Assembly (NCBI RefSeq): GCF_025979705.1
Contig: NZ_CP110137.1
Coordinates: 1 to 64,000 of the forward strand
Direction of reading: 5' to 3'
Length of the DNA stretch: 64,000 nucleotides
Origin: Hymenobacter sp. YIM 151858-1
Lineage (GTDB): Bacteria; Bacteroidota; Bacteroidia; Cytophagales; Hymenobacteraceae
Each line of letters starts with the position of its first letter. Within the stretch, counting starts at the first letter, position 1. Positions 1 through 64,000 of this stretch are shown here, in pieces. A program made the translations under genes and the position numbers. The notes below the pieces were generated by a model that saw nothing but the letters and a program-made list of their open reading frames with translations, ran no database searches and was not told where the DNA came from.

Positions 1-152
1 ACCACGAACAGGGAGTATGCGGTACTCAGCACCGGGCTCACCCCCATCAGGTACACCAGCACCGGCACGGTGAGGATGGACCCGCCCCCGCCCATAATAC
101 CTAGGGAAAGGCCGATGAGGATAGCTGCGAAGTAGCCGAAAGTAGCGAGCAT
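1..152 (-). CDS. TauE/SafE-family membrane exporter (N-terminal fragment)
   Basis: Only the first 50 residues lie in the window; the gene runs off the left edge. The N-terminus is hydrophobic with the glycine-rich turn [19 protein letters not shown], the hallmark of the first TauE/SafE (DUF81) half-repeat. Members are inner-membrane permeases for sulfite, sulfoacetate or other organosulfur anions; the substrate here cannot be told. It lies 69 bp downstream of an ArsR-type repressor on the same strand, a pairing often seen in sulfide or persulfide detoxification operons. That context is inference, because the rest of the operon is outside the window. Confidence 0.8.
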
Positions 153-221
153 GGTAAACAGTTGAACGTATGAAATTATGATGTGTTGTTCATGTGTTTG
201 GCCAAAAAAAAGCCGCGGTTC

Positions 222-545
222 TTACAGGAACGTGCAGGCGGCCAGGCACTGAATCACATCCACTACTTCGCGCATCTTCAGGGCGTAATAGATGTTCTTG
301 CCTTCTCGGTGCGAGCTAAGGATGCCCTTGAGCTTCATGCCCGACAGGTGATGCGAAAGCAACGACTGCTCCACCTGCAACTGCTCGCTGATGTCGGTGA
401 CCGACAAACTTTCGTGGCCCGAGAGCAACTGCACGATGGCAATGCGCGTGGGGTGAGCCGTGGTCTTGAGGATGAACGCCACCTTCTCCATCTTCTCGGT
501 GGTCAGGTTCAGTTCGGAAGCGGAGGAAGCAGGGGCGGGGCTCAT
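222..545 (-). CDS. ArsR/SmtB-family transcriptional repressor
   Basis: A winged-helix repressor of about 107 residues. The core reads EKVAFILKTTAHPTRIAIVQLL, then a recognition helix around LQVEQSLLSHHLSGMKLKGIL and a beta wing with REGKNIYYAL, the standard ArsR layout. Two cysteines near the C-terminus (QCLAAC) could be redox or metal sensors. I prefer the ATG at 545: the in-frame ATG at 569 would place the start inside a palindromic operator (555-572), whereas 545 leaves that operator in the leader. Probably autoregulates and controls the downstream TauE/SafE gene. Whether it senses a metal or a sulfur species is unknown. Confidence 0.85.
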   Translation of the reverse strand: MSPAPASSASELNLTTEKMEKVAFILKTTAHPTRIAIVQLLSGHESLSVTDISEQLQVEQSLLSHHLSGMKLKGILSSHREGKNIYYALKMREVVDVIQCLAACTFL

Positions 546-554
546 ATTGTTCTG

Positions 555-572
555 CAAATGTATGATCATTTG
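555..572. promoter_or_regulatory. Palindromic operator in front of the arsR-type gene
   Basis: Perfect 6-bp arms CAAATG and CATTTG flank a 6-bp AT-rich centre directly upstream of the preferred repressor start. ArsR proteins bind this kind of short, AT-rich dyad. Assignment is by position and symmetry only. Confidence 0.5.
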
Positions 573-660
573 TTCATGTATACAAGTATCATCCTCAATA
601 AGTTCGCGAGTGGGGTAAAAGATAGCGTGAGCGCTGTGCTACGGGCTGAGGACAATGGAA

Positions 661-1235
661 TTACTCCTTCCCGGTGGGTACGCCTAATTGCGCGAGGTAG
701 CGGTAAATCGCAGCCCGGCCCACCCCGCGCAGATAGCCGCTTTCGGCCCCTGCTGTGTCCGGTTGCAGGTACCAAGTCTTCGCCCCCTGGGCCTTTGACA
801 GAGCCCCCCTGGGCAGCCCTTTAGGCCGCCCTGTCGGCCCCGCGCCCGCGCCGCCGTCAGCCCGGCGGTCTTCCGCTGTCCAATACTGCCGCGCCCAAAC
901 TCAGCCAGGCAGGCAAGTAAGTTGAACAGGAGCCGGGCCTGGGCCGTGGTCGGGTTCAGGTGGTCGTGCAGGCTCACGAAGTGCTTGCCCTTCTCCAGAA
1001 AGCCCGTCACCTGCAGCACCAGGTCTTTTAGGGAGCGGCCCCGTAGCTCGGGTTTCCAGCCTGCGAGCGGGTCGCCGGCGCGCAGTCCGGTTAGCGGCCG
1101 CTGGAGTTGCGGCCGGTCTTTGGAAGTAGACACTGTTTCCTGCACGAGGTCGGCGCCGCCGGCGGCCTGCAGGGCGTCGACCTGCAAGTGAAGTTGCCGG
1201 TCCTGGGTACTTACGCGGGCGTAGCCGACTTTCAT
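661..1235 (-). pseudogene. Serine recombinase (resolvase/invertase) pseudogene
   Basis: The N-terminus starts MKVGYARVSTQDRQLHLQ, the catalytic serine motif of the resolvase/invertase family, and continues through GRSLKDLV and HDHLN. The usual arginine-rich LDRLGRS segment has become PELRGRS, and the E-R-x-x-I-x-E-R motif is corrupted to FGRGSIGQR. After about residue 130 the frame is lost: the C-terminal helix-turn-helix (GVGRAAIYRYLAQLG) is readable only in another frame and ends at the stop at 661-663. The gene is therefore frameshifted and probably inactive. It is likely a remnant of a transposon or plasmid resolution system. Confidence 0.8.
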
Positions 1236-1353
1236 GGCAATGATTCTATAAAAGCTCCGCGGCGAACATGCGCGTACCTGGTTTCGTGAGGTGAGGAATC
1301 AAGACACTCCGCCGGTTGCTTGGCGGTGCATTTCGACGTAGGCATCACGTCGC

Positions 1354-1373
1354 CGGAAAACGGCCGTTTTCCG
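1354..1373. repeat. Perfect 20-bp palindrome upstream of the resolvase remnant
   Basis: The arms CGGAAAACGG and CCGTTTTCCG meet with no spacer. It lies 118 bp beyond the start of the degraded resolvase, where a res or crossover site would be expected. It has no T-run, so it is not a convincing terminator. Function not established. Confidence 0.5.
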
Positions 1374-1508
1374 AGGCCCCCGCCCGCGCTGCCGTCCCCT
1401 ACTCATACTTTTCGTTCCTACTCTAGTCCTACCCCCGCCGCTTTGCGGGGCGCAGCTTGATTGCGCTGGCGGCTCCCCTCAACCCAAGCGTTACCTGCGG
1501 ACGGATGA

Positions 1509-4500
1509 CTAGCCTCCGGCCAGCTCCCGCTCGAGCAGGGGCTGCACCGCCGCCACGGCCGCCAGCAGCGCGTCGGCCGCCTGCCGGAGCGCGTCGGCTT
1601 CGGCGGGCGTGGCGGGCGGGCGGCGGCGCACCTGCTCCAGGGCCGCGACGGGCGCCGCCGTGCCGGCCACCTGCAGGGCTTCCAGGTTGGGCTTGACGAA
1701 GTGCACGAGCCGGCCGGCCTCGGGCCAGTCGGCGGCGGCCACGGCCTGCTGCAGCCGGAGCAGGGCGGGCGGCACGTCGGCCAGAAAGGAGCGGATGACG
1801 GCTGGCACGAACTCGGCGTGGCCGCGGGCCAGGGCCTGGAAGGTGCTCAGGTCGTACAAGCGGACTGGCGGGTAACACAAGGCCAACAGCTTGGCGCGCA
1901 GGGCAGCCTCGTCGTAGGGTTTGGCCAGCACGTCGTCGAAGCCGGCGGCGCGGTACTGCCGCGCATCGGCGGCGTAGGCGTTGGCGGTGAGGGCCAGCAG
2001 CGGCACGCGGGCGCGGCGCGTCTCGGGCAGGTCGCGCACCTGCCGGGCCACGTCCACCCCGTTCAGGCCCGGCAGCTGGATGTCGAGCAGCACCGCGTCG
2101 TAGGGCAGGGCCTCGCGCAAGCAGGCCAGGGCGGCCGGGCCGTCCTCGGCCTCGTCCACGGCCACGCCCCAACCCCGCAGCAGCTGCCGGGCCACGAGTC
2201 GGTTGATGGCGTTGTCTTCCACCAGCAGCACGCGCCGGCCGGCCAGCGCCCCGTCGTCGGGTGCGGGGCGGGCAGCGGCGGCGGCGGCCGGCGGCGGGGC
2301 CTCGGTTTTGGGCAGCGTCAGGGTAAAGGCGAAAGTGGAGCCTTGGCCCGGCGCGCTGCTGAGCGTCAGCTCGCCGCCCATCTGCTGCACCAGCGCGCGG
2401 CTGATGGTCAGGCCCAGGCCCGTACCGCCGTAGCGCCGGGCCGTGTCGGCGTAGGCCTGGGTAAAGCTCTCGAAAATGCGCGCCTGCTGCTCCGGGGCGA
2501 TGCCCACGCCGGAGTCTTGAACCTGAAATTCCACCATCAGCGCCGAGTCGTCGTGCCCCAGCAGGCGCCCGCGCAGCGCCACGAAGCCCGCGGGGGTAAA
2601 CTTGAGGGCGTTGCCGAGCAGGTTCAGCAGCACCTGGTTGAGGCGGAAGGCGTCGCCCAGCACCCAAGGGCAGGCGATGTCTATGGGCTCGACGCGAAAC
2701 TCCAGGCCTTGCTCGCGAGCGCGCACCGCCAGCGGGGCCACGGCCTGCTGCACCGCGTCGCAGAGGTTAAAGGGGGCGTAAGCCAGCTCCACCTTGCCGG
2801 AGCTGATTTTGGCCATGTCGAGCACATCGTTGACCACGCCGAGCAGGTGCTGGCCCGAGGCCTGGATGATGTCCAGCTGCTCGCGTTGGGCGGGGTCAAG
2901 GCGGGTTTTGGCCAGCAACGCGGCCATGCCCAGCACCCCGTTCAGGGGCGTGCGAATTTCGTGGCTCATGTTGGCCAGAAAATTGGCCCGGGCCCGGGCG
3001 GCGGCCTCGGCTTCGTCGCGGGCCAGCTGGGTGGCCTGCTCGGCCCGCACGCGGGCGGTGATGTCCTGGGAGTGCGAAATGATGTAGGGCTCCTGGCCGG
3101 GCTCGCGCACCACGAAGTTGTGGTAGAGCAGGTGGTGCACCGGCGCATCGGGGTCGCGGGGCCGTACGCGCAGCACCCCCTGGGCCTCGCCCTGCGCCGC
3201 GATATAGTCCAGGTACTGGCCAAAATGCGGCTGCTCCTCGGCCAGCAGGTACTGCCTCACCGGCTGGCCCAGCAGTTCCTCGGGTTCGTAGCCCAGCAGC
3301 CGGGCCAGGGCCGGGTTCACCGACAGCACCCGGCCCTGCAGGTCGTAGGTGCAAATCAGCGCCTGGGCGTAGTGCATCAGGTCGCGGTACTGCTTTTCGC
3401 TGCGCGCCAGCGTCAGCTGGGCTTCTTTCAGGGCGGTGATGTCGGTGCTCACGCCCAGCACGTGGGTATCGCCCTGGGGGCGGGGCAAGGGGCTTTTGAC
3501 GGTGTAATACCAGCGCACCGCGCCGTCGACCATGGTGAGGCGGTCTTCGGCGTGCAGCGTGCGGCCGGTTGCCAGCACTTCGGCGTCGAGGGCGGCGTAG
3601 CGGGCCAATTCTTCGGCACGCAGGGGTTGCCGGTCTGCGGGCAGCTCCTCGAGCGTGCCCAGCTCGGCCTGCAGGACACGCATGGCCTCGTTCACAAAGT
3701 GAAACGCACCCTGCGCGTCGCGCACGTACACCACGCTCTGGGTCGTGTTGAGCAGGCCCTGCATAAACTGCTGCTGCTCGCGCAGGCGGGCTTCGCTGGC
3801 CTGCACGGCCTCTTCGGCCCGCACGCGGGCGGTGAAGTCGGTGCCGTAGCCGATGACGTAGCGCAACCGGCCGGCCGCGTCCGCCACGGGCTGGTAGTGG
3901 CGCAAAAAGTGCTGGGGCTGGCCGTCGGCGGCGGCGGTGGCCTCCTGCCACTGCTGCGGCTGCTGGGTGGCCACGGCTGCCAGGAAACGGGCCTGACGCG
4001 TTTCGGCCACGGCGGCCGGCCAGCCCTGCCGGGCCACGTACGCCACCACCGGCTGGCCGAGCAGGGCGGCGCGGGCCGCCGCGTCGGGCAGGGCCGCCGC
4101 GTTCAGGAAGCGGTAGCGCCCGGCCGGGTCGAAGACGGCAATCTGGCTGGGCAGCTCGTTGAGGATGGACTCGTAAAAGACCCGCTGCTCGGCCAGCTGC
4201 TGCTCGGCGCGGTAACGCTCGCTCACCTCCAGGCCGTAGCCCAGTACCTGGGCGGGCGCACCGGGAGGGCCGGGCAGGCGGCGGTAGCTGCGCAGAAAGT
4301 GACGAGGCGCCTCGGCCGGCAGGGCGCTGCTCTCCGCCCAGGTGGGCAGGGCCGCCTCGGTGCGCAGAGCCTCGGCGAAGTGCCGGGCGCGCTGCTCAGC
4401 CAGCTCCTGCAGCGGCAGGGCGTAGCGGGCGGCGTACTCGGCCAGGGTGTGGCCGGGAAGCCAGCGGCGCTGCTCCTCGTCGGGCACGGCGGCCGGATTG

Positions 4501-5318
4501 GCGTAGCAGTAGCGCTGCTCGGCATCGAGCACTACTACTTCCACCGGCAGCGTGTCCAGGATGTTCTGGTAAAATGCCTGTTGAGCCTGCAGGCGCTGCT
4601 CGGCGCGGTGCTCCTCGGTGACGTCGACGAAATAAAAGTTAACGTAGTCGTCGGCGGGAAAGGGCACCACGTGGGCGTCGAACACGCGCCCGGCCACGGC
4701 CAGGCGGTGCTGCTGGGGCTGGCCGGCGGCCAGGGCCAGGGGGGCCCAGGACCGGGCCTGTTGCTCGGCAGCAGCCCGGGCAACCGGCATTAGGCTGTCC
4801 GCCCACCACTGGTAGGCCGGGTTGCGGTAGAGCGTTGCGCCCGTGCGAGCCAGGCGCAGGATGGGGTTGGGGTTTTGCTCGGGGATGCGCGAGACGCTGC
4901 GCAGCTCAGCAAGCAGTTGCTCGCGCTCGGTCACGTCGCGCACGTGCACCAGCACGCCCGCGGCCGGCGCCTGCAGCGGCAGAAAGTCCAGCTCGAGCCA
5001 CCGGCCGTCGGTTAACAGCACCGGGTGGCGCAAATTGGGCTGGCCCGCGGCGCGCAACGCCTCGCTGCGGCGGCGGAACGCCGCGGGGTCGGCCACCCGG
5101 GCGAGCAGGGCATCCTGCAGGGCCTCGGCCGGCCGACCGGTCCAGCGCGAAGGTTCCTCGGCCAGGTACCAGAGCCGGCAAAAAGCGTCGTTGAGCAGCT
5201 GCACGGTGCCGGCCGGGTCGACCAGCAGCACGCCGTAGGGCAAGTGGGCAGCCACGTGCCGAAGCCAAAACTCGGTGCCCGGGGCGGGTGGCGGGGCACT
5301 GGCGGGGGAGTACGTCAT
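1509..5318 (-). CDS. Multi-PAS hybrid sensor histidine kinase with REC and HPt domains
   Basis: A 1,269-aa cytoplasmic-looking phosphorelay protein without evident membrane segments. Five or six PAS modules fill residues 15-765; several contain the LxxLP...DxxGxxxxxN signature and the last contains GYEPEELLGQPV. HisKA follows with the phospho-acceptor in MSHEIRTPLNG (His786). The HATPase domain has FRLNQVLLNLLGNALKFT and the GTGLGL box. The receiver has VLLVEDNAINRLV and the acceptor DIQLPG (Asp1079). The C-terminal HPt-like domain has His1206 in GRLVHFVKPNL. All phosphorelay residues are present. The start at 5318 (MTYSPAS) is chosen because the 18 residues from a possible ATG at 5372 look like leader sequence. 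No cognate output regulator is adjacent. Confidence 0.9.
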   Translation of the reverse strand: MTYSPASAPPPAPGTEFWLRHVAAHLPYGVLLVDPAGTVQLLNDAFCRLWYLAEEPSRWTGRPAEALQDALLARVADPAAFRRRSEALRAAGQPNLRHPVLLTDGRWLELDFLPLQAPAAGVLVHVRDVTEREQLLAELRSVSRIPEQNPNPILRLARTGATLYRNPAYQWWADSLMPVARAAAEQQARSWAPLALAAGQPQQHRLAVAGRVFDAHVVPFPADDYVNFYFVDVTEEHRAEQRLQAQQAFYQNILDTLPVEVVVLDAEQRYCYANPAAVPDEEQRRWLPGHTLAEYAARYALPLQELAEQRARHFAEALRTEAALPTWAESSALPAEAPRHFLRSYRRLPGPPGAPAQVLGYGLEVSERYRAEQQLAEQRVFYESILNELPSQIAVFDPAGRYRFLNAAALPDAAARAALLGQPVVAYVARQGWPAAVAETRQARFLAAVATQQPQQWQEATAAADGQPQHFLRHYQPVADAAGRLRYVIGYGTDFTARVRAEEAVQASEARLREQQQFMQGLLNTTQSVVYVRDAQGAFHFVNEAMRVLQAELGTLEELPADRQPLRAEELARYAALDAEVLATGRTLHAEDRLTMVDGAVRWYYTVKSPLPRPQGDTHVLGVSTDITALKEAQLTLARSEKQYRDLMHYAQALICTYDLQGRVLSVNPALARLLGYEPEELLGQPVRQYLLAEEQPHFGQYLDYIAAQGEAQGVLRVRPRDPDAPVHHLLYHNFVVREPGQEPYIISHSQDITARVRAEQATQLARDEAEAAARARANFLANMSHEIRTPLNGVLGMAALLAKTRLDPAQREQLDIIQASGQHLLGVVNDVLDMAKISSGKVELAYAPFNLCDAVQQAVAPLAVRAREQGLEFRVEPIDIACPWVLGDAFRLNQVLLNLLGNALKFTPAGFVALRGRLLGHDDSALMVEFQVQDSGVGIAPEQQARIFESFTQAYADTARRYGGTGLGLTISRALVQQMGGELTLSSAPGQGSTFAFTLTLPKTEAPPPAAAAAARPAPDDGALAGRRVLLVEDNAINRLVARQLLRGWGVAVDEAEDGPAALACLREALPYDAVLLDIQLPGLNGVDVARQVRDLPETRRARVPLLALTANAYAADARQYRAAGFDDVLAKPYDEAALRAKLLALCYPPVRLYDLSTFQALARGHAEFVPAVIRSFLADVPPALLRLQQAVAAADWPEAGRLVHFVKPNLEALQVAGTAAPVAALEQVRRRPPATPAEADALRQAADALLAAVAAVQPLLERELAGG

Positions 5319-5373
5319 AAGCAAGCCGGAAGGCTGCCCGGCCGGGCTGCGGGCCGGGACAGCAGTCCCCAAT

Positions 5374-5784
5374 TTACGGATTTAGCAGCCAGTGCAGCGC
5401 GGGTTCTTCCTGCTCGAAGCAGCGGACGGGCAGCGCCAGGGCGTGGGCGTGGGTAAGGGCCACCCGCAGGGCGGCTCCGCTCAGGGTTTCGGCATCCTCG
5501 ACTATGGCCAGGCGGCAGCTGGGCACGGCCGTGGCCAGCTGGGGCAGCCAGCGGTTGACCAGCCAGGTGCACTCTTCCACCCATACCGGCGGCATGCCCC
5601 GGTGGTCGGTATACACCAGGCCCAGGCGCTGGTGATGGCAAAGGGCGAGCAGCTCGCCGAGCAGCAGGCGAAACGCCGTGCCCGCCTGGGGTTGGGCGTG
5701 CCAGAGCAGGCAGGCGTAGCGGGGATGCTGCACGACGCGGCCCAGCGCGTTTTCAAAGTAAATAGTAGCGGAGTCGGTTTTCAT
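5374..5784 (-). CDS. Hypothetical protein, possibly STAS/SpoIIAA-like
   Basis: A 136-aa soluble protein just upstream of the hybrid kinase on the same strand (55 bp before its preferred start), probably co-transcribed. It starts with a short strand (ATIYFENALGRV), has tryptophan-rich segments, and alternates hydrophobic strands and helices (LLLGELLALCHHQRLGLVYTD, then CRLAIVEDAE). That pattern resembles the small STAS-like alpha/beta proteins found beside multi-PAS kinases in Hymenobacter, but I cannot assign a family from motifs. No signal peptide or membrane segment. Confidence 0.65.
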   Translation of the reverse strand: MKTDSATIYFENALGRVVQHPRYACLLWHAQPQAGTAFRLLLGELLALCHHQRLGLVYTDHRGMPPVWVEECTWLVNRWLPQLATAVPSCRLAIVEDAETLSGAALRVALTHAHALALPVRCFEQEEPALHWLLNP

Positions 5785-5832
5785 GGCAGGCCAGAACGCA
5801 GGCGCGCAGTGGAATACAGGTTTAGGTGGGTC

Positions 5833-7014
5833 TTAGGGCAGGGCGAGCAGGTAGCCGATGGTGAAGTTGGCCGCCCAGTCGAAGACGAACTGCTGACAGC
5901 CGGTGGCTTCGGCCGCGGCCCGGTAGATGGTCAGGCCAGCCTGGGTCTTGGCCCCGCTGAACCGGCCGGCGTACGCGGCCGGGGAGCTCAGGACGGTGTA
6001 GCGCTCCCGGCCTTGGCGCGCGGCCTGGGCCAGCTCGTGGGGCACGCCGCCGAGCACGAAGCAGGTGGCGCGCTGCGCGGCCGGCACCTGGGCGGCGGCG
6101 GCGCGCACGGCCCCGGCCACGGTGTTGTCGTCAAGGCCTTGCTGGAAGAACTTAGCGCCGTAGGTATCCACGCTGCGCGGCTGGCCGCGTTCCACCCAGG
6201 CCAGCTTGGTGTTGCCCGAGCCCAGGTCGAGCACGAAGGCGCGGCCGCTGAAGGCCGCAGGCAAGGCCGCGCGCAGGCCGTACTGGCCTTCCTGCTCGGC
6301 CGTGACGGCGTGCACCACGTAGCCCAGGGTTTTCAGCCCGGCCACGATGCGCTTGGTCACGTCGGCCATCAGCGCCCCGGAGCTCACCACGAAGTGGATG
6401 TCCTGGCCGCGCACACCGTAGTCGAGCATCTGGCCGATGTAGCTTTTCAGGCCCCGGCGCACGTCGTCGGGGGTAGCGATGTTTTCGAGCACGAGGCTGT
6501 TACCGAACTCCGAGCGCTCCAGCTGCCAGCGCTTGTGCGCGTCGATGCGCACGACAAAGGAGTTGAAGCCGCTGGCGCCCAGCTCCACCACGCCCTTGAG
6601 CTTGCCGCCTACCGGCGCGGGCGGCTGGTAAGTAAAGGCCGCTGGGACCGGCGCGGGGGCAACCGTGGTTGACCCCGGGCCTGGGGCCGGGGCGGACACC
6701 TCCGGGGCCGGGGCGGCGGGCGCGGCGCCGGCAGCCGGGCTGATGACTCCGCCGAGGCTAATCCGGTCGCCCTCGCGCAAGGGCACGGTGCGGCCGTCGG
6801 CCAGCTGGGCCGTGCGCGCCCCAAGGCGCAACCGGGTGCCGTTGGGCAAGGTCAAATCCTTGGTCAGAGGCTGCGACTGGCCGCCGGAGAACACCCGCAG
6901 CTGGCTGTCGCGCAGCTCAAACCACGCGGTGGCGGCGGGGGCCTGGGCCTGGACGGGCACGGAGAAAAGCCAGCAAACGGCGGCGTACAGGAAAAGCAGC
7001 AGGCGAAGCTTCAT
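5833..7014 (-). CDS. Exported DUF6799-like / Ppx-GppA-like protein
   Basis: Start 7014 gives a clear signal peptide (MKLRLLLFLYAAVCWLF, cleavage near VQAQA). Residues 30-95 form a repeat of the type LPNGTRLRLGARTAQLADGRTV that resembles DUF6799, a motif of small exported Bacteroidota proteins. A Pro/Ala-rich linker (100-145) leads to an actin-fold domain of the Ppx/GppA type: VELGASGFNSFVV, VTAEQEGQY, and the phosphate-loop-like LDLGSGNTKLAW around residue 263. Ppx/GppA enzymes hydrolyse polyphosphate or pppGpp in the cytosol, so a signal peptide is unexpected. Activity is uncertain; it may be a structural relative. Confidence 0.7.
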   Translation of the reverse strand: MKLRLLLFLYAAVCWLFSVPVQAQAPAATAWFELRDSQLRVFSGGQSQPLTKDLTLPNGTRLRLGARTAQLADGRTVPLREGDRISLGGVISPAAGAAPAAPAPEVSAPAPGPGSTTVAPAPVPAAFTYQPPAPVGGKLKGVVELGASGFNSFVVRIDAHKRWQLERSEFGNSLVLENIATPDDVRRGLKSYIGQMLDYGVRGQDIHFVVSSGALMADVTKRIVAGLKTLGYVVHAVTAEQEGQYGLRAALPAAFSGRAFVLDLGSGNTKLAWVERGQPRSVDTYGAKFFQQGLDDNTVAGAVRAAAAQVPAAQRATCFVLGGVPHELAQAARQGRERYTVLSSPAAYAGRFSGAKTQAGLTIYRAAAEATGCQQFVFDWAANFTIGYLLALP

Positions 7015-8003
7015 AGCAAAAGCGGGACGCGAAGTAGTAATGCACCGCAACTTCCGCCGCCGCCCGCCGCCGCGCCGGCTTGTTTACCGAACGGCCCTGT
7101 TTGTTGACTGAACCTGGCCCCGCGCTGCACAAAGGCGGTGGCCCGGCCTCGTCGCGCTAGCAGGGGCAGGGAAAGCTGCCGGGCCGTCAAGTGGGGCCGG
7201 GCGTGCCAGGAGCATGCTCGGGGCCAGCTTCAGCTCGGTTACGCCCTGCGGCCCATGGAGAAGGCAGCCGCAGGGCCGTCGGGGAGCCGCCTGCCCGGCC
7301 CTCCCGGTGCGCCCGCCCAGCTACTGGGCTACGGCCCGGAGGTAGGCGTGATCAGGGTCAGGCAGGGCCGCCGCCACGCGGGGCGGCGCTCCACGGCCCC
7401 GCATGCCCATCCGGAGGATCTCAGCTGAGTAGTGATCCGGGGAATGGCTTGTCTAAAGGGCTGAATGGCTAGAAACAGGCGGGCCGCTCATCGCTGTGAA
7501 ATGTCACGGACAAGCGGCGGTAAGCTTAGCCCGCGGGTAAGACGCATGCTGGCTTGGGGAGGCACTCAAGTAGCGGGCGCGGTGCCGCGGGGAGTGTCCG
7601 GCGGCTTTTTAGCAATCCGGGACGCCGGTCGCACCCGGGCGCTCGCACCCGGTGCGGTTAAGCTAACCGCATTTGCCCGTACGTGCGTGAGCGTTGCGCC
7701 CCTTGGGGAGGCCGAACACCACGATAAGCGAGAAGCCGGCCGAGCGGGCCGCCGCGTGAAACTGCCGCTGCGCCCGCTGCACCAGAATGGTGGCTTCCAG
7801 CTCGACCATGCTTTCGCAAAGGAGTTGACCAGCACCAGCAGGGCGAATTGAGGCCGTTTTCGCGCAAGCCCAGGCGCGGCGGCGGGGTTGGGCGGGCCAG
7901 GAGCGCAGCAGCGCGTCAGCCCTCGTTGCACCAGAATCTAGGCTGGAATCGGGCGGCGTGCAAACGAATATGGCTACCGCGGCCGGCCGGCGCAGCGGCG
8001 GCG
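7015..8003. other. Intergenic decayed region between two PAS-protein genes
   Basis: No intact gene found. It holds a 57-bp near-copy of the hybrid-kinase gene in inverted orientation (7287-7343). Around 7670-7815 on the minus strand about 45 codons have coding-like composition (for example FHAAARSAGFSLIVVFG), not attributable to a family. Probably the scar of past duplications and deletions among signalling genes. Confidence 0.6.
7287..7343 (+). repeat. 57-bp inverted duplicate of a PAS segment of the hybrid kinase
   Basis: Matches the coding strand of 4225-4281 (minus strand) at 55 of 57 positions by direct reading. It encodes the same LPGPPGAPAQ-LGYG-EV segment. Similarity ends abruptly on both sides, and no open gene surrounds it here. 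Confidence 0.85.
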
Positions 8004-8933
8004 CTACACCGGCGCGTCGGCGCCCGGCAACTGAGCCACGCGCCGGCGCAAGGCTGAAACTTCGTCTTCCAGCGCCAGCGTGCGGAAGGTGATTTTGGCC
8101 TCCAGGTCCTGATAAGCGCGTTCCAGCTCCTCTTCGTGGCGGCGCAGCGCCTCTTCCGTTTGCTTCTGGTCGTGGATGTCGGTGCAGGTGCCGAACCACT
8201 TGACGATTTGCCCCGCGGCGTCGCGGTAGGGCAACGCCCGGCCCACGTACCAGCGGTACTGACCGTCCTGCCGTCGAAGGCGGTACTCCACTTCGTACAG
8301 CGAGCCGGTAGCCAGCGCCGTGTTCCAGCGCTCCAGGCAGCGGGGCAAGTCGGCGGGGTGCACCACGGACTCCCAGCCCCGGTCCAGCGCCTGCTCCAGG
8401 GTTTGGCCGGTGTACTCCATCCACCGCTGGTTGAAGTAAGTCACGGCTCCACTCGGGCGCGCCATCCACAAAATGCCGGGGATGCTTTCGGCCAGGTATT
8501 CCAACTCGCGGCGTTGGGCTTCCTGCAGCCGCGCGCCGGCCTGCGTGTCGGTGATATCTTTGGTTATGCCTTGGAAACGCACCGGTTGCGTGCGGGCTTC
8601 GTCGAAGACGGCCAGGCCCGTGGTGCGTACCCAGCGCACCTCGTCGCCGGGCAGCAGCACCCGGTGCTCCACGGAGAGGCGGCCGTTTCCCTGGGGGTCG
8701 AGGGCTTGCTGCAGCTGCTGCTCGAGCACGGGGCGGTCTTCGGGGTGGGCGGCGCCCAGCACGTCGTCCAAGCTCACAGCCGCCTCGGCGGGCAACCCAA
8801 ACAGGTGCTTGCAGCGCGAAGAGCACGAAAACCGGCGGCCGGTCCAATCCATTTCCCAGACGCCGATGCCGGCGGCGTCGAGCGCCGCTTCGATGCGTTC
8901 CGGCGTCAGCGCTGAGGCAAGGGAAGCTGACAT
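8004..8933 (-). CDS. Two-PAS-domain sensory protein without kinase domain
   Basis: A 309-aa protein. PAS 1 (about 10-130) begins ALDAAGIGVWEMDWTGRRFSC. PAS 2 (about 145-265) has LAESIPGILWMARPSGAVTYF and ends in the PAC-like GTCTDIHDQKQTEEALRR. A charged coiled coil (262-302, AYQDLEAKITFRTLALEDEV) closes the protein. There is no HisKA, GGDEF or other output domain, and the downstream sequence is decayed. It may signal by dimerising with other PAS proteins, or it may be the surviving half of a longer kinase; the clean stop after the coiled coil slightly favours a complete short protein. Confidence 0.8.
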   Translation of the reverse strand: MSASLASALTPERIEAALDAAGIGVWEMDWTGRRFSCSSRCKHLFGLPAEAAVSLDDVLGAAHPEDRPVLEQQLQQALDPQGNGRLSVEHRVLLPGDEVRWVRTTGLAVFDEARTQPVRFQGITKDITDTQAGARLQEAQRRELEYLAESIPGILWMARPSGAVTYFNQRWMEYTGQTLEQALDRGWESVVHPADLPRCLERWNTALATGSLYEVEYRLRRQDGQYRWYVGRALPYRDAAGQIVKWFGTCTDIHDQKQTEEALRRHEEELERAYQDLEAKITFRTLALEDEVSALRRRVAQLPGADAPV

Positions 8934-8960
8934 GTAAGAAAGAAAGTTAGGAGTTCATCG

Positions 8961-9413
8961 CTAGGGCTGGGTAAGCTGCAGCTCCAAGCCGGACTGAAAA
9001 TATACAACCATTTGCCGTACCGTCCCGTCAGCCGAGCGCCGCAAGCGGGTAATGAGTGCCTGGGTCATAATCCCCGACCCTTCCAGGGCCAAAAACGGCT
9101 GGCCCAGGCGGGAGTGGCGCTGCAGGTGCCACGTGCCTTCGTGGCGGTCCCCCGCGCGGGTGTGCAGCGAAAAATGCGTCTCGTGCAATTGCAAATTCGT
9201 AGCTTCCGTCCACCTCGATTCGCCGGCCGGCGCGGACCGCAAGCAAGTCGTTTGCCACAGGCCGTGCAACTCGCCCGCTGTCAAGCTCGGCAAGTGCGCG
9301 TCGAACAGCGTAGGAAAATTCGTCACGGCGGGGTACTGGTTAGACAATGGAGCGCTTGTTGGACTAGAGAAGGAAAATTCCGGCAGCCAAAACCCACTGT
9401 TTACGTAAGACAT
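8961..9413 (-). CDS. Hypothetical lipocalin-like protein
   Basis: A 150-aa protein from MSYVNSGFWLPEF. The later part reads as successive short beta strands (ELHGLWQTTCL, NLQLHETHFSLHT, HEGTWHLQR, ALITRLRRSADG, QMVVYFQSGLELQL), the G-x-W...ending pattern of lipocalin-like domains common in Bacteroidota. No signal peptide is visible. Its start lies only 28 bp from the divergent gene at 9442. Reading further upstream in the same frame would run antisense to that gene, so the ATG at 9413 is preferred. Ligand unknown. Confidence 0.55.
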   Translation of the reverse strand: MSYVNSGFWLPEFSFSSPTSAPLSNQYPAVTNFPTLFDAHLPSLTAGELHGLWQTTCLRSAPAGESRWTEATNLQLHETHFSLHTRAGDRHEGTWHLQRHSRLGQPFLALEGSGIMTQALITRLRRSADGTVRQMVVYFQSGLELQLTQP

Positions 9414-9441
9414 TAATTGCGTACCCCAAACCGTACTTGTT

Positions 9442-9936
9442 ATGAGCCCGATTCCAGGTGCCCGTCCCCCTGAGTCAGCCGTACCGTCCGAGGCGGGTTT
9501 ACAACCAAGCCTCCCTCCTGAAAGAACTGCTCCGCAGAATTTTGGTAATACGAAAATAGTTAAAAGTATTACAGAAACTAATGCCGCCGGAGCAGGCGGG
9601 GCCAACGGCGGCGGCGCCAAGCGCCCGGGCCGGCCGCCGCGCTCGTCGGCTGCGCCCGTAACGTGGTCGGTGCGCGGGGTAAGCCGGGACGCCCGGGCTG
9701 TGCTCGAGCGCGGCGCGGCCCAGGCCGGCAAAACACTGGGGCAGTACCTGAGCGAGGATGTGGTGGATCTCATTACCCAACGCTTGCCACCCGCCCCAGC
9801 GGCTGCCGACGCGAACTTGCACTCGGAGATCTTATACTTGCGCCAACTCGTAGAGAACCTCACCGTGATGCTGGGCGGCCAGCCTGTGCTGCCAACCATC
9901 CCGGCCCGGCTACCCGAAAACCCCGAGGGCCACTAG
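9442..9936 (+). CDS. AT-hook plus ribbon-helix-helix-like DNA-binding protein
   Basis: A 164-aa protein with a disordered Pro/Gly/Ala-rich first half carrying a textbook AT-hook (KRPGRPPR, about residue 61). It then has a strand-helix-helix segment, TWSVRGVSRDARAVLERGAA followed by GKTLGQYLSEDVVDLI, that resembles the ribbon-helix-helix fold of plasmid regulators. A short predicted helix (EILYLRQLVENLTVML) may oligomerise. Proteins of this kind act in plasmid partition, copy control or transfer regulation; which applies here is unknown. Two CGTAC repeats 12 bp apart (9420 and 9432) in the divergent leader could be its own operator. Confidence 0.6.
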   Translation: MSPIPGARPPESAVPSEAGLQPSLPPERTAPQNFGNTKIVKSITETNAAGAGGANGGGAKRPGRPPRSSAAPVTWSVRGVSRDARAVLERGAAQAGKTLGQYLSEDVVDLITQRLPPAPAAADANLHSEILYLRQLVENLTVMLGGQPVLPTIPARLPENPEGH

Positions 9937-10071
9937 CTCGACTGCTCGACGCGCGTGCTGGCTTCGCCGCTGACAGCAACACACGGGGCGGCTGCGGGGG
10001 TAGCTGGCGCCGCCTCCCGGTTAGCCGGTCGCGCCCCCGCAACCCTGCCGAAGCAGTCTTTTTCCGGCTTG

Positions 10072-11268
10072 TTACTCCCGCGCCGCCTCGGATAAATGGA
10101 AGTAGTCGTTGGTAGTTCTATCCAACGTAGCCCGAACCCGTGCGAAGTTGTCCGGGGTGGGCTTCAGGTTTACCCATTTGTCGACGATGGTGCGGTGTTT
10201 GTAAACAACAAAGGTGTTTTCCGCGTCCGGGTTGATCTTGTTTAAATACGCTTCGCTGGCGGTATCGGCGAAGGAGGCCACGTAGGTCAAGGCCGTGTTT
10301 TGGAGTTGGAGTTCACGGCCCAGCCGCTCCAACGCTTGTTGCCGTTGGGTTTGGTTGAAGTCACGCTCGTTCCCGTAGACGAAATAGACTTTCAAGTAGC
10401 GGCGGCGTTTTTCGCTTTCCTCTTCCAGAAACGCGAGCCAACGCTTTATGTGCTCCCAATCCGGACGGTTGCCCACAAAATACATGATGCCGTGGTAGCG
10501 CCCGTATTTGCATACCGGGCAGGTCCGGGTGCCCCGGTCCGGCCCATAGGCGTGGTAGGGCATAAAAGAAGGGTTTTCCTCGCCGATCTCCAGGCCCGAC
10601 CGGAGGCTTTGCGGGCGGGTCGTGGGGTAGTTCGGAATGTTCAGGCCCAGCACGACGTTGTGCTCCGCCACCTGCACGTCTCCCGCTAACAGGGGGCGGA
10701 GAATGCCGCTGCCGCCCCGGTTCTGCAGGTTTTTTCTTTTGCCGCGCAACAACGGGTCGTCATCGAACACCAGGTCGTCGAGGTAATATTCGTTCCGGAT
10801 CGATGGCTCCTTGACGGCGAGGTGAATATGGGCCGGGGTATCGCGCGCGGGATAGGGCGCGGGGCGTCCCGTGTAAATCGAATACGTGCCCGTTGCGTCG
10901 GTTTTTACCCAGCCCCGGAGATGCCCGTGCGCTTTGGCCTGGGCCGGCACCTGCGCGGTAGTGGAGTAGCGCCCGTGGTGGTCCGTTTGCCAGTAATACA
11001 GAATCACGTTTGCCGCCGGCGTTTTGCCGTCAAGGTGGTAAACCGTGCCCGTCACCAGCAGCTTTTGGCCCGGGCCGCGCCAGCCGGCAGTGGTATCCAC
11101 CGAACGCAGGGTTTGCGGCATGCCGACGTGCATCAGCTCGCACCCGTCGCACCCACCGCCCACTGCCGGGACGGGCTGGTTTTTTCCTTTTTGGGTGCCG
11201 GCTTGGCCGTTGCAACCGGTCGCCCAAGCGAGCAGGGCAAGCGCTATCCAGTGGTAAAGTTGTCGCAT
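10072..11268 (-). CDS. Intradiol-dioxygenase-like lipoprotein fused to a thioredoxin-like domain
   Basis: A 398-aa protein with signal peptide and lipobox (LLAWATGC, Cys19). Residues 68-165 match the protocatechuate 3,4-dioxygenase/intradiol family: YYWQTDHHGRY supplies Tyr101, GRPAPYPA supplies Tyr139, and PAHIHLAV supplies His147 and His149, the complete non-haem Fe(III) ligand set. From about residue 245 a second domain starts with CPVC (Cys250, Cys253), then GIMYFVGN and strand-helix alternation like thioredoxin-fold proteins. An extra CDGC pair sits at 40-43. Intradiol enzymes open catechol rings; a membrane-anchored form with a redox domain is unusual. Substrate unknown. Confidence 0.8.
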   Translation of the reverse strand: MRQLYHWIALALLAWATGCNGQAGTQKGKNQPVPAVGGGCDGCELMHVGMPQTLRSVDTTAGWRGPGQKLLVTGTVYHLDGKTPAANVILYYWQTDHHGRYSTTAQVPAQAKAHGHLRGWVKTDATGTYSIYTGRPAPYPARDTPAHIHLAVKEPSIRNEYYLDDLVFDDDPLLRGKRKNLQNRGGSGILRPLLAGDVQVAEHNVVLGLNIPNYPTTRPQSLRSGLEIGEENPSFMPYHAYGPDRGTRTCPVCKYGRYHGIMYFVGNRPDWEHIKRWLAFLEEESEKRRRYLKVYFVYGNERDFNQTQRQQALERLGRELQLQNTALTYVASFADTASEAYLNKINPDAENTFVVYKHRTIVDKWVNLKPTPDNFARVRATLDRTTNDYFHLSEAARE

Positions 11269-11511
11269 GGTTGGTCAGGCGCGGGCCAATGCTTTCCGCG
11301 CCTGGAAACACGGACCCCAAACCGAAATTGGGGTTGCACCCGGTGGCGCCCGTACGGGCCCCTGGACGGGCGCTCCGCGCAGCCTGGCAACTGCCGGCGC
11401 CCGGGTACCTGACAAGCCGGTAGTTACCTCTCGGGATGCAGCGCCAGTTCAAGCCGGCACGTTGTTTGGACGTGCGCTTGGGTTGCACGCGCTAAGCTTA
11501 TCCCGACTCCG

Positions 11512-11793
11512 ATGCCCCACTCTGCCGCCGTTGCCCTCGATCGCCTGCGCCAACTGCAGGCCTCGCTGCCTGCTTGCTCCGAACTTACTTTAAACGAGCT
11601 GCAGCCCGTGCTCTGGGAGCTGACGTATTTGCTGCGGGAGCTACCTGCTGCGCGTTCCCAGGTAGGCTTGACCTTGCTGCTGGACCTGCAGGCCGAACAC
11701 GCCGTTGCCGGCACGTACGTACCCCGGGAGGAAAGCCAGCGCTGGCTTAACCGCGGCTTGCGGGCCGTACTCACGCAGGCCCTGCGCGAGTAG
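11512..11793 (+). CDS. Hypothetical 93-aa helical protein
   Basis: Starts MPHSAAVALDRLRQLQ and is almost entirely predicted helical (ELTLNELQPVLWELTYLLREL, then LTLLLDLQAE). It is leucine-rich, with no signal peptide or recognised motif. It stands alone between the divergent dioxygenase gene and a gene-poor stretch. Codon use fits its neighbours, which supports a real gene. No function is proposed. Confidence 0.45.
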   Translation: MPHSAAVALDRLRQLQASLPACSELTLNELQPVLWELTYLLRELPAARSQVGLTLLLDLQAEHAVAGTYVPREESQRWLNRGLRAVLTQALRE

Positions 11794-12142
11794 ACGGCTT
11801 ATTACCTGGCCCCCACGGCCGCAGCTAGCGAATACGGTCCGCGTGTTCGCCCGGGACGCGCGCGGGGGCCGGGCGGCGGCCCGCGCACCTGGATCCGGGA
11901 GGGGGGTTGCGGCTTAATCACTGACCCGGCGGTCCGCGCAGGGGCGCCCGCTCAGCTACCGGGACCGCGGGATCCCTGCTCGCAGGCATACAAGCCGGGC
12001 GGGCGTTGGCATATCGCAGGGGACGCTGGCCGCACCTGCCCCGCTCGGTTTAAAACGCCGGCGCGCGGCCAGTGCCGCCGGGCGTCATCCGTAAGCGGCA
12101 AAGGCGGTCCCGGCCAGGCCGGAAAGCCCGGGAATCCAGGGG
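11794..12142. other. Intergenic region, nothing recognised
   Basis: GC-rich sequence between two small hypothetical genes. I see no convincing reading frame, repeat, terminator or RNA. Confidence 0.5.
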
Positions 12143-12427
12143 CTAATCGACAACCGCCTTCCCAAGGCCGCTTTGGCTTAGTTCATCCAGTATCCGGGAG
12201 CCCCAGCGCAGCAGTTGCCGCGGCGACGCATCCGGCTTTAGGTTGATCAGCTCGTAGCAATACCGAAACAGCTGCCCCTGCTGCGCCAGCGTCAAAGCAC
12301 ACCGGGAGCCGCGCTGCTGCACCATCACGGCCAGCTGCTGCGCGGCCCGGATTAAATCCTGGTCGAGCAGGGCTTGCTGCAAATCCCCCAAGGCGGCTGA
12401 TTGCTTCACGACGGTTTCGGTATGCAC
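12143..12427 (-). CDS. Small orphan protein, paralogue A
   Basis: A 94-aa, helix-rich soluble protein. It aligns with the neighbour at 12567-12875: both share the spaced pattern AL-QD-AA-LA-V-Q, LT-QQG-LF-C-L and AS-QL-G-L over about 65 residues. This conserved spacing on the same strand argues for two genuine tandem paralogues. No domain recognised; function unknown. Confidence 0.5.
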   Translation of the reverse strand: MHTETVVKQSAALGDLQQALLDQDLIRAAQQLAVMVQQRGSRCALTLAQQGQLFRYCYELINLKPDASPRQLLRWGSRILDELSQSGLGKAVVD

Positions 12428-12566
12428 CCGGAGAAAGGTTACCCCACGCCTGCTACGGCAGTTGATGAAACGGCAGGCCAGCCTTGCCCGGATACGGGGC
12501 CGATTCCATTTCCGTAATTGCCGAAGGTAAATACCGGCTTATCGCGGGGGGGTGCCCACCAAGCGT

Positions 12567-12875
12567 TCAGCGTTGATGTGGGTCAAAGTTCGGGTTGGGT
12601 AGGGTGCCCAGACCGATCAGCGTCAACAGCGTGGCGCCGCGCCCGATAAGCTGCGCCGCCGAGGCCCCGTCCCGGGCACGCACCAGGCAATGACAACCGC
12701 AAAACAACGCGCCTTGCTGCCGGCCCGTAAGGACGACCTCCGGCTGGTACTGCCGCACCAAAGCCGCCAAATACTCGGCGGCCAGCACCCAATCCTGCGC
12801 CGCTAAAGCGTCCCGGAAGCTTTCTTCATCTGGTGCCATCGCAAGCCGGCTTGTGCCCTGGGCAATAGTAAGCAA
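12567..12875 (-). CDS. Small orphan protein, paralogue B
   Basis: A 102-aa relative of the protein at 12143-12427, upstream of it on the same strand with a 139-bp gap. Its core reads FRDALAAQDWVLAAEYLAAL and LTGRQQGALFCGCHC; the C-terminus diverges. Two closely spaced cysteines (CGC) are not shared with the paralogue. MAPDEESF at residue 12 is an alternative start. Function unknown. Confidence 0.5.
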   Translation of the reverse strand: MLTIAQGTSRLAMAPDEESFRDALAAQDWVLAAEYLAALVRQYQPEVVLTGRQQGALFCGCHCLVRARDGASAAQLIGRGATLLTLIGLGTLPNPNFDPHQR

Positions 12876-13166
12876 ACGCGCTGACTATCCGGGCGTTGTT
12901 GCAAACAATCATTGCCCGCGTTAGCCCAGGCCGACCGGCTCGCCGCAACCCGTGAATTGCTGACCTGCTGCCCCCGTGCTGGCGGCCCTGGGCCCCGCCA
13001 AGTCCCAAGGGCTTCGCCGGCAATCTCATTTGCCGGATCCCAATGAAGTGAAACGCGTCCTTGGGGCGCGCAAGGTAGCCGTAGCCCCGGCTTAACGCCG
13101 GGGCCGGGGGGTAAGGGCACGCCCGGCAAGCGCCGCCGCAAGCAGCCCGCCCGGGCGACGGGTAGC

Positions 13167-14228
13167 TTAGCGGCCGGGCCGGTTGCTGCTGCTCGCGGCG
13201 CCGGCCAGCCAGTTCATCAGGTCGGCCCAGGCCACGTTGCCGTACCAGCGGGGCGGCTCCTGCGGGGAGCGGCCCGTCAGCAGGAAGCGCTCGTCCAGGC
13301 CCGGATAGGGCAGCAGGGTGAGGTTGCGCTGGCCCCGGCGGGCAAACTCCAGCGGCAGCTGGTCGAGCAGCCAGGCGCTGGGCTCGGCCGTGCCGTAGGC
13401 AATGAGCAACGGCACCCGCACCCGGGGCAGCTCGTCCACGGCCGGGTAGCGGGCCAGCGACACGGTGTTGCGCCAGGCCACCCCCGACATAGCCGCCGGA
13501 TCGCGCAACTCAATCAGGCTTTGGTAGGCCGCGTACACCGAGTCGATGCGGCGCTGGGCGCTGGCCGGGGTCAGCCGGCGCTGCAGCTGGGCCTCGCGCA
13601 GCTCGTGCACCAGCTGGGGCAGGGGACCGGCGGGCATGGCCCCGTAAAAAGCCAGGTGGGTCACGTGGCGGTCCGCCGTGGCCAGGCGGGTGGCCACGTG
13701 GCAGCCCTGCCCGCCGCCGACCACGGCCGTCAGGCGACGGTCCACCCAGGACTGACGGCGCAGGTAGCGCAGCACCTGCCGGGCGGCCTGCACGTGGTAG
13801 CCCCGGGTGTCGCGCTCGAGGTAGGCCGCGGGCGGCGCATCCGTGCCCACTTCCAGGTACTCCTGCTCCCGGCTCAGCAGGCGGCGCTCGGCCACCAGCG
13901 GCACGCCCGGCCGGGCGATGACGACGAAGTGGTAGCGGCCCTGGTAGGCTTTCAAATCAAAGGGCCAGCCCATGAACGCCGCCCCGGAATTGCCGGTGGT
14001 GATCAGCGGCCGCGCTCCGCCGCCCTGGCAGAGCAGCACGACGGGCTTGCGGGGTTTGCGGTCCAGGTCCACGCCGCTCACCAGGAACGTGAGGGTGGAA
14101 TCCTGAAAAGGAATGCGAAACAGGGTAAACCCGAGTGCCCGCGCCTGCGCGGCCTCCTGGTGTTGTCCCCGTGAAGTAAAAGCCCCCAGCACCAAGCACC
14201 CCAGCAGCAGTAAGCGGACGAAAAACAT
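13167..14228 (-). CDS. Exported alpha/beta-hydrolase-fold protein lacking catalytic residues
   Basis: Start 14228 (MFFVRLLLLGCLVLGAF) gives a signal peptide. The fold reads as an alpha/beta hydrolase: VVLLCQGGGARPLI, YHFVVIARPGVPLV, then the elbow region LTAVVGGGQGCHVATRLA, and late LLIAYGTAEPS and LLPYPGLDERF. In active relatives the elbow is G-x-S-x-G and the last segment carries Asp-His. Here the nucleophile position is Gly173 and the histidine position reads Glu313 (codons checked on both strands). The frame is intact over 353 residues, so this looks like a maintained pseudoenzyme rather than a decayed gene. Role unknown. Confidence 0.7.
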   Translation of the reverse strand: MFFVRLLLLGCLVLGAFTSRGQHQEAAQARALGFTLFRIPFQDSTLTFLVSGVDLDRKPRKPVVLLCQGGGARPLITTGNSGAAFMGWPFDLKAYQGRYHFVVIARPGVPLVAERRLLSREQEYLEVGTDAPPAAYLERDTRGYHVQAARQVLRYLRRQSWVDRRLTAVVGGGQGCHVATRLATADRHVTHLAFYGAMPAGPLPQLVHELREAQLQRRLTPASAQRRIDSVYAAYQSLIELRDPAAMSGVAWRNTVSLARYPAVDELPRVRVPLLIAYGTAEPSAWLLDQLPLEFARRGQRNLTLLPYPGLDERFLLTGRSPQEPPRWYGNVAWADLMNWLAGAASSSNRPGR

Positions 14229-15037
14229 AAGGGAAAGCGTGCCGGGCAAGTTACTCTAAACCGCTAAGCCCGGCAATACCGCAAAGCCGTCCCGCCTGAT
14301 TTTTTACCATTTTTCAATTCCGGAATCACCTGTTATGGGTGTATATAGACATGATTTATCTTTTTACTCTTCTTTAAGTACTATTTAACCCAATCAATTT
14401 CAAGCTAACTGCGGCTTCAAGCCCGCGGCCCGAGTTGCGGTGCCGGCTTGGGGAAATGAAGAACCCAAGCACTTGGCAGGAAAGCGACGGGGGCCGGCGG
14501 CCAATACGAGCCCACGCTTATCCCGCGAGCCGTCCAGCAGCGGGCCCCTGGTTCAGGGTGCGTCGTTAGCCGTTATCCGCTCCGGGCACCCGCCCATTTC
14601 GGCGGGCCGGCCTTCCTAGCCGTGGCCATGCTTGGGCTGTTACGACTACAGTTTAGATGACATTATAACATGTTGTCATCTAAACATATAGTCAATATTA
14701 CAACAACCCAAACCCGGGATTTGGCCTGGGGTTTGTTGGCCTTTCGAAACGAAAGCGCCCGGCAGGGTCCGTTTATCCGGATGCGCCCGGTAAAGCCCAC
14801 CGGTAGATCCCCGGTACCGGCTGGAAACCCCGGGGTTGCCGGCCACCAGCCCGGGCTTCGCAACCTGCCTTGGCATGCGCCCCAGGCGATACCCGAACCG
14901 CTTACCTGCGTAGAAGGCAACCAAACACCGGGCTGCCGCGGGGGTACGACCCGGTGATTGACTGTCCAGCCGGCCGGCTCGGCCGGCCTCCAAAGGCGCC
15001 TTGTCCGCCGGCCACCTCTCACCTAAACCCCGCCGCC
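14229..15037. other. Intergenic region upstream of the transfer operon
   Basis: An AT-rich tract (about 14290-14420) follows the divergent hydrolase start, then GC-rich sequence, then a strong dyad at 14651-14685. No convincing gene. It is the obvious place for the promoter and regulatory sites of the transfer operon, and perhaps oriT, but no nick-site consensus or relaxase gene is visible to confirm that. Confidence 0.5.
14651..14685. promoter_or_regulatory. 35-bp dyad with 12-bp perfect arms upstream of the tra operon
   Basis: The arms GTTTAGATGACA and TGTCATCTAAAC are perfect inverted repeats around an 11-bp AT-rich centre. It lies about 350 bp before the first transfer-operon gene. It has no T-run, so an operator for a dimeric regulator or part of oriT is more likely than a terminator. 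Confidence 0.5.
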
Positions 15038-15757
15038 ATGCTGTTTACCGGTTTCACCTGGAGCCAGTTTTTCTCCGGCACCCTGGTGCTGCTTGCCCTC
15101 TATTACGCCTACGTAGGCTGGCGCTACTTTCGGCCCGAGCTGCTTGGCTGGAAAAAGCGCCCGACGGCCGGGCGATCCCCGCAGCCGGCTTCCGCGGCCG
15201 CCGAACCGCTGATTCCGCCAAGTCTCGTGTTTGCCCCGGAAGCCGCTCCCGCGGAGTCCCGGGTGGCGTCGCCCGCCTCCCCCGCGGAAGAGGAGATTCC
15301 GACTCCAACGCAATACGCTGACAATGAAGCCTCGGACCCGGTCTGCCCGGCGGTAGAGGACGAAGAAATCGCCGCCACGGGAGCTGATAGGTTCCTATCA
15401 AATTGTGATCACTTGCATCAAAATGTGATTTACCCCGTTGAAAGCAACCATACTCACTTCACCCAACCCGCCGGCGCGCCGCTCACCCCCGCTGACCTGC
15501 CGCCGCCCCATTTGAACCCTGAAGCCCTGCCCGCGGAGCAGGAGCTGCCGGTGGCGCCCGCTGAGCTGGCCTACCCGGCCGAAGCCGACTCGCTGATCGG
15601 CGCCGATGATTTACTTGAAGCCCTGGACTGCCTGGCTGCCGGCCGGGCGCCCGACTCCCTGCACCCTGCCCTGGAGGGTACCGCCCTGGCCGCCCGGTTT
15701 GCCGCCAACAAGCGCCGGCGCAGCGCGGAAATAGACGCCCTGTTCGGGGAGGAGTAA
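15038..15757 (+). CDS. Transfer-operon leader gene: single-span membrane protein
   Basis: A 239-aa protein starting MLFTGFTWSQFFSGT with one membrane span (residues 12-30, LVLLALYYAYVGWRYF). A long acidic, Pro/Ala-rich tail follows, then a compact end (DDLLEALDCLAAG...NKRRRSAEIDALFGEE). It is the first gene of the tra operon, 43 bp before traE, and probably a membrane accessory of the mating apparatus; no family recognised. Codons for residues 115-142 are sharply AT-rich (40% G+C across 80 bp) compared with the rest of the gene. The ATG at 15038 is chosen because the membrane span begins there; an upstream in-frame extension is low-complexity. Confidence 0.6.
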   Translation: MLFTGFTWSQFFSGTLVLLALYYAYVGWRYFRPELLGWKKRPTAGRSPQPASAAAEPLIPPSLVFAPEAAPAESRVASPASPAEEEIPTPTQYADNEASDPVCPAVEDEEIAATGADRFLSNCDHLHQNVIYPVESNHTHFTQPAGAPLTPADLPPPHLNPEALPAEQELPVAPAELAYPAEADSLIGADDLLEALDCLAAGRAPDSLHPALEGTALAARFAANKRRRSAEIDALFGEE

Positions 15758-15800
15758 GCCGGTCCCGAGGCCGCCTGATCCACCATCCTCTATTATTAAT

Positions 15801-16112
15801 ATGCGCCTACCCCTTTCCCTGGTCCGTACCCTGGGCCTGGCCTTGCTGTGGCTGCTGCCCGCCGCGCTGCGGGCCCAAGGCAGCGGCGAAGCCGGCATTG
15901 AAGCCGCCACCGAGCAGGTAACCCGCTACTTCGAGCCCGGCACCAACCTGATGTACGCCGTCGGCGCCGTCCTGGGCCTGATCGGGGCCGTCAAGGTGTA
16001 TTCCAAGTGGAACTCCGGCGATCAGGACACGCAAAAGGTGGCCGCCTCCTGGTTTGGCTCCTGCATTTTCCTGGTCGTGGTCGCCACCATCCTGCGGGCC
16101 TTCTTCCTGTAG
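15801..16112 (+). CDS. traE: TraE-like conjugal transfer protein (DUF4134)
   Basis: A 103-aa pilin-sized protein with a signal peptide (ALLWLLPAALRAQG) and two further hydrophobic spans (LMYAVGAVLGLIGAVKVY and SCIFLVVVATILRAFFL). Between them, SKWNSGDQDTQKVAASWFGS matches the loop of DUF4134/TraE of CTnDOT-type elements. It is probably the VirB2-like subunit of the transfer channel. Three bases separate its stop from the GTG of the next gene, so they are translated as a unit. Confidence 0.88.
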   Translation: MRLPLSLVRTLGLALLWLLPAALRAQGSGEAGIEAATEQVTRYFEPGTNLMYAVGAVLGLIGAVKVYSKWNSGDQDTQKVAASWFGSCIFLVVVATILRAFFL

Positions 16113-16115
16113 CCC

Positions 16116-16436
16116 GTGCCGCTGCCAATCAACAAGGGCATCGGCAAGCCCGTGGAGTTCAAGGGCCTGGTCGGCATCTACCTGGCTTACCTGGCCGCCG
16201 GCCTCGGCACCGTGTTCGTGCTCGCGCTCGGCCTGCTGGTGGCGGGCGTTAACTCCTACCTCGTGGCCTTGCTCACCCTGGGCCTGGGCGGGCTGGTCCT
16301 GGCCCGGGTGTTTGCCCTCAACCGCCGCCACGGCGAGTTCGGGGCCCTGAAAGCCCGGGCCCGCCGCCGGCAGCCCCGCCGCATTGTCAGCCGCCATCCG
16401 CGGCTGTTTCTCACCTTAACGCCCGAGCGCACATGA
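16116..16436 (+). CDS. traF: TraF-like conjugal transfer protein (DUF4133)
   Basis: A 106-aa membrane protein starting at GTG (PLPINKGIGKPVEFKGL). The opening INKGIGKPVEFKGLVGIYL, two central spans (YLAAGLGTVFVLALGLLVAG and YLVALLTLGLGGLVLARVF) and a basic C-terminus are typical of DUF4133, the VirB3-like partner of the TraG ATPase. Its stop overlaps the next start as ATGA, indicating translational coupling to traG. Confidence 0.85.
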   Translation: MPLPINKGIGKPVEFKGLVGIYLAYLAAGLGTVFVLALGLLVAGVNSYLVALLTLGLGGLVLARVFALNRRHGEFGALKARARRRQPRRIVSRHPRLFLTLTPERT

Positions 16437-18928
16437 GCCCACCTCTCGTGCTGCCGTCGGCCTCGCTGGAGCAGCTGCAGCCCATCTACCGCGTGGAACG
16501 GGGCTGCCTGATCAGCAAGAACGCCGACCTGACCATTGCCTTCCGCCTGGAGCTGCCGGAGCTTTTTACCCTGGCCCCGGCCGAGTACCAGGCCCTGCAC
16601 GCGGCCGTGGTCAAGGCCCTGCGGGTGCTGCCCACCCCGGCCGTGGTGCACAAGCAGGACTGGTTTACCAGCGAAGCGTACCGGCCCGACTTCACCGCCG
16701 CCCGGCTGGAAAACTCCCTGCTGGGCCGGGCCTACGAGCGCCACTTTTTCGAGCGGCCGTTTCTGCGCCACGAGTGTTTTCTGTTCGTCACGCGCACGGC
16801 CAGCGAGCGGGCCCACTACCGCAGCCCGGCCTCGCTGCTGACGCGCCGCCACCTGGTGCCGCGCACCCAGCTCGACGCGCAGCAGCAAAGCGCGTTTTTC
16901 GACGCGGTCGGGCAGTTCAAGCGCCTGCTCGAGGACGCCGGCCCGCTGCGGCTGCACCCGCTGACGGAGGACGAGCTCGTGGGCACCGACACCCAAACCG
17001 GGCTGCTGGAGCAGTACCTGGCCCTGGAGCTAAGTGCGGCCGCCCCGCTCGTGGACCTGGACTTCAGCCGCGGCCTGCAGGTGGGCGGCAAGCACTGCCA
17101 GCTGTTTTCGCTGGCCCGGCTCGACGACCTGCCCGCCGAGGTTGACCCGGCCGTGCGCTACGAGCCGCTCTCCACCGACCGCTCGCCGCTGGCCGTGGGG
17201 CTGGCGTCCCCGCTGGGCTTGCTGCTGGGCTGCAACCACCTCTACAACCAGTACATCTTCCTCGACGATGCCGCCCAGACCCTGCGCCGCTACGAAAAGC
17301 GCAAGGACAACCTCAACGCCCTCTCGCTCTACTCCCGCCAGAACGCCATCAACCGGCAGTGGTACGAGCAGTACCTGAACGAGGCGCTCGCGGAGCAAAA
17401 GCAGCCCGTGCGCGCCCACTGCAACGTGCTGGCCTGGAGCGAGCGGGAAAGCGAGCTGCCGGAGCTGCGCAACCTGGTGAGCGCGGCTATCGCCCGCCTG
17501 GGCTGCCGCCCGCGCGAGAGCACCGTGGACGCGCCGGCCATCTTCTGGGCCGGCATCCCGGGCAACGCCGGGGACTTTCCCGCGGAAGAGACCTTTCCCA
17601 CCTTCGCCGCCCAGGCGGCGTGCTTTTGGAACGTGGAAACCAACTACCGGGACGCGGGCTCGCCCTTCGGGCTCAAGCTCTCGGACCGGCTGACCGGGCG
17701 GCCCGTGCTCGTGGACCTCTCGGACGAGCCCATGCGGCGGGGGGTAATCACCAACCGCAACAAGTTTATCCTGGGGCCCTCGGGCTCGGGCAAGTCCTTT
17801 TTCACCAACGCCATGGTGCGCCAGTACTACGAGCAGGGCACCCACGTGCTGCTGGTGGACACGGGCAACTCCTACCAGGGCTTGTGCGCGCTGCTGGGCG
17901 GGGTGTACCTGACCTACGAGGAGCAGGACCCGATTGCCTTCAACCCCTTTCTGGTCAGCGGGGGCGGCGCGCCGGACGCGGAGAAAAAGGAAAGCCTGAA
18001 GGTGCTGCTGCAGACCCTGTGGAAAAAGGACGACGAGCCGGCTACCCGCGCCGAGTACGTGAGCCTGACCAACGCCGTGGAGCTGTACTACGAGCAGCTA
18101 AGCCGGGAGCCGGAGCTGCGGCCCTGCTTTAACACCTTCTACGAGTTCGTGCGCGGGCCCTACGCGGCCGTGCTGCGCGAGCAGCAGGTGCGCGAAAAGG
18201 ACTTTGACCTGCACAATTTCCTTTACGTGCTCAAGCCCTACTACCGGGGCGGGGCCTACGACTACCTGCTCAACGCCGAGCGCGAGCTGGATTTGGTCAC
18301 GGAGCCCTTTATCGTGTTCGAGCTGGACAACATCAAGGACAACCCCATCCTGTTTCCCGTCGTGACGCTGATCATAATGGAAACCTTTATCGCCAAGATG
18401 CGGCGGCTGAAGGGCACCCGGAAAATGATCCTGATCGAGGAGGCGTGGAAGGCCATTGCCACCGCCGGCATGGCCGAATACATCCGCTACCTGTTCAAGA
18501 CCGTGCGCAAGTTTTTCGGGGAGGCCGTCATCGTCACCCAGGAAGTGGACGACATCGTGGGCAACGCCATCGTCAAGAACACCATCATCAACAACTCCGA
18601 CTGCAAGATCCTGCTCGACCAGCGCAAGTACGCCCACCGCTTCGAGGAAATCCAGCAGCTGCTTTCCCTTTCCAACAAGGAGAAAGCGCAGGTGCTCTCC
18701 ATCAACCTGGATCTGCGGCCCGGCCGGCATTACAAGGAAGTGTTCATTTCCCTGGGCGGCACAGTCTCCAAAGTGTACGCCACGGAAGTATCCCCCGAGG
18801 AATACGTGACCTACACCACCGAGGAAAAGGAAAAGCTGCGCCTGCAGGCCCTGACCGCCGAGCGCGCGGGCGACTTGCCCGGCGCGATTCGGGCCTACGC
18901 CCAGGAGCTGCGCGAGCAGCGAGCCTAA
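16433..18928 (+). CDS. traG: TraG, VirB4-type conjugation ATPase
   Basis: An 831-aa ATPase that energises pilus assembly and the transfer channel at the inner membrane. Walker A is GPSGSGKSFFTNAMV (residues 448-455 hold the P-loop). Walker B is KMILIEEAWKAI (about 664-673), followed by VRKFFGEAVIVTQEVDDI, which matches the VirB4/TraG sensor region. N-terminal residues 1-420 form the VirB4 CagE-like domain (VERGCLISKNADLTIAF). Length is normal for CTnDOT-type TraG. The start overlaps the traF stop by four bases. It is the most conserved protein of the operon and places the system in the Bacteroidota TraG clade. Confidence 0.95.
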   Translation: MSPPLVLPSASLEQLQPIYRVERGCLISKNADLTIAFRLELPELFTLAPAEYQALHAAVVKALRVLPTPAVVHKQDWFTSEAYRPDFTAARLENSLLGRAYERHFFERPFLRHECFLFVTRTASERAHYRSPASLLTRRHLVPRTQLDAQQQSAFFDAVGQFKRLLEDAGPLRLHPLTEDELVGTDTQTGLLEQYLALELSAAAPLVDLDFSRGLQVGGKHCQLFSLARLDDLPAEVDPAVRYEPLSTDRSPLAVGLASPLGLLLGCNHLYNQYIFLDDAAQTLRRYEKRKDNLNALSLYSRQNAINRQWYEQYLNEALAEQKQPVRAHCNVLAWSERESELPELRNLVSAAIARLGCRPRESTVDAPAIFWAGIPGNAGDFPAEETFPTFAAQAACFWNVETNYRDAGSPFGLKLSDRLTGRPVLVDLSDEPMRRGVITNRNKFILGPSGSGKSFFTNAMVRQYYEQGTHVLLVDTGNSYQGLCALLGGVYLTYEEQDPIAFNPFLVSGGGAPDAEKKESLKVLLQTLWKKDDEPATRAEYVSLTNAVELYYEQLSREPELRPCFNTFYEFVRGPYAAVLREQQVREKDFDLHNFLYVLKPYYRGGAYDYLLNAERELDLVTEPFIVFELDNIKDNPILFPVVTLIIMETFIAKMRRLKGTRKMILIEEAWKAIATAGMAEYIRYLFKTVRKFFGEAVIVTQEVDDIVGNAIVKNTIINNSDCKILLDQRKYAHRFEEIQQLLSLSNKEKAQVLSINLDLRPGRHYKEVFISLGGTVSKVYATEVSPEEYVTYTTEEKEKLRLQALTAERAGDLPGAIRAYAQELREQRA

Positions 18929-18957
18929 GCCTGTCACTGCCACTTAACTACTCCACC

Positions 18958-19542
18958 ATGACCAGACACCTTGTACTTCCGCTGTTGCTCGGCTTGCTGG
19001 GCGTTTCCTGCGGAGAGCAGAGCCCAATGGAGAAGCGGGTTGGAATAAACGATGAACAGCCAGCGATCCTAAATGAACTGAAAGCTAGGCTCGATACGCT
19101 GCCGGTAGAGGAGAGACCTCATTATGAGAAGCTGTTGGACGCTATGGAAGTGTGGTACAATGGTAAGCGTGTTAACGAGATAAAATTTGATCCTAGGGCC
19201 GAGCAAGCCTTTCGAGCGCACCTTGATATACTCCACCTAAAAAATGCAAAACTGAGACAATATCAACGATCGAGTGTGCTCGATAAATCCGATCTGGCAT
19301 CGGTCAATGGCAAATTCGATAAACATGTATCCGCAAGCTTCGGGAATCTGCAAAAGCTCCTTATGCTGCCAGAGAATGCCCCCGGTGTTGACCCTACAAC
19401 TCAACGAAGGCTAATAGTAGAGGTAAAGAGGGATCAAGTAAACCGTTTGTCAATTGTAGCAGGCTTAACGCGAGATGTTGACCGCAGGATAAGCAAGTCC
19501 TCCCAGCAAAGCTTCAAAAGTGGATTTAGAGCTGATTACTAA
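18958..19542 (+). CDS. Low-GC lipoprotein inside the tra operon (possible entry-exclusion protein)
   Basis: A 194-aa protein with signal peptide and lipobox (LLLGLLGVSC), then a soluble, mostly helical, charged domain (NELKARLDTLPVEERPHYEK, later LKNAKLRQYQRSSVLDKS). No known domain recognised. G+C is about 45% through the gene, against 60-68% for its neighbours, and the AT-rich stretch ends in the signal peptide of the next gene. In other type IV systems, entry-exclusion lipoproteins (TrbK of RP4, Eex of R388) are encoded beside TrbJ/TrbL-like genes, matching the position here. Exclusion is an inference from context; an adaptor or stress lipoprotein is equally possible on sequence alone. Confidence 0.6.
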   Translation: MTRHLVLPLLLGLLGVSCGEQSPMEKRVGINDEQPAILNELKARLDTLPVEERPHYEKLLDAMEVWYNGKRVNEIKFDPRAEQAFRAHLDILHLKNAKLRQYQRSSVLDKSDLASVNGKFDKHVSASFGNLQKLLMLPENAPGVDPTTQRRLIVEVKRDQVNRLSIVAGLTRDVDRRISKSSQQSFKSGFRADY

Positions 19543-19583
19543 CCAGTTCATTTAGTCTATCTGCTGACTTGGTTGAAATAGCT

Positions 19584-20237
19584 ATGAAGCATCTGATAAG
19601 ATCTACTGTCGCCATCTTCCTCATTCTATGGTCAAGCTCATCCTTAAGTGCTCAAGCCATTGTTTCAGCCCCGGTACTGGAGGGCCAGAGCTTCATGCAG
19701 ACGGGCCTGCAAGCCACAATGAAGGGGCTGGAAGCGAAGGCAAACGTGCTGATCGATAAAGGAGTGGTGGAGCAGACCTTAACCAAGACTTACAGCAAGC
19801 AGAACATGCTACTGCACAAGGAATGGTACGAGGGGCTGCTCAAGATCAGCGAGGCAGTACGTACCTACCGGCGCGTGCAGCACATTTTCGAACGGCAGGC
19901 CGCGATGATCAAAATCTACTCGGATTACATCACCCGTTTTACCACCGACGACAACCTGAACCCGCAACAGCGGGCGGCCATTGGCAAAGCTTACGCCGGG
20001 CTGCTGCGGGAAGGGGCGGGCATGCTCGACGAGCTCAAGGTGCTGGTCAATCCCGCCGGGGCCAAGATGACGGACGCCGAGCGCCTGGAGCTGATCGATG
20101 CGCTGGACGAGCGCATAACCCGTCACTACGACCTGCTCGTGTACTTCACCCGCCGCAGCCAGGCCCTTTCCCGGCAACAGGCCGTGCAGCTGGCGGATCG
20201 GCGCCTGGTGGAAAAGCTCTACGGCGTAGCGCCCTAA
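19584..20237 (+). CDS. traI: TraI-like conjugal transfer protein (DUF4141/TrbJ-like), copy 1
   Basis: A 217-aa exported protein (MKHLIRSTVAIFLILW, cleavage near SAQA). The rest is long amphipathic helices: MLLHKEWYEGLLKISEAVRT, then QQRAAIGKAYAGLLREGAG, then ERLELIDALDERITRHYDLLVYFTRR, matching the TrbJ/VirB5-like organisation of CTnDOT TraI. The start at 19584 is used because the signal peptide begins there. It is 42 bp after the lipoprotein gene and 3 bp before a paralogue. Its signal-peptide codons share the low G+C of the preceding lipoprotein; the mature part returns to host composition, so a recombination boundary lies near codon 15-30. Confidence 0.8.
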   Translation: MKHLIRSTVAIFLILWSSSSLSAQAIVSAPVLEGQSFMQTGLQATMKGLEAKANVLIDKGVVEQTLTKTYSKQNMLLHKEWYEGLLKISEAVRTYRRVQHIFERQAAMIKIYSDYITRFTTDDNLNPQQRAAIGKAYAGLLREGAGMLDELKVLVNPAGAKMTDAERLELIDALDERITRHYDLLVYFTRRSQALSRQQAVQLADRRLVEKLYGVAP

Positions 20238-20240
20238 GCC

Positions 20241-20894
20241 ATGAAACACCGACTGGTAACGTGGTTGGGCCTGGCACTTGTGCTGGGCTCCGGGCCGGCT
20301 GCGGCCCAACTGATCGTCTCCGCCCCCATTGCCGAGCGCAGTTCCCGCAAGCAAATCAGCCACCAGACCACCATGAGTAAGCTCAAAAGCCGGGCCCGGC
20401 AATTGCTCGATCGCGGGGTTAAACAGCAGGCGCTCACCACCAAGCTGGTGGATCAAAACCTGAATCTGCACCGCCAGTGGTACGAAAGCCTGCGGGAAGT
20501 AAGCGCCACCGTTCGCCAGTACGACCGGGTCCGACGCATTTTCGAAAACCAGGGGCGCATCATCGACCTCTACGCCAGCCACGTCTCGCAGCTGCGGCAG
20601 CAACCCGGGGCGCTCCGGCCCGCGCAGGTCCTGGCTATGCAGCGGGCTTACGCCGGGCTGATCGAGGAAAGCGTCGACATCCTCAACGACCTGCAGGTGG
20701 TGCTTCGGCCCCGGTACGCGCAGATGACCGATGCCCAGCGCCTGAAATACATCAACCGCGTCGACGAGCGCATGCAGCACCACCTGGCGCTGGTCAGCTA
20801 CGTCACCCGGCGCAACGCGGCCCTGGCGGCCGAGCAGGCCCGGCGGGCGCGGGAGCGGCGCACCATCCACGAACTCTACGGCGTCAGCCGCTAA
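20241..20894 (+). CDS. traI: TraI-like conjugal transfer protein (DUF4141/TrbJ-like), copy 2
   Basis: A 217-aa paralogue of the preceding gene and the same length. It has a signal peptide (LGLALVLGSGPAAAQ), and matching blocks appear in order: IVSAPIAE versus IVSAPVLE, LNLHRQWYESLREVSATVR versus MLLHKEWYEGLLKISEAVR, AYAGLIEES versus AYAGLLREG, and ELYGV near the end versus KLYGV. It begins 3 bp after copy 1, so the pair arose by tandem duplication and is co-translated. Two periplasmic TrbJ/VirB5-like subunits could form a hetero-oligomer at the pilus tip or base. Confidence 0.8.
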   Translation: MKHRLVTWLGLALVLGSGPAAAQLIVSAPIAERSSRKQISHQTTMSKLKSRARQLLDRGVKQQALTTKLVDQNLNLHRQWYESLREVSATVRQYDRVRRIFENQGRIIDLYASHVSQLRQQPGALRPAQVLAMQRAYAGLIEESVDILNDLQVVLRPRYAQMTDAQRLKYINRVDERMQHHLALVSYVTRRNAALAAEQARRARERRTIHELYGVSR

Positions 20895-20906
20895 CCAACT
20901 CTGCGG

Positions 20907-21971
20907 ATGCTACTGCAAATTCTTCTTCAAGTCACTTCTTCCTTCAAGTCGCTGCAGGACCTGCTGGATACCCTCTACCGCGAGATGTATCCGCTGTGCA
21001 AGGACTTTATCAACGTCGGCCGGGCATTGGGCGGGCTGGGGGCACTGGCCTTAATCAGCGTGTCGGTCTGGCGTTCCCTGGCCAACGCGGAGCCCATCGA
21101 CTTCTTCCCGCTGCTCCGACCGTTTGCCATCGGCTTGGCCATCGCTCTTTTCCCTTTGTTGCTCGATACTCTGAATGGGGTCATGAATCCTCTCTCAGGC
21201 GCAACTAAGGGGTTAGTACAAGCGCAAAACCAAACTATAGTTGATCTCCAGAATAGAAAGGAAAAAGTGCTTGCCTCTAAAGCAGAAAATCAACCCTTTG
21301 AAAGCGATGAAGCATTTGAACAAGAACTCGCTAAAAAGGAATATTTCGACCTGAGCGGAAGGTCGGGCCTGTACTTTGACCGCATGGCTTACAACGTCCA
21401 GAAGAGCTTTCGCGAATGGCTCAAGGAGGCGTTGGAGCTGGCCTACAACGCGGCGGCCCTGGTCATCAACACCATCCGCACTTTTTTCCTGATCGTGCTA
21501 AGCATCATCGGGCCGATCTCTTTCGGCTTTGCTATCTGGCCGGGTTTTGAAGGCACGCTTTCCGGCTGGTTTTCCCGCTACGTCAACGTGTTCCTGTGGC
21601 TGCCCGTGGCCAACATCTACGGGGCCATCATCGCCCGCATCCAGGTGCTCATGCTGCAGCAGGACCTGGACAACCTTGCCGCCGGGGCGGACGCGAGCAC
21701 GGCCGACTACGGGTACATGATCTTTCTGCTCATTGCCATCGTCGGCTACTTCACCGTGCCCACGGTAGCGGGCTGGATTATTCAGGCCACGGGCCTGCAA
21801 ACCGCGATCTCCCGCCTGCAGGCCGGCGGTGGGGTCGCCAACACCGCTGCCGCCGGCGCCGGGGCCGTCGCGGGCCGGCTGGCCGGCGGCACCCAAGCCC
21901 TGGGCAGCACCCTGCTGCCCAACCTGCACCGGCAGCCTGCCTCCGGCTACAAGCCCACCGCCAACCCCTAA
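20907..21971 (+). CDS. traJ: TraJ, VirB6/TrbL-like inner-membrane channel protein
   Basis: A 354-aa polytopic protein. Membrane spans appear near 40-58 (LGGLGALALISVSVW), 70-88, 180-215 (AAALVINTIRTFFLIVLSIIG), 225-245 and 265-300 (YMIFLLIAIVGYFTVPTVAGWII). IGPISFGFAIWPGF and LPVANIYGAIIARIQ match TraJ of CTnDOT-type elements. A hydrophilic loop at residues 92-150 is encoded by a 41% G+C segment (21181-21360), while the rest of the gene is above 60%. In VirB6 relatives such a loop is involved in entry exclusion. The C-terminus is Ala/Gly-rich and probably disordered. Confidence 0.9.
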   Translation: MLLQILLQVTSSFKSLQDLLDTLYREMYPLCKDFINVGRALGGLGALALISVSVWRSLANAEPIDFFPLLRPFAIGLAIALFPLLLDTLNGVMNPLSGATKGLVQAQNQTIVDLQNRKEKVLASKAENQPFESDEAFEQELAKKEYFDLSGRSGLYFDRMAYNVQKSFREWLKEALELAYNAAALVINTIRTFFLIVLSIIGPISFGFAIWPGFEGTLSGWFSRYVNVFLWLPVANIYGAIIARIQVLMLQQDLDNLAAGADASTADYGYMIFLLIAIVGYFTVPTVAGWIIQATGLQTAISRLQAGGGVANTAAAGAGAVAGRLAGGTQALGSTLLPNLHRQPASGYKPTANP

Positions 21972-21980
21972 CCCTGAGCC

Positions 21981-22592
21981 ATGCTTCGCAGCCTTAAAAA
22001 CGTGGAAACTGCCTTTCAGCAGGTCAGAACCCTGGCCGTGGTGTTCGGGGTGCTTTGCCTGCTGCTCACTGGCTTTACCCTCTTCGCCTGCCTGCGCGCG
22101 GTCAGTGCCGCCCAGAACCGCGTTTACCTGCTCGCCGACGGGCAGCTGCTCACGGCCGCGGCCCGGGACGTGCGGGACAACCGCCCGGTGGAAGCCCGCG
22201 AGCACGTACGCCGCTTTCACGAGCTGTTCTTTACCCTCGACCCGGACGAGAAGGCCATCGAGTACAACGTGGGCCGGGCCTTGTACCTGGCCGACGCGAG
22301 CGCGCGGCGCATGTACGACAACCTGCGCGAGAAGGGTTACTACAACGACCTGATTGCGGCCAACATCAGCCAGAAGCTGCGGGTGGACTCCGTGGTGGTG
22401 GACCCGGCCGCGCGCACGGCCCGCTGCTACGCCACCCAGCTGATCATCCGCTCCTCTTCCCTGACCACCCGCAACCTGGTCTCGGCGTGCAGCCTGCGCC
22501 CGGTTACCCGCTCGGAAAACAACCCCCACGGTTTTCTGATGGAGCGCTGGCGCGTGCTGCAAAACCAGGACGTGCGCACCGAGCCCCGCTGA
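21981..22592 (+). CDS. traK: TraK, VirB8-like transfer protein
   Basis: A 203-aa bitopic protein: short cytosolic start (MLRSLKNVETAFQQVRTLA), one span (VVFGVLCLLLTGFTLFACL), then a periplasmic domain with VYLLADGQLL, DNRPVEAREHVRRFHELFF and NPHGFLMERWRVLQNQDVR, matching CTnDOT TraK. VirB8-type proteins nucleate assembly of the transfer channel. It lies 9 bp after traJ and 15 bp before traM in the same transcription unit. Confidence 0.9.
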   Translation: MLRSLKNVETAFQQVRTLAVVFGVLCLLLTGFTLFACLRAVSAAQNRVYLLADGQLLTAAARDVRDNRPVEAREHVRRFHELFFTLDPDEKAIEYNVGRALYLADASARRMYDNLREKGYYNDLIAANISQKLRVDSVVVDPAARTARCYATQLIIRSSSLTTRNLVSACSLRPVTRSENNPHGFLMERWRVLQNQDVRTEPR

Positions 22593-22607
22593 TTTCTTTC
22601 GCTGCCC

Positions 22608-23759
22608 ATGAGCGCCCTACCGCCCCCTTCGCCTTCCTTTCTGCACGAGCGCCGGATGGCCGTCGCCCTACCCGTCTTCGTGGTGCCCTGCGCCGCACTG
22701 GTGTTCTGGTTGCTGGGCGGCGGGCGCCCGGTTTCTGCCCCGGAATCCCCCGCCGGCCTCGGCGGGCTTAACACCGAGCTGCCCGGCGCCGCGCCGCCCC
22801 GCCCGCTGGCCGGCAAGCTGGATGCCCGCCTGCGGGCGGACTCCGCCCAGCCCCGGAGCCTGGCTTTCGCCCCGGGCCGCGTCGATACGACCGCCGGGCT
22901 GAACTATGGCCTGCAACCGGGCGCTGCCGGGCGCGACAGCAGCCGGGGCGACGCCTACGCCCGGGCCGCGGCGCGGCAGCTGGCCTCCCTGCAGGCACAA
23001 ACCTACGCCCCGGCCGGCGCGGCCTCCCGCCCGCCGGCGGGGGCAGGGGAGGAGCCTCCCGCCCGGCGCAGCGCCGAGCAGGACGAACTCGACCGCTCCC
23101 TGGCCGAGCTGGAAGTGCTCAAAGCCGAGTACCAGCGCCGGCTGCAGAGTTCCCGCCCCGCTGCTGCGGCGCGCGCTGCCCGGCGCCGGGAGCCCGCGAC
23201 CGTGGTGCAGCCCGTGGGCCCGGCAGTGGTCTCCTCCCTGGCTGCGGGGGCCGGGCGCCCGCGCCGGACGGGCTTTTACACGCTCAGCGACGCGGCCCCG
23301 AACGAGGCGGGCAATGCCTTGCCGGCCGTGGTGCACACCGACCAGGCGGTGGCGAGCGGGGGCACCGTAAAGCTCCGCCTGACCGAGGAAGCCCGGGTAA
23401 ACGGGCAGCTGCTGCCCCGCCACACGCTCGTGCACGGGCAGTGCCGGCTCGCGGGCGAGCGCCTGCGCATCGAAGTGCGGGGCGTGCAGGTCCACAACCG
23501 CCTGCTGCCCGTCGCCCTGCGGGCCTACGACCTGGACGGCAGCGAAGGCCTGTTCGTGCCCGGGGCTCCCACGGGCGAGGCCCTGCGCCAGGGCGTGCAG
23601 CCGGGCCTCAGCGCGGCCGAAGCTTTGGCCGCAACCCCGCACCCGGGCGCCGCGGCGGCCGGCGTCGCGCTCGAAACCGGGCGGAGCCTGCTCGGCCGCC
23701 GCACCCGGCAGGTGCGCATTACCCTCAAAGCCAACCACCAACTTCTGCTTAAGCCATGA
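22608..23759 (+). CDS. traM: TraM, VirB10-like transfer protein
   Basis: A 383-aa protein: cytosolic N-terminus, one span (VALPVFVVPCAALVFWLLGG), a long Pro/Ala/Arg-rich periplasmic linker with a short coiled coil (DELDRSLAELEVLKAEYQRR), and a C-terminal domain from about 245. That domain has VKLRLTEEARVNGQLLPRHT and YDLDGSEGLFVPG, as in CTnDOT TraM and the VirB10 barrel. VirB10 proteins couple inner- and outer-membrane parts of the channel. The stop overlaps the traN start (ATGA at 23756). Confidence 0.9.
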   Translation: MSALPPPSPSFLHERRMAVALPVFVVPCAALVFWLLGGGRPVSAPESPAGLGGLNTELPGAAPPRPLAGKLDARLRADSAQPRSLAFAPGRVDTTAGLNYGLQPGAAGRDSSRGDAYARAAARQLASLQAQTYAPAGAASRPPAGAGEEPPARRSAEQDELDRSLAELEVLKAEYQRRLQSSRPAAAARAARRREPATVVQPVGPAVVSSLAAGAGRPRRTGFYTLSDAAPNEAGNALPAVVHTDQAVASGGTVKLRLTEEARVNGQLLPRHTLVHGQCRLAGERLRIEVRGVQVHNRLLPVALRAYDLDGSEGLFVPGAPTGEALRQGVQPGLSAAEALAATPHPGAAAAGVALETGRSLLGRRTRQVRITLKANHQLLLKP

Positions 23760-24643
23760 CCAAGCGCCTGTTTTGTTTGCTGTTTCCCCTGCTCTTACCC
23801 GCCGTATCCGCCCGCGCCCAGCAGCCCGCGTTAAGCTTCGAGCCCCGGCAGGCCGTGCCCGCCTACCGCCTGGGGGTGGGCCTGCAGAAAACCACCCACC
23901 TGGTGTTTCCCTACGCCGTGACTTACGTGGATTTGGGCAGCGGCGACATCATCGCCGCGCGGGCGGAAAGCGCCACCAACATTGTCAAGGTAAAAGCCAG
24001 CCGGGCCGGCTTTGCCGAAACCAACATGACGGTGCTGGCGGCCGACGGCAAGCTGTATTCCTTTCTGGTGCACTACGAGCGCAACCCCCGCCTGCTGACC
24101 CTGGATCTGGGGGCCGGCAGCGAACAGCCCTCCCCGCGGGTGCAGCTGCGCCACCAGCCCGCCGCGCAGCCCGAGCTGGAACGCGCCGCCCGCCTGGCCC
24201 TGGCCAAGGGCCCCCGGGGCCGGGGACGCGGGCAGCAGGGCGTGCAGCTGCAGACCGGGGAGCTCTACACCGACGGCGACTCCTTTTTCCTCCCCCTGCA
24301 CGCGCGCAACACCACCCGCATCCCGTTCGACGTGGACTTTGTGCGCTTCTACCTGCAGGACCGCCGCCGGGTGCGGCGCACGGCCGCCCAGCAGCGCCCG
24401 CTGCAGCCCTACTACGTCTACAACGGTGGCCAGGCCCAGATTGCCGGAAACGGGCAGCTTAGCCAGGTGTTCGTGCTGCGGCGGTTTACGTTTCCGGCCA
24501 GCCAGCACCTGGTCGTGGAGCTCTACGAAAAGGGCGGGGGCCGCCACGTGACCCTGCCCTTGTCCTACCGGCGGGTGCTGCGGGCCCGGCGCCTGCCCGG
24601 CCGCGCGGCCGGCTTGCCCGGAACGGCCGAGGCCCGCTTATAA
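23756..24643 (+). CDS. traN: TraN, VirB9-like outer-membrane transfer protein (DUF4138)
   Basis: A 295-aa exported protein (signal peptide LLFPLLLPAVSARAQQ). TTHLVFPYAVTYVDLGSGDI opens the DUF4138 domain typical of TraN; strands such as YVYNGGQAQIAGNGQLSQV continue it. VirB9-like proteins form the outer-membrane core with VirB10. It is the last transfer gene before the origin. Its stop codon (24641-24643) lies inside the first iteron, so the origin begins within the coding sequence. The C-terminal 30 residues are unusually arginine-rich. Confidence 0.9.
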   Translation: MTKRLFCLLFPLLLPAVSARAQQPALSFEPRQAVPAYRLGVGLQKTTHLVFPYAVTYVDLGSGDIIAARAESATNIVKVKASRAGFAETNMTVLAADGKLYSFLVHYERNPRLLTLDLGAGSEQPSPRVQLRHQPAAQPELERAARLALAKGPRGRGRGQQGVQLQTGELYTDGDSFFLPLHARNTTRIPFDVDFVRFYLQDRRRVRRTAAQQRPLQPYYVYNGGQAQIAGNGQLSQVFVLRRFTFPASQHLVVELYEKGGGRHVTLPLSYRRVLRARRLPGRAAGLPGTAEARL

Positions 24644-25100
24644 AACCTTTCTTTTCGGGCGCCGGGGTGCTGGCTGGCCCGCAGGCCGGCACTTATAAAA
24701 CCTTTCCGTTCGCGGGGCTGAGCTGGCCTTGTCACTGGCTGCTATCGCTTATAAAACCTTTCCTTTAGCGGGAAAAGGAGAGGTTGGCTATTGCCCTAAA
24801 CATAGTGCTTATCAAATCTTTCCTTTCGGGTAAAAACCCGCTTAGCAGACGGCAAACGGCTTATGATTCCTTTCCTTTGGGTTGCGGGCGCGGTTGCGGC
24901 GGGTGGCGTGGCAGATTAGTCGGCGCTGGGCCTGCGCTCGCCCGGGCTTATAAAACCTTTCCTTTCCCCGCGAGCGGGCAGCTTGCTGACCCCGTCGGGT
25001 CCGGGCTTCGGGCTAGGGGAGGGGCGCGGACTTATAAAACCTTTCTTTTCACCATAATTGGCTCGCAGGCCCCGGGTGGGGCTTATAAAACCTTTCCCTT
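24637..25100 (+). repeat. Upstream iteron cluster, eight plus-strand copies
   Basis: Copies of CTTATAAAACCTTTCCTTT or close variants start at 24637, 24692, 24748, 24808, 24860, 24947, 25031 and 25082. The copies at 24808 and 24860 are degenerate. Spacing is 51-60 bp for most and 84-87 bp for two. All read in the same direction, opposite to the cluster next to rep. Confidence 0.92.
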
Positions 25101-25242
25101 CCGGGGACAGCAACCGGTTGCTACTGAGGGCCAGGTGCAGGGGGGCGCCGGTCACCGGCCTGCCCGCTCGGTCGGCAGTATCCGTGTGGTGCGGCCTGAT
25201 TAACCTGGGCGCAAGGCGGAGCGGTTGGAGACCGGGCAGACT

Positions 25243-25261
25243 AAAAGAAAGGCTTTATAAG
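25243..25261 (-). repeat. Isolated inverted iteron
   Basis: Reads CTTATAAAGCCTTTCTTTT on the minus strand. It marks the left edge of the AT-rich tract and has the same orientation as the rep-proximal cluster. Confidence 0.8.
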
Positions 25262-25492
25262 CCGAATACTGATTATATTATTAACCGTATTAGAATAATG
25301 CAATCCCATAAAGTGGACTGGGCATTTTGCTGACTTTGTTGTTTTTGTTGGCCGTCGTTGTTTTGTTTGATTCTGAACCACCACCCTAAATACCCTTACC
25401 GCTGGGGCTTGTCACAACTTGTGAAATATTTGTCTTCTTTGTCTTATTTGCAGGGCTTATAAGTTGTTGACCCTTGGGTTGTTACGGGCCTT

Positions 25493-25597
25493 TCGGGAAA
25501 GGTTTTATAAGCGAAAAGAAAGGGATTATAAGCCCAGCGGAAAGGTTTGATAAGCGAAAGGGAAGGGATTATAAGCGGGAGGGAAAGGTTTTATAAG
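25493..25597 (-). repeat. rep-proximal iteron cluster, five minus-strand copies at 21-22 bp
   Basis: Five 19-bp copies on the minus strand have their first bases at 25511, 25532, 25554, 25575 and 25597, a step of 21, 22, 21 and 22 bp. That is two helical turns, so all sites face the same side of the DNA. Copies alternate between an AAACC type (1, 3, 5) and an AATCCC type (2, 4). The cluster ends 81 bp before the rep start and overlaps its likely promoter, as expected for autorepression and origin handcuffing. Confidence 0.92.
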
Positions 25598-25678
25598 CTA
25601 AAGGAAAGAATCACGGGAAAAACTTTCCTCAGCTCTTTCCGTTTGCTTAGCTTAGCTCGACTTTACCCTGCCCCCTGT

Positions 25679-26605
25679 ATGAAGCAAAGCGACACGGCCG
25701 CCATCGAAATCCGGCAGCACAACGCCATTACCACGGCCCGCTACGAGATGACGGCCTGCGAGATGGACGTGGTCTTTTACCTGCTTTCCCTGCTGAAGAA
25801 AGAGGACCGGACGGGTACGCTCTACAAGGTGCGGGTAAAGGATTTGGAAAGCCTGACCGGGCGGCAGTGGAACTACCAGCAGTTTCTCGAAGCGACGTCT
25901 TCGCTGCGCACCCGCGAGTACGTGATCGAGGACAAAAAGCGCCTGCTGCAGGTGGGCTTGCTGGCCTCGGCCGAATACCTGAAGGGGGAAGGGGTCATCG
26001 AGCTGGAAATCTCGGAAAAGATCCGGCCCTACCTGATCGACCTGAAAAATAACTTTACCTCCTACCGCCTGCAGGCCGCTTTCTCCCTGTCGAGCAAGTA
26101 CGCCAAGCGCATCTACCAGATCGCCTCGCAGTGGAAGGACGTGGGGGAGAGCAAGACCTTTACCATCTCGGACTTCAAGGTCATGCTGCACCTGAAAGAC
26201 CCCAAGGGCATCGAGGCCGAGCAGTACACCAAGGTGTCCATGTTCCAGAAGTTCGTGCTCGACGTGGCCGTCAAGCAAATCAACCAGCACACCGACCTGC
26301 AGATCCAGTACGAGCTCATCAAAAAGGGCCGCTCCTTTGAAAGCATCCGCTTCTTTATCAAGCAGCAGACCCCGCAGCAGCTGCCCCTGCAGTTTGAGCG
26401 CCCCGCCGAGGACGGTAAGGTCGAGCTGGCCCGCCACCACCTAAAAGCCCTGGGCATCGTCGATCCCCAGCTCGTGGAGCGCATCCTGGGCGAGGAGCGC
26501 CTGGTCGGCGAAGTAAATGCCTTTGCCTACAAGCTCAAAACCCAGAAGATCAAGGCCGCAAAGAACCCCGCCGGCCTGCTGCTCAAGGTGCTGGGCCTGC
26601 GCTGA
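25679..26605 (+). CDS. Replication initiator protein (Rep_3/RepB family)
   Basis: A 308-aa initiator starting MKQSDTAAIEIRQHNAITTAR. It has the two-winged-helix layout of Rep_3 proteins: ARYEMTACEMDVVFYLLSLL, AAFSLSSKYAKRIYQIASQW, ISDFKVMLHLKDP, and FQKFVLDVAVKQINQHTDL. It binds iterons and recruits host replication proteins. The start at 25679 is chosen because upstream in-frame sequence runs through the iterons. The gene is preceded by helically phased iterons, so it is likely autorepressed. No partition gene follows in the window. Confidence 0.93.
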   Translation: MKQSDTAAIEIRQHNAITTARYEMTACEMDVVFYLLSLLKKEDRTGTLYKVRVKDLESLTGRQWNYQQFLEATSSLRTREYVIEDKKRLLQVGLLASAEYLKGEGVIELEISEKIRPYLIDLKNNFTSYRLQAAFSLSSKYAKRIYQIASQWKDVGESKTFTISDFKVMLHLKDPKGIEAEQYTKVSMFQKFVLDVAVKQINQHTDLQIQYELIKKGRSFESIRFFIKQQTPQQLPLQFERPAEDGKVELARHHLKALGIVDPQLVERILGEERLVGEVNAFAYKLKTQKIKAAKNPAGLLLKVLGLR

Positions 26606-27201
26606 GCCGTCCGCCGTTGCGCTTAGCGTACAAGATTTGTCCCGCCTGCCTTCGGCTCGAAAAGGATAGGGAGGCTTCTGGCCTGAAACCAGCCGCTGAG
26701 GGCTTGCTAGGTCACGGGACGGGTTAACGCTTCCTGAAATCTGAGTGGGCAGGTACGCCTGCGGGAAAGGAACCTTTCGGTTCTTGGGCGCCCGCGCCGC
26801 CCTGCGACGGGGCCATTCGGGCGCGCCTGCGGAGGGCAGCCGTGGGTTAACGCGGGTACACCGGCAGCAGACAGCGCTCGCAGCTACCCCAAGTGCTCGG
26901 GCTGGATAAAGCCAGCCAGCGCAGCAGACACCTAGGCCAGGTCGGAGCTGCGCCCCCCTAGGCGGGCGCGCAGCTTGCTCACGCATAAGCCCACGTCCCC
27001 CACTTGTCGGCCAGCCCACGGACCCGGATGGCCGCCAGTTGGCCGCAGGGTAGGGCGCGGCCGCACATTTCCCCCCCTAGCCCGGCACCACGGTCACGTC
27101 GTAGCGGTTCAGCTCGCAGCGCCGCGACGCTCGGCCGCGGCGACTCCTAGGCGTGAGGATCGGAAGACGGCACACCGCCGCCGGGACGCGGGGCAGGCGA
27201 G
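26606..27201. other. Intergenic region after rep, nothing recognised
   Basis: About 600 bp between rep and the convergent porin gene. No intact gene, iteron or clear hairpin terminator was seen. Several frames are open because of high G+C but lack recognisable protein character. Confidence 0.5.
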
Positions 27202-28296
27202 TTAGAAGCTGAGGGCAATGCTGGAGGTAAAGTTGCCGTAAGTAGCCGCGAGACGATTATTTTCCTGCTCGAATAGCTTGCGGTGCGCCGTCAGCAGGCG
27301 GCCTTCGAGGCGCACGAGTACGGTGGGGGCGGGGGCGTAGTCGAGGTTCAGGGAAGCCCCACGCAGGTTTACGTCGGCGTCGCCGGGTTGCGGGGCGAGG
27401 CTGCTGATGACCACGCCGCGTTGGGCGTAATAGTATTCGGCGCGGGCCGCGGCGGCCCAGTGCGGCGTAAGCCGGTAGCGCACAAACGCGGCGCCGGTGT
27501 GCCAGGTGTCGGCTTTGCCGCCGCGTCGCGTGCCTTCCTGCTGGCCCACGTCGAAGACCAGCGCCAGGCTCAGCCGGTCGGTAACGGCGTAGCGGGCGAA
27601 GAAGTCGTGAAAGTACCGGCGCCGGCGCAGGGAGTCAGCGGGCTGCTCGTTGCCGTAAAAAGTGCTGCTGTTGAGCAGCAGCTTGTCGGTGAGCTGCCAC
27701 TGGACCTGCGTACCGAGGGCCTTCGCCTGGTTGTTTTCCCGGATGCGTTGCCAGCCGTTCAGCACCAGCGCGGTCAGCGTCAGCTGCCGGCTTACTTCGT
27801 AGGACAGACGCACCCCCGACTCGTAGTAAGGCGAATTCTCGGCCATAAGCGAGCGGCTGAGCGTCCAATTGTCCTTGCTGATGGCCGACTCAAAGCCGAT
27901 ATGCGAGGCGAAGAGGCCCGCGTCAAGCCAGGCCCGGCGGAACGGCCGAAAGCCGGCGTAGGCCTCGAAAATGTTACGGAAGATGACGGGCTCCGGCGCG
28001 TAGTTGGCCTGCGGGTACGTGCCGGCATGCAGGCCCAGGCTCCCGCGCACCCGGCCGCCGGCGTAGCGTGCGCCCAGCACGGCGTTGTTGACGGTGAACT
28101 CGTTTTGGCGGTTGTGCGAGTACAGAAAGCCGGGCCGCTCATGGGTGGCGGCATGCCGGAAATCGTAGCCGTAATAAGCGTCGACGAAGCCATAAAAGGT
28201 GACCGGCTTGGTTGCGGCGGAGTCTGCCGGCGTCGGTATTTGGGCCCGCGTGGCGGCGGCAGCCAGCAGCAGGGCAAGCGTAAAGAGTGATTTCAT
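27202..28296 (-). CDS. Outer-membrane porin-like beta-barrel (BBP2/OmpL-like)
   Basis: A 364-aa protein with signal peptide (SLFTLALLLAAAATRAQ). The body is alternating beta strands with aromatic girdles: VTFYGFVDAYYGYDFRH, NNAVLGARYAG, GLHAGTYPQANYAPEP, and many Arg/Tyr-rich strands up to the final SSIALSF with C-terminal Phe, typical of outer-membrane insertion. It resembles the putative beta-barrel porin-2 family of Bacteroidota. Substrate unknown. The start at 28296 is the ATG of the signal peptide; upstream sequence in frame is not protein-like. Confidence 0.85.
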   Translation of the reverse strand: MKSLFTLALLLAAAATRAQIPTPADSAATKPVTFYGFVDAYYGYDFRHAATHERPGFLYSHNRQNEFTVNNAVLGARYAGGRVRGSLGLHAGTYPQANYAPEPVIFRNIFEAYAGFRPFRRAWLDAGLFASHIGFESAISKDNWTLSRSLMAENSPYYESGVRLSYEVSRQLTLTALVLNGWQRIRENNQAKALGTQVQWQLTDKLLLNSSTFYGNEQPADSLRRRRYFHDFFARYAVTDRLSLALVFDVGQQEGTRRGGKADTWHTGAAFVRYRLTPHWAAAARAEYYYAQRGVVISSLAPQPGDADVNLRGASLNLDYAPAPTVLVRLEGRLLTAHRKLFEQENNRLAATYGNFTSSIALSF

Positions 28297-28628
28297 GGAA
28301 TAGCGGCTAGGGGGAGGCGACCCCCAGCCCCCTGACCACAAGCGAGGGGGGCGTTTTCGGGTTGCATACGTAGGCTGTAGAACTAAGTCCCGAACCTGGC
28401 GGCGGGCATCCGGGCGCTCGAAGGTTAGGTTCCGGCGCCGCCCGTTTAGCCGGCGCGCAATGCGCGCCGCTGGCGCGTCGGCCCCCAGGGGAGAGCTGCG
28501 CGCCTTCCCGGTGAGCACGCCTAGGCCAAGACCGGAGGCTAGGCGGTGCCGCCAAACGCGACTGCCGCGCCGGTCGCTCCCAGTACGGGAGGACCGGCGC
28601 GGCAGCGCAGGTTAGGCACCCGCCCGGA
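28297..28628. other. Intergenic region between porin and PID-CTERM gene
   Basis: Contains only the hairpin at 28562-28605. No gene or other repeat was seen. Confidence 0.5.
28562..28605 (-). terminator. Strong hairpin downstream of the PID-CTERM gene
   Basis: A 14-bp perfect stem (CTGCCGCGCCGGTC and its complement) is extended by an inner 5-bp CTCCC/GGGAG stem. It lies 24 bp past the stop of the minus-strand gene. There is no T-run, so it may stabilise the transcript rather than terminate it. Confidence 0.5.
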
Positions 28629-28844
28629 TTAGGAGCGGCGGCGTTGGCGCAGGGTGCGCAGGCCGTAGGCCACGGCGCCGGCGGCCAGCAGCGAAGCTCC
28701 GCCGTCGATGGGAATGGCCGTGGGGCCTGAAGGGTCGGTGGGGCCGGGCGCGGGACCGCCCGAGCCGGGGCCCTGGGCATAGGCTCCGGCGGGGCGCAGC
28801 AGGCCGGCCGTCAGCAGCACCGCGATTAGTACAAGGGGTTTCAT
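28629..28844 (-). CDS. PID-CTERM sorting-domain protein
   Basis: A 71-aa exported peptide. After a signal peptide (LVLIAVLLTAGLLRPAGAYAQ) comes a short Gly/Pro/Ser-rich linker, then PIDGGASLLAAGAVAYGLRT and a basic tail (LRQRRRS). That tripartite end (PID motif, hydrophobic span, Arg cluster) is the PID-CTERM signal, thought to be recognised by an exosortase-like processing system. The mature part is only about 22 residues, so the protein is little more than two targeting signals. The ATG at 28844 is used; one two codons earlier is also possible. It lies upstream of the porin gene and downstream of a T9SS cargo gene. Confidence 0.8.
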   Translation of the reverse strand: MKPLVLIAVLLTAGLLRPAGAYAQGPGSGGPAPGPTDPSGPTAIPIDGGASLLAAGAVAYGLRTLRQRRRS

Positions 28845-28880
28845 GGGCAAAAAGTAAGCTAAGAAGAAAAGGCGCGCCCG

Positions 28881-28913
28881 GCCGGACCGACCCGCGTCTG
28901 GGGCCGGTCCGGC
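28881..28913 (-). terminator. Hairpin downstream of the T9SS cargo gene
   Basis: Arms GCCGGACCG and CGGTCCGGC are separated by 15 bp. It lies just beyond the minus-strand stop at 28927. No T-run. Confidence 0.45.
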
Positions 28914-28926
28914 GGGTTAGCGCGGG

Positions 28927-31900
28927 TTACTGGCGCACCAGGCGCTTGGTCAGCGTCTGGCCGGCCTGGGTTGTCAGGCGCAGGGTGTACACGCCGGCGG
29001 AAAGGGTCCGCACGTCGAGCTGGGTGTCGCCGGGGCGCAGGGCGGCGCGCTGCACCACCTGGCCCACACTGTTGAGCACCTCTACCTGCAGGCTGCCCCA
29101 GGCGGCGGGGCGTACCAGCTGCAGCTGGCCGTCGGCGCTCGGGTTCGGGTACACGCTCAGCTGCTGGGCCAGCGGGCTAACCGTGCTCAGGATGCGGCCG
29201 CTCACCTCCAGCTGCAGGCGGCCGGCGCTGGTGCCGGCGGGCAGCTCCAGCGTCAGGCGGGTGCCGGTTTGCAGGGGCGTGCGGGTGCCGGTGGTCAAAT
29301 CCACCAGCAGCGCGGTGGTGCCGGCGGGCAGGTTGGCCACCGAGGCGGCCGTGAAGGAGTAAGAGCCAGCGCGGGGCACCTGCACGGTCAGGGGCACGGG
29401 CTGCGCGAGCGGGAAGGCCGGGCGGCCGTCAATGGCCAGGGGCTCGCCCTGGGCCGAGAGCGCAGCCAGGCTCAGCCCGTTGGGGTTCCACAGCTTGGCG
29501 GCGTCCAGCGCGGCGTCAAAGCCGGCCGTGGCGCCCGGCTGGGCGTACACGGTCAGCTCGTCCGAGAGGCCGGCCCCGGCCAGCGTGAGCTGCAGCTGCG
29601 GGCGGGTGTCCGCCGTACCCCGGCGCACCGGGGCCTGCGACCCGTAGCTGGTTACGCGGTTGGCGTTGGTGAGCGTGAGGCTGCCGGCGGTCTGGCCGGC
29701 GCTGACGCGCATGAAGAACGCCTGGGCCGTGCCCAGGAGCGGGTTGCCGAAGCCGCTGACGTAGCTGCGGTAGCTGCCTCCGTACTGCGAGGTGCTCTCG
29801 TAGGTGTAGAACGCGGCGTCCAAATTCACCAGCTGCGAGCCGGGGATGGTGCTCAAGTCCAGCGGGGCGGGGTAGGGGTTGCCCAGGAAGTTCCAGCCGG
29901 CCTCGGCGGCCGTGGGGCCCCCGTCGCGATTCAGGTTCAGCACGCTCGTCCCGCCGATTACCGCGCCGGTAAAACTCAGCGTGCTGGCCCCCGGCAGCTG
30001 CACCGTAAAGCCGGTCGTGAGGCTGGCCGCGTCGGCCGGGGTGGCCGGCGACACCCAGCCCTTGTCAAAGGCCGAGAGAGTGGTAGCCGGCGAAGAAGCC
30101 AGGCGGGCCTGGTCGTAGCGGAACACCGTGGGGAAGGGCGTCGTCTGGGTCGGGGTGGGGGACGAATTGTAGGCGGGGTTGGTTACCAGCGCCGCGCCGC
30201 CCGAGCCAAAGGCCGCCACGGTTTCGCCGCTCGTGGGTGCCGCCAGGTGGCGGTAGCCCAGGCCGGCGTTCCGGCTCGGGTCCAGGTAGCGCTGCACCGT
30301 CACGTTGCCCGAGACGCGGCCCGCGCCCAGGTTGGCCACCAGGGCCGTGCCGGTGGCGTCCGAGAGCAGCGTCAGCGCCTGGCCGCCCGTGCTCAGCGAG
30401 CCGGCGTTCAGCGTCAGCACCTGGCGGATGGCCACGGGTTGCGACAGGGTCAGCACGCCGGCGTTAGCCGAAGTCAGGTTGCGCACCTGCGCGGGCAAGC
30501 CATTACCCGTTACCTGGGCCTGGGTGCCGTTGTAGACGTAGTCGGCACCGGGCGCGAAGCTGCGCGAACCCGTCAGCTGCACGGCCCCGGTGGCGCCGCT
30601 GCCGGCAATGCCCGCCGCGTCGCAGATGCTCAGCGTGGCGCCGGGCTGCAGGGTGAAGGAGCCGCTGCCGGTCAGGGGCTGGCAGTTGGTGCTCAGCCCG
30701 CCGCCGGTTTGCACCGTCAGCGCGCCGTTGACTACCACCGCCCCGGCCAGGCGGGCAAAGCCCGTGCCCGTCACCGTGACGTTGTCGTAGGTGCCGGCCG
30801 CCACGTCGACGGGGCTGGCCGCGCTGCCCGAGCTAATGACCAGGTCGGCCGCCGGCGCGGCCGGGGTGGTAAACGACACCACGGGGCCGTAGCTGGTGCC
30901 CACCGCGTTGGTGGCGTAGGCCCGCACGTAGTAGGTCGTGCTGGGCAGCAAGCCGCTAAGCTGGCTGGTGAAGCGGCCCAGCCCAGTGCCGTCTTCCGTG
31001 AAGTCGTCCTGGGTCGTGGGGGCTGCGGTGGTGGCGTAGGCCAGGCCGCGGGCCGTGACGGGGCTGCCGCCGTCCTCGAGCACCTCGCCCCCGCCGGTGG
31101 CGGCGGTAGCGGTGATGGTGCCCGGGGCGTCGGTGCTCAGGCTGGGCGGGTAAGCAGCCGCCGTGCCGGTGCCGGATACGGCAATGCCCGGCCAGGTGGT
31201 GGCCGAGCCGCTTACGGCAATGGCGGCGCTGTAAGCCTGGGCCAGGGCCGGTACGAAGCGCACCTCCACGCTGGCCGAGAGGCTGCCGCCCGCCGTGGGC
31301 GTGAGCGTAAGCGCGGCGCAGCTAAAAGCGTTGCTGCCGGTGCGCAGCTGGAAGCCGGCCGGCGGGGTCAGGGTAACGGGGCCGGAGAGGTTGCTGCCGG
31401 TTAGGCTAACCGTCTTGGGATCCGAGGCGGAGCCGACCACCACGCTGCCGAAGTCGGGCACGGGGTTGGGCGCGGCCGTGAGCGTGGGCTGCGGGGCGCT
31501 GACCGTGATCGTGACCGGGGCGCTGGTGCCCGCGACGCCGCCGCAGGTGCTGGTGGCCCGCGCTACGAGGTAGTAGGTGCCCGCGCCGCCGAAGTCGCTG
31601 CCTTTGGGGGTGTAGGTGGCGGCGGTGGCGCTGGCCAGGGCCGAGGTAAAGGGACCCGTGCTGCTGGGGGAGTAAAACCAGGCGAAGGTGCTGGGGGCCG
31701 TGGCCGTCGCCGTGATGGCGGAGCCGCTGCCGGTGGTAAGCACGCTTTGGGCCGCGGCCGGGTTAAGCGTGACGGTGTTGGAAGCCGGCGGGGCACTCAC
31801 GACGAGGTTGCTGCCGTTGGGCGAGCCCGTGGTGGGGCTGGCCGCGTGCACCACGCGGATGCGGTAGCCCGTGCCGGCCGGGGTGCCGGCCGGAATGGTG

Positions 31901-32775
31901 GCCGCCAGCGGCGAGGCCGAGCCGGAGCCGATCAGGTTTTTGGTCAGGTCCGCGTCGAACACGCCGGAAGCGTCGGAGAGCTGGGCGTCGAACGTGCCCG
32001 ACAGGCCGCCCGTGCTCGAAAACGGTACGGACACGGCCGCGCCGGCCGTGGCGCTCACGCAGTAGGGGCTGCCGGCCACGGTGCCGGTGGTGATGGCCGG
32101 CGTGACGGGGCCGCCCGTTGCGGTGGCTGTTACCCGCAGGTTGTCGATGCTGACCTTGGGACGGGAGCCGGAGATGGGGGCTACGCCCCCGGCCGTGTTT
32201 TGGATGAAGAAGCGGATTTTGGCCGCGGCGTTGCCGTCAAAGCCGGCCGGCAGGGTCAGGGCGGCCAGCTGGCCGGAGGAGGCCACGTTGTTGGTCAGCA
32301 CCACGCTCGAGCCGGGCAGGTCGACGAAGGCGCCGCCCGTACCGGTGTTGGTTTGCAGCTTAAAGGTGGCCTGGCGGTTGCCGCTGGAGTTGGCCACGCT
32401 GGCCCAGTCCAGGGTGATGGTGCCGGCCGTGGTGCCGGTGAAATCCAGGTTCAGGTCAAAGGCCGCCGCGGAGCTGTTGTCCGTGGAGCCGGTGGCCAGC
32501 AGGAGGATGGTGCCGGTGCCCTTCTGCACGCCGCCGCTGGTGCCGCTGCTAAAGACGGTGTTCTGGTTGGGCAGCGTCGGGCTGGGGGTGGCCACGCTGA
32601 AGGGCGCCGCGCCGGTGCCGGAGGCAAAGCCGTTGGCCCACCCGCTGATCTGGTCGAAGTTTTCGGCGTAGTTGCCGTTGCTCAGGGCGTAGGGCGTCTG
32701 GGCCCGGACGCCGAAGCTGAGCAGCAACCCCACCAAGGCGGCGAGGAAGCGGAAAGCGGTATAAGTACGAATCAT
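28927..32775 (-). CDS. Large secreted protein with type IX secretion C-terminal domain
   Basis: A 1,282-aa protein. Signal peptide at residues 1-25 (FLAALVGLLLSFGVRAQ). The first 220 residues include an ENFD...W-F-GTGAAP opening typical of secreted Bacteroidota surface proteins. Ig-like and choice-of-anchor-D-like modules follow (about 430-530), then a fibronectin-like module (545-640, TYYVRAYATNAVGTSYG). The last 75 residues are a type A T9SS signal: LSVYPNPSADGQLQL, VLNSVGQVVQRAAL, SAGVYTLRLTTQAGQT. The cargo is secreted through T9SS and probably surface-attached; a role in adhesion or binding is inference, as no catalytic domain is evident. Codon usage is strongly GC-rich and repetitive. 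Confidence 0.9.
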   Translation of the reverse strand: MIRTYTAFRFLAALVGLLLSFGVRAQTPYALSNGNYAENFDQISGWANGFASGTGAAPFSVATPSPTLPNQNTVFSSGTSGGVQKGTGTILLLATGSTDNSSAAAFDLNLDFTGTTAGTITLDWASVANSSGNRQATFKLQTNTGTGGAFVDLPGSSVVLTNNVASSGQLAALTLPAGFDGNAAAKIRFFIQNTAGGVAPISGSRPKVSIDNLRVTATATGGPVTPAITTGTVAGSPYCVSATAGAAVSVPFSSTGGLSGTFDAQLSDASGVFDADLTKNLIGSGSASPLAATIPAGTPAGTGYRIRVVHAASPTTGSPNGSNLVVSAPPASNTVTLNPAAAQSVLTTGSGSAITATATAPSTFAWFYSPSSTGPFTSALASATAATYTPKGSDFGGAGTYYLVARATSTCGGVAGTSAPVTITVSAPQPTLTAAPNPVPDFGSVVVGSASDPKTVSLTGSNLSGPVTLTPPAGFQLRTGSNAFSCAALTLTPTAGGSLSASVEVRFVPALAQAYSAAIAVSGSATTWPGIAVSGTGTAAAYPPSLSTDAPGTITATAATGGGEVLEDGGSPVTARGLAYATTAAPTTQDDFTEDGTGLGRFTSQLSGLLPSTTYYVRAYATNAVGTSYGPVVSFTTPAAPAADLVISSGSAASPVDVAAGTYDNVTVTGTGFARLAGAVVVNGALTVQTGGGLSTNCQPLTGSGSFTLQPGATLSICDAAGIAGSGATGAVQLTGSRSFAPGADYVYNGTQAQVTGNGLPAQVRNLTSANAGVLTLSQPVAIRQVLTLNAGSLSTGGQALTLLSDATGTALVANLGAGRVSGNVTVQRYLDPSRNAGLGYRHLAAPTSGETVAAFGSGGAALVTNPAYNSSPTPTQTTPFPTVFRYDQARLASSPATTLSAFDKGWVSPATPADAASLTTGFTVQLPGASTLSFTGAVIGGTSVLNLNRDGGPTAAEAGWNFLGNPYPAPLDLSTIPGSQLVNLDAAFYTYESTSQYGGSYRSYVSGFGNPLLGTAQAFFMRVSAGQTAGSLTLTNANRVTSYGSQAPVRRGTADTRPQLQLTLAGAGLSDELTVYAQPGATAGFDAALDAAKLWNPNGLSLAALSAQGEPLAIDGRPAFPLAQPVPLTVQVPRAGSYSFTAASVANLPAGTTALLVDLTTGTRTPLQTGTRLTLELPAGTSAGRLQLEVSGRILSTVSPLAQQLSVYPNPSADGQLQLVRPAAWGSLQVEVLNSVGQVVQRAALRPGDTQLDVRTLSAGVYTLRLTTQAGQTLTKRLVRQ

Positions 32776-32809
32776 CGCGAAAGCTGGGAGAAAAGCGAAA
32801 CCAAGCGGC

Positions 32810-34144
32810 TTAGTTGGTGGGGCCGTTGTCCACCTGGGCCTCGACCACCTGCTGCACGCTCAGGGGCAGGGCCGAGAGCAAATCCAGACCGGTGGCGGCC
32901 TCGATGGCGTCCACCGACGTGCGGTACTGGCCCCAGTTGGTGGTCATGCCGTTGGCGTTGGGCGTGTCCACGGCGATGATGCGGGTGCCGGCGCCGCCGA
33001 CGCGGCTCAGGTCGTTGGTGCCCTGGGGCAGCACGACGATAACCTTCCAGATGCGCTTGGGCACGGTCACGCGGCCCTGGTCGATGGTTTCGGCGTACAC
33101 CTGCCGGAACGGGGTGGTGGTGCGGATCTCGCCCTCGCCCCCGATGCCGTAGGAGCCCATGATCACGTAGAGCTCGTTGCCTTGGCTTACGAGCGTGCGG
33201 GAGTAGCCCTCCAGCTCGTTCCAGGTTTTCTGGTTGTTGTCGGGCGACTGCGGGATCATGTTCGTCATCAGGAACGTGGCCGAGTTGTCGGCCACGGTGC
33301 TGGTGCGGTCCGCGGACGGGGTGTTGTGGCCGCGGTCAAAGCCCGTGCCCGAGTAGCTCGTGTTCTGCACCTGATACCAGCCGGCGGGCAGCGCCGGGTC
33401 GGCGCGGAAATCGTCCTGGCGCTTGGTCGAGCCCAGCCACTTCGGGGCCAGGTACCAGCTCACCCAGTTCGGGGTGCCCCGGTCGCGGTGGTAGCTGAGG
33501 GCGAACTGCGCCTTTTCCATCAAGTAGTTCGTGGGTTGGCTTACGTCAGCCACCGCGCCCGAGGGGTTGCCCATGGTCAGGTGCTGGTCGTCGCCGGCCA
33601 CGGGGGGCGGGGGCGCGGTCGCGGAAAAGGGCGTGACGGCGAAGTTGTCGAGGTTGAGGCGGGCGGCGGCGCCGGTTACCTTGCGCAGCTGCAGGCGCAC
33701 GCTGCCCGGGACGTTTACCGGAAACGAGGCCGTCTGCAGGCTGTAGGCCGACGCCACCACCGGCGCGCCCACCCGCACCCAGTCGGCGCAGCCCTGGGTC
33801 TGGTACCACAGCTCGAAGGCCGAGCTGGCGTCGCTGCCGTACGCGGCGTGCTGCACCGTCACGGTGCCGGCGCCGCCGGGCAGGAAAAAGTCCATGGTGA
33901 GGGTGCCGCGGCGCACCAGGCGCACGGCCTGCAGGCCGGCTTTGCGGTCGTCGGCGGCCGTGCCCAGCAGGGCGTCGTCCAGGGTCCAGCTGCCCGAAGA
34001 CAGCGCAACCGCTCCCGTTGGGTAGTCCGCTTTACCAGCGGCCTCAAATTCTTCGGTTACGTTCTGCGCGGCCACCACGCCGGAGCCCAAAGCCAGCCAA
34101 GCCAGCAAGAGCAGTCGCCAAGTAAAAGGGTAAAGGTGTTGCAT
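32810..34144 (-). CDS. Secreted DNA/RNA non-specific endonuclease (DRGH nuclease)
   Basis: A 444-aa protein with signal peptide (LLLAWLALGSGVVAAQ). Residues 30-175 form an N-terminal beta-sandwich. The nuclease domain from about 200 has FALSYHRDRGTPNWVSWYL and GTGFDRGHNTPSADRT, the DRGH motif with catalytic His273, then TNMIPQSPDNNQKTWNELEG with the metal-binding Asn. These features define the Serratia-type NUC family, which cuts DNA and RNA outside the cell. No T9SS signal is visible, so it is likely periplasmic or secreted another way. It lies 34 bp upstream of the T9SS cargo gene and is probably co-transcribed. Confidence 0.92.
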   Translation of the reverse strand: MQHLYPFTWRLLLLAWLALGSGVVAAQNVTEEFEAAGKADYPTGAVALSSGSWTLDDALLGTAADDRKAGLQAVRLVRRGTLTMDFFLPGGAGTVTVQHAAYGSDASSAFELWYQTQGCADWVRVGAPVVASAYSLQTASFPVNVPGSVRLQLRKVTGAAARLNLDNFAVTPFSATAPPPPVAGDDQHLTMGNPSGAVADVSQPTNYLMEKAQFALSYHRDRGTPNWVSWYLAPKWLGSTKRQDDFRADPALPAGWYQVQNTSYSGTGFDRGHNTPSADRTSTVADNSATFLMTNMIPQSPDNNQKTWNELEGYSRTLVSQGNELYVIMGSYGIGGEGEIRTTTPFRQVYAETIDQGRVTVPKRIWKVIVVLPQGTNDLSRVGGAGTRIIAVDTPNANGMTTNWGQYRTSVDAIEAATGLDLLSALPLSVQQVVEAQVDNGPTN

Positions 34145-35446
34145 GCAGGAAGTGGGTGAAAAAATACCACCACAAATTTCCCTAGCCCCTTTTCATCTGA
34201 GTTGCATCCAATGTTAAGATTTTGTTAACAAAGACCGACCTTATTGAATTCATTATATAATTACTGGCTTATATACTTAGGGGGCTGCACACTGCATAAC
34301 GGTACCTTGCCACCACCTTTCCTGCCCGCTGCGTGGGCCGCGGCGGTTAGGCTGCCGCCGCCGGCCGCGAATTGGCTCGGGATAGGTGCGGGGCCAAAGC
34401 TGCCCGTCGAGCTCGGCCACGGCCGGCGAACGCACACGCAAGCAGGCCGGCAGCTTCCAGACCGCTGAGTGCGCGTTCGCTTTGAATCGTTTACTTTCTG
34501 CCGCGCCGTTTGCAGCCGGTGACCAGGGCCCGAGCAAGCCAGCCGCACACAACGCGGTAAATCAGGGTAGCCGGGGTTCCTTACCTGCCAGTCCCAGTGG
34601 CGAGGCCACTGCCCTTCGTCGTACGGCGGGGGGGCTGGCAGCATATCCAAGTGCTTGGGCAGGCGCGCCGCGTTCCAGCACAACGGAATTAGCGCGTGTA
34701 CCCGGGGGGCCATCAGGCGGCTCGGCGGGCCGCAGGGCCGCCAGCAGCATGCGGCCGCAGCGAATGACTGGTTTACCGCGGCAGGGCCGGGCCGGACTAT
34801 CATTATGGGCTGGATTTGTCGCTATCCAAGGTAAGCACTCGGTCGTCGGCCCGCCGGGAAGCGCCAGGCGGAGGCTATCGAGGGAACGGTACCGGTGAGT
34901 TGGCAGCAGATTAACCTGCACGGCGAGATGAGCTTACCCACGCCGCCCGGTAAGACGCGCTTTGCTTCGAGCTAGGGGGCACGTGATGCGCTCGCGAGCC
35001 TTCCGCCAGCCCGCTTGGTTTACCTGGGTGGCACCCCCGCAGCCATGGCCAGGGTTGCGTGCAAGCGGAGCCGGCAGTACCAGTTTGTATGCACTGCACT
35101 AGCACGGCGTAACGGGAGGGCTACTTCCGGCCATTTTCCTGCAGGCAGCGCTAATTGCTGGAGTTGAGCACCGCCCGCGGCCGAAGCCTTGAATTCCTGC
35201 GGATGCTTCGAGCGTCCCGGCGAGCCGAAGGGGCCGTCACGGAGGTCAATGCCATGAAGCAGGTCGGCATTGCGGGTGCCGGCCAGCAGCTGTCAATGGC
35301 GGGTTAGGGAGCTAGTCTAATAAAAACAAAATGGTAATACGTGGCTGACCTGCAGATAACACAGGGAAGGGAATTTTGCAGCGCATTGCAACCCCGGGGT
35401 GGCGGCAAAGCCTTCCCGACATCTGCACCATACTTTTTTACGCCTT
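34145..35446. other. Long intergenic region, no gene recognised
   Basis: The first 120 bp are AT-rich and should hold the promoter of the divergent nuclease gene. The remaining 1.1 kb is GC-rich with open frames on several strands but no protein character, repeats or RNA. It may be decayed sequence. Confidence 0.5.
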
Positions 35447-36880
35447 ATGAAACGCTTTCCGAAACTGGTGTTGCTCGCCTTGCTAACGGTAGCGACCGGC
35501 TCCTCCCTGAGCAGCTGCGAGGATAACAACGACAACGCGCCCGTGGTGGATCAGCCCAGCGGCCCGACCGACAGCGCGGGGCGGGTGATCCTGAGCGGGG
35601 AGATCACCGCCAGCCGGACCTTGAAAGCCAGCGAGAAGTACCTGCTGCAGGGCTTCGTGTACGTACGCAGCGGCGCTACCCTGACCATTGAGCCCGGCAC
35701 CAAGATCTTCGGTGACCAGGCCAGCAAAGGCACGCTCATCATTGACAAAGGGGCCAAGATTCAAGCGGTGGGCACCGCCACCAACCCCATCGTGTTCACC
35801 TCGGCCAAAGCGCCGGGCTCCCGCAACTACGGCGATTGGGGCGGGGTGGTGCTGATCGGCAGCGCCCCGATCAACCAATCGCTGAGCACCCAGCCGGAGG
35901 GCGGCATCGGCGGTACGTTCGGCGGCTCCAACCCAAACGATAACTCCGGCGCGCTTAAGTACGTGCGCATCGAGTTCGCCGGCATTCCCCTCTCGTCCGG
36001 CGCCAACAGCGAAATCAACGGCCTGACGCTATACGGGGTGGGCTCGGGCACGCAGATCGACTACGTGCAGGTGTCCTATTCCGGTGACGACTCCTTTGAG
36101 TGGTTTGGCGGCACGGCCAACGCCAAGCACCTGGTGGCCTTCCGCGGCTTCGACGACGACTTCGACACCGACTTTGGCTTCACGGGCAAGGTGCAGTACG
36201 CGCTGGCGCTGCGCGATCCCCAGTACGCGGACCAGTCGGGCTCGAACGGCTTCGAGTCGGACAACTTCAACCCCGGTACCCCGGCCACCGGCGACAACGC
36301 CGGCCTTCCGCTTACCGCCCCGGTGTTCAGCAACGTAAGCGTCTTCCTGACCGGCGGTACGCCGCCGGCCAGCCAGCAGGCCGGCAGCGGCGTCTACCAG
36401 TCGGCCTTACACCTGCGCCGGAATACCTCCATTAGCCTGTTCAACGCTGTATTCGTGGGCTACCCCGAAGGCTTGCGGCTGGACGGCACCCCAACCTGGG
36501 CCAACGTGCGCAGCGGGGGGCTGGAACTGCGCGGCGTCACCCTGGCTAACGTGACCCGGCCGCTGCGGGCTGCCAACAACACCAGCGGGGAAGCTTTCAC
36601 CGATAGCGACGTGGAAACGTGGTTTAACGGCGCCGGCAAAAACAACGCCGTGGTCAGCGCCGCCAACCTGGCCACCTTGGGCCTGAATGCCGCGCAATTC
36701 ACCCTAAACGCGCCGGGGCTGCTGTTGCAGGGCAGCTCCCCGCTGCTCACGGGGGCGGTGTTCACGGGCAAGGCCAGCGATGCCTTCTTTGACAAGGTTA
36801 GCTACCGCGGAGCCTTCGGCGCGAGCGAGAATTGGGCCCAAGGCTGGACCAATTTCGATCCGCAAAGCACCGTTTATTAA
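35447..36880 (+). CDS. Beta-helix-like surface lipoprotein paired with a TonB receptor
   Basis: A 477-aa lipoprotein (lipobox LSSC, Cys24). The body has repeated short strands with turns such as GATLTIEPGTKIFGDQASKG, then a conserved core (GDWGGVVLIGSAP, QVSYSGDDSFEWFGGT, AKHLVAFRGFDDDFDTDFGF), typical of a Bacteroidota family predicted to form a right-handed beta-helix. Databases sometimes misname members as multidrug transporters; no membrane segment supports that. It precedes a TonB-dependent receptor, the usual arrangement, so it probably captures or presents the receptor's ligand. Ligand unknown. The start at 35447 gives the signal peptide. Confidence 0.8.
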   Translation: MKRFPKLVLLALLTVATGSSLSSCEDNNDNAPVVDQPSGPTDSAGRVILSGEITASRTLKASEKYLLQGFVYVRSGATLTIEPGTKIFGDQASKGTLIIDKGAKIQAVGTATNPIVFTSAKAPGSRNYGDWGGVVLIGSAPINQSLSTQPEGGIGGTFGGSNPNDNSGALKYVRIEFAGIPLSSGANSEINGLTLYGVGSGTQIDYVQVSYSGDDSFEWFGGTANAKHLVAFRGFDDDFDTDFGFTGKVQYALALRDPQYADQSGSNGFESDNFNPGTPATGDNAGLPLTAPVFSNVSVFLTGGTPPASQQAGSGVYQSALHLRRNTSISLFNAVFVGYPEGLRLDGTPTWANVRSGGLELRGVTLANVTRPLRAANNTSGEAFTDSDVETWFNGAGKNNAVVSAANLATLGLNAAQFTLNAPGLLLQGSSPLLTGAVFTGKASDAFFDKVSYRGAFGASENWAQGWTNFDPQSTVY

Positions 36881-37596
36881 AAGCAGTGTTCACCAGCTGG
36901 CACCTGGGTTAACGCCCGAGCCTGTTCAAGCTTACGATTCGGCATTTTGCGCTGGTGGACCGGCCAACGATTGTTTGGAGCTAAATCAATTGCCCTTGGT
37001 GTAAATAAACCACGCCCGAAAAGTCCACTGCTTGGTGAGTGAAGCAAGCAATTCACAGTGGGTAAACGCCCCGGCCACTGCGGCTGGGGCGTTTTGGTTT
37101 TTCCGGGGCATCCGGGGCCGCCAGCATCGCCCCAGAGCACCAGGTCAAGCGGTTGACTCCAGCTTTCTCCCGGGTTGGGACGCTTGCGACGCGGCGACGC
37201 GGGAGATGATCAAAAACTGCAGCTGCCGAGAGCACGGGGCGGCGCAGACGGGTACGGAGCAAGCGCTGGGCGCCGGCATCCCCTGGTCGGCTGCCGTTGG
37301 CTGGCAGGAGCAGGGCACGGGGCTCCGCCCTGGGGCGGCGTGGTCGTGGTTCTGCGGCGCTACTTGCTGCTCGCGGCTAAAGGAAACGGGGCCGCGCCAC
37401 CACTAGCCGCTTTCTCCCGCACCGGGGAGTCCCACCGGGCCGATGCCGGCTGCCGCCATGCGTGCCGTTACGTGCGCTTGCTAAAGCAAGGCTGGCCAAC
37501 CGGTTCACCCGGCCGGGCCAACAGTAAAGGTTTGGTAACACTGGCTATATTTCCAGGTAATATTGCGGCGGGACCTTTGCACCATAATTCAAAAAC
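36881..37596. other. Intergenic region between the lipoprotein and TonB-receptor genes
   Basis: Contains the terminator-like hairpin at 37064-37102 and, nearer the receptor start, AT-rich sequence that should carry its promoter. No gene seen. Confidence 0.5.
37064..37102 (+). terminator. Rho-independent terminator after the lipoprotein gene
   Basis: Stem AAACGCCCC paired with GGGGCGTTT, extended inward by GCC/GGC, followed by TTGGTTTTT. It separates the lipoprotein gene from the receptor gene transcriptionally. Confidence 0.75.
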
Positions 37597-40473
37597 ATGG
37601 TGCAGCAACTTATCCGCGTAACCTTCGGAACCTCCCTGCTCTTGGCTACCAGCAGCTTAGCTGCCGTGGCGCAGACGGGAACCATCAAGGGAGTCATCCG
37701 TGATGAGGCCACCAAGGAGCCCATCATCGGCGCCAGTGTCGGCGTGGAGGGCACCACCATCGGGGCTTCCACCGACCTGGATGGTAATTTCACGCTCAAC
37801 AAGATTCCAGCGGGCACGCACACGCTGGTGGTGTCGTACATTTCTTACCAGAAGAAAACAGTGTCCGGCTTAACAGTCGAGCCGGGCAAAGTGGTGGTGG
37901 TGAACACCGCTCTGGCCAGCGCCACTTCCCAGCTCAGCGAAGTAGTGGTAACCGGCCAGCGCCAAACGTACACGGACATCGCCGTAATCAGCGAAGTCCG
38001 CAATGCCCAGCTGGTGGCCTCGGGCGTGTCCTCCGAGCAGATCGTTAAGTCCCAGGACCGGGACGCGGCTCAGATTGCCCGCCGCGTGCCCGGGGTATCC
38101 ATTCAGGATAACCGCTTCGTGCTGGTGCGCGGCCTGACCCAGCGCTACAACGCCGTGATGCTTAACGACGTGCTCACCCCCAGCTCGGAGGTGGACACCC
38201 GCGCCTTTGCCTTCGACATGGTGCCCAGCAACGTGATCGACCGCATGCTGATCTTCAAGTCCGGCTCGGCCGAGCTGCCCGGCGACTTTGCCGGCGGGGT
38301 AATCAAGCTGTACACCAAGCGGGCGCCGGCGGAAAACTTCGCCAATCTCAGTTTGGCGGGCGGCTACCGCGCCGGTACCACGCTGCAGAACGTGCAGCAA
38401 TACCAAGGCGGCAAGTACGACTGGCTGGGCTTCGACTCGGGCAAGCGCACCATTCCTGACAACTGGCCCGCGCAATTAAGCAGCGATTACTCGGCTCCGC
38501 TGCGGGCCGCCTACGGCCGCCAGCTGCCTAACCGCTGGCAGGTACGCTCCCGCACCGCCGCCCCGGACCTGCGCCTCAGCTTTAACCTGGGCCGCCGCTT
38601 TAACTTGGGCTCGCTCGAGGCCGGCACGCTGAGTTCCTTGAACTACGGCAACTACCACGTCGGCTACACGGCCGGGCTGAAATTTTTTGAGAATGGGCAG
38701 GACCGCGACCAGCTGGCCTCTTCCTACGACGACCACGTCTTCAACAACGAAGTGCGCCTCGGAGTGGTGCAGAACTTCTGGCTGCGCCTAAACCGCCGCA
38801 ACACCCTGGAGTTCAAAAACCTGTTCAACCAGTTGGGCGCGGCCGAAACGGTAGTGCGCGAGGGCCAGGACATTACCCAGACGAGCAACGACGTGCGCGC
38901 TTATTCCCAGCGCTACGAGAGCCGCAGCATCTACTCGGGCCAGCTGCTGGGCGCCCACGAGCTGGGCAACGACAAAACCACCGTTAACTGGGCGACCGGC
39001 TTTGCTTACACGCACCGCACCGAGCCCGACTGGCGCCGGGTGCGCTACATCCGCCCCATAGGCGGCGTGAACGGCGACGGCAGCTTGGCCCCCTACGGGG
39101 TGTCGACGCCGGCCGACCCGAGCCTGACGGAGTCGGGCCGCTACTTTTCCCGGCTTAACGAGCGGGTGGGAACGGCGGCGCTCAACCTCGTGCACCAGTT
39201 CACCCAGGACTCGACCAACCGCGAAGGCGGCATTCGCCTCAAGGCCGGCCTGTACGCCGAGCGGAAGGACCGCGACTTCGGCGCCCGCTTTTTTGGCTAC
39301 ACCAGCGTAGGCAACACCAGCGCCATCCGCACCCTGCCGGTGGGTCAAGTGTTTGCGCCGGAAAACCTGACCGGTCAGCCCGGCTCCTTTACCCTGGAGG
39401 AAGGCACCGACCCCAACGACTCCTACCAAGCCAGTAACTCGCTGCTGGCCGGCTACGCCAGCCTGACTGTGCCCGTGGGCAAGCTAACCGGCACGGCCGG
39501 CGTGCGCGCCGAGTACAACGACCAGCAGGTGACCAGCGAGCTACGCGGCGGGGGGCTCACCCGCGGCGGCCGGCGCGTGCTCAGCCCCTTGCCTTCGCTT
39601 AACCTGACTTACAACCTCACCGACCAAATGCTGGTGCGCGCGGCCTACGCGGCGACCATTAACCGACCGGAGTTCCGCGAGCTGGCTCCATTCCGCTTTT
39701 ACGACTTCAACCTTAACGCCGACGTGCAGGGCAACTACGCCCTGCGGACGGCCAAGGTGCAGAACCTCGACCTGCGCTGGGAGCTCTACCCCTCCAACGG
39801 CGAGACGGTAACGGTGGGCGCCTTCTACAAGCGCTTCACCAACCCCATTGAAAACTACCTGCTCACGACCGCTACCGGCGCAAACTCCCTGAGCTACGCC
39901 TTTGTCAACACGCAGTCGGCGCAGAACTACGGGGTGGAGGTCGAGGTGCGCAAGTCCCTGGCTTCGCTGGGGGCGGCCCCGCTGCTGCGCAACCTTTCGC
40001 TGGTGGGCAACGCCTCCTACATCTTCAGCCGCATCGACTTGGGCGAGGTCGTAAGTGTACCGGACGCCAGCGGCCGGGTAACCCCGCAAAACGTGAGCGA
40101 CACGCAGACCCGCCGCCGTCCGCTGCAAAACCAGTCGCCGTACCTGATCAACCTGGGCGCCTACTACGCCAACGAGGAGCGCGGCACCCAGGTCTCGCTG
40201 CTTTACAACGTAGCCGGCCCGCGCATCTACGCCGTGGGCACGGTCGTGAACCCCACCGTTTTCGAAGCCGCCCGCAACGTTCTGGACCTGACGGTCACCA
40301 AGCGCCTGGCCAAGCACTGGGAACTGCGCGCCGCCTGGCAGGACGTCTTCAACCAGCCCGTTAAGCTGGTGCAGGACACCAACCGCAACGGCAAGTATTC
40401 GCCCGGCGACCAAACCGTACGCTCCTACCGCCGGGGCACCAACACCACCCTGGGGTTGACTTTCAGCTGGTAA
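37597..40473 (+). CDS. TonB-dependent outer-membrane receptor with CarboxypepD-regulatory-like N-terminal domain
   Basis: A 958-aa receptor. Signal peptide 1-25; CarboxypepD_reg-like domain at 28-115 (TGTIKGVIRDEATKEPIIGA). The plug domain contains SEVVVTGQRQ, RRVPGVSIQDNRFVLVRGL and MLNDVLTP. The barrel follows, with a long series of amphipathic strands, ending TNTTLGLTFSW with the aromatic C-terminus. It imports a bound ligand using TonB energy. The gene follows a beta-helix lipoprotein, a conserved partnership in this phylum; it lacks the SusD partner and SusC signature, so polysaccharide uptake is not implied. Ligand unknown. Confidence 0.9.
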   Translation: MVQQLIRVTFGTSLLLATSSLAAVAQTGTIKGVIRDEATKEPIIGASVGVEGTTIGASTDLDGNFTLNKIPAGTHTLVVSYISYQKKTVSGLTVEPGKVVVVNTALASATSQLSEVVVTGQRQTYTDIAVISEVRNAQLVASGVSSEQIVKSQDRDAAQIARRVPGVSIQDNRFVLVRGLTQRYNAVMLNDVLTPSSEVDTRAFAFDMVPSNVIDRMLIFKSGSAELPGDFAGGVIKLYTKRAPAENFANLSLAGGYRAGTTLQNVQQYQGGKYDWLGFDSGKRTIPDNWPAQLSSDYSAPLRAAYGRQLPNRWQVRSRTAAPDLRLSFNLGRRFNLGSLEAGTLSSLNYGNYHVGYTAGLKFFENGQDRDQLASSYDDHVFNNEVRLGVVQNFWLRLNRRNTLEFKNLFNQLGAAETVVREGQDITQTSNDVRAYSQRYESRSIYSGQLLGAHELGNDKTTVNWATGFAYTHRTEPDWRRVRYIRPIGGVNGDGSLAPYGVSTPADPSLTESGRYFSRLNERVGTAALNLVHQFTQDSTNREGGIRLKAGLYAERKDRDFGARFFGYTSVGNTSAIRTLPVGQVFAPENLTGQPGSFTLEEGTDPNDSYQASNSLLAGYASLTVPVGKLTGTAGVRAEYNDQQVTSELRGGGLTRGGRRVLSPLPSLNLTYNLTDQMLVRAAYAATINRPEFRELAPFRFYDFNLNADVQGNYALRTAKVQNLDLRWELYPSNGETVTVGAFYKRFTNPIENYLLTTATGANSLSYAFVNTQSAQNYGVEVEVRKSLASLGAAPLLRNLSLVGNASYIFSRIDLGEVVSVPDASGRVTPQNVSDTQTRRRPLQNQSPYLINLGAYYANEERGTQVSLLYNVAGPRIYAVGTVVNPTVFEAARNVLDLTVTKRLAKHWELRAAWQDVFNQPVKLVQDTNRNGKYSPGDQTVRSYRRGTNTTLGLTFSW

Positions 40474-40530
40474 CTGGATTAGGTTGCCCCCGCAGAAAGT
40501 TATTCAGGGTACCCTTTAGCACTTCTCCCG

Positions 40531-40557
40531 CACCGGGGCTGCTTAACAGTCCCGGTG
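40531..40557 (+). terminator. Possible terminator after the TonB-receptor gene
   Basis: Arms CACCGGG and CCCGGTG around a 13-bp loop, 58 bp past the receptor stop. Only a weak T/G run follows, so support is moderate. Confidence 0.45.
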
Positions 40558-40623
40558 TGCGTGTTTACGGGCCCTTGCCTAAACCGGTAAGCGGGACATA
40601 CGCCGGACTAGCCTGCGAGGCTT

Positions 40624-41430
40624 ATGATATGTTTACTGGTTTTAGTTGATCCCAAGGCAGGGGTTGAGTCCCTGGCTGCCTATGCCCACAGCATTGCGGC
40701 CAGCGTGCCTGCCCGCATAGTCGTACTGCCGCTGCCGGGGAGTACCGCTGCCCCGGCCGCGCCGCTGACTCTAGGGGCCGACGTCGCGCAGCGCTTTTGC
40801 TTAGCCGACTCGGCCGTGCCGGTGCAGTTGGCCCAATGGGAGCCCGGTTTTTCCTTTTCCGACGCGCTTCACCGGGCCTTGGAGAAGCACCGCGCGAGTG
40901 CGGTCGTGCTGGTGAATCCCCGACTAACGCGTTCCGTAGCTGCCCAGCCCGAGTTGTTTCCGGCCGTTAGCCTGCTGCTGCAACCACCCTGCGCCGTGCT
41001 CCTCCACCCTGGCGGGGGCAGCGCCGCCGCCCCCCGGCGGGCCGTGGTGGCAGTAGATGGGGAGCCGGCCGGCCCGATCTGGGCCGCGGCCACCGGGCGC
41101 CTGCTGCTGCGGGCCTGGCGCGCGAGCATTCGCGTGGTGCGGCTGCGGCGCCTGCGCCCGGTAGGGCACACCACGGGCACGGCGGTCACCCCCAGCGAAT
41201 ACTGGCATAACCTCACCGCCGGCTTACCATCGGAACCTATGCAAGTGCTCGACACCGCGCCCGGGGCCATTCCGGAGCAGTTGTTGGCCATTGCCGGCCA
41301 ATGCAGCGCTGATCTGCTGCTGCTGTTGCTACGCGGTCGCGATCGCGCGCACCACCCGTTTAAGCGCCGCGATACCATCCTGACCCTGCTCGGCAGCCCG
41401 GTTCCGGTGCTGTTGCTGCCGGCAGAGTAA
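40624..41430 (+). CDS. UspA-like tandem-domain protein (degenerate)
   Basis: A 268-aa soluble protein of two alpha/beta halves. The first begins MICLLVLVDPKAGVESLAAYAHSIAA, and the second around RRAVVAVDGEPAGPIWAAATGRLLL, each resembling the strand-helix opening of universal stress proteins. The C-terminal pattern ADLLLLLLRGR...TILTLLGSPVPVLLLP matches the end of a UspA domain. The ATP-binding G-x-x-G-x9-G motif is absent, so nucleotide binding is unlikely. Such proteins respond to stress, but the role here is unknown. Confidence 0.65.
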   Translation: MICLLVLVDPKAGVESLAAYAHSIAASVPARIVVLPLPGSTAAPAAPLTLGADVAQRFCLADSAVPVQLAQWEPGFSFSDALHRALEKHRASAVVLVNPRLTRSVAAQPELFPAVSLLLQPPCAVLLHPGGGSAAAPRRAVVAVDGEPAGPIWAAATGRLLLRAWRASIRVVRLRRLRPVGHTTGTAVTPSEYWHNLTAGLPSEPMQVLDTAPGAIPEQLLAIAGQCSADLLLLLLRGRDRAHHPFKRRDTILTLLGSPVPVLLLPAE

Positions 41431-41436
41431 GCAAAC

Positions 41437-41751
41437 CTATAACCGGCTTGTTGGCGTGCGTGGCACAGGCGGGACAGGGGCCGCGGCAAGCCATTCGCCG
41501 ATGAGGCGGTCGAGCTCCGCCGCAGCGGCCGCGGCGGGCAACGCTTCGCGGTGCATGCGCATCCGGAGCAGGGTTAAGTGCTGCGCCCGGTCGGCGGCTT
41601 CGCCGGCCGGGACCGATTGTTCGCGGGTGACGCACTCGAGGTAGTGCGGGAGGGTGTCCACCAGGGCCAGCAAGGTGCGGCGCTCCGGCACGGCCTTGCG
41701 CAAGGTTTCTTGCAGCCACCGCAATTGTTCCAAAACAGAATGGTTAAGCAT
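41437..41751 (-). CDS. Hypothetical 104-aa helical protein
   Basis: Starts MLNHSVLEQLRWLQETLRKA and is almost all helix with several Leu/Ala heptads. Its stop converges with the UspA-like gene 6 bp away, a spacing typical of real convergent genes. An ATG two codons upstream is also possible. No domain recognised. Confidence 0.5.
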   Translation of the reverse strand: MLNHSVLEQLRWLQETLRKAVPERRTLLALVDTLPHYLECVTREQSVPAGEAADRAQHLTLLRMRMHREALPAAAAAAELDRLIGEWLAAAPVPPVPRTPTSRL

Positions 41752-41757
41752 GGCCAT

Positions 41758-42455
41758 GGCAATTTCCGCCGGCGCCTAACCGCGCGCTGCCGCGGCTCGC
41801 CTTGAAACGCGTGCTCCGGCCGCAAATTGGAAAGTTGCGCGCGGCTTGTTCGCAGTGCGTAGGGTTATGCTTCATGCAACTTAGTTCGGGCGGAACGCGG
41901 GTTCATCGGGGAGTCGTGCGCTGCGAGCGACCTCAATCCTACGACCTACGACGGGAAACCGTGGGAATTCAGCCCGCACGACCCGGGGGCCGGCGCGAGC
42001 TTGTCCCGCGGCGCAAACGACACTTGCCGCGCTTGGTAAGCAGGTAATGGAAAGAAAGCCGGCTTCCTGGGCGGGTTGCCGGCCGAGGCTCGGGGCAGGC
42101 CTGCCTGAGCGCTCAGGTCGGGGTTGTTTCTAAAGGTCTGGTCGCGGCCGGTAAGGCAGCCGGCTGGCTCGTTGGCGGCGGCACAGCTCCCCCAGGCTGG
42201 TGTTGGCGAACACCGGCCGCTCCAGTCCAAGTGAAACAGGCTGCTCTGTTTCCGCAGCTCAAGGATTAGTTGCATGGTCAGCTTTTTGCCAGTGCCGTAG
42301 CCGGTTACGCCCGGTCGCGGCTTGGCGCCGGGCGAGCCAGAAGCTTAAAGTGCCAGGGAGCGTGGGTACCGGTCGCGGCGACTGCAGGATCAACGGCAGG
42401 GCACGGACGCATCGGGCAATTCCCTGCACGACGGGCTACCCCAGCCGGTCAGCGT
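41758..42455. other. Intergenic region, nothing recognised
   Basis: About 700 bp with no frame of convincing protein character and no repeat or hairpin of note. Confidence 0.45.
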
Positions 42456-42929
42456 TTATTGATCGGCCTGGGGCGGCTGGGCTTTGCGGGTGCGCGCGCG
42501 GCGCGGGGGAGCAGGAGCCGGGTGGTGTTGCCCGGGCGCGTTGCCAGCGAGGGATTCAATTGGCGGGTCAGCGGGCGCGGCCGGCTTGCGCGGGCGCTGC
42601 CCGCGCAGCTTGGTTACGCGGGTAGCCAGTTCCACGGCGGATTGTTCCAATTGCGCGGGCAGCGGCTCGTCGGCGCTGATCTCGTCGCCAAGGTAGGCCT
42701 GGATCACGAGCAAAAGCTCGTCGGTTAGCTTTTGCTTGGCGGCGGAGTTCCCGCTTTGCTGCGCCCGCTGGCTTTGCTTTTCCGCGGCCCGCTGGATTTG
42801 GTTGGCCAATTGGCGGATCAACTTGGCGATGGGCTTGGGTAGGTTGTTGTCAGCGCCCACCACCGGCGTGAGCTGGGGGGACAAGGCGGCGAGCAGTTCC
42901 GCAACGAGGGCTTTTCTCTTGGATGGCAT
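42456..42929 (-). CDS. Hypothetical basic protein with Pro/Ala/Arg-rich tail
   Basis: A 157-aa protein. Residues 1-110 are helical (KRKALVAELLAALSPQLTPV, PKPIAKLIRQLANQIQRAAE, KLTDELLLVIQAYLGDEIS). The tail is rich in Pro, Ala, Arg and Lys (GQRPRKPAAPADPP, then PAPPRRARTRKAQPP), like histone-H1-type tails of bacterial nucleoid proteins. DNA or RNA binding is plausible by composition only. No family recognised. Confidence 0.5.
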   Translation of the reverse strand: MPSKRKALVAELLAALSPQLTPVVGADNNLPKPIAKLIRQLANQIQRAAEKQSQRAQQSGNSAAKQKLTDELLLVIQAYLGDEISADEPLPAQLEQSAVELATRVTKLRGQRPRKPAAPADPPIESLAGNAPGQHHPAPAPPRRARTRKAQPPQADQ

Positions 42930-43894
42930 GGCAGCGGCCGGAAGGCGTAGCCCGGCTGACGTTACCGGGCCTGGGGCGCAAGTTAAGCGACTTGGCGTAA
43001 GGGCAAAGCTGGTGTTCCGGGCGTTTCGCAGGGCAACGGCGGCAACTGCGGCCTCGCGGCCGCTGCGATTACCGGCGGCTCCTCCACCGCTGGTTTTGGG
43101 GCGCGAACTGGCCGGTAGGCCAAGTGGCCGGGGCGGTAAGCAAAGGCTCCTTTCATATGAACAAGGCTGCCTCGCCAGCGCGAGTAGGCCGAATAAAGCT
43201 CGCCAGCTGGTTTAGCCAATAGCAGAACAAGGTTTTCATAGCGCGTTGGGGCGTTAAACTTATGGCCGCAAAGTTCGACGGCCCGCAAGACGCCATTGTT
43301 ACCGCAGGGTCATACTTGCGTTACCAGTCCGCCGCGCCCCCCGCCGCGGCAACCGGAATCGCAGCGGTCATCGGGCCGGCGCTGGGCGTTCTTGGCCTAT
43401 TACTGGATGAAGCGGGGCGGCAGCTGCCGGTCCAGCTTGGCGTAGCCAGCTCGGCTGAGACATCACTGCTTTGCCTACCCGGCCGGCGCAATTCGCATTC
43501 GCTGTGATCCGGCTTGGGTTCGTCCTCGTTGGCGGTGAGCAAGTAGAGGCCCTCGGGCCAGAAGGGAGTCCTGTCGGGCACCGCCCCCACCGCGGTGGCA
43601 GCCGCAGTATCCTTTGCTGGCGGGCGCGGGCGCGCCGCTCGTGCCAGCTTAGGCGCCGACCGTCGAGGGTGCGACCGCTGGGATTGCGCCAAGCCTAGAA
43701 AAGCAAGCACCGTTAACCCCGGCACCGCCGTGGAAGACCAGTAAATAGTTATGTGCCGCAGCAGGTGCTTTTGGATGGGTGGTGCGCCAAAGTAAGGTAA
43801 CACAACACCCCGGGTTTGGGTCTCGACTCCGAGATCGTGTCCTGCGTCAGGCTAAGCGGTAAGTGAGTTGGGCAAGGGGGCAATCCTGCTTCCG
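42930..43894. other. Intergenic region, no confident gene
   Basis: Almost 1 kb of GC-rich sequence. Two minus-strand frames (43321-43803 and 42983-43288) are open but low in protein character; the first could encode a single N-terminal hydrophobic segment. Nothing else recognised. Confidence 0.4.
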
Positions 43895-45223
43895 TTAGCT
43901 CAACTCACCCCGCAACAGCTGCTGGTACCAGCGGCCCGAATCCTTGACGGTGCGCTGCTGGGTGGCGTAATCCACGTGCACCAGCCCGAAGCGGGGGCGG
44001 TAGCCTTCGGCCCACTCAAAATTGTCGGTAAACGACCAGGCAAAGTACCCGTCCACCGGCAGCCCGTCGCGCCGGGCCCGCAGCACCTGCCCCAGGCAGG
44101 CCCGCAAGTAGGCCTGCCGGGCCGGATCCGCCAACCGGCCGTGCACGGGTGCCGGATCGGGAAAGGCGGCGCCGTTTTCTGTTACGATCAGCCTTGGAGC
44201 GTTTGGATAGGACGCGAACTGCCGGAGCAGGTGGTACAGGCTTTCCGGGTACACCTCCCAGCCCATGGCCGTGCAGGGCACGCCGCGGTCCTCGGCTTTG
44301 ACAAGCCTGGCCCAGAGCAGGGGCACCCAAGGGGAAAAGCGCACGACTTCGCGGGTGTAGTTCTGCACGCCCAGAAAGTCGAAGGCGAAGGGCAGGCGGG
44401 CTTCGTCGCCAGCCAGCACGTAGCGCTCCAGCCAGCGCAGGGCCGGCAGCTCGGCGATGGGGTAGCCCAGGCCCAGGGCGGGCTCCACGAACAGGCGATT
44501 GAGCAGGGCATCTGCCCGGCGGGTGGCGGCCTCGTCGCGGGGATTGCCCGGGCGGGCCGGGGTAAGATAGGAGCAGGAAAAGGTGGTGCCGATCTGCGCC
44601 GCCGCGGGCAGGGCGGCGCGCAGGGCCCGGCCACCTTCTGCTTGTGCCAGGGCCGCGTGGTGGGTGGCCGAGAGAAAGGCGCCCAATGAGCGCCGGCCTG
44701 GGGCGTGCACTCCCAGCAGGTGACCGGCTCCGGTAAACACCAGAGGCTCGTTGAGCACCATCCAGTGGCGCACCCGGTCGCCGAGGCGGCGGGCCAGCAG
44801 GTCGGCGTACTCGCCGAGCCAGCCCACGACCGCTCGGTTGGTCCAGCCCCCCCGGCGCTCCAGGGCCAACGGCAAATCCCAGTGGTACAGGGTCAACCAG
44901 GGGGTGATCCCGCGCGCCAGGCAGCCGTCGACCAGCTTGTCGTAGTAGTCCAGCCCGGCTTGGTTAACCTGCCCGGTGCCGCTGGGCCGCACCCGCGACC
45001 AAGCCACGGAAAACCGGTAATCGGGAATGCCCAGGGCGGCAAGCAAATCCAGGTCGGCCGGCCAACGCCGGTAGAACTCGCAGGCGGCACGCGCGTGCTG
45101 CCCGTTCTTAATGCGGCCGCGCCGCGCCACGAAGGCATCCCAGATGCTGGGTCCCTTGCCGTCGCAGTCGCCAAAGCCTTCAATCTGATAGGCCGCGCTG
45201 GCTACGCCCCAGCGAAAGTCCAT
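43895..45223 (-). CDS. Family 1 beta-glucosidase (5' end probably lost)
   Basis: A 442-aa GH1 glycosidase from the internal-looking ATG at 45223 (MDFRWGVASAAYQIEG). GH1 hallmarks are present: WGVASAAYQIEG, the acid/base glutamate in MVLNEPLVF (Glu159), the nucleophile in IVTENGAAF (Glu349), and the conserved end YFAWSFTDNFEWAEGY. Similarity to GH1 enzymes continues upstream in frame for about ten residues (SPADFSRADFG) without a start codon, and then the sequence is antisense to an M14-peptidase fragment. The catalytic core is complete, but the native start is probably missing, so expression is doubtful unless 45223 is used. Confidence 0.85.
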   Translation of the reverse strand: MDFRWGVASAAYQIEGFGDCDGKGPSIWDAFVARRGRIKNGQHARAACEFYRRWPADLDLLAALGIPDYRFSVAWSRVRPSGTGQVNQAGLDYYDKLVDGCLARGITPWLTLYHWDLPLALERRGGWTNRAVVGWLGEYADLLARRLGDRVRHWMVLNEPLVFTGAGHLLGVHAPGRRSLGAFLSATHHAALAQAEGGRALRAALPAAAQIGTTFSCSYLTPARPGNPRDEAATRRADALLNRLFVEPALGLGYPIAELPALRWLERYVLAGDEARLPFAFDFLGVQNYTREVVRFSPWVPLLWARLVKAEDRGVPCTAMGWEVYPESLYHLLRQFASYPNAPRLIVTENGAAFPDPAPVHGRLADPARQAYLRACLGQVLRARRDGLPVDGYFAWSFTDNFEWAEGYRPRFGLVHVDYATQQRTVKDSGRWYQQLLRGELS

Positions 45224-45278
45224 GCCGAAGTCGGCCCGGGAAAAATCCGCGGGGGAAGATGTTGGGTAAAAGGCCGGC

Positions 45279-45950
45279 GGCTCGTACGCGGCTCTGGACA
45301 AGGCCACCGTGGAGCGCCTGCGCCGCTGGGTGCAGGAGGGCGGCACGCTGATCACCCTGAAGAACGCCTCGGAGTGGGTGATCAAGCAGGGAATCGTGCG
45401 CGAAAAGCTGCTGATTCCGGCCCACGGCGGTTGGGCTGATACGACGGCGCTGGCCGAAGCCGTGGCGGCCATTGCGCCGCCGAAACCCAACGCCACCCGG
45501 CAGCCAAAGCCGGCGCTGCCGCCTGCCCGCCGCGCGGACTTCGTGAGCCAGGACCAGGAGGGCACCCACGCCATTGCCGGCTCCATTTACCAGGCCGATG
45601 TCGACATCACCAACCCCATCGGCTTCGGCTTGACCAGCCGCAAGCTCTACGTGTTCCGCAACGGCACCACCTTCCTGCGGCCCAGCCGCAACCCCTACGC
45701 CACCGTGGTGCAGTACACTCCCGCGCCGCTGGTCAGCGGCTACGTTTCCGCCAACAACCTGCGGCAGATTCGTAACTCGGCGGCCGTAGTGGTCAGCAAG
45801 GCGGGCAATGGCCGCGTCATCTTGTTTGCCGACGACCCGAACTTCCGTCACTACTGGCACGGCACCGCGCGTCTGTTTACCAACGCCTTGCTGTTGGGTT
45901 CGCTCCTCAACCTGCCCGACGGCCCGTCCGGCATTGCGGCAGAGGAATAG
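45279..45950 (+). pseudogene. C-terminal fragment of an M14-family zinc carboxypeptidase
   Basis: The reading frame from about 45279 (GSYAALDKATVERLRRWVQE) to the stop at 45948 matches the C-terminal part of large M14 metallopeptidases of Hymenobacter-type bacteria: QEGTHAIAGSIYQADVDITN, GFGLTSRKLYVFRN, VSGYVSANNLRQI and GRVILFADDPNFR. The catalytic zinc domain (H-x-x-E and H) and several hundred residues upstream are missing. In the matching frame, a stop (TAA at 45267) lies just before the homology. The fragment starts where the divergent GH1 gene also loses its 5' end. Non-functional as a peptidase. Confidence 0.75.
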
Positions 45951-45993
45951 CACCGCTACCGATCGTAAACTTTACAGCAATCCTTTTTTCACG

Positions 45994-46017
45994 GAAAGCC
46001 CCGGCACCGGGGCTTTC
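45994..46017 (+). terminator. Rho-independent terminator after the M14 fragment
   Basis: Perfect 11-bp arms GAAAGCCCCGG/CCGGGGCTTTC with a two-base loop, preceded by TTTTTT (useful on the minus strand) and followed by a T-rich tail. It may also isolate the convergent metal-efflux operon. Confidence 0.8.
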
Positions 46018-46225
46018 TGCATTTCTCAGGGTTAAACCACTGCATTCACAGGCTGGTGGGGTAGGCGGCGTGGCCCCAACGAGGTCAATCCTGAGCAAGT
46101 CAGCAACAAAGCAACCGGCTGGCCGCAACGGCACACCAGTACTGACAGATTAAATGCCCGCCGCGTGCGGCCAATCCTTTTGCGTAACCCAAGGGCTGGT
46201 AAGTCCTGGCACGTCAGGCACGGCG

Positions 46226-49200
46226 TTAGCTAGCCGAGGAAGTAGCTGCGGGCCCTTGACCAGCAGGGGCGGTAAATGGAGGTGCGTCGATTACAGCAGG
46301 CTGCACCTGCAGACTTGCTGCGCGGTAACTGGCGAAATACTCGGCCAAGGCTTTTTCTCCCACCAGCCAGAATACTACGGGCGTGACGATGATGTCAAGG
46401 AAGGTTGAGGAAAGCAGCCCGCCGAGGATAACCGTAGCAACCGGATAAAGGATTTCCTTGCCCGGCGCGTCCTTAGCCAACGTTAGCGGTATCAAGGCCA
46501 GGGCAGCCACCAATGCCGTCATCAGCACCGGAACGAGCCGTTCCAAAGAGCCCCGGATGATCATGGGCTTACCGAACTGTTCGCCTTCGTGCTCCACCAG
46601 GTGGATGTAGTGCGAAATCATCATGATGCCGTTGCGCGAGGCAATGCCCGTAAGCGTGATAAAGCCCACCATTGAGGCAATGCTGAACGTGCCTCCGGTG
46701 AGCAACACCGCCACTACCGAGCCAATTAAGGCTAATGGAATGTTAAGCATAACCTGCAGCACCATGCGCGGGGACTTGAAGTGCGAGTAAAGCACCAGAA
46801 AGATGCCCGCCAGGGAAAACAAGCTCAGCCACAGGATCTTCTGCGAAGCCGACTGCTGGCTTTCAAACTGCCCGCCGTAGGTAAGGTAGTAGCCGCTGGG
46901 CAGTTGTACTTGCTCGCGCACCCGCTGCTGGATTTCCTGCACCGTCGAGCCCAGGTCGCGCTCGGCCACGTTAAGCGAAATAGTAATGCGGCGCTGGGTG
47001 TTTTCGTGGTTGATGGTGTTCGGACCCGGCTCGTAGCTGATGTCGGCGATGGCGCTGACGGGCACGAAGCCCCCGGCCGGCGTTTCCACGCGCGTGTTGG
47101 CAATGGCCTGCAGGTCGTTGCGCTGCTCTTCGGGCAGCTTCACCACCAGGTCGAAACGCTGCTGCCCGTTGAGCATCTGCGACACAACGGAGCCTTGAAA
47201 CAGCGTCTGCAGGTCCTGCACCACCTCACCGCGCTGCATGCCGTAGGCACGCAGGGCCTGGTCGCGCGGGCGGATGAGCAGCTGCGGTATCTGCACCTGT
47301 TTTTCTACCTGCAGGTCTACCACGCCCGGCACGGTGGCCGCGGCGTCGCGCACCTGGGCGGCGTAGCGGCGCAGCTCCAGCAGGTCGTTGCCGAAGAGCT
47401 TGATGGCCACCTGCGCCCGCACCCCGGAGAGCAAGTGGTCGAGGCGGTGGGAGATGGGCTGGCCGATGTTGACGTTTACGCCTTTAATCAAGCTCAGGCG
47501 CTGGCGCAAATCGGCTAGAATTTCGTCGCGGCCGCGCATCTCGCGGCCTTCTTTCTCCAGCTCATCTTGCGACTTGAAAGCCACCTCGATTTCGGAGTTG
47601 TTTACCGATTCGGCGTGCTCGTCGAGCTCGGCGCGGCCGGTACGCCGGGCGGTGTAGGCCACTTCCGGCACCTCCAGCATCAGTTGTTCGCCAATGGTAC
47701 CTAGCTTGTTCGATTCGGTAAGCGAGGTGCCCGCCGGAGCCGAGAAGTTGACCGTGAGCGAGCCTTCGTTGAAGGGCGGCAGAAACTCGGTGCCGAAAAA
47801 CGGGACCATGGCCGCCGCCGCGATGAACAGGGCCGCCGTAGCGGACAGTACCCAGCGCGGGTGCTTCAAGCCCCAATCAAGCAGTCGGGTGTCTTTGCGC
47901 TTCAGCCAGCGCACCAGCGGCCCGTCGGTTTCGGCGTGGCTCATCTGCTTCATGCGAGGCAGCAGGTAGTAGCAGAGCACCGGCGTAACGGTAAGCGAAA
48001 CGAACAGCGACGCCACAATGCTGGTGATGTAGGCGATGCCCAGCGGCGCGAAAATGCGGCCTTCCATGCCCTCCAGCGCGAACAGGGGCAGGAACACCAG
48101 CACCACGATGATGGTGGCGTACACGATGGAATTGCGCACCTCCGAGGAGGCCGCGTACACGACCTGCAAGGCTGGCTTTGAATTTGGCAAGTGCCGGTTT
48201 TCGCGCAGGCGCCGGTACACGTTTTCCACGTCCACGATGGCGTCGTCGACCAGCTCGCCGATTGCAATGGCCAAGCCCCCTAGGGTCATGGTGTTGATGC
48301 TGATGCCGGCGAAGCGAAACACCAGCGCTGTTACCAGCAAGGACAACGGAATGGCTACCAGCGAGATGAACGTGGTGCGTACGTTCAGCAGGAAGGCAAA
48401 CAGCACGATGACCACCAGGATGGCCCCGTCGCGCAAGGCTTCTTCCACGTTGGTGATGCTCGACTCGATAAACTCTGATTGCTTAAACAGGCGCGAGTTG
48501 AATTGCACGTCTTTGGGCAGTGAGGGCTGCAAGCCGCGCAATGCGGCTTCCACGCGCTGGGTAAGGTCGACGGTGGCGGCGCTGGGCTGCTTCTCGATGC
48601 TCAGAATCACGGCCGGCTTACCGTTTACGCTGCCGTCGCCGCGCTTAAAGCGGGCCCCGAACTGCACCGTAGCCACTTGCGCCACAGTGATGGGCGAGCC
48701 TTCGCGGTAGCCGACCACGATGTTCTCGATTTCCTCGACCGAGCGCAGTCGGCCCAGGTTGCGGATGAGCACTTCGGAGCCCTGCCGGTCGAAGAAGTTG
48801 CCGGTAGTGTTCAGGTTAGACTGGCGCAGGGCTTCTTCTACCTGGTTGATGGTGAGCCCCGAGGCGTTAAGGCGGTTCAGGTCCACGAGCACTTGGTACT
48901 GGCGGGTGTCGCCGCCGATAGGAATCACCTGCGCTACCCCCGGAATGGAAAGCAGGCGCTGACGCACGGTGTAATCGGCGAGGGTGCGCAGATCGGCATT
49001 GGAAGTTTGCCCGCTGCTGGTCATGCCCACGAGCATGATCTGGCCCATCACGGAGGAAATAGGACCAAGCACCGGCGAAACGCCCTGCGGCAGCTGTTCG
49101 CCCACCGTTTGTAGCTTCTCCGACACAATCTGCCGGGCGGTGAAGATGTCGGTGCCGTAGTTGAACTCTACGAATACCATCCCGAGGCCAATAGCCGAGT

Positions 49201-49453
49201 TGGAGCGCACGGCGGCTACGCCGGTGGCTCCGTTCAGGGCCGTCTCTACCGGCAAGGTCACCAGGGCTTCCACTTCTTCGGGCGCCATGCCCGGCGACTC
49301 CAGGAATACCGTTACCCTAGGGCGGTCGAGGTCGGGCAGTACGTCCACCGGCAGGTCGCGGGCCGTGAACAGTCCTGCCACGATGAGCGCCGCCGCGAAG
49401 GCCAACGCCAGCAGGCGGTTCTGCAGCGCAAAACGAATGATTTTATCGAGCAT
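46226..49453 (-). CDS. Heavy-metal efflux RND pump (CusA/CzcA family)
   Basis: A 1,075-aa inner-membrane RND transporter, full length. N-terminus MLDKIIRFALQNRLLALAFA; porter-domain segments such as AIGLGMVFVEFNYGTDIF; the TM4 signature GGLAIAIGELVDDAIVDVENVYRR, typical of HME pumps; second half with FSAPAGTSLTESNKLG and the end region GIASRNGIMMISHYIHLVE. HME pumps expel mono- or divalent metal ions from periplasm or cytosol. The downstream His/Met-rich partners in this cluster suggest a copper/silver-class substrate, but the exact metal cannot be read from sequence. It is the last gene of the cluster, 41 bp after the adaptor. Confidence 0.93.
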   Translation of the reverse strand: MLDKIIRFALQNRLLALAFAAALIVAGLFTARDLPVDVLPDLDRPRVTVFLESPGMAPEEVEALVTLPVETALNGATGVAAVRSNSAIGLGMVFVEFNYGTDIFTARQIVSEKLQTVGEQLPQGVSPVLGPISSVMGQIMLVGMTSSGQTSNADLRTLADYTVRQRLLSIPGVAQVIPIGGDTRQYQVLVDLNRLNASGLTINQVEEALRQSNLNTTGNFFDRQGSEVLIRNLGRLRSVEEIENIVVGYREGSPITVAQVATVQFGARFKRGDGSVNGKPAVILSIEKQPSAATVDLTQRVEAALRGLQPSLPKDVQFNSRLFKQSEFIESSITNVEEALRDGAILVVIVLFAFLLNVRTTFISLVAIPLSLLVTALVFRFAGISINTMTLGGLAIAIGELVDDAIVDVENVYRRLRENRHLPNSKPALQVVYAASSEVRNSIVYATIIVVLVFLPLFALEGMEGRIFAPLGIAYITSIVASLFVSLTVTPVLCYYLLPRMKQMSHAETDGPLVRWLKRKDTRLLDWGLKHPRWVLSATAALFIAAAAMVPFFGTEFLPPFNEGSLTVNFSAPAGTSLTESNKLGTIGEQLMLEVPEVAYTARRTGRAELDEHAESVNNSEIEVAFKSQDELEKEGREMRGRDEILADLRQRLSLIKGVNVNIGQPISHRLDHLLSGVRAQVAIKLFGNDLLELRRYAAQVRDAAATVPGVVDLQVEKQVQIPQLLIRPRDQALRAYGMQRGEVVQDLQTLFQGSVVSQMLNGQQRFDLVVKLPEEQRNDLQAIANTRVETPAGGFVPVSAIADISYEPGPNTINHENTQRRITISLNVAERDLGSTVQEIQQRVREQVQLPSGYYLTYGGQFESQQSASQKILWLSLFSLAGIFLVLYSHFKSPRMVLQVMLNIPLALIGSVVAVLLTGGTFSIASMVGFITLTGIASRNGIMMISHYIHLVEHEGEQFGKPMIIRGSLERLVPVLMTALVAALALIPLTLAKDAPGKEILYPVATVILGGLLSSTFLDIIVTPVVFWLVGEKALAEYFASYRAASLQVQPAVIDAPPFTAPAGQGPAATSSAS

Positions 49454-49494
49454 GGTCCGTAAGAGAGCCGCCGCTAGGTAGGGGCAAGCTCACC

Positions 49495-50640
49495 TTATTG
49501 GTTGAGGTAGATGGATTTAAGCTGGTAGGTGCCTTGCGTAACAACCCGGTCGTTTTCGCTGAGGCCGGCCAGAACGGTTGTCTGCTGGGCGTTGGCGGTG
49601 CCGGTTTGCACGTAGCGCACCTTAAAGACTTCCGGGGCCGTGTGCACGTACACCACTGGCTTGCCGTTGAGGTCGGTAACGGCCGAGGTCGGCACTGTAA
49701 GTTGCTTGGCCCCCCGGCTGCGACTGATGACCTGCACGTTTACGGCCTGCCCCGGGCGGATCAGCACGCTGCTGGCGCCATCCACGGCCAGAATCAGCTG
49801 GCGCGCTTGGTTCACGGGGTTGACCACGTTGCTGAACGATACAACCTTTGCCGGCACGCTGCCCTGCTGCCCTTGCAAGCCCTCGATGCGAAACTGCGCG
49901 TCGGGCGTGACGCTGCCTAGGTCCTGAGGAAACACTTGCGCCTGCACCTGCAGCTTGCCAGGATTGAGCACGCGCAGCAGCTCGTCGCCCTGGTTTACCT
50001 GCTGACCCACGGTTAGGGAGAAGTTGTCGACGGTGCCGCTGATGGGCGACGTGATGGTTACCCGCCGCTGCTGGCCTTGGTTGTTCAGAATGGCCGCGTT
50101 CTGGCGCGCCTGGCGCAGCCGCAGCTCGGCGTTGACGACGTCTTTGCGGGCGGCAATGTCCTCGATGCTTTTCAGGCGGGCGTAGTCGCGCTCGGCGGCC
50201 CGTAGCTCGGCCTGGGCGTTGGCGCGCTCGGTGGCCAGGCCAATTTGCTCGGGTGCTGCCAGCGTCTGGTCGAGCACGGCCAACACCTGCCCGGCGCGCA
50301 CCTGCTGGCCCACCTGCACGGGCAGACTAACGAGCCGGCCGGTTTGCGGCGCCACGGCGCGGCCTTCGCCGCCGCTGGCTGGCGCTACCGTGCCGTAAAG
50401 AGTGGCCTGGGTGGTGAAAGCGGAAAAGGTGGCCAGGCTGGTGCGCACCTTGAATAGGAACTGGCTTTCCTTAGGCAACGCCACCTCGTCGGGGGCACTG
50501 GCGGCGGCCGACGACTTAGCCACGGTGGTACCGTGGTCTTCGCCGTCGTGCGCCCACAACGAGGCCGGCGGGGGCAGCGCCACAGCCAGCACGGCGGTGG
50601 CCGCGGCCGCCGCGGCAAGTAGCTTACGCGGGGTTTTCAT
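49495..50640 (-). CDS. RND periplasmic adaptor (CusB/CzcB-type membrane fusion protein)
   Basis: A 381-aa adaptor. Signal peptide, then AHDGEDHG at about 30, a His/Asp-rich metal site. Barrel-sandwich hybrid domain (GRLVSLPVQVGQQVRAGQVLAVL), a helical hairpin (ANAQAELRAAERDYARLKS, LRLRQARQNAAIL), then TITSPISGTVDNFSLTVGQQV, beta-barrel and membrane-proximal domains. It bridges pump and TolC channel. The start at 50640 is preferred to an ATG two codons upstream. The start overlaps the end of the upstream gene by 17 bp, implying translational coupling. Confidence 0.92.
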   Translation of the reverse strand: MKTPRKLLAAAAAATAVLAVALPPPASLWAHDGEDHGTTVAKSSAAASAPDEVALPKESQFLFKVRTSLATFSAFTTQATLYGTVAPASGGEGRAVAPQTGRLVSLPVQVGQQVRAGQVLAVLDQTLAAPEQIGLATERANAQAELRAAERDYARLKSIEDIAARKDVVNAELRLRQARQNAAILNNQGQQRRVTITSPISGTVDNFSLTVGQQVNQGDELLRVLNPGKLQVQAQVFPQDLGSVTPDAQFRIEGLQGQQGSVPAKVVSFSNVVNPVNQARQLILAVDGASSVLIRPGQAVNVQVISRSRGAKQLTVPTSAVTDLNGKPVVYVHTAPEVFKVRYVQTGTANAQQTTVLAGLSENDRVVTQGTYQLKSIYLNQ

Positions 50641-51226
50641 AGGCAAGGGAGTTTTGGGGGCCGCGACGACGCAGCAGCACCACGGTGAGCAACACGCCGG
50701 CTAGAAAGGCACCGGCAATAAGCAGCCATAGCTTCCAGCCGCTCAACCAACCGGTAGCCGCAGCAGGCCCGGCAGCAGCCGGGAGTTCTTTCCCAACCTC
50801 AATGCCTTCGAGCAGCAGAAGGTCGGCTTGTTCGCCGGCCACGATGTTCACCGTTAAACTGTACTTCTGATTTGCCGGGAAGCGCCCTTCCACTAGGTAC
50901 ACGCCCGGGGCTTGCCGGGTAGCCGTAAATTTTTCATAGGGCGCCTCCGGTACGGTCAGCGTGAGCTGGGCGCTGTCGACGGCAGCGTTGCTGGCGTAAT
51001 CCGACACGAACAGCTGCAGATGCGCCGGCTCGCCCTTCTTTAAAGGCTGAAAGCGCAACAGCAGCTCAAACTGCTCGGACAGGGCCGCTACCGAGAAGGA
51101 AGTAGCGCCCGGGGCCGGCGAGGTGGCAGCTCCGGCGCCGTGGTCTTCGCCGCCGTGCGCCCAAGCCTGGTGGCCGGCCGCTAAGGTCAGTGACAATAAA
51201 AGGAGGTAGATCAGGCGCTGTATCAT
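50624..51226 (-). CDS. Exported metal-site membrane protein of the efflux operon
   Basis: A 200-aa protein: signal peptide (LLLLSLTLAAGHQAWA), then HGGEDHG near the mature N-terminus (a short His/Asp/Glu metal-binding motif like that in the adaptor), a beta-sandwich domain (AHLQLFVSDYASNAAVDSAQLTLTV), and one C-terminal span (LWLLIAGAFLAGVLLTVVLL) with a basic tail. It overlaps the TolC gene upstream (ATGA) and the adaptor downstream. It may pass metal to the adaptor, or fix the complex to the inner membrane. Not recognised beyond that. Confidence 0.75.
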   Translation of the reverse strand: MIQRLIYLLLLSLTLAAGHQAWAHGGEDHGAGAATSPAPGATSFSVAALSEQFELLLRFQPLKKGEPAHLQLFVSDYASNAAVDSAQLTLTVPEAPYEKFTATRQAPGVYLVEGRFPANQKYSLTVNIVAGEQADLLLLEGIEVGKELPAAAGPAAATGWLSGWKLWLLIAGAFLAGVLLTVVLLRRRGPQNSLAYENPA

Positions 51227-52467
51227 TGGCCTCGGAGGTAATTTAACTCGACCAGCGCCTGCCCATAGTCGCGCAGGGTGGTGAGGTGGGTGGTCTGAAT
51301 GTCAAACGCTTGGCGCAGGCTCTGGAACAAGACCAGGTAGCTTACCTCGCCGGCTTGAAAGAGTCGTTGGGAAGCCCCGATGATGGTACGCGCCTGAGGT
51401 AGCCCTGTCTGCTGGTAGTACCCCAGGCTGGTGTTGAACTTGCGCACGTCGGCGACGGCTTGCCGGTACTGCGCGCTTAGCTCAAGGCGCTGCACATCTA
51501 GCTCGGCCGAGGCCGCCTCAGCACGAGCCGTGGCGGCCTGCAGCTGCGAGCGGTACGTCCAGAACCACAGCGGCACCGACAGCCCAACCTGGAAGCGGTA
51601 ACGGTACGGGGAGTTGCGCTCTTCGGCCTGGTTCAGGTAGCCCAGCGTGAGCGCCGGGGCTCGCTGCGCCCGCACCAGGCTGATGCCGGACTGGCTAAGC
51701 CGCACGGTCTGCTGGTAGTAGCTTAGCGTGGGGCTGGCGGCTACCGCGCTGCTATCGGTCGTGGGCAGCTCGGCCAGCAGCGCAGTACCTTGGGTAGCCA
51801 GCTGCTGGCCAGCTTGGCGCAGATCGGAGGTTGTGGCCAGTTCCGGCGCGTTGCCTTGGCCGATGAGCAGCCCTAACTGCTGCTGCGCGGCCTGCAGATC
51901 GGTGCGGGCCTGCGTCAACAGATTGGCCACCTGCCGGGCTTCGGCTTCGGTGCTGACTTTCTGCAGCAGGTCGATTTCGCCGGCGGCGTGCAGGCGGCCC
52001 ACGGCCACGTACAACCGTTGGTACAAGCTGTCTTGCTGCGTAAGCTGGCGCACCACCGCCTCGGCGTATTGCAGGTTCACGTAGGCCCGGCGCACATCGC
52101 GGCGCACGGTGGCCAGCTGTACCAGTTGATTGCGGCTGGCCAGTTCAATGCCGGCCTGGGCCTGCTTAGCTTGGCGCCGGTAAACAGCCGGCGACTGAAT
52201 GGTCTGGACGGCCCCAAAGGTGTAAAAGTACCCGGAGGGCGCATCCAAGAGCAAATCAGGATTTGGCAGGCTGAACGAGCCCCGTTTGAGAGCCCGTTGC
52301 TCATCAAGCTGGCGGGCCGCTTGGCGCAAACGAGGGTGCTGCCGCTCCGCCCGGGCCACGGCGCTGTCCAGGCTTAACACCTGCGCCTGGGTTAACAACG
52401 GGCGCAGCCAACCCACGGCGAAGGCCACGAGAAGCAAGACGCGGAATCGGAAGGTTGTCGGAATCAT
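51223..52467 (-). CDS. TolC-family outer-membrane channel (CusC/CzcC-type)
   Basis: A 414-aa protein with signal peptide. Two TolC-type repeats of long helices: LSLDSAVARAERQHPRLRQA, ELASRNQLVQLATVRRDVRR, and LQAATARAEAASAELDVQRL, with strand segments between. The protein provides the outer-membrane channel of the tripartite pump. It overlaps the next gene by 4 bp (ATGA) and is the first gene of the core TolC-(metal protein)-adaptor-pump set. Confidence 0.92.
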   Translation of the reverse strand: MIPTTFRFRVLLLVAFAVGWLRPLLTQAQVLSLDSAVARAERQHPRLRQAARQLDEQRALKRGSFSLPNPDLLLDAPSGYFYTFGAVQTIQSPAVYRRQAKQAQAGIELASRNQLVQLATVRRDVRRAYVNLQYAEAVVRQLTQQDSLYQRLYVAVGRLHAAGEIDLLQKVSTEAEARQVANLLTQARTDLQAAQQQLGLLIGQGNAPELATTSDLRQAGQQLATQGTALLAELPTTDSSAVAASPTLSYYQQTVRLSQSGISLVRAQRAPALTLGYLNQAEERNSPYRYRFQVGLSVPLWFWTYRSQLQAATARAEAASAELDVQRLELSAQYRQAVADVRKFNTSLGYYQQTGLPQARTIIGASQRLFQAGEVSYLVLFQSLRQAFDIQTTHLTTLRDYGQALVELNYLRGQ

Positions 52468-52575
52468 GTATTCGGAGTCAACCGCGGCATGGGCCGGCGC
52501 TGCAGCAGGTGCGGGCAGCGCCTGCCGGCCACGGAGTGAGCGGCAGCGGGCGTACTCGTCCGACTGCCGTAGCCG

Positions 52576-53106
52576 TTAGGATTTCTTCGCCAGGTCCATG
52601 CCGCAAGTCGGGCACTTGCCAGGCTTGGTGCTTTCGCTGCCTGTGCAGCCCATCGGGCACACGTAGCCGATGGCTTTGGCCCTGGCGCTGGTGCTGGCGA
52701 GCTTGTCGTAGCGGGCGTTGATGGTTTCGCTACCCCGGCGCAGGGTCAGAATAGCCGTGGTGGGCGGGGCCCCGGCGGGCAAGGCAGCGCGCAACTGGTC
52801 AGCGCCAAAGGGAGCCAACTTCACGGTGGTGGTCTTGCCTCCGTGCAGCACCATGGCCGTGCCGGTCAGGCCTTTGTTGGGCAGTACCTGCTCCTTGTCG
52901 TCGAGCAGGTAGGCCGTCATCAGGCCGTTCTTAAGCACCAGCTCCACGTGGTACTTGCCCGCCGTGCGCACGATGCCCCCGTGCGGGGCGCTGTGGGCGT
53001 GGGTTTCTCCGGCGGCCTTATGCGTTTGGCCGTGCGAGTGCTGAGCGGAGAGGGAAAGCGGGGCGGTCAGCAGCATGGCTCCCACCAGGTAGGGAATGAG
53101 TTTCAT
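52576..53106 (-). CDS. Exported metal-binding protein with C-terminal heavy-metal-binding domain
   Basis: A 176-aa protein. Signal peptide (LVGAMLLTAPLSLSAQ), a His-rich stretch (QHSHGQTHKAAGETHAHSAPHGG), a beta domain, then the heavy-metal-binding motif IGYVCPMGCTGSESTKPGKC plus PTCGMDL, the CPMG-x-CP-CGM signature common in copper/silver resistance loci. It probably buffers or delivers periplasmic metal. It stands 109 bp upstream of the TolC gene on the same strand. Confidence 0.85.
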   Translation of the reverse strand: MKLIPYLVGAMLLTAPLSLSAQHSHGQTHKAAGETHAHSAPHGGIVRTAGKYHVELVLKNGLMTAYLLDDKEQVLPNKGLTGTAMVLHGGKTTTVKLAPFGADQLRAALPAGAPPTTAILTLRRGSETINARYDKLASTSARAKAIGYVCPMGCTGSESTKPGKCPTCGMDLAKKS

Positions 53107-53154
53107 GGTCAGGGGTGAAGAAGGGAGAGGGTTAATTGCTGGTGGCGGCCTAGA

Positions 53155-54144
53155 TCAGGCAGCCGTTGGGGCCACATTCACAGTGAAATCGGCGGTCTGA
53201 ATAGCACCCGCGTGATTGAATTGCAGGAATACCCGGTACCGGCCTGGCTTCTCGAAGGTGGTGTGAAATCCGATGCGCGGACCCTTATCTGCTTGGTCTT
53301 CGGGGTGCACGTGGAGGTATTGCGTGCCGTCTTCGCTCAGCACCACCATGTGCCCTAGGGCGCCGAGGTAGTTATCCAAGTCGGTCACAGGCTTACCACC
53401 GCGGTTCACGGTGACGCCCACGGCCAGCGGCTGACCCACTTTCACGGTTTTGTCGAAGGCGAGGTCGGCGGTGTAGCCGTTCTTTTGCCAACGCAGCTGA
53501 TCATTGGTGAACTTCACGGCCGGACGCGTCGGGCCGCTGACCTGCAGGGTTTGCCGGCCGAGTTGGTGCGTGCCGCCTTGAGGCTGGTAGTCCTGGTAGA
53601 GTAGGTACGTGCCGCCGGTTTTAAACGTGAAGGGCACATCGTAGCGGCCCGAGGCTTTGAAATCGGGGTGTTCGTGGTAGAACTCCGAGAGGTCTTTGGA
53701 GACGATGATCAGGTGCATCTTTTTCTCGTGCACGACGGCCAGCGGCACGGGGGCTTGCTCGTTGCCAGTCACCTGCGGCTGAAACGACAACGTGACCGGT
53801 TGGCCGGCGGCCGGTTGCGCCGGCGTGGTCGTCAGGTTCATTTGGTAAGTTTTGCCGTCACCCGCGGCCCCGTCGGTGTGTTCCAGCTTCATGCCGCACT
53901 TGGGGCAGGTGCCGGGTTGGTCGCTGGTTACTTCGGGGTGCATGGGGCAGGAGTAGATGTGGCCGCCGCTGTGCTCGGCCCCGGCGGCATGCGTGTTGTG
54001 GCTTTCACCGGCTGCGTGCTGGTGCCCGTCGGCAGCCACATCCGTCGGAGTGCCGCTCGAAGTAGAGGCATCGTTTGAGGAGCATGCGGTAGTCATCCAA
54101 GTAAGAGTAGCCAGTAGCGTAACTGGCAACAGAAGACGCTTCAT
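53155..54144 (-). CDS. Heavy-metal-binding lipoprotein
   Basis: A 329-aa lipoprotein (lipobox MTTAC, Cys21). A His-rich linker (DGHQHAAGESHNTHAAGAEH) leads into IYSCPMHPEVTSDQPGTCPK and CGMKLEHT, the heavy-metal-binding domain of copper/silver systems. Two beta-sandwich modules follow (LTTTPAQPAAGQPVTLSF; VKVGQPLAVGVTVNRGG), the second ending in YLHVHPEDQAD with more His. Probably an outer-membrane- or inner-membrane-anchored metal chaperone. It lies 48 bp upstream of the 176-aa metal protein. Confidence 0.85.
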   Translation of the reverse strand: MKRLLLPVTLLATLTWMTTACSSNDASTSSGTPTDVAADGHQHAAGESHNTHAAGAEHSGGHIYSCPMHPEVTSDQPGTCPKCGMKLEHTDGAAGDGKTYQMNLTTTPAQPAAGQPVTLSFQPQVTGNEQAPVPLAVVHEKKMHLIIVSKDLSEFYHEHPDFKASGRYDVPFTFKTGGTYLLYQDYQPQGGTHQLGRQTLQVSGPTRPAVKFTNDQLRWQKNGYTADLAFDKTVKVGQPLAVGVTVNRGGKPVTDLDNYLGALGHMVVLSEDGTQYLHVHPEDQADKGPRIGFHTTFEKPGRYRVFLQFNHAGAIQTADFTVNVAPTAA

Positions 54145-54180
54145 AGTTGGTGTGGTTGGTAAAAGAGGGAATTGATCAGC

Positions 54181-54309
54181 TCAGCCCCGGAACTGTTGCC
54201 AGGCCACAAAAGCCAGCGCAACGGAGAGCAGGACGTAGAGCCCATAGGTGGCGAACCGTCGCCGCGGGGAGGGAGGCGGTGGTCCGTTCGGTTGACAGCA
54301 ACTCTTCAT
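54181..54309 (-). CDS. Small CC-motif membrane peptide of the metal cluster
   Basis: A 42-aa protein found by translating the gap between larger genes: MKSCCQPNGPPPPSPRRRF, then a single span ATYGLYVLLSVALAFVAW and QQFRG. Adjacent cysteines at the N-terminus followed by basic residues and one span resemble small accessory peptides seen in Bacteroidota copper loci. Stop at 54181, start at 54309, 36 bp before the lipoprotein gene. Its size means it is easily missed. Confidence 0.65.
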   Translation of the reverse strand: MKSCCQPNGPPPPSPRRRFATYGLYVLLSVALAFVAWQQFRG

Positions 54310-54424
54310 GGTCTGTCAGTGGAAAAGGAGCAGGAGACGAGCAGGTAGCGCGAAGGGCACGCAAAAAGGTCCGGCCACACCACGGCATAGCCGGGTAGGC
54401 GCGGACCTTAAAGGGCGCGAAAAC

Positions 54425-54913
54425 CTAAATCGTCAGGGAGCCAATGAAGATCCGGATGTCCGGAATCTTGGGCTTTAAGTGCGTGGGCGGCACCAATGTT
54501 ACGGCTTGGGTTATATCCCAAGCCGCAAAACGGGGTATTGCCACGTCCAGTACGGGCGGTAAAGCCAATACCAAGGGGCCGAGTTTCTCCAAGCTCAGCT
54601 TAGGCAGGGTACCCAGAGCGGCCCATAGCGACTGCGCGTCGTCTTGGCAGCACTCCGGGTCGCTGTGCTTCTCGGGGGATGCAGACCCCTGGGCGTGCGT
54701 GTGTTTACCCGCTGATGCGTGTTCGTGCTGGTGCGTATGACCACCGTTGCGGCTATGCTCGTGCGGCGGCGTGCCCGGCGCGTGCTGATGCGGCGGCGCC
54801 TCGACCGCTCGGTGCATTTGTGCGCAAGCAATCTGACCCACGAGCACGTGCAGGAACAGCGCTACAAACGTAGCGGCCGTTGTGCGACGGTATCGACGAA
54901 TCAGTTGAAGCAT
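54425..54913 (-). CDS. His-rich exported protein, first gene of the metal-efflux cluster
   Basis: A 162-aa protein: signal peptide region (TFVALFLHVLVGQIACAQ), then a central block with more than a dozen histidines (PPHQHAPGTPPHEHSRNGGH, then THQHEHASAGKHTHAQ) and the pair ECCQDD. A non-polar C-terminal part follows. The His-rich region should chelate metal ions in the periplasm. It heads the minus-strand cluster; the promoter should lie in 54914-55190. No larger family recognised. Confidence 0.75.
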   Translation of the reverse strand: MLQLIRRYRRTTAATFVALFLHVLVGQIACAQMHRAVEAPPHQHAPGTPPHEHSRNGGHTHQHEHASAGKHTHAQGSASPEKHSDPECCQDDAQSLWAALGTLPKLSLEKLGPLVLALPPVLDVAIPRFAAWDITQAVTLVPPTHLKPKIPDIRIFIGSLTI

Positions 54914-55391
54914 GGCGCCAAAGGAACGGCGAATCTAATCTGAAAGTTTGATGTGGTTCGCTCGGAGCTCTACCTGAGCACCGGCAGATATACTTGTTGG
55001 GTAAAGCTTGATTAGCGCGTATTTCGCAGTAATACAGCCCTAAGGCTAACTTATGGCCTGGGGAATTGGGGTTGAGTTCAACTATAACCCGTCCCAAACC
55101 GCAAAATCTTATAAGCTCTGTTCAAAATCTTGTATGCAATTAGTAACTCATAGTGGAGGGTTATTTTTCCCTTAAAGGGAAGGAAATCTTGGTTAAATGT
55201 CTTCCCAAGTTCTTATTAACGCCTGCAGGTTCTCCAGCATTGGCTGGGCGTCACAACTCCTTCTGAAGCTCATTGAAACAGCTTGAATAAATCGTACGGT
55301 ATCCAGCTGCCCTCGGTCTTGGTTTCCAAACCAAAGCATGACACCGTTTATTCTGCGCTGACATGATCGATTCAAATCTCACGGAGCCTGC
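54914..55391. other. Intergenic region upstream of the metal cluster
   Basis: AT-richer than its surroundings and likely to hold the metal-responsive promoter. A 15-bp dyad TTCCCTT-A-AAGGGAA lies at 55167-55181. A 60-codon open frame on the minus strand (55193-55375) has no recognisable homology and is not called. Confidence 0.45.
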
Positions 55392-55440
55392 CTAAACAAA
55401 TCAGCCGCTCGGGTAAGGCCCGAGCGGCTGATTTGTTTAG
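55392..55440. terminator. Bidirectional terminator
   Basis: A perfect 22-bp stem (CTAAACAAATCAGCCGCTCGGG and complement) closed by a 5-base loop, with A-rich and T-rich outer sides, so it works in either direction. It ends the transcripts on both sides of this gap. Confidence 0.85.
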
Positions 55441-55461
55441 CACTGCATCTGCAGAACGGCG

Positions 55462-56616
55462 TTATAGCGCCGACGACACCAGGGTGGTCTGGAAGATGCT
55501 GCCGTAGTTGTAGTCGAAGGTATTGGGATCGTTTACGTGCACCGTCTTCGTGCCAATCTCATCGTCTTTCTCCCAGGCCGAGAAGTCGGCGTCGGCTTCG
55601 AACACAGTGACTTCCGTCGACATCATCTTGTTTTTCCAAGTGAAAGCCAGCTTGGTCTTCACTTTCAGGGTTGGGCCCCCGTCTTCCTCGCGCCAGCGGA
55701 TTTTGTATTCGCGGGATGCGCTGGAAGTGGTAGTGTTCTCCCAGCGGAACATGCGATACCACAGGGATATGCCGTTTGAGATGTCATTGCGGCTTGGCTG
55801 GAACAGGGTGCCGTCTTCCACGATGTTGGCTACCTGGGTCGTGGTTTGCCCCCCGTTGGAATAGTGCTGCTCGGCAATGGCGGCGTACAGGCGCAACTCC
55901 GGCTTGCCACGCAACCAGGGCTCAATGGCACCCAGGTTCGTGCACTTCATGCGGGAGAGGTATTCGTAATTTCCGCCGCCGCGCTCCCCGGTTTCCAGCA
56001 CCGGCGCAATGAACTCCGGCCGTACTTCGCCCTTCTCGTCGAGGCGCTCGCCGAAGCTTGCTACCACCGCCGGCAGCGTGGGCTCTTCCCGCGTGGGCAG
56101 CTCAAATGCTTCACCCGCGGCATTGTAGGCCCGCGTGCTGTTCAGGTCCAGGTCCAGAACCCCTTCTGGAATGTAAGTTACTATGGGAGCATGCACCTTG
56201 CTCCAGCTTTCCTGCAGCACGGGAATGGACACGACAATCCGATTGAACTGCTCAACCGACAGGCCGACTTCCGCGGGGTTGGTTTTCAGGCCCGCCTCGT
56301 TAAGCAAGTTTTCAAAGCTTGCGCCGCCAACATTAACCGCAAGCAGGCTGGTAAAGCGGGCGTCGTAGTCGCCGTCGAATTGCTTGGATACTTCTTCCAG
56401 CAGGGCACCCCGGGCCGCATCATTTTTGGCCAGCACGGTTGCCATGACGCGGGCCAGATCGTCCAGGTAGTAATTCTGCGTTTCCTGCAGCGAGGTCGAA
56501 GGCCGCAGGCCCATGGCCTCATTGCGCGGTTTTACATCCGCTTCCTTCGAGCAGCCGAACGCGAGCAGGGTGGCTGCCGTCAAGCAGGCTTGGGTGAGGA
56601 GTTTAGCGTGTTTCAT
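55462..56616 (-). CDS. Hypothetical lipoprotein
   Basis: A 384-aa lipoprotein (lipobox LLAFGC, Cys22). The N-terminal third is helical (NYYLDDLARVMATVLAKNDA), and the C-terminal part is rich in strands (SREYKIRWREEDGGPTLKVK, KMMSTEVTVFEADADFSAWE). A Tyr/Pro-rich segment with EFELPTREEPTLPAVVASFGE-like character lies in the middle. I recognise no named domain; DUF3103-type proteins have similar organisation, but that link is weak. It is a single-gene transcript flanked by the terminator at 55392 and a long upstream gap. Confidence 0.65.
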   Translation of the reverse strand: MKHAKLLTQACLTAATLLAFGCSKEADVKPRNEAMGLRPSTSLQETQNYYLDDLARVMATVLAKNDAARGALLEEVSKQFDGDYDARFTSLLAVNVGGASFENLLNEAGLKTNPAEVGLSVEQFNRIVVSIPVLQESWSKVHAPIVTYIPEGVLDLDLNSTRAYNAAGEAFELPTREEPTLPAVVASFGERLDEKGEVRPEFIAPVLETGERGGGNYEYLSRMKCTNLGAIEPWLRGKPELRLYAAIAEQHYSNGGQTTTQVANIVEDGTLFQPSRNDISNGISLWYRMFRWENTTTSSASREYKIRWREEDGGPTLKVKTKLAFTWKNKMMSTEVTVFEADADFSAWEKDDEIGTKTVHVNDPNTFDYNYGSIFQTTLVSSAL

Positions 56617-57191
56617 GCGGTTGGGTGATGAATAAGGTAGTGAGAGAGAAAGTGATTAGTTGGCGGGAAGTGCCCGTGGCGCTGAGCACATGACAAAGGT
56701 GAGCGACGGCTTCAGCGGCGGCAATTTTCATGGATATACACCCGCTTGCCCGCGACGTACCGGCCCGTTGCGCGGACAAATCCGCTCGCTTGCCGGGTCG
56801 AGTTAATAGCCTCGCCGGGGCGGGGATGAGTCCTTCCCGCGGGCCCCGCTACCAGGCGGGTAATCAAAAGCAGACGACCTGCGCCTGCGCCCGGAGCCCT
56901 GGCATGCCCGGGCAAGGGGGCTAGTCATGAATTAGTGCCTGCCCTTTCGGAACCTGGAATAGATCGGGGCGTCGTCGCCCGGTGTACAGGTTCAGCCCGG
57001 ACTCGCTGCGGATGGGGAAAGCAGCATCCTACCGGCTTACCTGGCGCTTCGAGGGTCGCCGCCCGCTAACTTGCCGTCGAGCCTGCTGCCGGTAAACCTT
57101 GGTGTTGGCAGGTTTGACGAATAGCTCCTGGTTTGTTTGACTTATTCCGAACCGCGCCTATACCAAGCCGGATTTCTAGCTTATCTGCTCA
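56617..57191. other. Intergenic region upstream of the LanB gene
   Basis: It carries divergent promoters for the lipoprotein and lanB genes. GGTTTG appears at 57111 and 57130, 19 bp apart. A 27-codon frame at 57012 ends CRRACCR but has no leader-like features, so it is not a peptide precursor candidate. No other gene seen. Confidence 0.5.
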
Positions 57192-60100
57192 ATGACCGAC
57201 TTATATCAGTTCCTGCCCGAGCTAATCCTGCGGGCCCCGTTGCGGCCTTTTAATCCCGACATCTCGGAAACGCAGCTTGCGGCCTGCCTGGAGGATGAAG
57301 GGTTTATGGAAGCGCTCTACCTGGCTTCGCCAACCTTACACGAGCAGTGCGGGAAATTGCTGCGGGGTGAGCTCACTGACCCGCGCCGCCTCAGCCGGGT
57401 ACGCGGGTCGCTGGTGCGCTACTTGATTCGCATGCGCAGTCGCTGTACGCCTTTCGGGCTGTTTGCCGGCTGCGGGGTACTGCGCTGGGGCGCGGGTAGC
57501 CAGGTAGAACTGGCGGCGCAGGCGCACCGTCGGCATACCCGCCTCGATATGCATTACCTCTGCGCCCTGGCCCAGCACCTGGGCGAGCAGGATTTCGTGC
57601 GAACCCGGCTTCGCTACCGCCCCAATAGCAGCTGGTACCGGATCGGCGAAGAAATCCGCTACATCGAGTACCAATACCTGCCAACCGGGCGGGTGGAGCA
57701 AATCAGCTCCGTGGAGGCCCATGCCCAGGTGGAAGAGGTGCTCGCCGCCTGCAACGAAGACGAGGACTACGGCGCCTTGCTGGCCCGGCTAAGCCCCGAG
57801 CAGACAAGCGAACGCGAGGAGGCCGCCGCTTTTCTCGATGCGCTCATCGCGGCGCAGGTACTGGTCAGCGAGCTGGAGCCTACGGTCACGGGTCCCGAAT
57901 ACTTTGCCCATCTGCTCGGGGTGCTTTCCCGCCTCGCTGACCAAGCGCCCGAGGAGCCGCGCTTGCTCTTCATCCGCCAAACGCTTACCGCCGTGGCGGA
58001 TCTGCTGGCCCAGTTGGATCAGCAGCCCACGGCTCCCGTAACCAGCTACACCCGCATTGCCGGGCTGCTGGAGCAGCTCGGGGTAGCGCCCGAACAAGAC
58101 AAACTGTTTCAAACCGATGCCGTGCTGAAGGTCAACGAAGCGGGCAGGGTGGATGCCGCCCTCCAAGCGAGCCTGCTCGAGGTCGTGGAAGTACTGGCCC
58201 GCCTTGCGCCGGTTCCGCGCAGCCCGCAGCTGGAAGAGTTTAAGCGTGAGTTCCAGGTGCGCTACGAGGACGAGGAGGTACCCTTGCTGCAGGTGCTGGA
58301 CGCCGAAAGCGGGATTGGGTACGGCGCGACGGGGCGAAGCAGCTACTCCCCGCTGGTCCACGATCTCACGCTGGGCGGGAGCCCGGCAGCCGCCGCGCCG
58401 CCCGCCGGCGAGCTGCCGCAGCTGCTCCGCCAGAAGCTGCGCGAGGCGGAGCAGCTGCAGCTTTACGCAGTTGACCTCAGCCCGGCTGAGGTGCAGCGCT
58501 TGCCACCCGCGGCGGCTCCCTTACCGGCCTCCCTGGGCGTAATGTTTCGCCCGCTAACCGGGGGGCGCGTGCTGCTCGACAGTGTCGGTGGCTCCAGCGC
58601 GGTTAACCTGCTGGGGCGCTTTGCGCACGCAGTGCCGGAGATCGACGGCATTGTTCGGCAGGTAGCCCGGTTGGAACAGGCCCACAACCCCTCCGTTGCA
58701 TTTGCCGAGCTCTGCCACCTGCCGGGCCGGCGCCTGGGCAACATCCTGCAGCGGCCCAGCTTTCGCGCGCTGGAGATTCCTTACTTGGCCCAGTCGCTGC
58801 TGCCGGCGGCGGAACAGGTGCCCGTCCAGGATCTGCTGCTTTCCCTTCGCCAGGGGCAGCTAGTGCTGCGTTCGCGGCGCTCGGGCCAACGCATCATCCC
58901 GCTGCTGGGTACCGCCCACAACTACGCTGGGGGAAGCCTGCCCGTGTACGAGTTCCTGTGCAGCCTCCAGCACGAGGGGCTGCAAACCAGCCTGAAGTTT
59001 AACTGGGAGACGGTGGGGGTGACCGCCCCGTTCCTGCCCCGCTTGACTTACAAGTCAGTGGTGCTGGAGCCGGCCAGCTGGCACCTGCCCGCCGCCGAGT
59101 TCCAGGTCCTGAGTACCGCGGGGGCCGCCGAGCGGGCCAGCCACTGGCAGGCATTCCGCGAGCGCTGGCGGCTGCCCCGGTTTTTTACCCTGGCCGAGGG
59201 GGACAATGAGCTGCTGGTTGACGCGGAAAATCCCCTGCTGGTGGAGGCCTGGCTGGAAAGCATCCGCGGGCAGTCGACCATTAAGCTCAAGGAGTTTCTG
59301 TTTGAGCCGGATAGCAGCCTGGCCCGCGACGGCGAGGGCAGACCCTACCCCTCGCAGCTCATTGCCTTGTTGGTACGGCATGCTCCCTGTTACGAGGCGA
59401 AGCGGGCATGGCCCTCCGCCGGCTCCGTTTCCTCCGCGCCAACGCGTAAGTTCTCCCTGGGATCGGAGTGGCTCTACTACAAGCTGTACTGCGGGCCGAA
59501 AATGGCCAATCGCGTCCTGCGCGAAGCGGTGGCTCCCCTGGTCGCCGAGTTGGAAAAGCGCAAGCTCATCAATCATTGGTTTTTCGTGCGGTACGCCGAT
59601 CCCGACAGCCACTTGCGTCTACGTCTGCACCTGCCGCAGGTGAAGCGTCTCGGGGAGGTTGTGCAGCTGGTCCGGGACTACCTGCAGCCTTGCCTAGACT
59701 ACGGGTACGTCTGGAAAAAACAAACCGACACCTACAACCGGGAGCTCGAACGCTACGGCCCCAGCACTATAGAGCTAAGCGAACACCTCTTCCATCAGCA
59801 AAGCCAGGCGTATTTGGATTACCTGGTTGCGGCGGGGCCCGAGGATGAAGCCCGGTGCTGGCTCTGGGGCGTGCGGGCCGTTGACGAGCTGCTGGAGGCC
59901 TTTAACCTGCCGCTGGACAACAAGCTCGAGCTGTTGCGCAGCTTAAAGGCAGCCTTCGCGGCGGAATTTCAGCTTGGCAAAGAGCTGAAGCGCCAACTTG
60001 ACGCAAAATACCGCGAGTGGCGCCCCGATTTAAGCCAGGCGCTGACCAGGGATTTCCCGGCGGCGGCGCCCGATGGGCAGCTGCAAGCGTTGGCCGCCGC

Positions 60101-60278
60101 CATCCGCGGAAAGCTGCGCGAGCACCCGCCGGAGGTTGCCCTGGGATCACTGCTGAGCAGCTACGTGCACATGCTACTCAACCGGGTTATCCCCGCCGAT
60201 GCCCGCCTGCACGAGCTGGTGCTCTACGATTTCCTTTTCCGGCATTACGATTCCTGCCGGGCGCGGCAAGCAAGGTGA
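57192..60278 (+). CDS. lanB: Class I lanthipeptide dehydratase (LanB)
   Basis: A 1,028-aa full-length LanB. It dehydrates Ser and Thr of a leader-bearing peptide by glutamylation from Glu-tRNA, then elimination. The glutamylation domain (1-720) includes RMRSRCTPFGLFAGC (Arg80-Gly89), the conserved tRNA/glutamate site. The SpaB_C elimination domain (about 765-1015) has EWLYYKLYCGP, RYADPDSHLRLRLH (Arg800, Arg809), TYNRELERYG (Glu851, Arg854) and SSYVHMLLNR (His993, matching the essential His961 of NisB). All dehydratase signatures are present, so activity is likely. It stands alone on the plus strand, converging 18 bp from the LytTR gene. Confidence 0.92.
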   Translation: MTDLYQFLPELILRAPLRPFNPDISETQLAACLEDEGFMEALYLASPTLHEQCGKLLRGELTDPRRLSRVRGSLVRYLIRMRSRCTPFGLFAGCGVLRWGAGSQVELAAQAHRRHTRLDMHYLCALAQHLGEQDFVRTRLRYRPNSSWYRIGEEIRYIEYQYLPTGRVEQISSVEAHAQVEEVLAACNEDEDYGALLARLSPEQTSEREEAAAFLDALIAAQVLVSELEPTVTGPEYFAHLLGVLSRLADQAPEEPRLLFIRQTLTAVADLLAQLDQQPTAPVTSYTRIAGLLEQLGVAPEQDKLFQTDAVLKVNEAGRVDAALQASLLEVVEVLARLAPVPRSPQLEEFKREFQVRYEDEEVPLLQVLDAESGIGYGATGRSSYSPLVHDLTLGGSPAAAAPPAGELPQLLRQKLREAEQLQLYAVDLSPAEVQRLPPAAAPLPASLGVMFRPLTGGRVLLDSVGGSSAVNLLGRFAHAVPEIDGIVRQVARLEQAHNPSVAFAELCHLPGRRLGNILQRPSFRALEIPYLAQSLLPAAEQVPVQDLLLSLRQGQLVLRSRRSGQRIIPLLGTAHNYAGGSLPVYEFLCSLQHEGLQTSLKFNWETVGVTAPFLPRLTYKSVVLEPASWHLPAAEFQVLSTAGAAERASHWQAFRERWRLPRFFTLAEGDNELLVDAENPLLVEAWLESIRGQSTIKLKEFLFEPDSSLARDGEGRPYPSQLIALLVRHAPCYEAKRAWPSAGSVSSAPTRKFSLGSEWLYYKLYCGPKMANRVLREAVAPLVAELEKRKLINHWFFVRYADPDSHLRLRLHLPQVKRLGEVVQLVRDYLQPCLDYGYVWKKQTDTYNRELERYGPSTIELSEHLFHQQSQAYLDYLVAAGPEDEARCWLWGVRAVDELLEAFNLPLDNKLELLRSLKAAFAAEFQLGKELKRQLDAKYREWRPDLSQALTRDFPAAAPDGQLQALAAAIRGKLREHPPEVALGSLLSSYVHMLLNRVIPADARLHELVLYDFLFRHYDSCRARQAR

Positions 60279-60296
60279 GCTCCGGCAGCCAAGCGG

Positions 60297-61028
60297 CTAC
60301 TTCCGGCCGCCCATGACTTTTTCCTGCAGCGCGTCGAAAAAGGCGGTTCGGTAGGTTTCGCCCAGCGGGACGTAGGCCTTCATGTCCTTGAACAGGATCT
60401 GGTTGCCGTCCAGAGCCCGGATCTTGTCCAGCGATACGATGTATGACTTGTGAACCCGGATAAACTTTTTGGCCGGTAGCCGATCCTCCAGGGCTTTGAT
60501 GTTAAGTAAGGTGACGATGCGATCCTCCCGGGTATTGATGGAAACGTAGTTTTTCATGCCTTCGACAAACACGATTTCGTCGAAGTTTACCTTAGTCATC
60601 TTGCCCTTGCTCTCGGTCTTGACAAAGATGTAGTCGTCGGCTTGCTCGACCGGCTTCCACCGGCCCGTGGGCTCCAGCGAGGCGTTGAGCGCCTTTTGCG
60701 CCGCCTTGAGAAAGCGCTCAAACGCGATGGGCTTGAGCAGGTAGTCGAGGGCATCAAGCTCAAAGCCTTCCACGGCAAACTCGCTGTAAGCCGTCGTGAG
60801 AACGACTTTGGTTTTGCCTTGCAGCAGGCGCATGAAGGCCAGCCCCGAAAGCTGGGGCATCTGAATATCCAAAAACAGCAAATCCACCGGCCGGCTGCGA
60901 AGCAGGTCCAGGGCATCGATCGGGTTGGTGCAGGCGCCTACCAGTTCCAGAAAGGGAGTTTTGCTAATGTAGGCTTGCAGGATATCGATAGCTCCTTGCT
61001 CGTCGTCAACAATCAGGCAGGTAATCAT
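60297..61028 (-). CDS. LytTR-family response regulator
   Basis: A 243-aa regulator. Receiver domain 1-120 with acidic pair DDE at 8-10, phospho-acceptor Asp54 in LLFLDIQMPQLSG, and switch residues in VVLTTAYSEFAVEGFELDAL and DYLLKPI. LytTR DNA-binding domain from about 135: DYIFVKTESKGKMTKVNFDE, IVFVEGMKNYVSINTRED and FIRVHKSYIVSLDKI. LytTR proteins bind pairs of short direct repeats spaced by two helical turns; such a pair lies at 62142-62173 in front of the divergent precursor gene. Three bases separate it from the partner kinase. Confidence 0.93.
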   Translation of the reverse strand: MITCLIVDDEQGAIDILQAYISKTPFLELVGACTNPIDALDLLRSRPVDLLFLDIQMPQLSGLAFMRLLQGKTKVVLTTAYSEFAVEGFELDALDYLLKPIAFERFLKAAQKALNASLEPTGRWKPVEQADDYIFVKTESKGKMTKVNFDEIVFVEGMKNYVSINTREDRIVTLLNIKALEDRLPAKKFIRVHKSYIVSLDKIRALDGNQILFKDMKAYVPLGETYRTAFFDALQEKVMGGRK

Positions 61029-61031
61029 GGG

Positions 61032-62081
61032 TTACAGTTCCATAGTTAGGGTACACGTATAAAAGCCAGCGTCTTCCGCCACGTGCAAGTTATGGCGGTT
61101 GGGGTATACCATATCCAGGCGCCGGCGCGTGTTAACCAGGCCGATGCCGGTGCTCTTTTCCTTGGGGCCCCGCCGGATTTTGTTGCGCGTCTGAAAGGTG
61201 AGCCGGTCCTGCTCAACGCTTAAGCGAATGAGAACTGGATTCGCGGGGTCCGCCAGCTCCCCGTGCTTAAAGCAGTTCTCCACGAAGGTGATCAGCACCA
61301 AGGGCAGGATCATCCGGTATTCCACGCTGCCGCGGACCGCAAAATCCACTTGCAGTTGCTGGTTGAAGCGCAGCTGATTCAGGGCAATGTAGTTTTGCAG
61401 GTGCTGCACCTCCTCGGTCAGCATCACCTTGCCGTTGTGGTCGTCCTGCAGGGCGTAGCGCATGAGGTCGGAGAGCAGCAAAATTCCTCGGGCGGCGGAA
61501 TCCGAGTGGGGGTACACCTGGGAGTAAAGGAAGTTCAGGGAGTTGAACAGGAAGTGGGGGTTGATTTGGCTTTTCAAAAAAGCCAGGTTGGCTGCCATCA
61601 GGCTGTTCTCCGTGTGGCGCAGCTGCATCTCCTGCAAGCGGCGCTGGCGCTCCAGCTGCAGGGCGTAGCGGGCCGCCCCGTAGCCAAGGGAGGCAAACAA
61701 GAAAAACGAGCCCCGGTACACCGAGGTAACCCACAGGTTCTTGTAGGTCACCGCGGCCGGCAAAGACCAGCCCAGCAGGGGACCCAGGTGCAGGTTGAGC
61801 CCGGTGCGGAGCAGGGCGTAAACGGCCAAAGCCAGCAGGGCCAAAAGGGCGTAACTCACATAACGGCTCTGCGCAACCTGGCGGAGCAACAGCGCGCTGT
61901 TCGCGTAAAAAAAGGCGGCATTAAGCAGGTAGTTGGCCGTAACGGCGGCCAGTCCGTTGGTGGCCCCGTTCATGAACAGGAACGTGGCCTGTTCGTAGAG
62001 CGTGAAGCCAACCCAAATCAGCACGTGAATAACAACCGGCCGGCGCAGCGCGCGCCGCCAACGGGTAAGGGTTAATTGCAT
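61032..62081 (-). CDS. LytS/YehU-type sensor histidine kinase
   Basis: A 349-aa membrane kinase. Four to five spans in residues 15-150 (VIHVLIWVGFTLYEQATFLF, YALLALLALAVYALL) form the sensor without a large periplasmic domain. The His_kinase domain has FLKSQINPHFLFNSLNFLYS with His176, then the HATPase with FVENCFKHGE and STGIGLVNTRRRL. It partners the LytTR regulator 3 bp downstream. A signal could be membrane-perturbing or the peptide product itself, as in autoinducing bacteriocin systems, but nothing proves that. Divergent from the precursor gene. Confidence 0.92.
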   Translation of the reverse strand: MQLTLTRWRRALRRPVVIHVLIWVGFTLYEQATFLFMNGATNGLAAVTANYLLNAAFFYANSALLLRQVAQSRYVSYALLALLALAVYALLRTGLNLHLGPLLGWSLPAAVTYKNLWVTSVYRGSFFLFASLGYGAARYALQLERQRRLQEMQLRHTENSLMAANLAFLKSQINPHFLFNSLNFLYSQVYPHSDSAARGILLLSDLMRYALQDDHNGKVMLTEEVQHLQNYIALNQLRFNQQLQVDFAVRGSVEYRMILPLVLITFVENCFKHGELADPANPVLIRLSVEQDRLTFQTRNKIRRGPKEKSTGIGLVNTRRRLDMVYPNRHNLHVAEDAGFYTCTLTMEL

Positions 62082-62141
62082 CCGGCGAAATTAGGACCGG
62101 AAGCTTCCCCGGCTGCAAGCGTTGAGTGGAGAGTTCGTTGC

Positions 62142-62173
62142 GCCGGGTTGGTACTGCCAAAAGCCGGGTTGGT
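62142..62173. promoter_or_regulatory. Candidate LytTR binding site: two 11-bp direct repeats
   Basis: GCCGGGTTGGT occurs perfectly at 62142-62152 and 62163-62173, a 21-bp step. Known LytTR operators (for example those of AgrA) are 9-bp repeats with the same 21-bp period. It lies about 33 bp upstream of the -7 box for the precursor gene, a good activator position, and about 60 bp upstream of the divergent kinase gene. Confidence 0.7.
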
Positions 62174-62205
62174 GTAATTTTTTTCACCCGGCTTGAGGAG
62201 GAAAC

Positions 62206-62213
62206 TAGGTTTG
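62206..62213 (+). promoter_or_regulatory. Bacteroidota-type -7 promoter box for the precursor gene
   Basis: TAGGTTTG matches the TAnnTTTG consensus exactly. A T-rich -33 region (62178-62184) precedes it at the right distance, and the precursor ATG follows 51 bp later. Confidence 0.6.
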
Positions 62214-62264
62214 AATTCAACAGCGCCCCGCTGTGCCTCAACCCCTTTCCAACCTTCAGCCGCG

Positions 62265-62402
62265 ATGAAAAGCCCCAAAGCAGCTCCTAAATTCCAGTTA
62301 GTAAAGACCGTCGTAACGCGCTTTGCCCCGGCTCAAACCGGTAAGCGCGCCGGCAGCAGTTCGGGCACCGATTCAGTCACCAGCGTACTCTCCAGCTTTT
62401 AA
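62265..62402 (+). CDS. Lanthipeptide-like precursor peptide without cysteine
   Basis: A 45-aa peptide, too small to be conspicuous. The N-terminal part, PKFQLVKTVVTRF (residues 8-20), has the Lys-x-x-Leu-x-Lys-x-x-Val pattern of Bacteroidota class I leaders. The C-terminal part has ten Ser/Thr in 25 residues (ending GSSSGTDSVTSVLSSF) and no cysteine anywhere, so lanthionine rings cannot form within it. The start at 62265 is preferred over an upstream in-frame start because the leader motif begins there and the promoter box lies 51 bp before it. It is followed 94 bp later by the LanC-like gene, in the same direction and probably the same transcript. Confidence 0.65.
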   Translation: MKSPKAAPKFQLVKTVVTRFAPAQTGKRAGSSSGTDSVTSVLSSF

Positions 62403-62496
62403 GTCTCGCAGCTGGTTCACCCGTTTGCTCGTCGGGTCCTGGGACGCTGGATTCCCGGCCCCGCGGGTTACTTTCTTACCGGTCCGCCGTAGTGCC

Positions 62497-63669
62497 ATGC
62501 CCATTACTTTCCCATCTGAGCCTGCCGACAAAGGCCCGTACATCAGCGCTCCGGCGCTTGAGGAAGGACAGGGCCTGAGGCTTAGTTGGGAAATGGTGCA
62601 CGCTTGGCTGTTGCGGGCCACCGAGATTAGCGCGGCCCCGCTGGGGGAACTGGCAGTCTATGGTTACTGCGTAGATAAAAGCCTGAACCGGCCCGCGGAT
62701 CCTGCGTTAACGCAGCGCCTGTACCGGCGGCTGCCCGAACAGCTCGATGAACTGCTGCCTTCGCTGCTGGCCTGGCAATTGGATACGCTTTGCGCAGCCG
62801 CCTGGCTGCAAGCGGCCTGGAGCGCGGAAGGGGTAGCGTTGCCCGGGGCGGCAGCCCAGCTTGCACAGCTCGATGAGCAGGTGCAGCAGCGAGCCGTCCA
62901 GTTAAGCCAGACTGCCTCCCGCGAAAACCGACGAGCTTACTTTCGCAGCCTGCGCTACCTGAACTTACGCCGCCCAATGTCCGAGCCGCTGCTGTGGCGG
63001 CTGCTCGAAGGGGGACTGCCCCCGCTGGTTTTCTGCCCGGGGCAGGCGGTACCGCTGGGCCTAAACGGGGGATTAGCTGGCGAGCTGCTGCTGCTGCTGC
63101 ACCTGCACCGGGACGGGGTAGCCGTTCCCGGCCTGGACCAGCACCTGCGGGTAAGCCTGCAGCTGCTGTTTAGCGCCCGGCAGTCCGTTGATTTTCAGGC
63201 GGGTCACTACTCCGTGTTTCCCTACGAGCTGCGCGGATCGGCGGGCGAACCTGCCTTTAGCGCCGAGCTAAGCTGGCAGCGCGGCGACTTAGGCCTCGCC
63301 CTCTTGTTTTATGAAGCTGCCGCCTTGTTTGACGACCAGGAGTTATTTAAGACCGCGGAGCTGGTAGGGCTTAATGCGCTGCTGCGCACCTCAACGGCGG
63401 AGACCTTGGTAACTACCGCCGGGTGGCAGCGGGGAGCCGCCGGGCTGGCCACCCTGTACGCCAAGCTGCACCAGCTGAGTGGCCAGCCCGCTTACCGGGC
63501 CGGCTACGATCATTGGCTCGGCCAGACGCAACGATGGCTGCCCCAGGCGCTCCAAGCGGAGCAGCAAGTAACTACCGCCGCCGTATCCGACACAATCCGG
63601 GTCGGCCTGGTGCTGTTATCGGCGTTGAAGGGCAAAGTGCTGTTGTGGGAGAGTGCTCTGCTCTACTAA
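62497..63669 (+). CDS. LanC-like protein lacking zinc and catalytic residues
   Basis: A 390-aa protein with the LanC alpha/alpha-toroid repeats. Signature positions can be located: LGLNGGLAGELLLLL at 188-202 (family L-S-H-G-L-A-G), LSWQRGDLGLALLFYEAA at 259-276 (family W-C-Y-G), and GWQRGAAGLATLYAKL at 309-324 (family C-H-G). The three zinc ligands Cys, Cys and His read Gln261, Gln311 and Arg312, and the catalytic His (His212 in NisC) reads Gly191. The frame is intact and the fold pattern good, so it is a maintained pseudoenzyme. It may hold or present the dehydrated peptide to LanB, or carry another activity. Start 62497 chosen by codon context. Confidence 0.75.
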   Translation: MPITFPSEPADKGPYISAPALEEGQGLRLSWEMVHAWLLRATEISAAPLGELAVYGYCVDKSLNRPADPALTQRLYRRLPEQLDELLPSLLAWQLDTLCAAAWLQAAWSAEGVALPGAAAQLAQLDEQVQQRAVQLSQTASRENRRAYFRSLRYLNLRRPMSEPLLWRLLEGGLPPLVFCPGQAVPLGLNGGLAGELLLLLHLHRDGVAVPGLDQHLRVSLQLLFSARQSVDFQAGHYSVFPYELRGSAGEPAFSAELSWQRGDLGLALLFYEAAALFDDQELFKTAELVGLNALLRTSTAETLVTTAGWQRGAAGLATLYAKLHQLSGQPAYRAGYDHWLGQTQRWLPQALQAEQQVTTAAVSDTIRVGLVLLSALKGKVLLWESALLY

Positions 63670-63915
63670 TCAACTTTGCCGTTGTTGGTGGGCAAAGTAG
63701 CCGTCAAAGGCCCAATCACCGCTGCTGTAGCCTGCGCCCGCATTTGGCTGCACTTCCATCCGGTACTCGCCTGCTGGATTAACTGCCAGGTACGCCCACC
63801 GGGGTTGGTCGTCGGCGTCCGCGGAGCGCTGACGCGCGGCGGGTTTGTCTCTGAGCAAGGTTGAGTCAAGTGGCAGACGCCGTTATCTTGCGCCGCAATT
63901 CTCCCTACCATTTAG

Positions 63916-64000
63916 ATGGCCACCACCCCGAGCTTCGTTGATTTTGTAACCGGGCAGCTGGCCGGCGCACTGGATGTGTCGGCCAAAAAGCTGTTCGGCG
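63916..64000 (+). CDS. TfoX-family protein (N-terminal fragment)
   Basis: The first 28 codons (MATTPSFVDFVTGQLAGALD, then VSAKKLFG) match the start of TfoX N-terminal-domain proteins, which read F-V-D-x-x-x-x-Q-L-A-G ... K-x-F-G. The rest is outside the window. Unrelated to the lanthipeptide locus in known function. Confidence 0.7.
   Translation, partial: MATTPSFVDFVTGQLAGALDVSAKKLFG

Follow-up and report, generated by a model that had tools for sequence, protein, structure and literature searches.

Cysteine-poor precursors, a degenerate LanC and an intact LanB in Hymenobacter and relatives: a family of clusters that appears to make ring-free dehydrated peptides

Introduction

In the Bacteroidota, the precursors of class I lanthipeptides carry leaders with an LxLxKx5L motif (Walker et al., 2020, PMC7268733). 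For the dehydratase NisB, the effects of mutations at the residues considered below are given in PMC4341554 and PMC4979651; for the cyclases, a CHG motif is conserved in 98% of LanCs and the ligand positions of NisC are established (PMC3091789), and the residue His212 is named in PMC9934072. Zinc ligands are not found in all cyclases, as class III LanKC enzymes without them still form rings (PMC4979651, PMC7268733). As to a non-catalytic role of LanC, the nisin studies cited in PMC7378552 disagree: one study found no return of secretion with catalytically inactive NisC, whereas an earlier one saw recovery.

Two groups at the margin of these systems have been set apart. Some Cys-free precursors encoded beside LanC-domain enzymes were excluded from lanthipeptide counts (PMC7268733), so that peptides like those described here would be discarded in mining, and Zn-less LanC-like proteins of the Bacteroidales were judged unlikely to be members of lanthipeptide clusters (PMC10352776). 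A preliminary description of the DNA analysed here knew of no described class I system built around a Cys-free precursor; we likewise found none that combines such a precursor with a degenerate LanC in the accessible text of the open-access literature.

Results

The locus and its precursor peptide

The window, the 64 kb stretch of DNA that was analysed, is the initial part of contig C2, which measures 158,200 bases; the genome totals 4.62 Mb over three contigs and is 99.99% complete. Its module comprises, in this order, genes for a LanB (+), a LytTR regulator (-), a histidine kinase (-), a precursor (+) and a LanC-like protein (+), with these features:

57192..60278, + strand: full-length LanB dehydratase, 1028 aa, with glutamylation and elimination domains (PF04738, 497.5 bits; PF14028, 228 bits)
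60297..61028, - strand: LytTR response regulator, 243 aa (PF00072, PF04397)
61032..62081, - strand: sensor histidine kinase, 349 aa (PF06580)
62148..62177, + strand: direct-repeat pair TTGGT-N16-TTGGTGTAA with a 21-bp period, candidate LytTR operator, with no other exact match anywhere in the genome
62206..62213, + strand: TAGGTTTG, which fits a TAnnTTTG box, 58 bp from the repeat pair
62265..62402, + strand: Cys-free precursor, 45 aa, ATG to TAA
62497..63669, + strand: LanC-like pseudo-cyclase, 390 aa, with a predicted LanC fold; Q261, Q311 and R312 stand in place of the zinc ligands and G191 in place of the catalytic His

The preliminary description had placed the precursor at exactly these positions, and its reading of the peptide is borne out by the translation, MKSPKAAPKFQLVKTVVTRFAPAQTGKRAGSSSGTDSVTSVLSSF, which contains no Cys and has ten Ser/Thr in the 25 residues past the leader motif. 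This motif, FQLVKTVVTRF (residues 10-20, followed by the Ser/Thr-rich core at residues 21-45), is of the FxLxKx5F type, the F variant of LxLxKx5L, and thus a class I leader motif, in agreement with the Bacteroidota-like leader noted earlier. A GG cleavage site is absent from the peptide. So is the core Cys that class I lanthipeptides use for thioether formation, and the product of the window is by definition not a lanthipeptide. The open reading frame is more than a chance occurrence, because 24 further precursors with similar leaders are found at 22 other loci and the promoter element upstream is conserved. The NCBIfam model NF038153 weakly matched 8 of the 25 collected precursors (best E 0.002), the window's peptide not being among them.

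The preliminary description had also raised the possibility of same-leader peptides elsewhere on the replicon. Searches of the genome with the peptide itself and with a profile of the 25 precursors yielded no second precursor, Cys-bearing or not; the window's peptide was the sole match of the profile (E 6.7e-14), and a match of the peptide search on C1 (E 7.5) was taken as chance. We recognised no gene for a transporter or a protease adjoining the window's module. One C39-peptidase domain lies in a 742-aa frame on C1, unlinked to the module and probably a transporter. Further along C2, past the window (L003:9736-19370), a HATPase gene, a SIR2-like gene and, judged by eye, a PAPS-reductase-like gene follow an integrase gene at 8558, an arrangement that looks like a defence island.

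An intact dehydratase

The full LanB reported near the precursor is indeed complete. Both Pfam domains are present, as in class I LanBs with glutamylation and elimination domains, and PF14028 extends over 255/255 positions, which sets the protein apart from the LanB-like enzymes of PEARL/pearlin systems, which typically lack the elimination domain. Linaridins are dehydrated without a LanB, and the presence of one in the window separates the locus from these as well. The residue is identical at 12/12 NisB positions mapped via a PDB alignment; NisB Y80, R83, R87, T89, R784, R786 and R826 correspond to Y77, R80, R84, T86, R809, R811 and R854 of the window's LanB. Both these residues and H993, taken as the equivalent of NisB H961, are invariant across the four LanBs of our alignment (A2). 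No other LanB was found in the window's genome.

In a LanB tree computed by a quick method, 20 module rows and Hymenobacter siberiensis form one clade (99), with L028 and L111 on long branches outside it; the placement of L111 conflicts between this tree and that of the LanCs. Sister to the clade are 11 LanBs without a LanC hit nearby among the listed loci. They belong to Arcicella, Flectobacillus and relatives (L048, L052, L053, L055, L057, L058, L062, L067, L086, L088, L093), and the stretches around them contain no LanC hit and no precursor that we recognised, though one was sought. At two Chitinophaga loci (L075:12118-12571 and L089:12120-12574), two Cys-free peptides encoded in tandem come after LanB, each with an FSLD leader motif and a tail rich in Thr/Ser, and a LanC hit is absent from the stretch around LanB; these are possibly a second Cys-free LanB system.

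A LanC homologue without its active site

The LanC-like neighbour noted earlier has the predicted fold of a LanC but not the makings of a working one. It scores 13.3 bits against PF05147, under the cut-off of 23.2, and the model matches 13/17 members of its family at E <=0.01 (best 6.9e-15). As five LanC-like sequences, used for a profile search of the PDB, found weak hits only, the fold was checked by structure prediction. The AlphaFold2 model (pLDDT 86, pTM 0.87) compares in Foldseek with LanCL2, MadC and NisC at TM scores of 0.66, 0.70 and 0.68 (query length), with E 4e-6 to LanCL2 and MadC; as modelled, the protein has the toroidal LanC fold.

The NisC ligands C284, C330 and H331 are replaced by Q261, Q311 and R312 and His212 by G191, so that the protein lacks the CHG and WCYG motifs of the zinc-ligand LanCs of class I. 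The same holds across the module. Among the 23 distinct module LanCs, of which one is a fragment, the CCH triad is never kept; 21/23 have lost all three ligands and the other two (L036, L043) retain one Cys. The His212 equivalent is present in 0/23 module LanCs (L045 having a gap there) as against 46/46 CCH rows, L129 being treated as a repeat of L060. In the window's genome, PF05147 had no match at E 0.001, a search that is blind also to the degenerate LanC of the window, and a search with the LanC-like protein returned its own copy only, hence no second relative.

In the LanC tree, 21 degenerate LanCs form a single clade (100/96) within the CCH LanCs of kinase-regulator-linked clusters, its CCH neighbours coming from such clusters of Chitinophagaceae and Spirosomataceae. 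The degenerate LanC of L028 lies elsewhere; an independent second origin is possible, which we do not claim because the branch is long. Five residues, E196, V231, F233, E288 and L296, occur in 82-95% of degenerate rows versus 0-7% of 45 CCH rows. Over four pairs, the degenerate LanC has dN/dS values of 0.19-0.29, with LanB at 0.11-0.21 and the kinase at 0.07-0.19; the degenerate LanC is evolving under purifying selection.

A second class of Zn-less LanC-like proteins keeps His212 (L133, L135, L138, L027, L037, L040, L042, L044), with one Cys retained in L138 and L027. The precursors near L133, L135 and L138 contain Cys, those of L133 and L135 being Cys-rich.

Recurrence of the module and cysteine content

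A scan across named genomes, with four LanBs as queries, gave at least 79 loci, the best 80 being kept. The combination of LanB, kinase, regulator, degenerate LanC and precursor recurs at a minimum of 22 loci, mostly of Hymenobacter: 20, the window among them, belong to this genus or its family, one to a Chitinophaga (L111) and one to a genome of the same order (L028), with Hymenobacter pini (L022, L037) counted once and L023 (G049) and L076 as one contig. Two Hymenobacter plasmids carry the module, and Hymenobacter rubripertinctus and Hymenobacter terrestris are among the species that have it. The gene order is that of the window in most loci and differs in L028, L043, L047 and L111; at L023/L076 the module is split, with the LanC-like gene and the regulator far from LanB, kinase and precursor. 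On the plasmid of Hymenobacter canadensis, ten tandem short peptide genes (L031:15076-16859), nine of them annotated as ComC/BlpC-leader peptides, adjoin a gwsG ATP-grasp maturase gene about 5 kb from the module. At a Leadbetterella locus (L072), a Cys-free precursor occurs with LanB, regulator and kinase, and a LanC hit is absent.

From the 22 module loci and L072, 25 precursors were collected by hand, picked by leader and position in a selection that was not blind to Cys. Within this list, 20/25 precursors are Cys-free; the other five have one Cys each and all lie in L036, L038 and L039. The mean Ser/Thr content of the cores is 32%. The absence of Cys is not absolute, because these three of the 23 loci encode single-Cys precursors, and the question of whether homologous precursors also lack Cys, posed in the preliminary description, thus receives a yes at 20/23 loci and a no at three.

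By one mechanical rule, a Cys-containing precursor lies within 2.5 kb of the LanC gene in 26/29 CCH versus 3/17 degenerate, His-less cases (Fisher 1.5e-6, which is not a true probability as the rows are related). The rule wrongly took fragments of regulators (L050, L054) as well as a chance open reading frame (L137) and missed the precursors of L028, L032, L040, L059 and L076. It also placed a Cys-free leader-type candidate beside the CCH LanC of L108, which, together with the Zn-less LanCs and Cys-rich precursors of L133 and L135, argues against a simple rule of co-loss.

In a sample of the phylum, with at most four candidates scored per genome, the LanC-like profile matched in 13/395 genomes, and three of these 13 (the window's, G016 and G087) are of the degenerate module type by active-site state; at this depth of scoring, the module looks rare. 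Decay is seen in G007, a genome of the same genus, where just the C-terminal part of a LanC-like sequence is present and LanB has no match. In the stretch from H. siberiensis (L042), LanB and regulator are present, but a search for kinase, precursor and degenerate LanC found none of them.

Regulators and a conserved promoter element

Relatives of the regulator and of the kinase are each present in 22/22 module loci. Within 220 bp 5' of the precursor, the repeat consensus TTRGT-N16-TTGRTGTA, with its 21-bp period, occurs at 17/23 loci, and in 0/200 sets of shuffled upstream regions. Downstream of it follows TAnnTTTG, the box matched by TAGGTTTG in the window, which we take to be the Bacteroidota -7 box; the distance between the two is 58 bp in 14/14 loci that have both. 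LytTR proteins bind paired repeats of about 9 bp, mostly 12 bp apart (PMC6193735, PMC11347149). The repeat pair is of the kind seen in LytTR-regulated promoters and is a candidate operator.

No repeat pair in the direction of LanB is found in the LanB upstream regions, where the good ones point away from the gene. A search for a regulon in the window's genome gave six one-mismatch matches, as did the reversed control, and these are treated as chance; one at position 36975 of the window, about 600 bp 5' of a 958-aa receptor-like gene, is at this chance level and not claimed.

At five loci, an outer-membrane barrel gene is divergent from LanB and preceded by a LytTR-type repeat pair, and altogether the pair also stands 5' of outer-membrane beta-barrel genes in L034, L035, L038, L045, L047, L023, L031 and L050. 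Eight of nine barrel upstream regions, seven of which were picked for a match already seen, score 12-14 of 14, and the 58-bp spacing is kept in 6/9. PF14905 was found in the barrels of L034, L047 and L050, the others being named by similarity or record. Because one of these six is L050, a Chitinophaga locus with a CCH LanC, the pairing of barrel and regulator is not specific to the Cys-free type. The best barrel homologues in the window's genome, at 29-31%, lie on C1. After the barrel gene, L047 has an NRPS gene (by Pfam) and L023 a similar large gene, judged by eye, and a penicillin-amidase gene. The genes divergent from LanB in L036 resemble, again by eye, a pigment-type pathway.

Discussion

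What would a dehydratase and a disabled cyclase make of a peptide without cysteine? This family of clusters appears to produce ring-free dehydrated peptides, having lost the core Cys and the active site of the cyclase and kept the dehydratase intact. We consider it reasonably probable that the locus is a regulated offshoot of class I biosynthesis which has abandoned ring formation and yields linear peptides rich in Dha and Dhb, with LanC as a non-catalytic partner. At the level of sequence, gene content, LanB residues, the loss of the LanC active site, the depletion of Cys, the conservation of the promoter and purifying selection are all established. In the proposed pathway, the sensor kinase and the LytTR regulator would turn on the precursor via the 21-bp direct-repeat promoter, LanB would recognise the FxLxKx5F leader and, with glutamyl-tRNA, dehydrate the Ser/Thr of the core. 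The LanC homologue, devoid of zinc binding and of catalysis of the addition, would stay as a partner that most likely holds the dehydrated peptide or passes it on for LanB or an exporter; export may proceed through an unlinked transporter, and the product may be secreted to act as a signal or antibacterial, which the adjacent kinase would sense. The central idea of the preliminary description, that LanB dehydrates the peptide and no lanthionine forms, is strengthened by the LanB residues, the lack of a second precursor and the Cys-poor relatives, the dehydration itself being a prediction.

Several of our own results count against this scenario: the single-Cys precursors of three loci, the Zn-less LanCs with His212 beside Cys-rich precursors (L133, L135), the Cys-free candidate beside the CCH LanC of L108, the conflict between the trees over L111 and the failure to recognise a transporter or protease gene next to the window's module. 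Two observations on other systems weigh on it as well. Inactive NisC without rescue of secretion argues against a simple adaptor role for the LanC homologue, and the loss of zinc alone is no proof of lost cyclisation, because class III LanKC makes rings without zinc ligands. The latter leads to an alternative that we regard as unlikely, in which the LanC-like protein acts as an enzyme that needs no zinc, comparable to LanKC, and joins a nucleophile other than Cys, for instance Lys to Dha to give a lysinoalanine ring. Cyclase domains without zinc ligands in class III (PMC4979651), the purifying selection on the degenerate LanC with its gain of clade-typical residues, and at least one Lys in 20/25 cores are consistent with it, but the His212 equivalent is gone too, the cores have no conserved nucleophile position and 5/25 are without any Lys. 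It is rather improbable that a small thiol, a second peptide or a protein traps the dehydrated peptide, as an electrophile, in trans, even though such reactivity is a chemical consequence of Dha and Dhb without Cys. LanCL enzymes act through a zinc site, which the LanC-like protein of the window is missing, and the genome searches returned no same-leader partner peptide. The precedent here is LanCL1, which joins glutathione to a Dhb peptide (PMC9934072); the capture by a second peptide, small thiol or protein envisaged in the preliminary description finds no support in our analysis.

That the locus is what is left of a normal lanthipeptide cluster in decay, as the remnants in G007 and H. siberiensis might suggest, is very improbable given genes that are uninterrupted in 22 loci, dN/dS values of 0.07-0.29 for LanB, LanC-like protein and kinase over the four pairs, and a promoter geometry constant at 58 bp. 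Most improbable is that LanB adds amino acids to the peptide in place of dehydrating it: the LanB-related PEARLs do so at the C terminus of peptides, but typically have no elimination domain (PMC11962472), which in the window is complete, with R809, R811, R854 and H993 conserved, and the C-termini of the precursors are not conserved.

If the locus is, as we read it, a source of open-chain peptides, then there is a natural pathway in which LanB works towards a linear dehydropeptide as end product. The pseudo-cyclase clade would then be a natural test of the roles of LanC beyond catalysis, on which the nisin work is divided, and the constant promoter offers a route to the regulon and the inducing signal. 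More tentatively, and with considerable doubt, these clusters could be a separate RiPP class of LanB-made linear dehydropeptides that arose once from class I lanthipeptides when Cys and the LanC active site were lost together, with a pseudo-LanC as substrate carrier and a product that is sensed through kinase and LytTR regulator and acts as a signal in concert with an outer-membrane barrel of the same regulon.

How does the locus compare with known systems? With the class I lanthipeptides of Bacteroidota it shares a full-length LanB, the same kind of leader motif and the LanC fold, and its kinase-regulator pair also adjoins CCH LanCs in Chitinophagaceae relatives. It differs in precursors that are Cys-free in 20/23 loci, in a LanC without zinc site and catalytic His and, in the window, in a precursor without a GG site and the lack of a recognised clustered peptidase-transporter. 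The offshoot thus wants two defining features of class I, the Cys and the zinc LanC, and resembles the first half of its biosynthesis. In goadsporin, dehydroalanine made by LanB-type enzymes stays in the chain without lanthionine (PMC5303826), as is predicted here; there the two LanB domains have separate homologues, GodF and GodG, and the product also contains azoles, whereas the LanB of the window combines both domains in a single protein and has a retained LanC homologue beside it. The cyclase domains of class III LanKC are likewise LanC-type domains without zinc ligands (PMC4979651), but form Cys-derived rings, whereas the LanC of the window stands alone and most of the substrates are Cys-free. 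Among the cyanotins and the Cys-free precursors associated with LanM, some peptides encoded beside LanC-domain enzymes likewise have no Cys (PMC7268733), yet these are other systems, and the accessible text of that survey describes no LanB system of the window's kind. Finally, the Zn-less LanC-like proteins of Bacteroidales come from the same phylum and equally lack the C-CH motif (PMC10352776), but occur in genomes without LanB, whereas the window pairs its LanC homologue with a LanB and a leader-bearing precursor.
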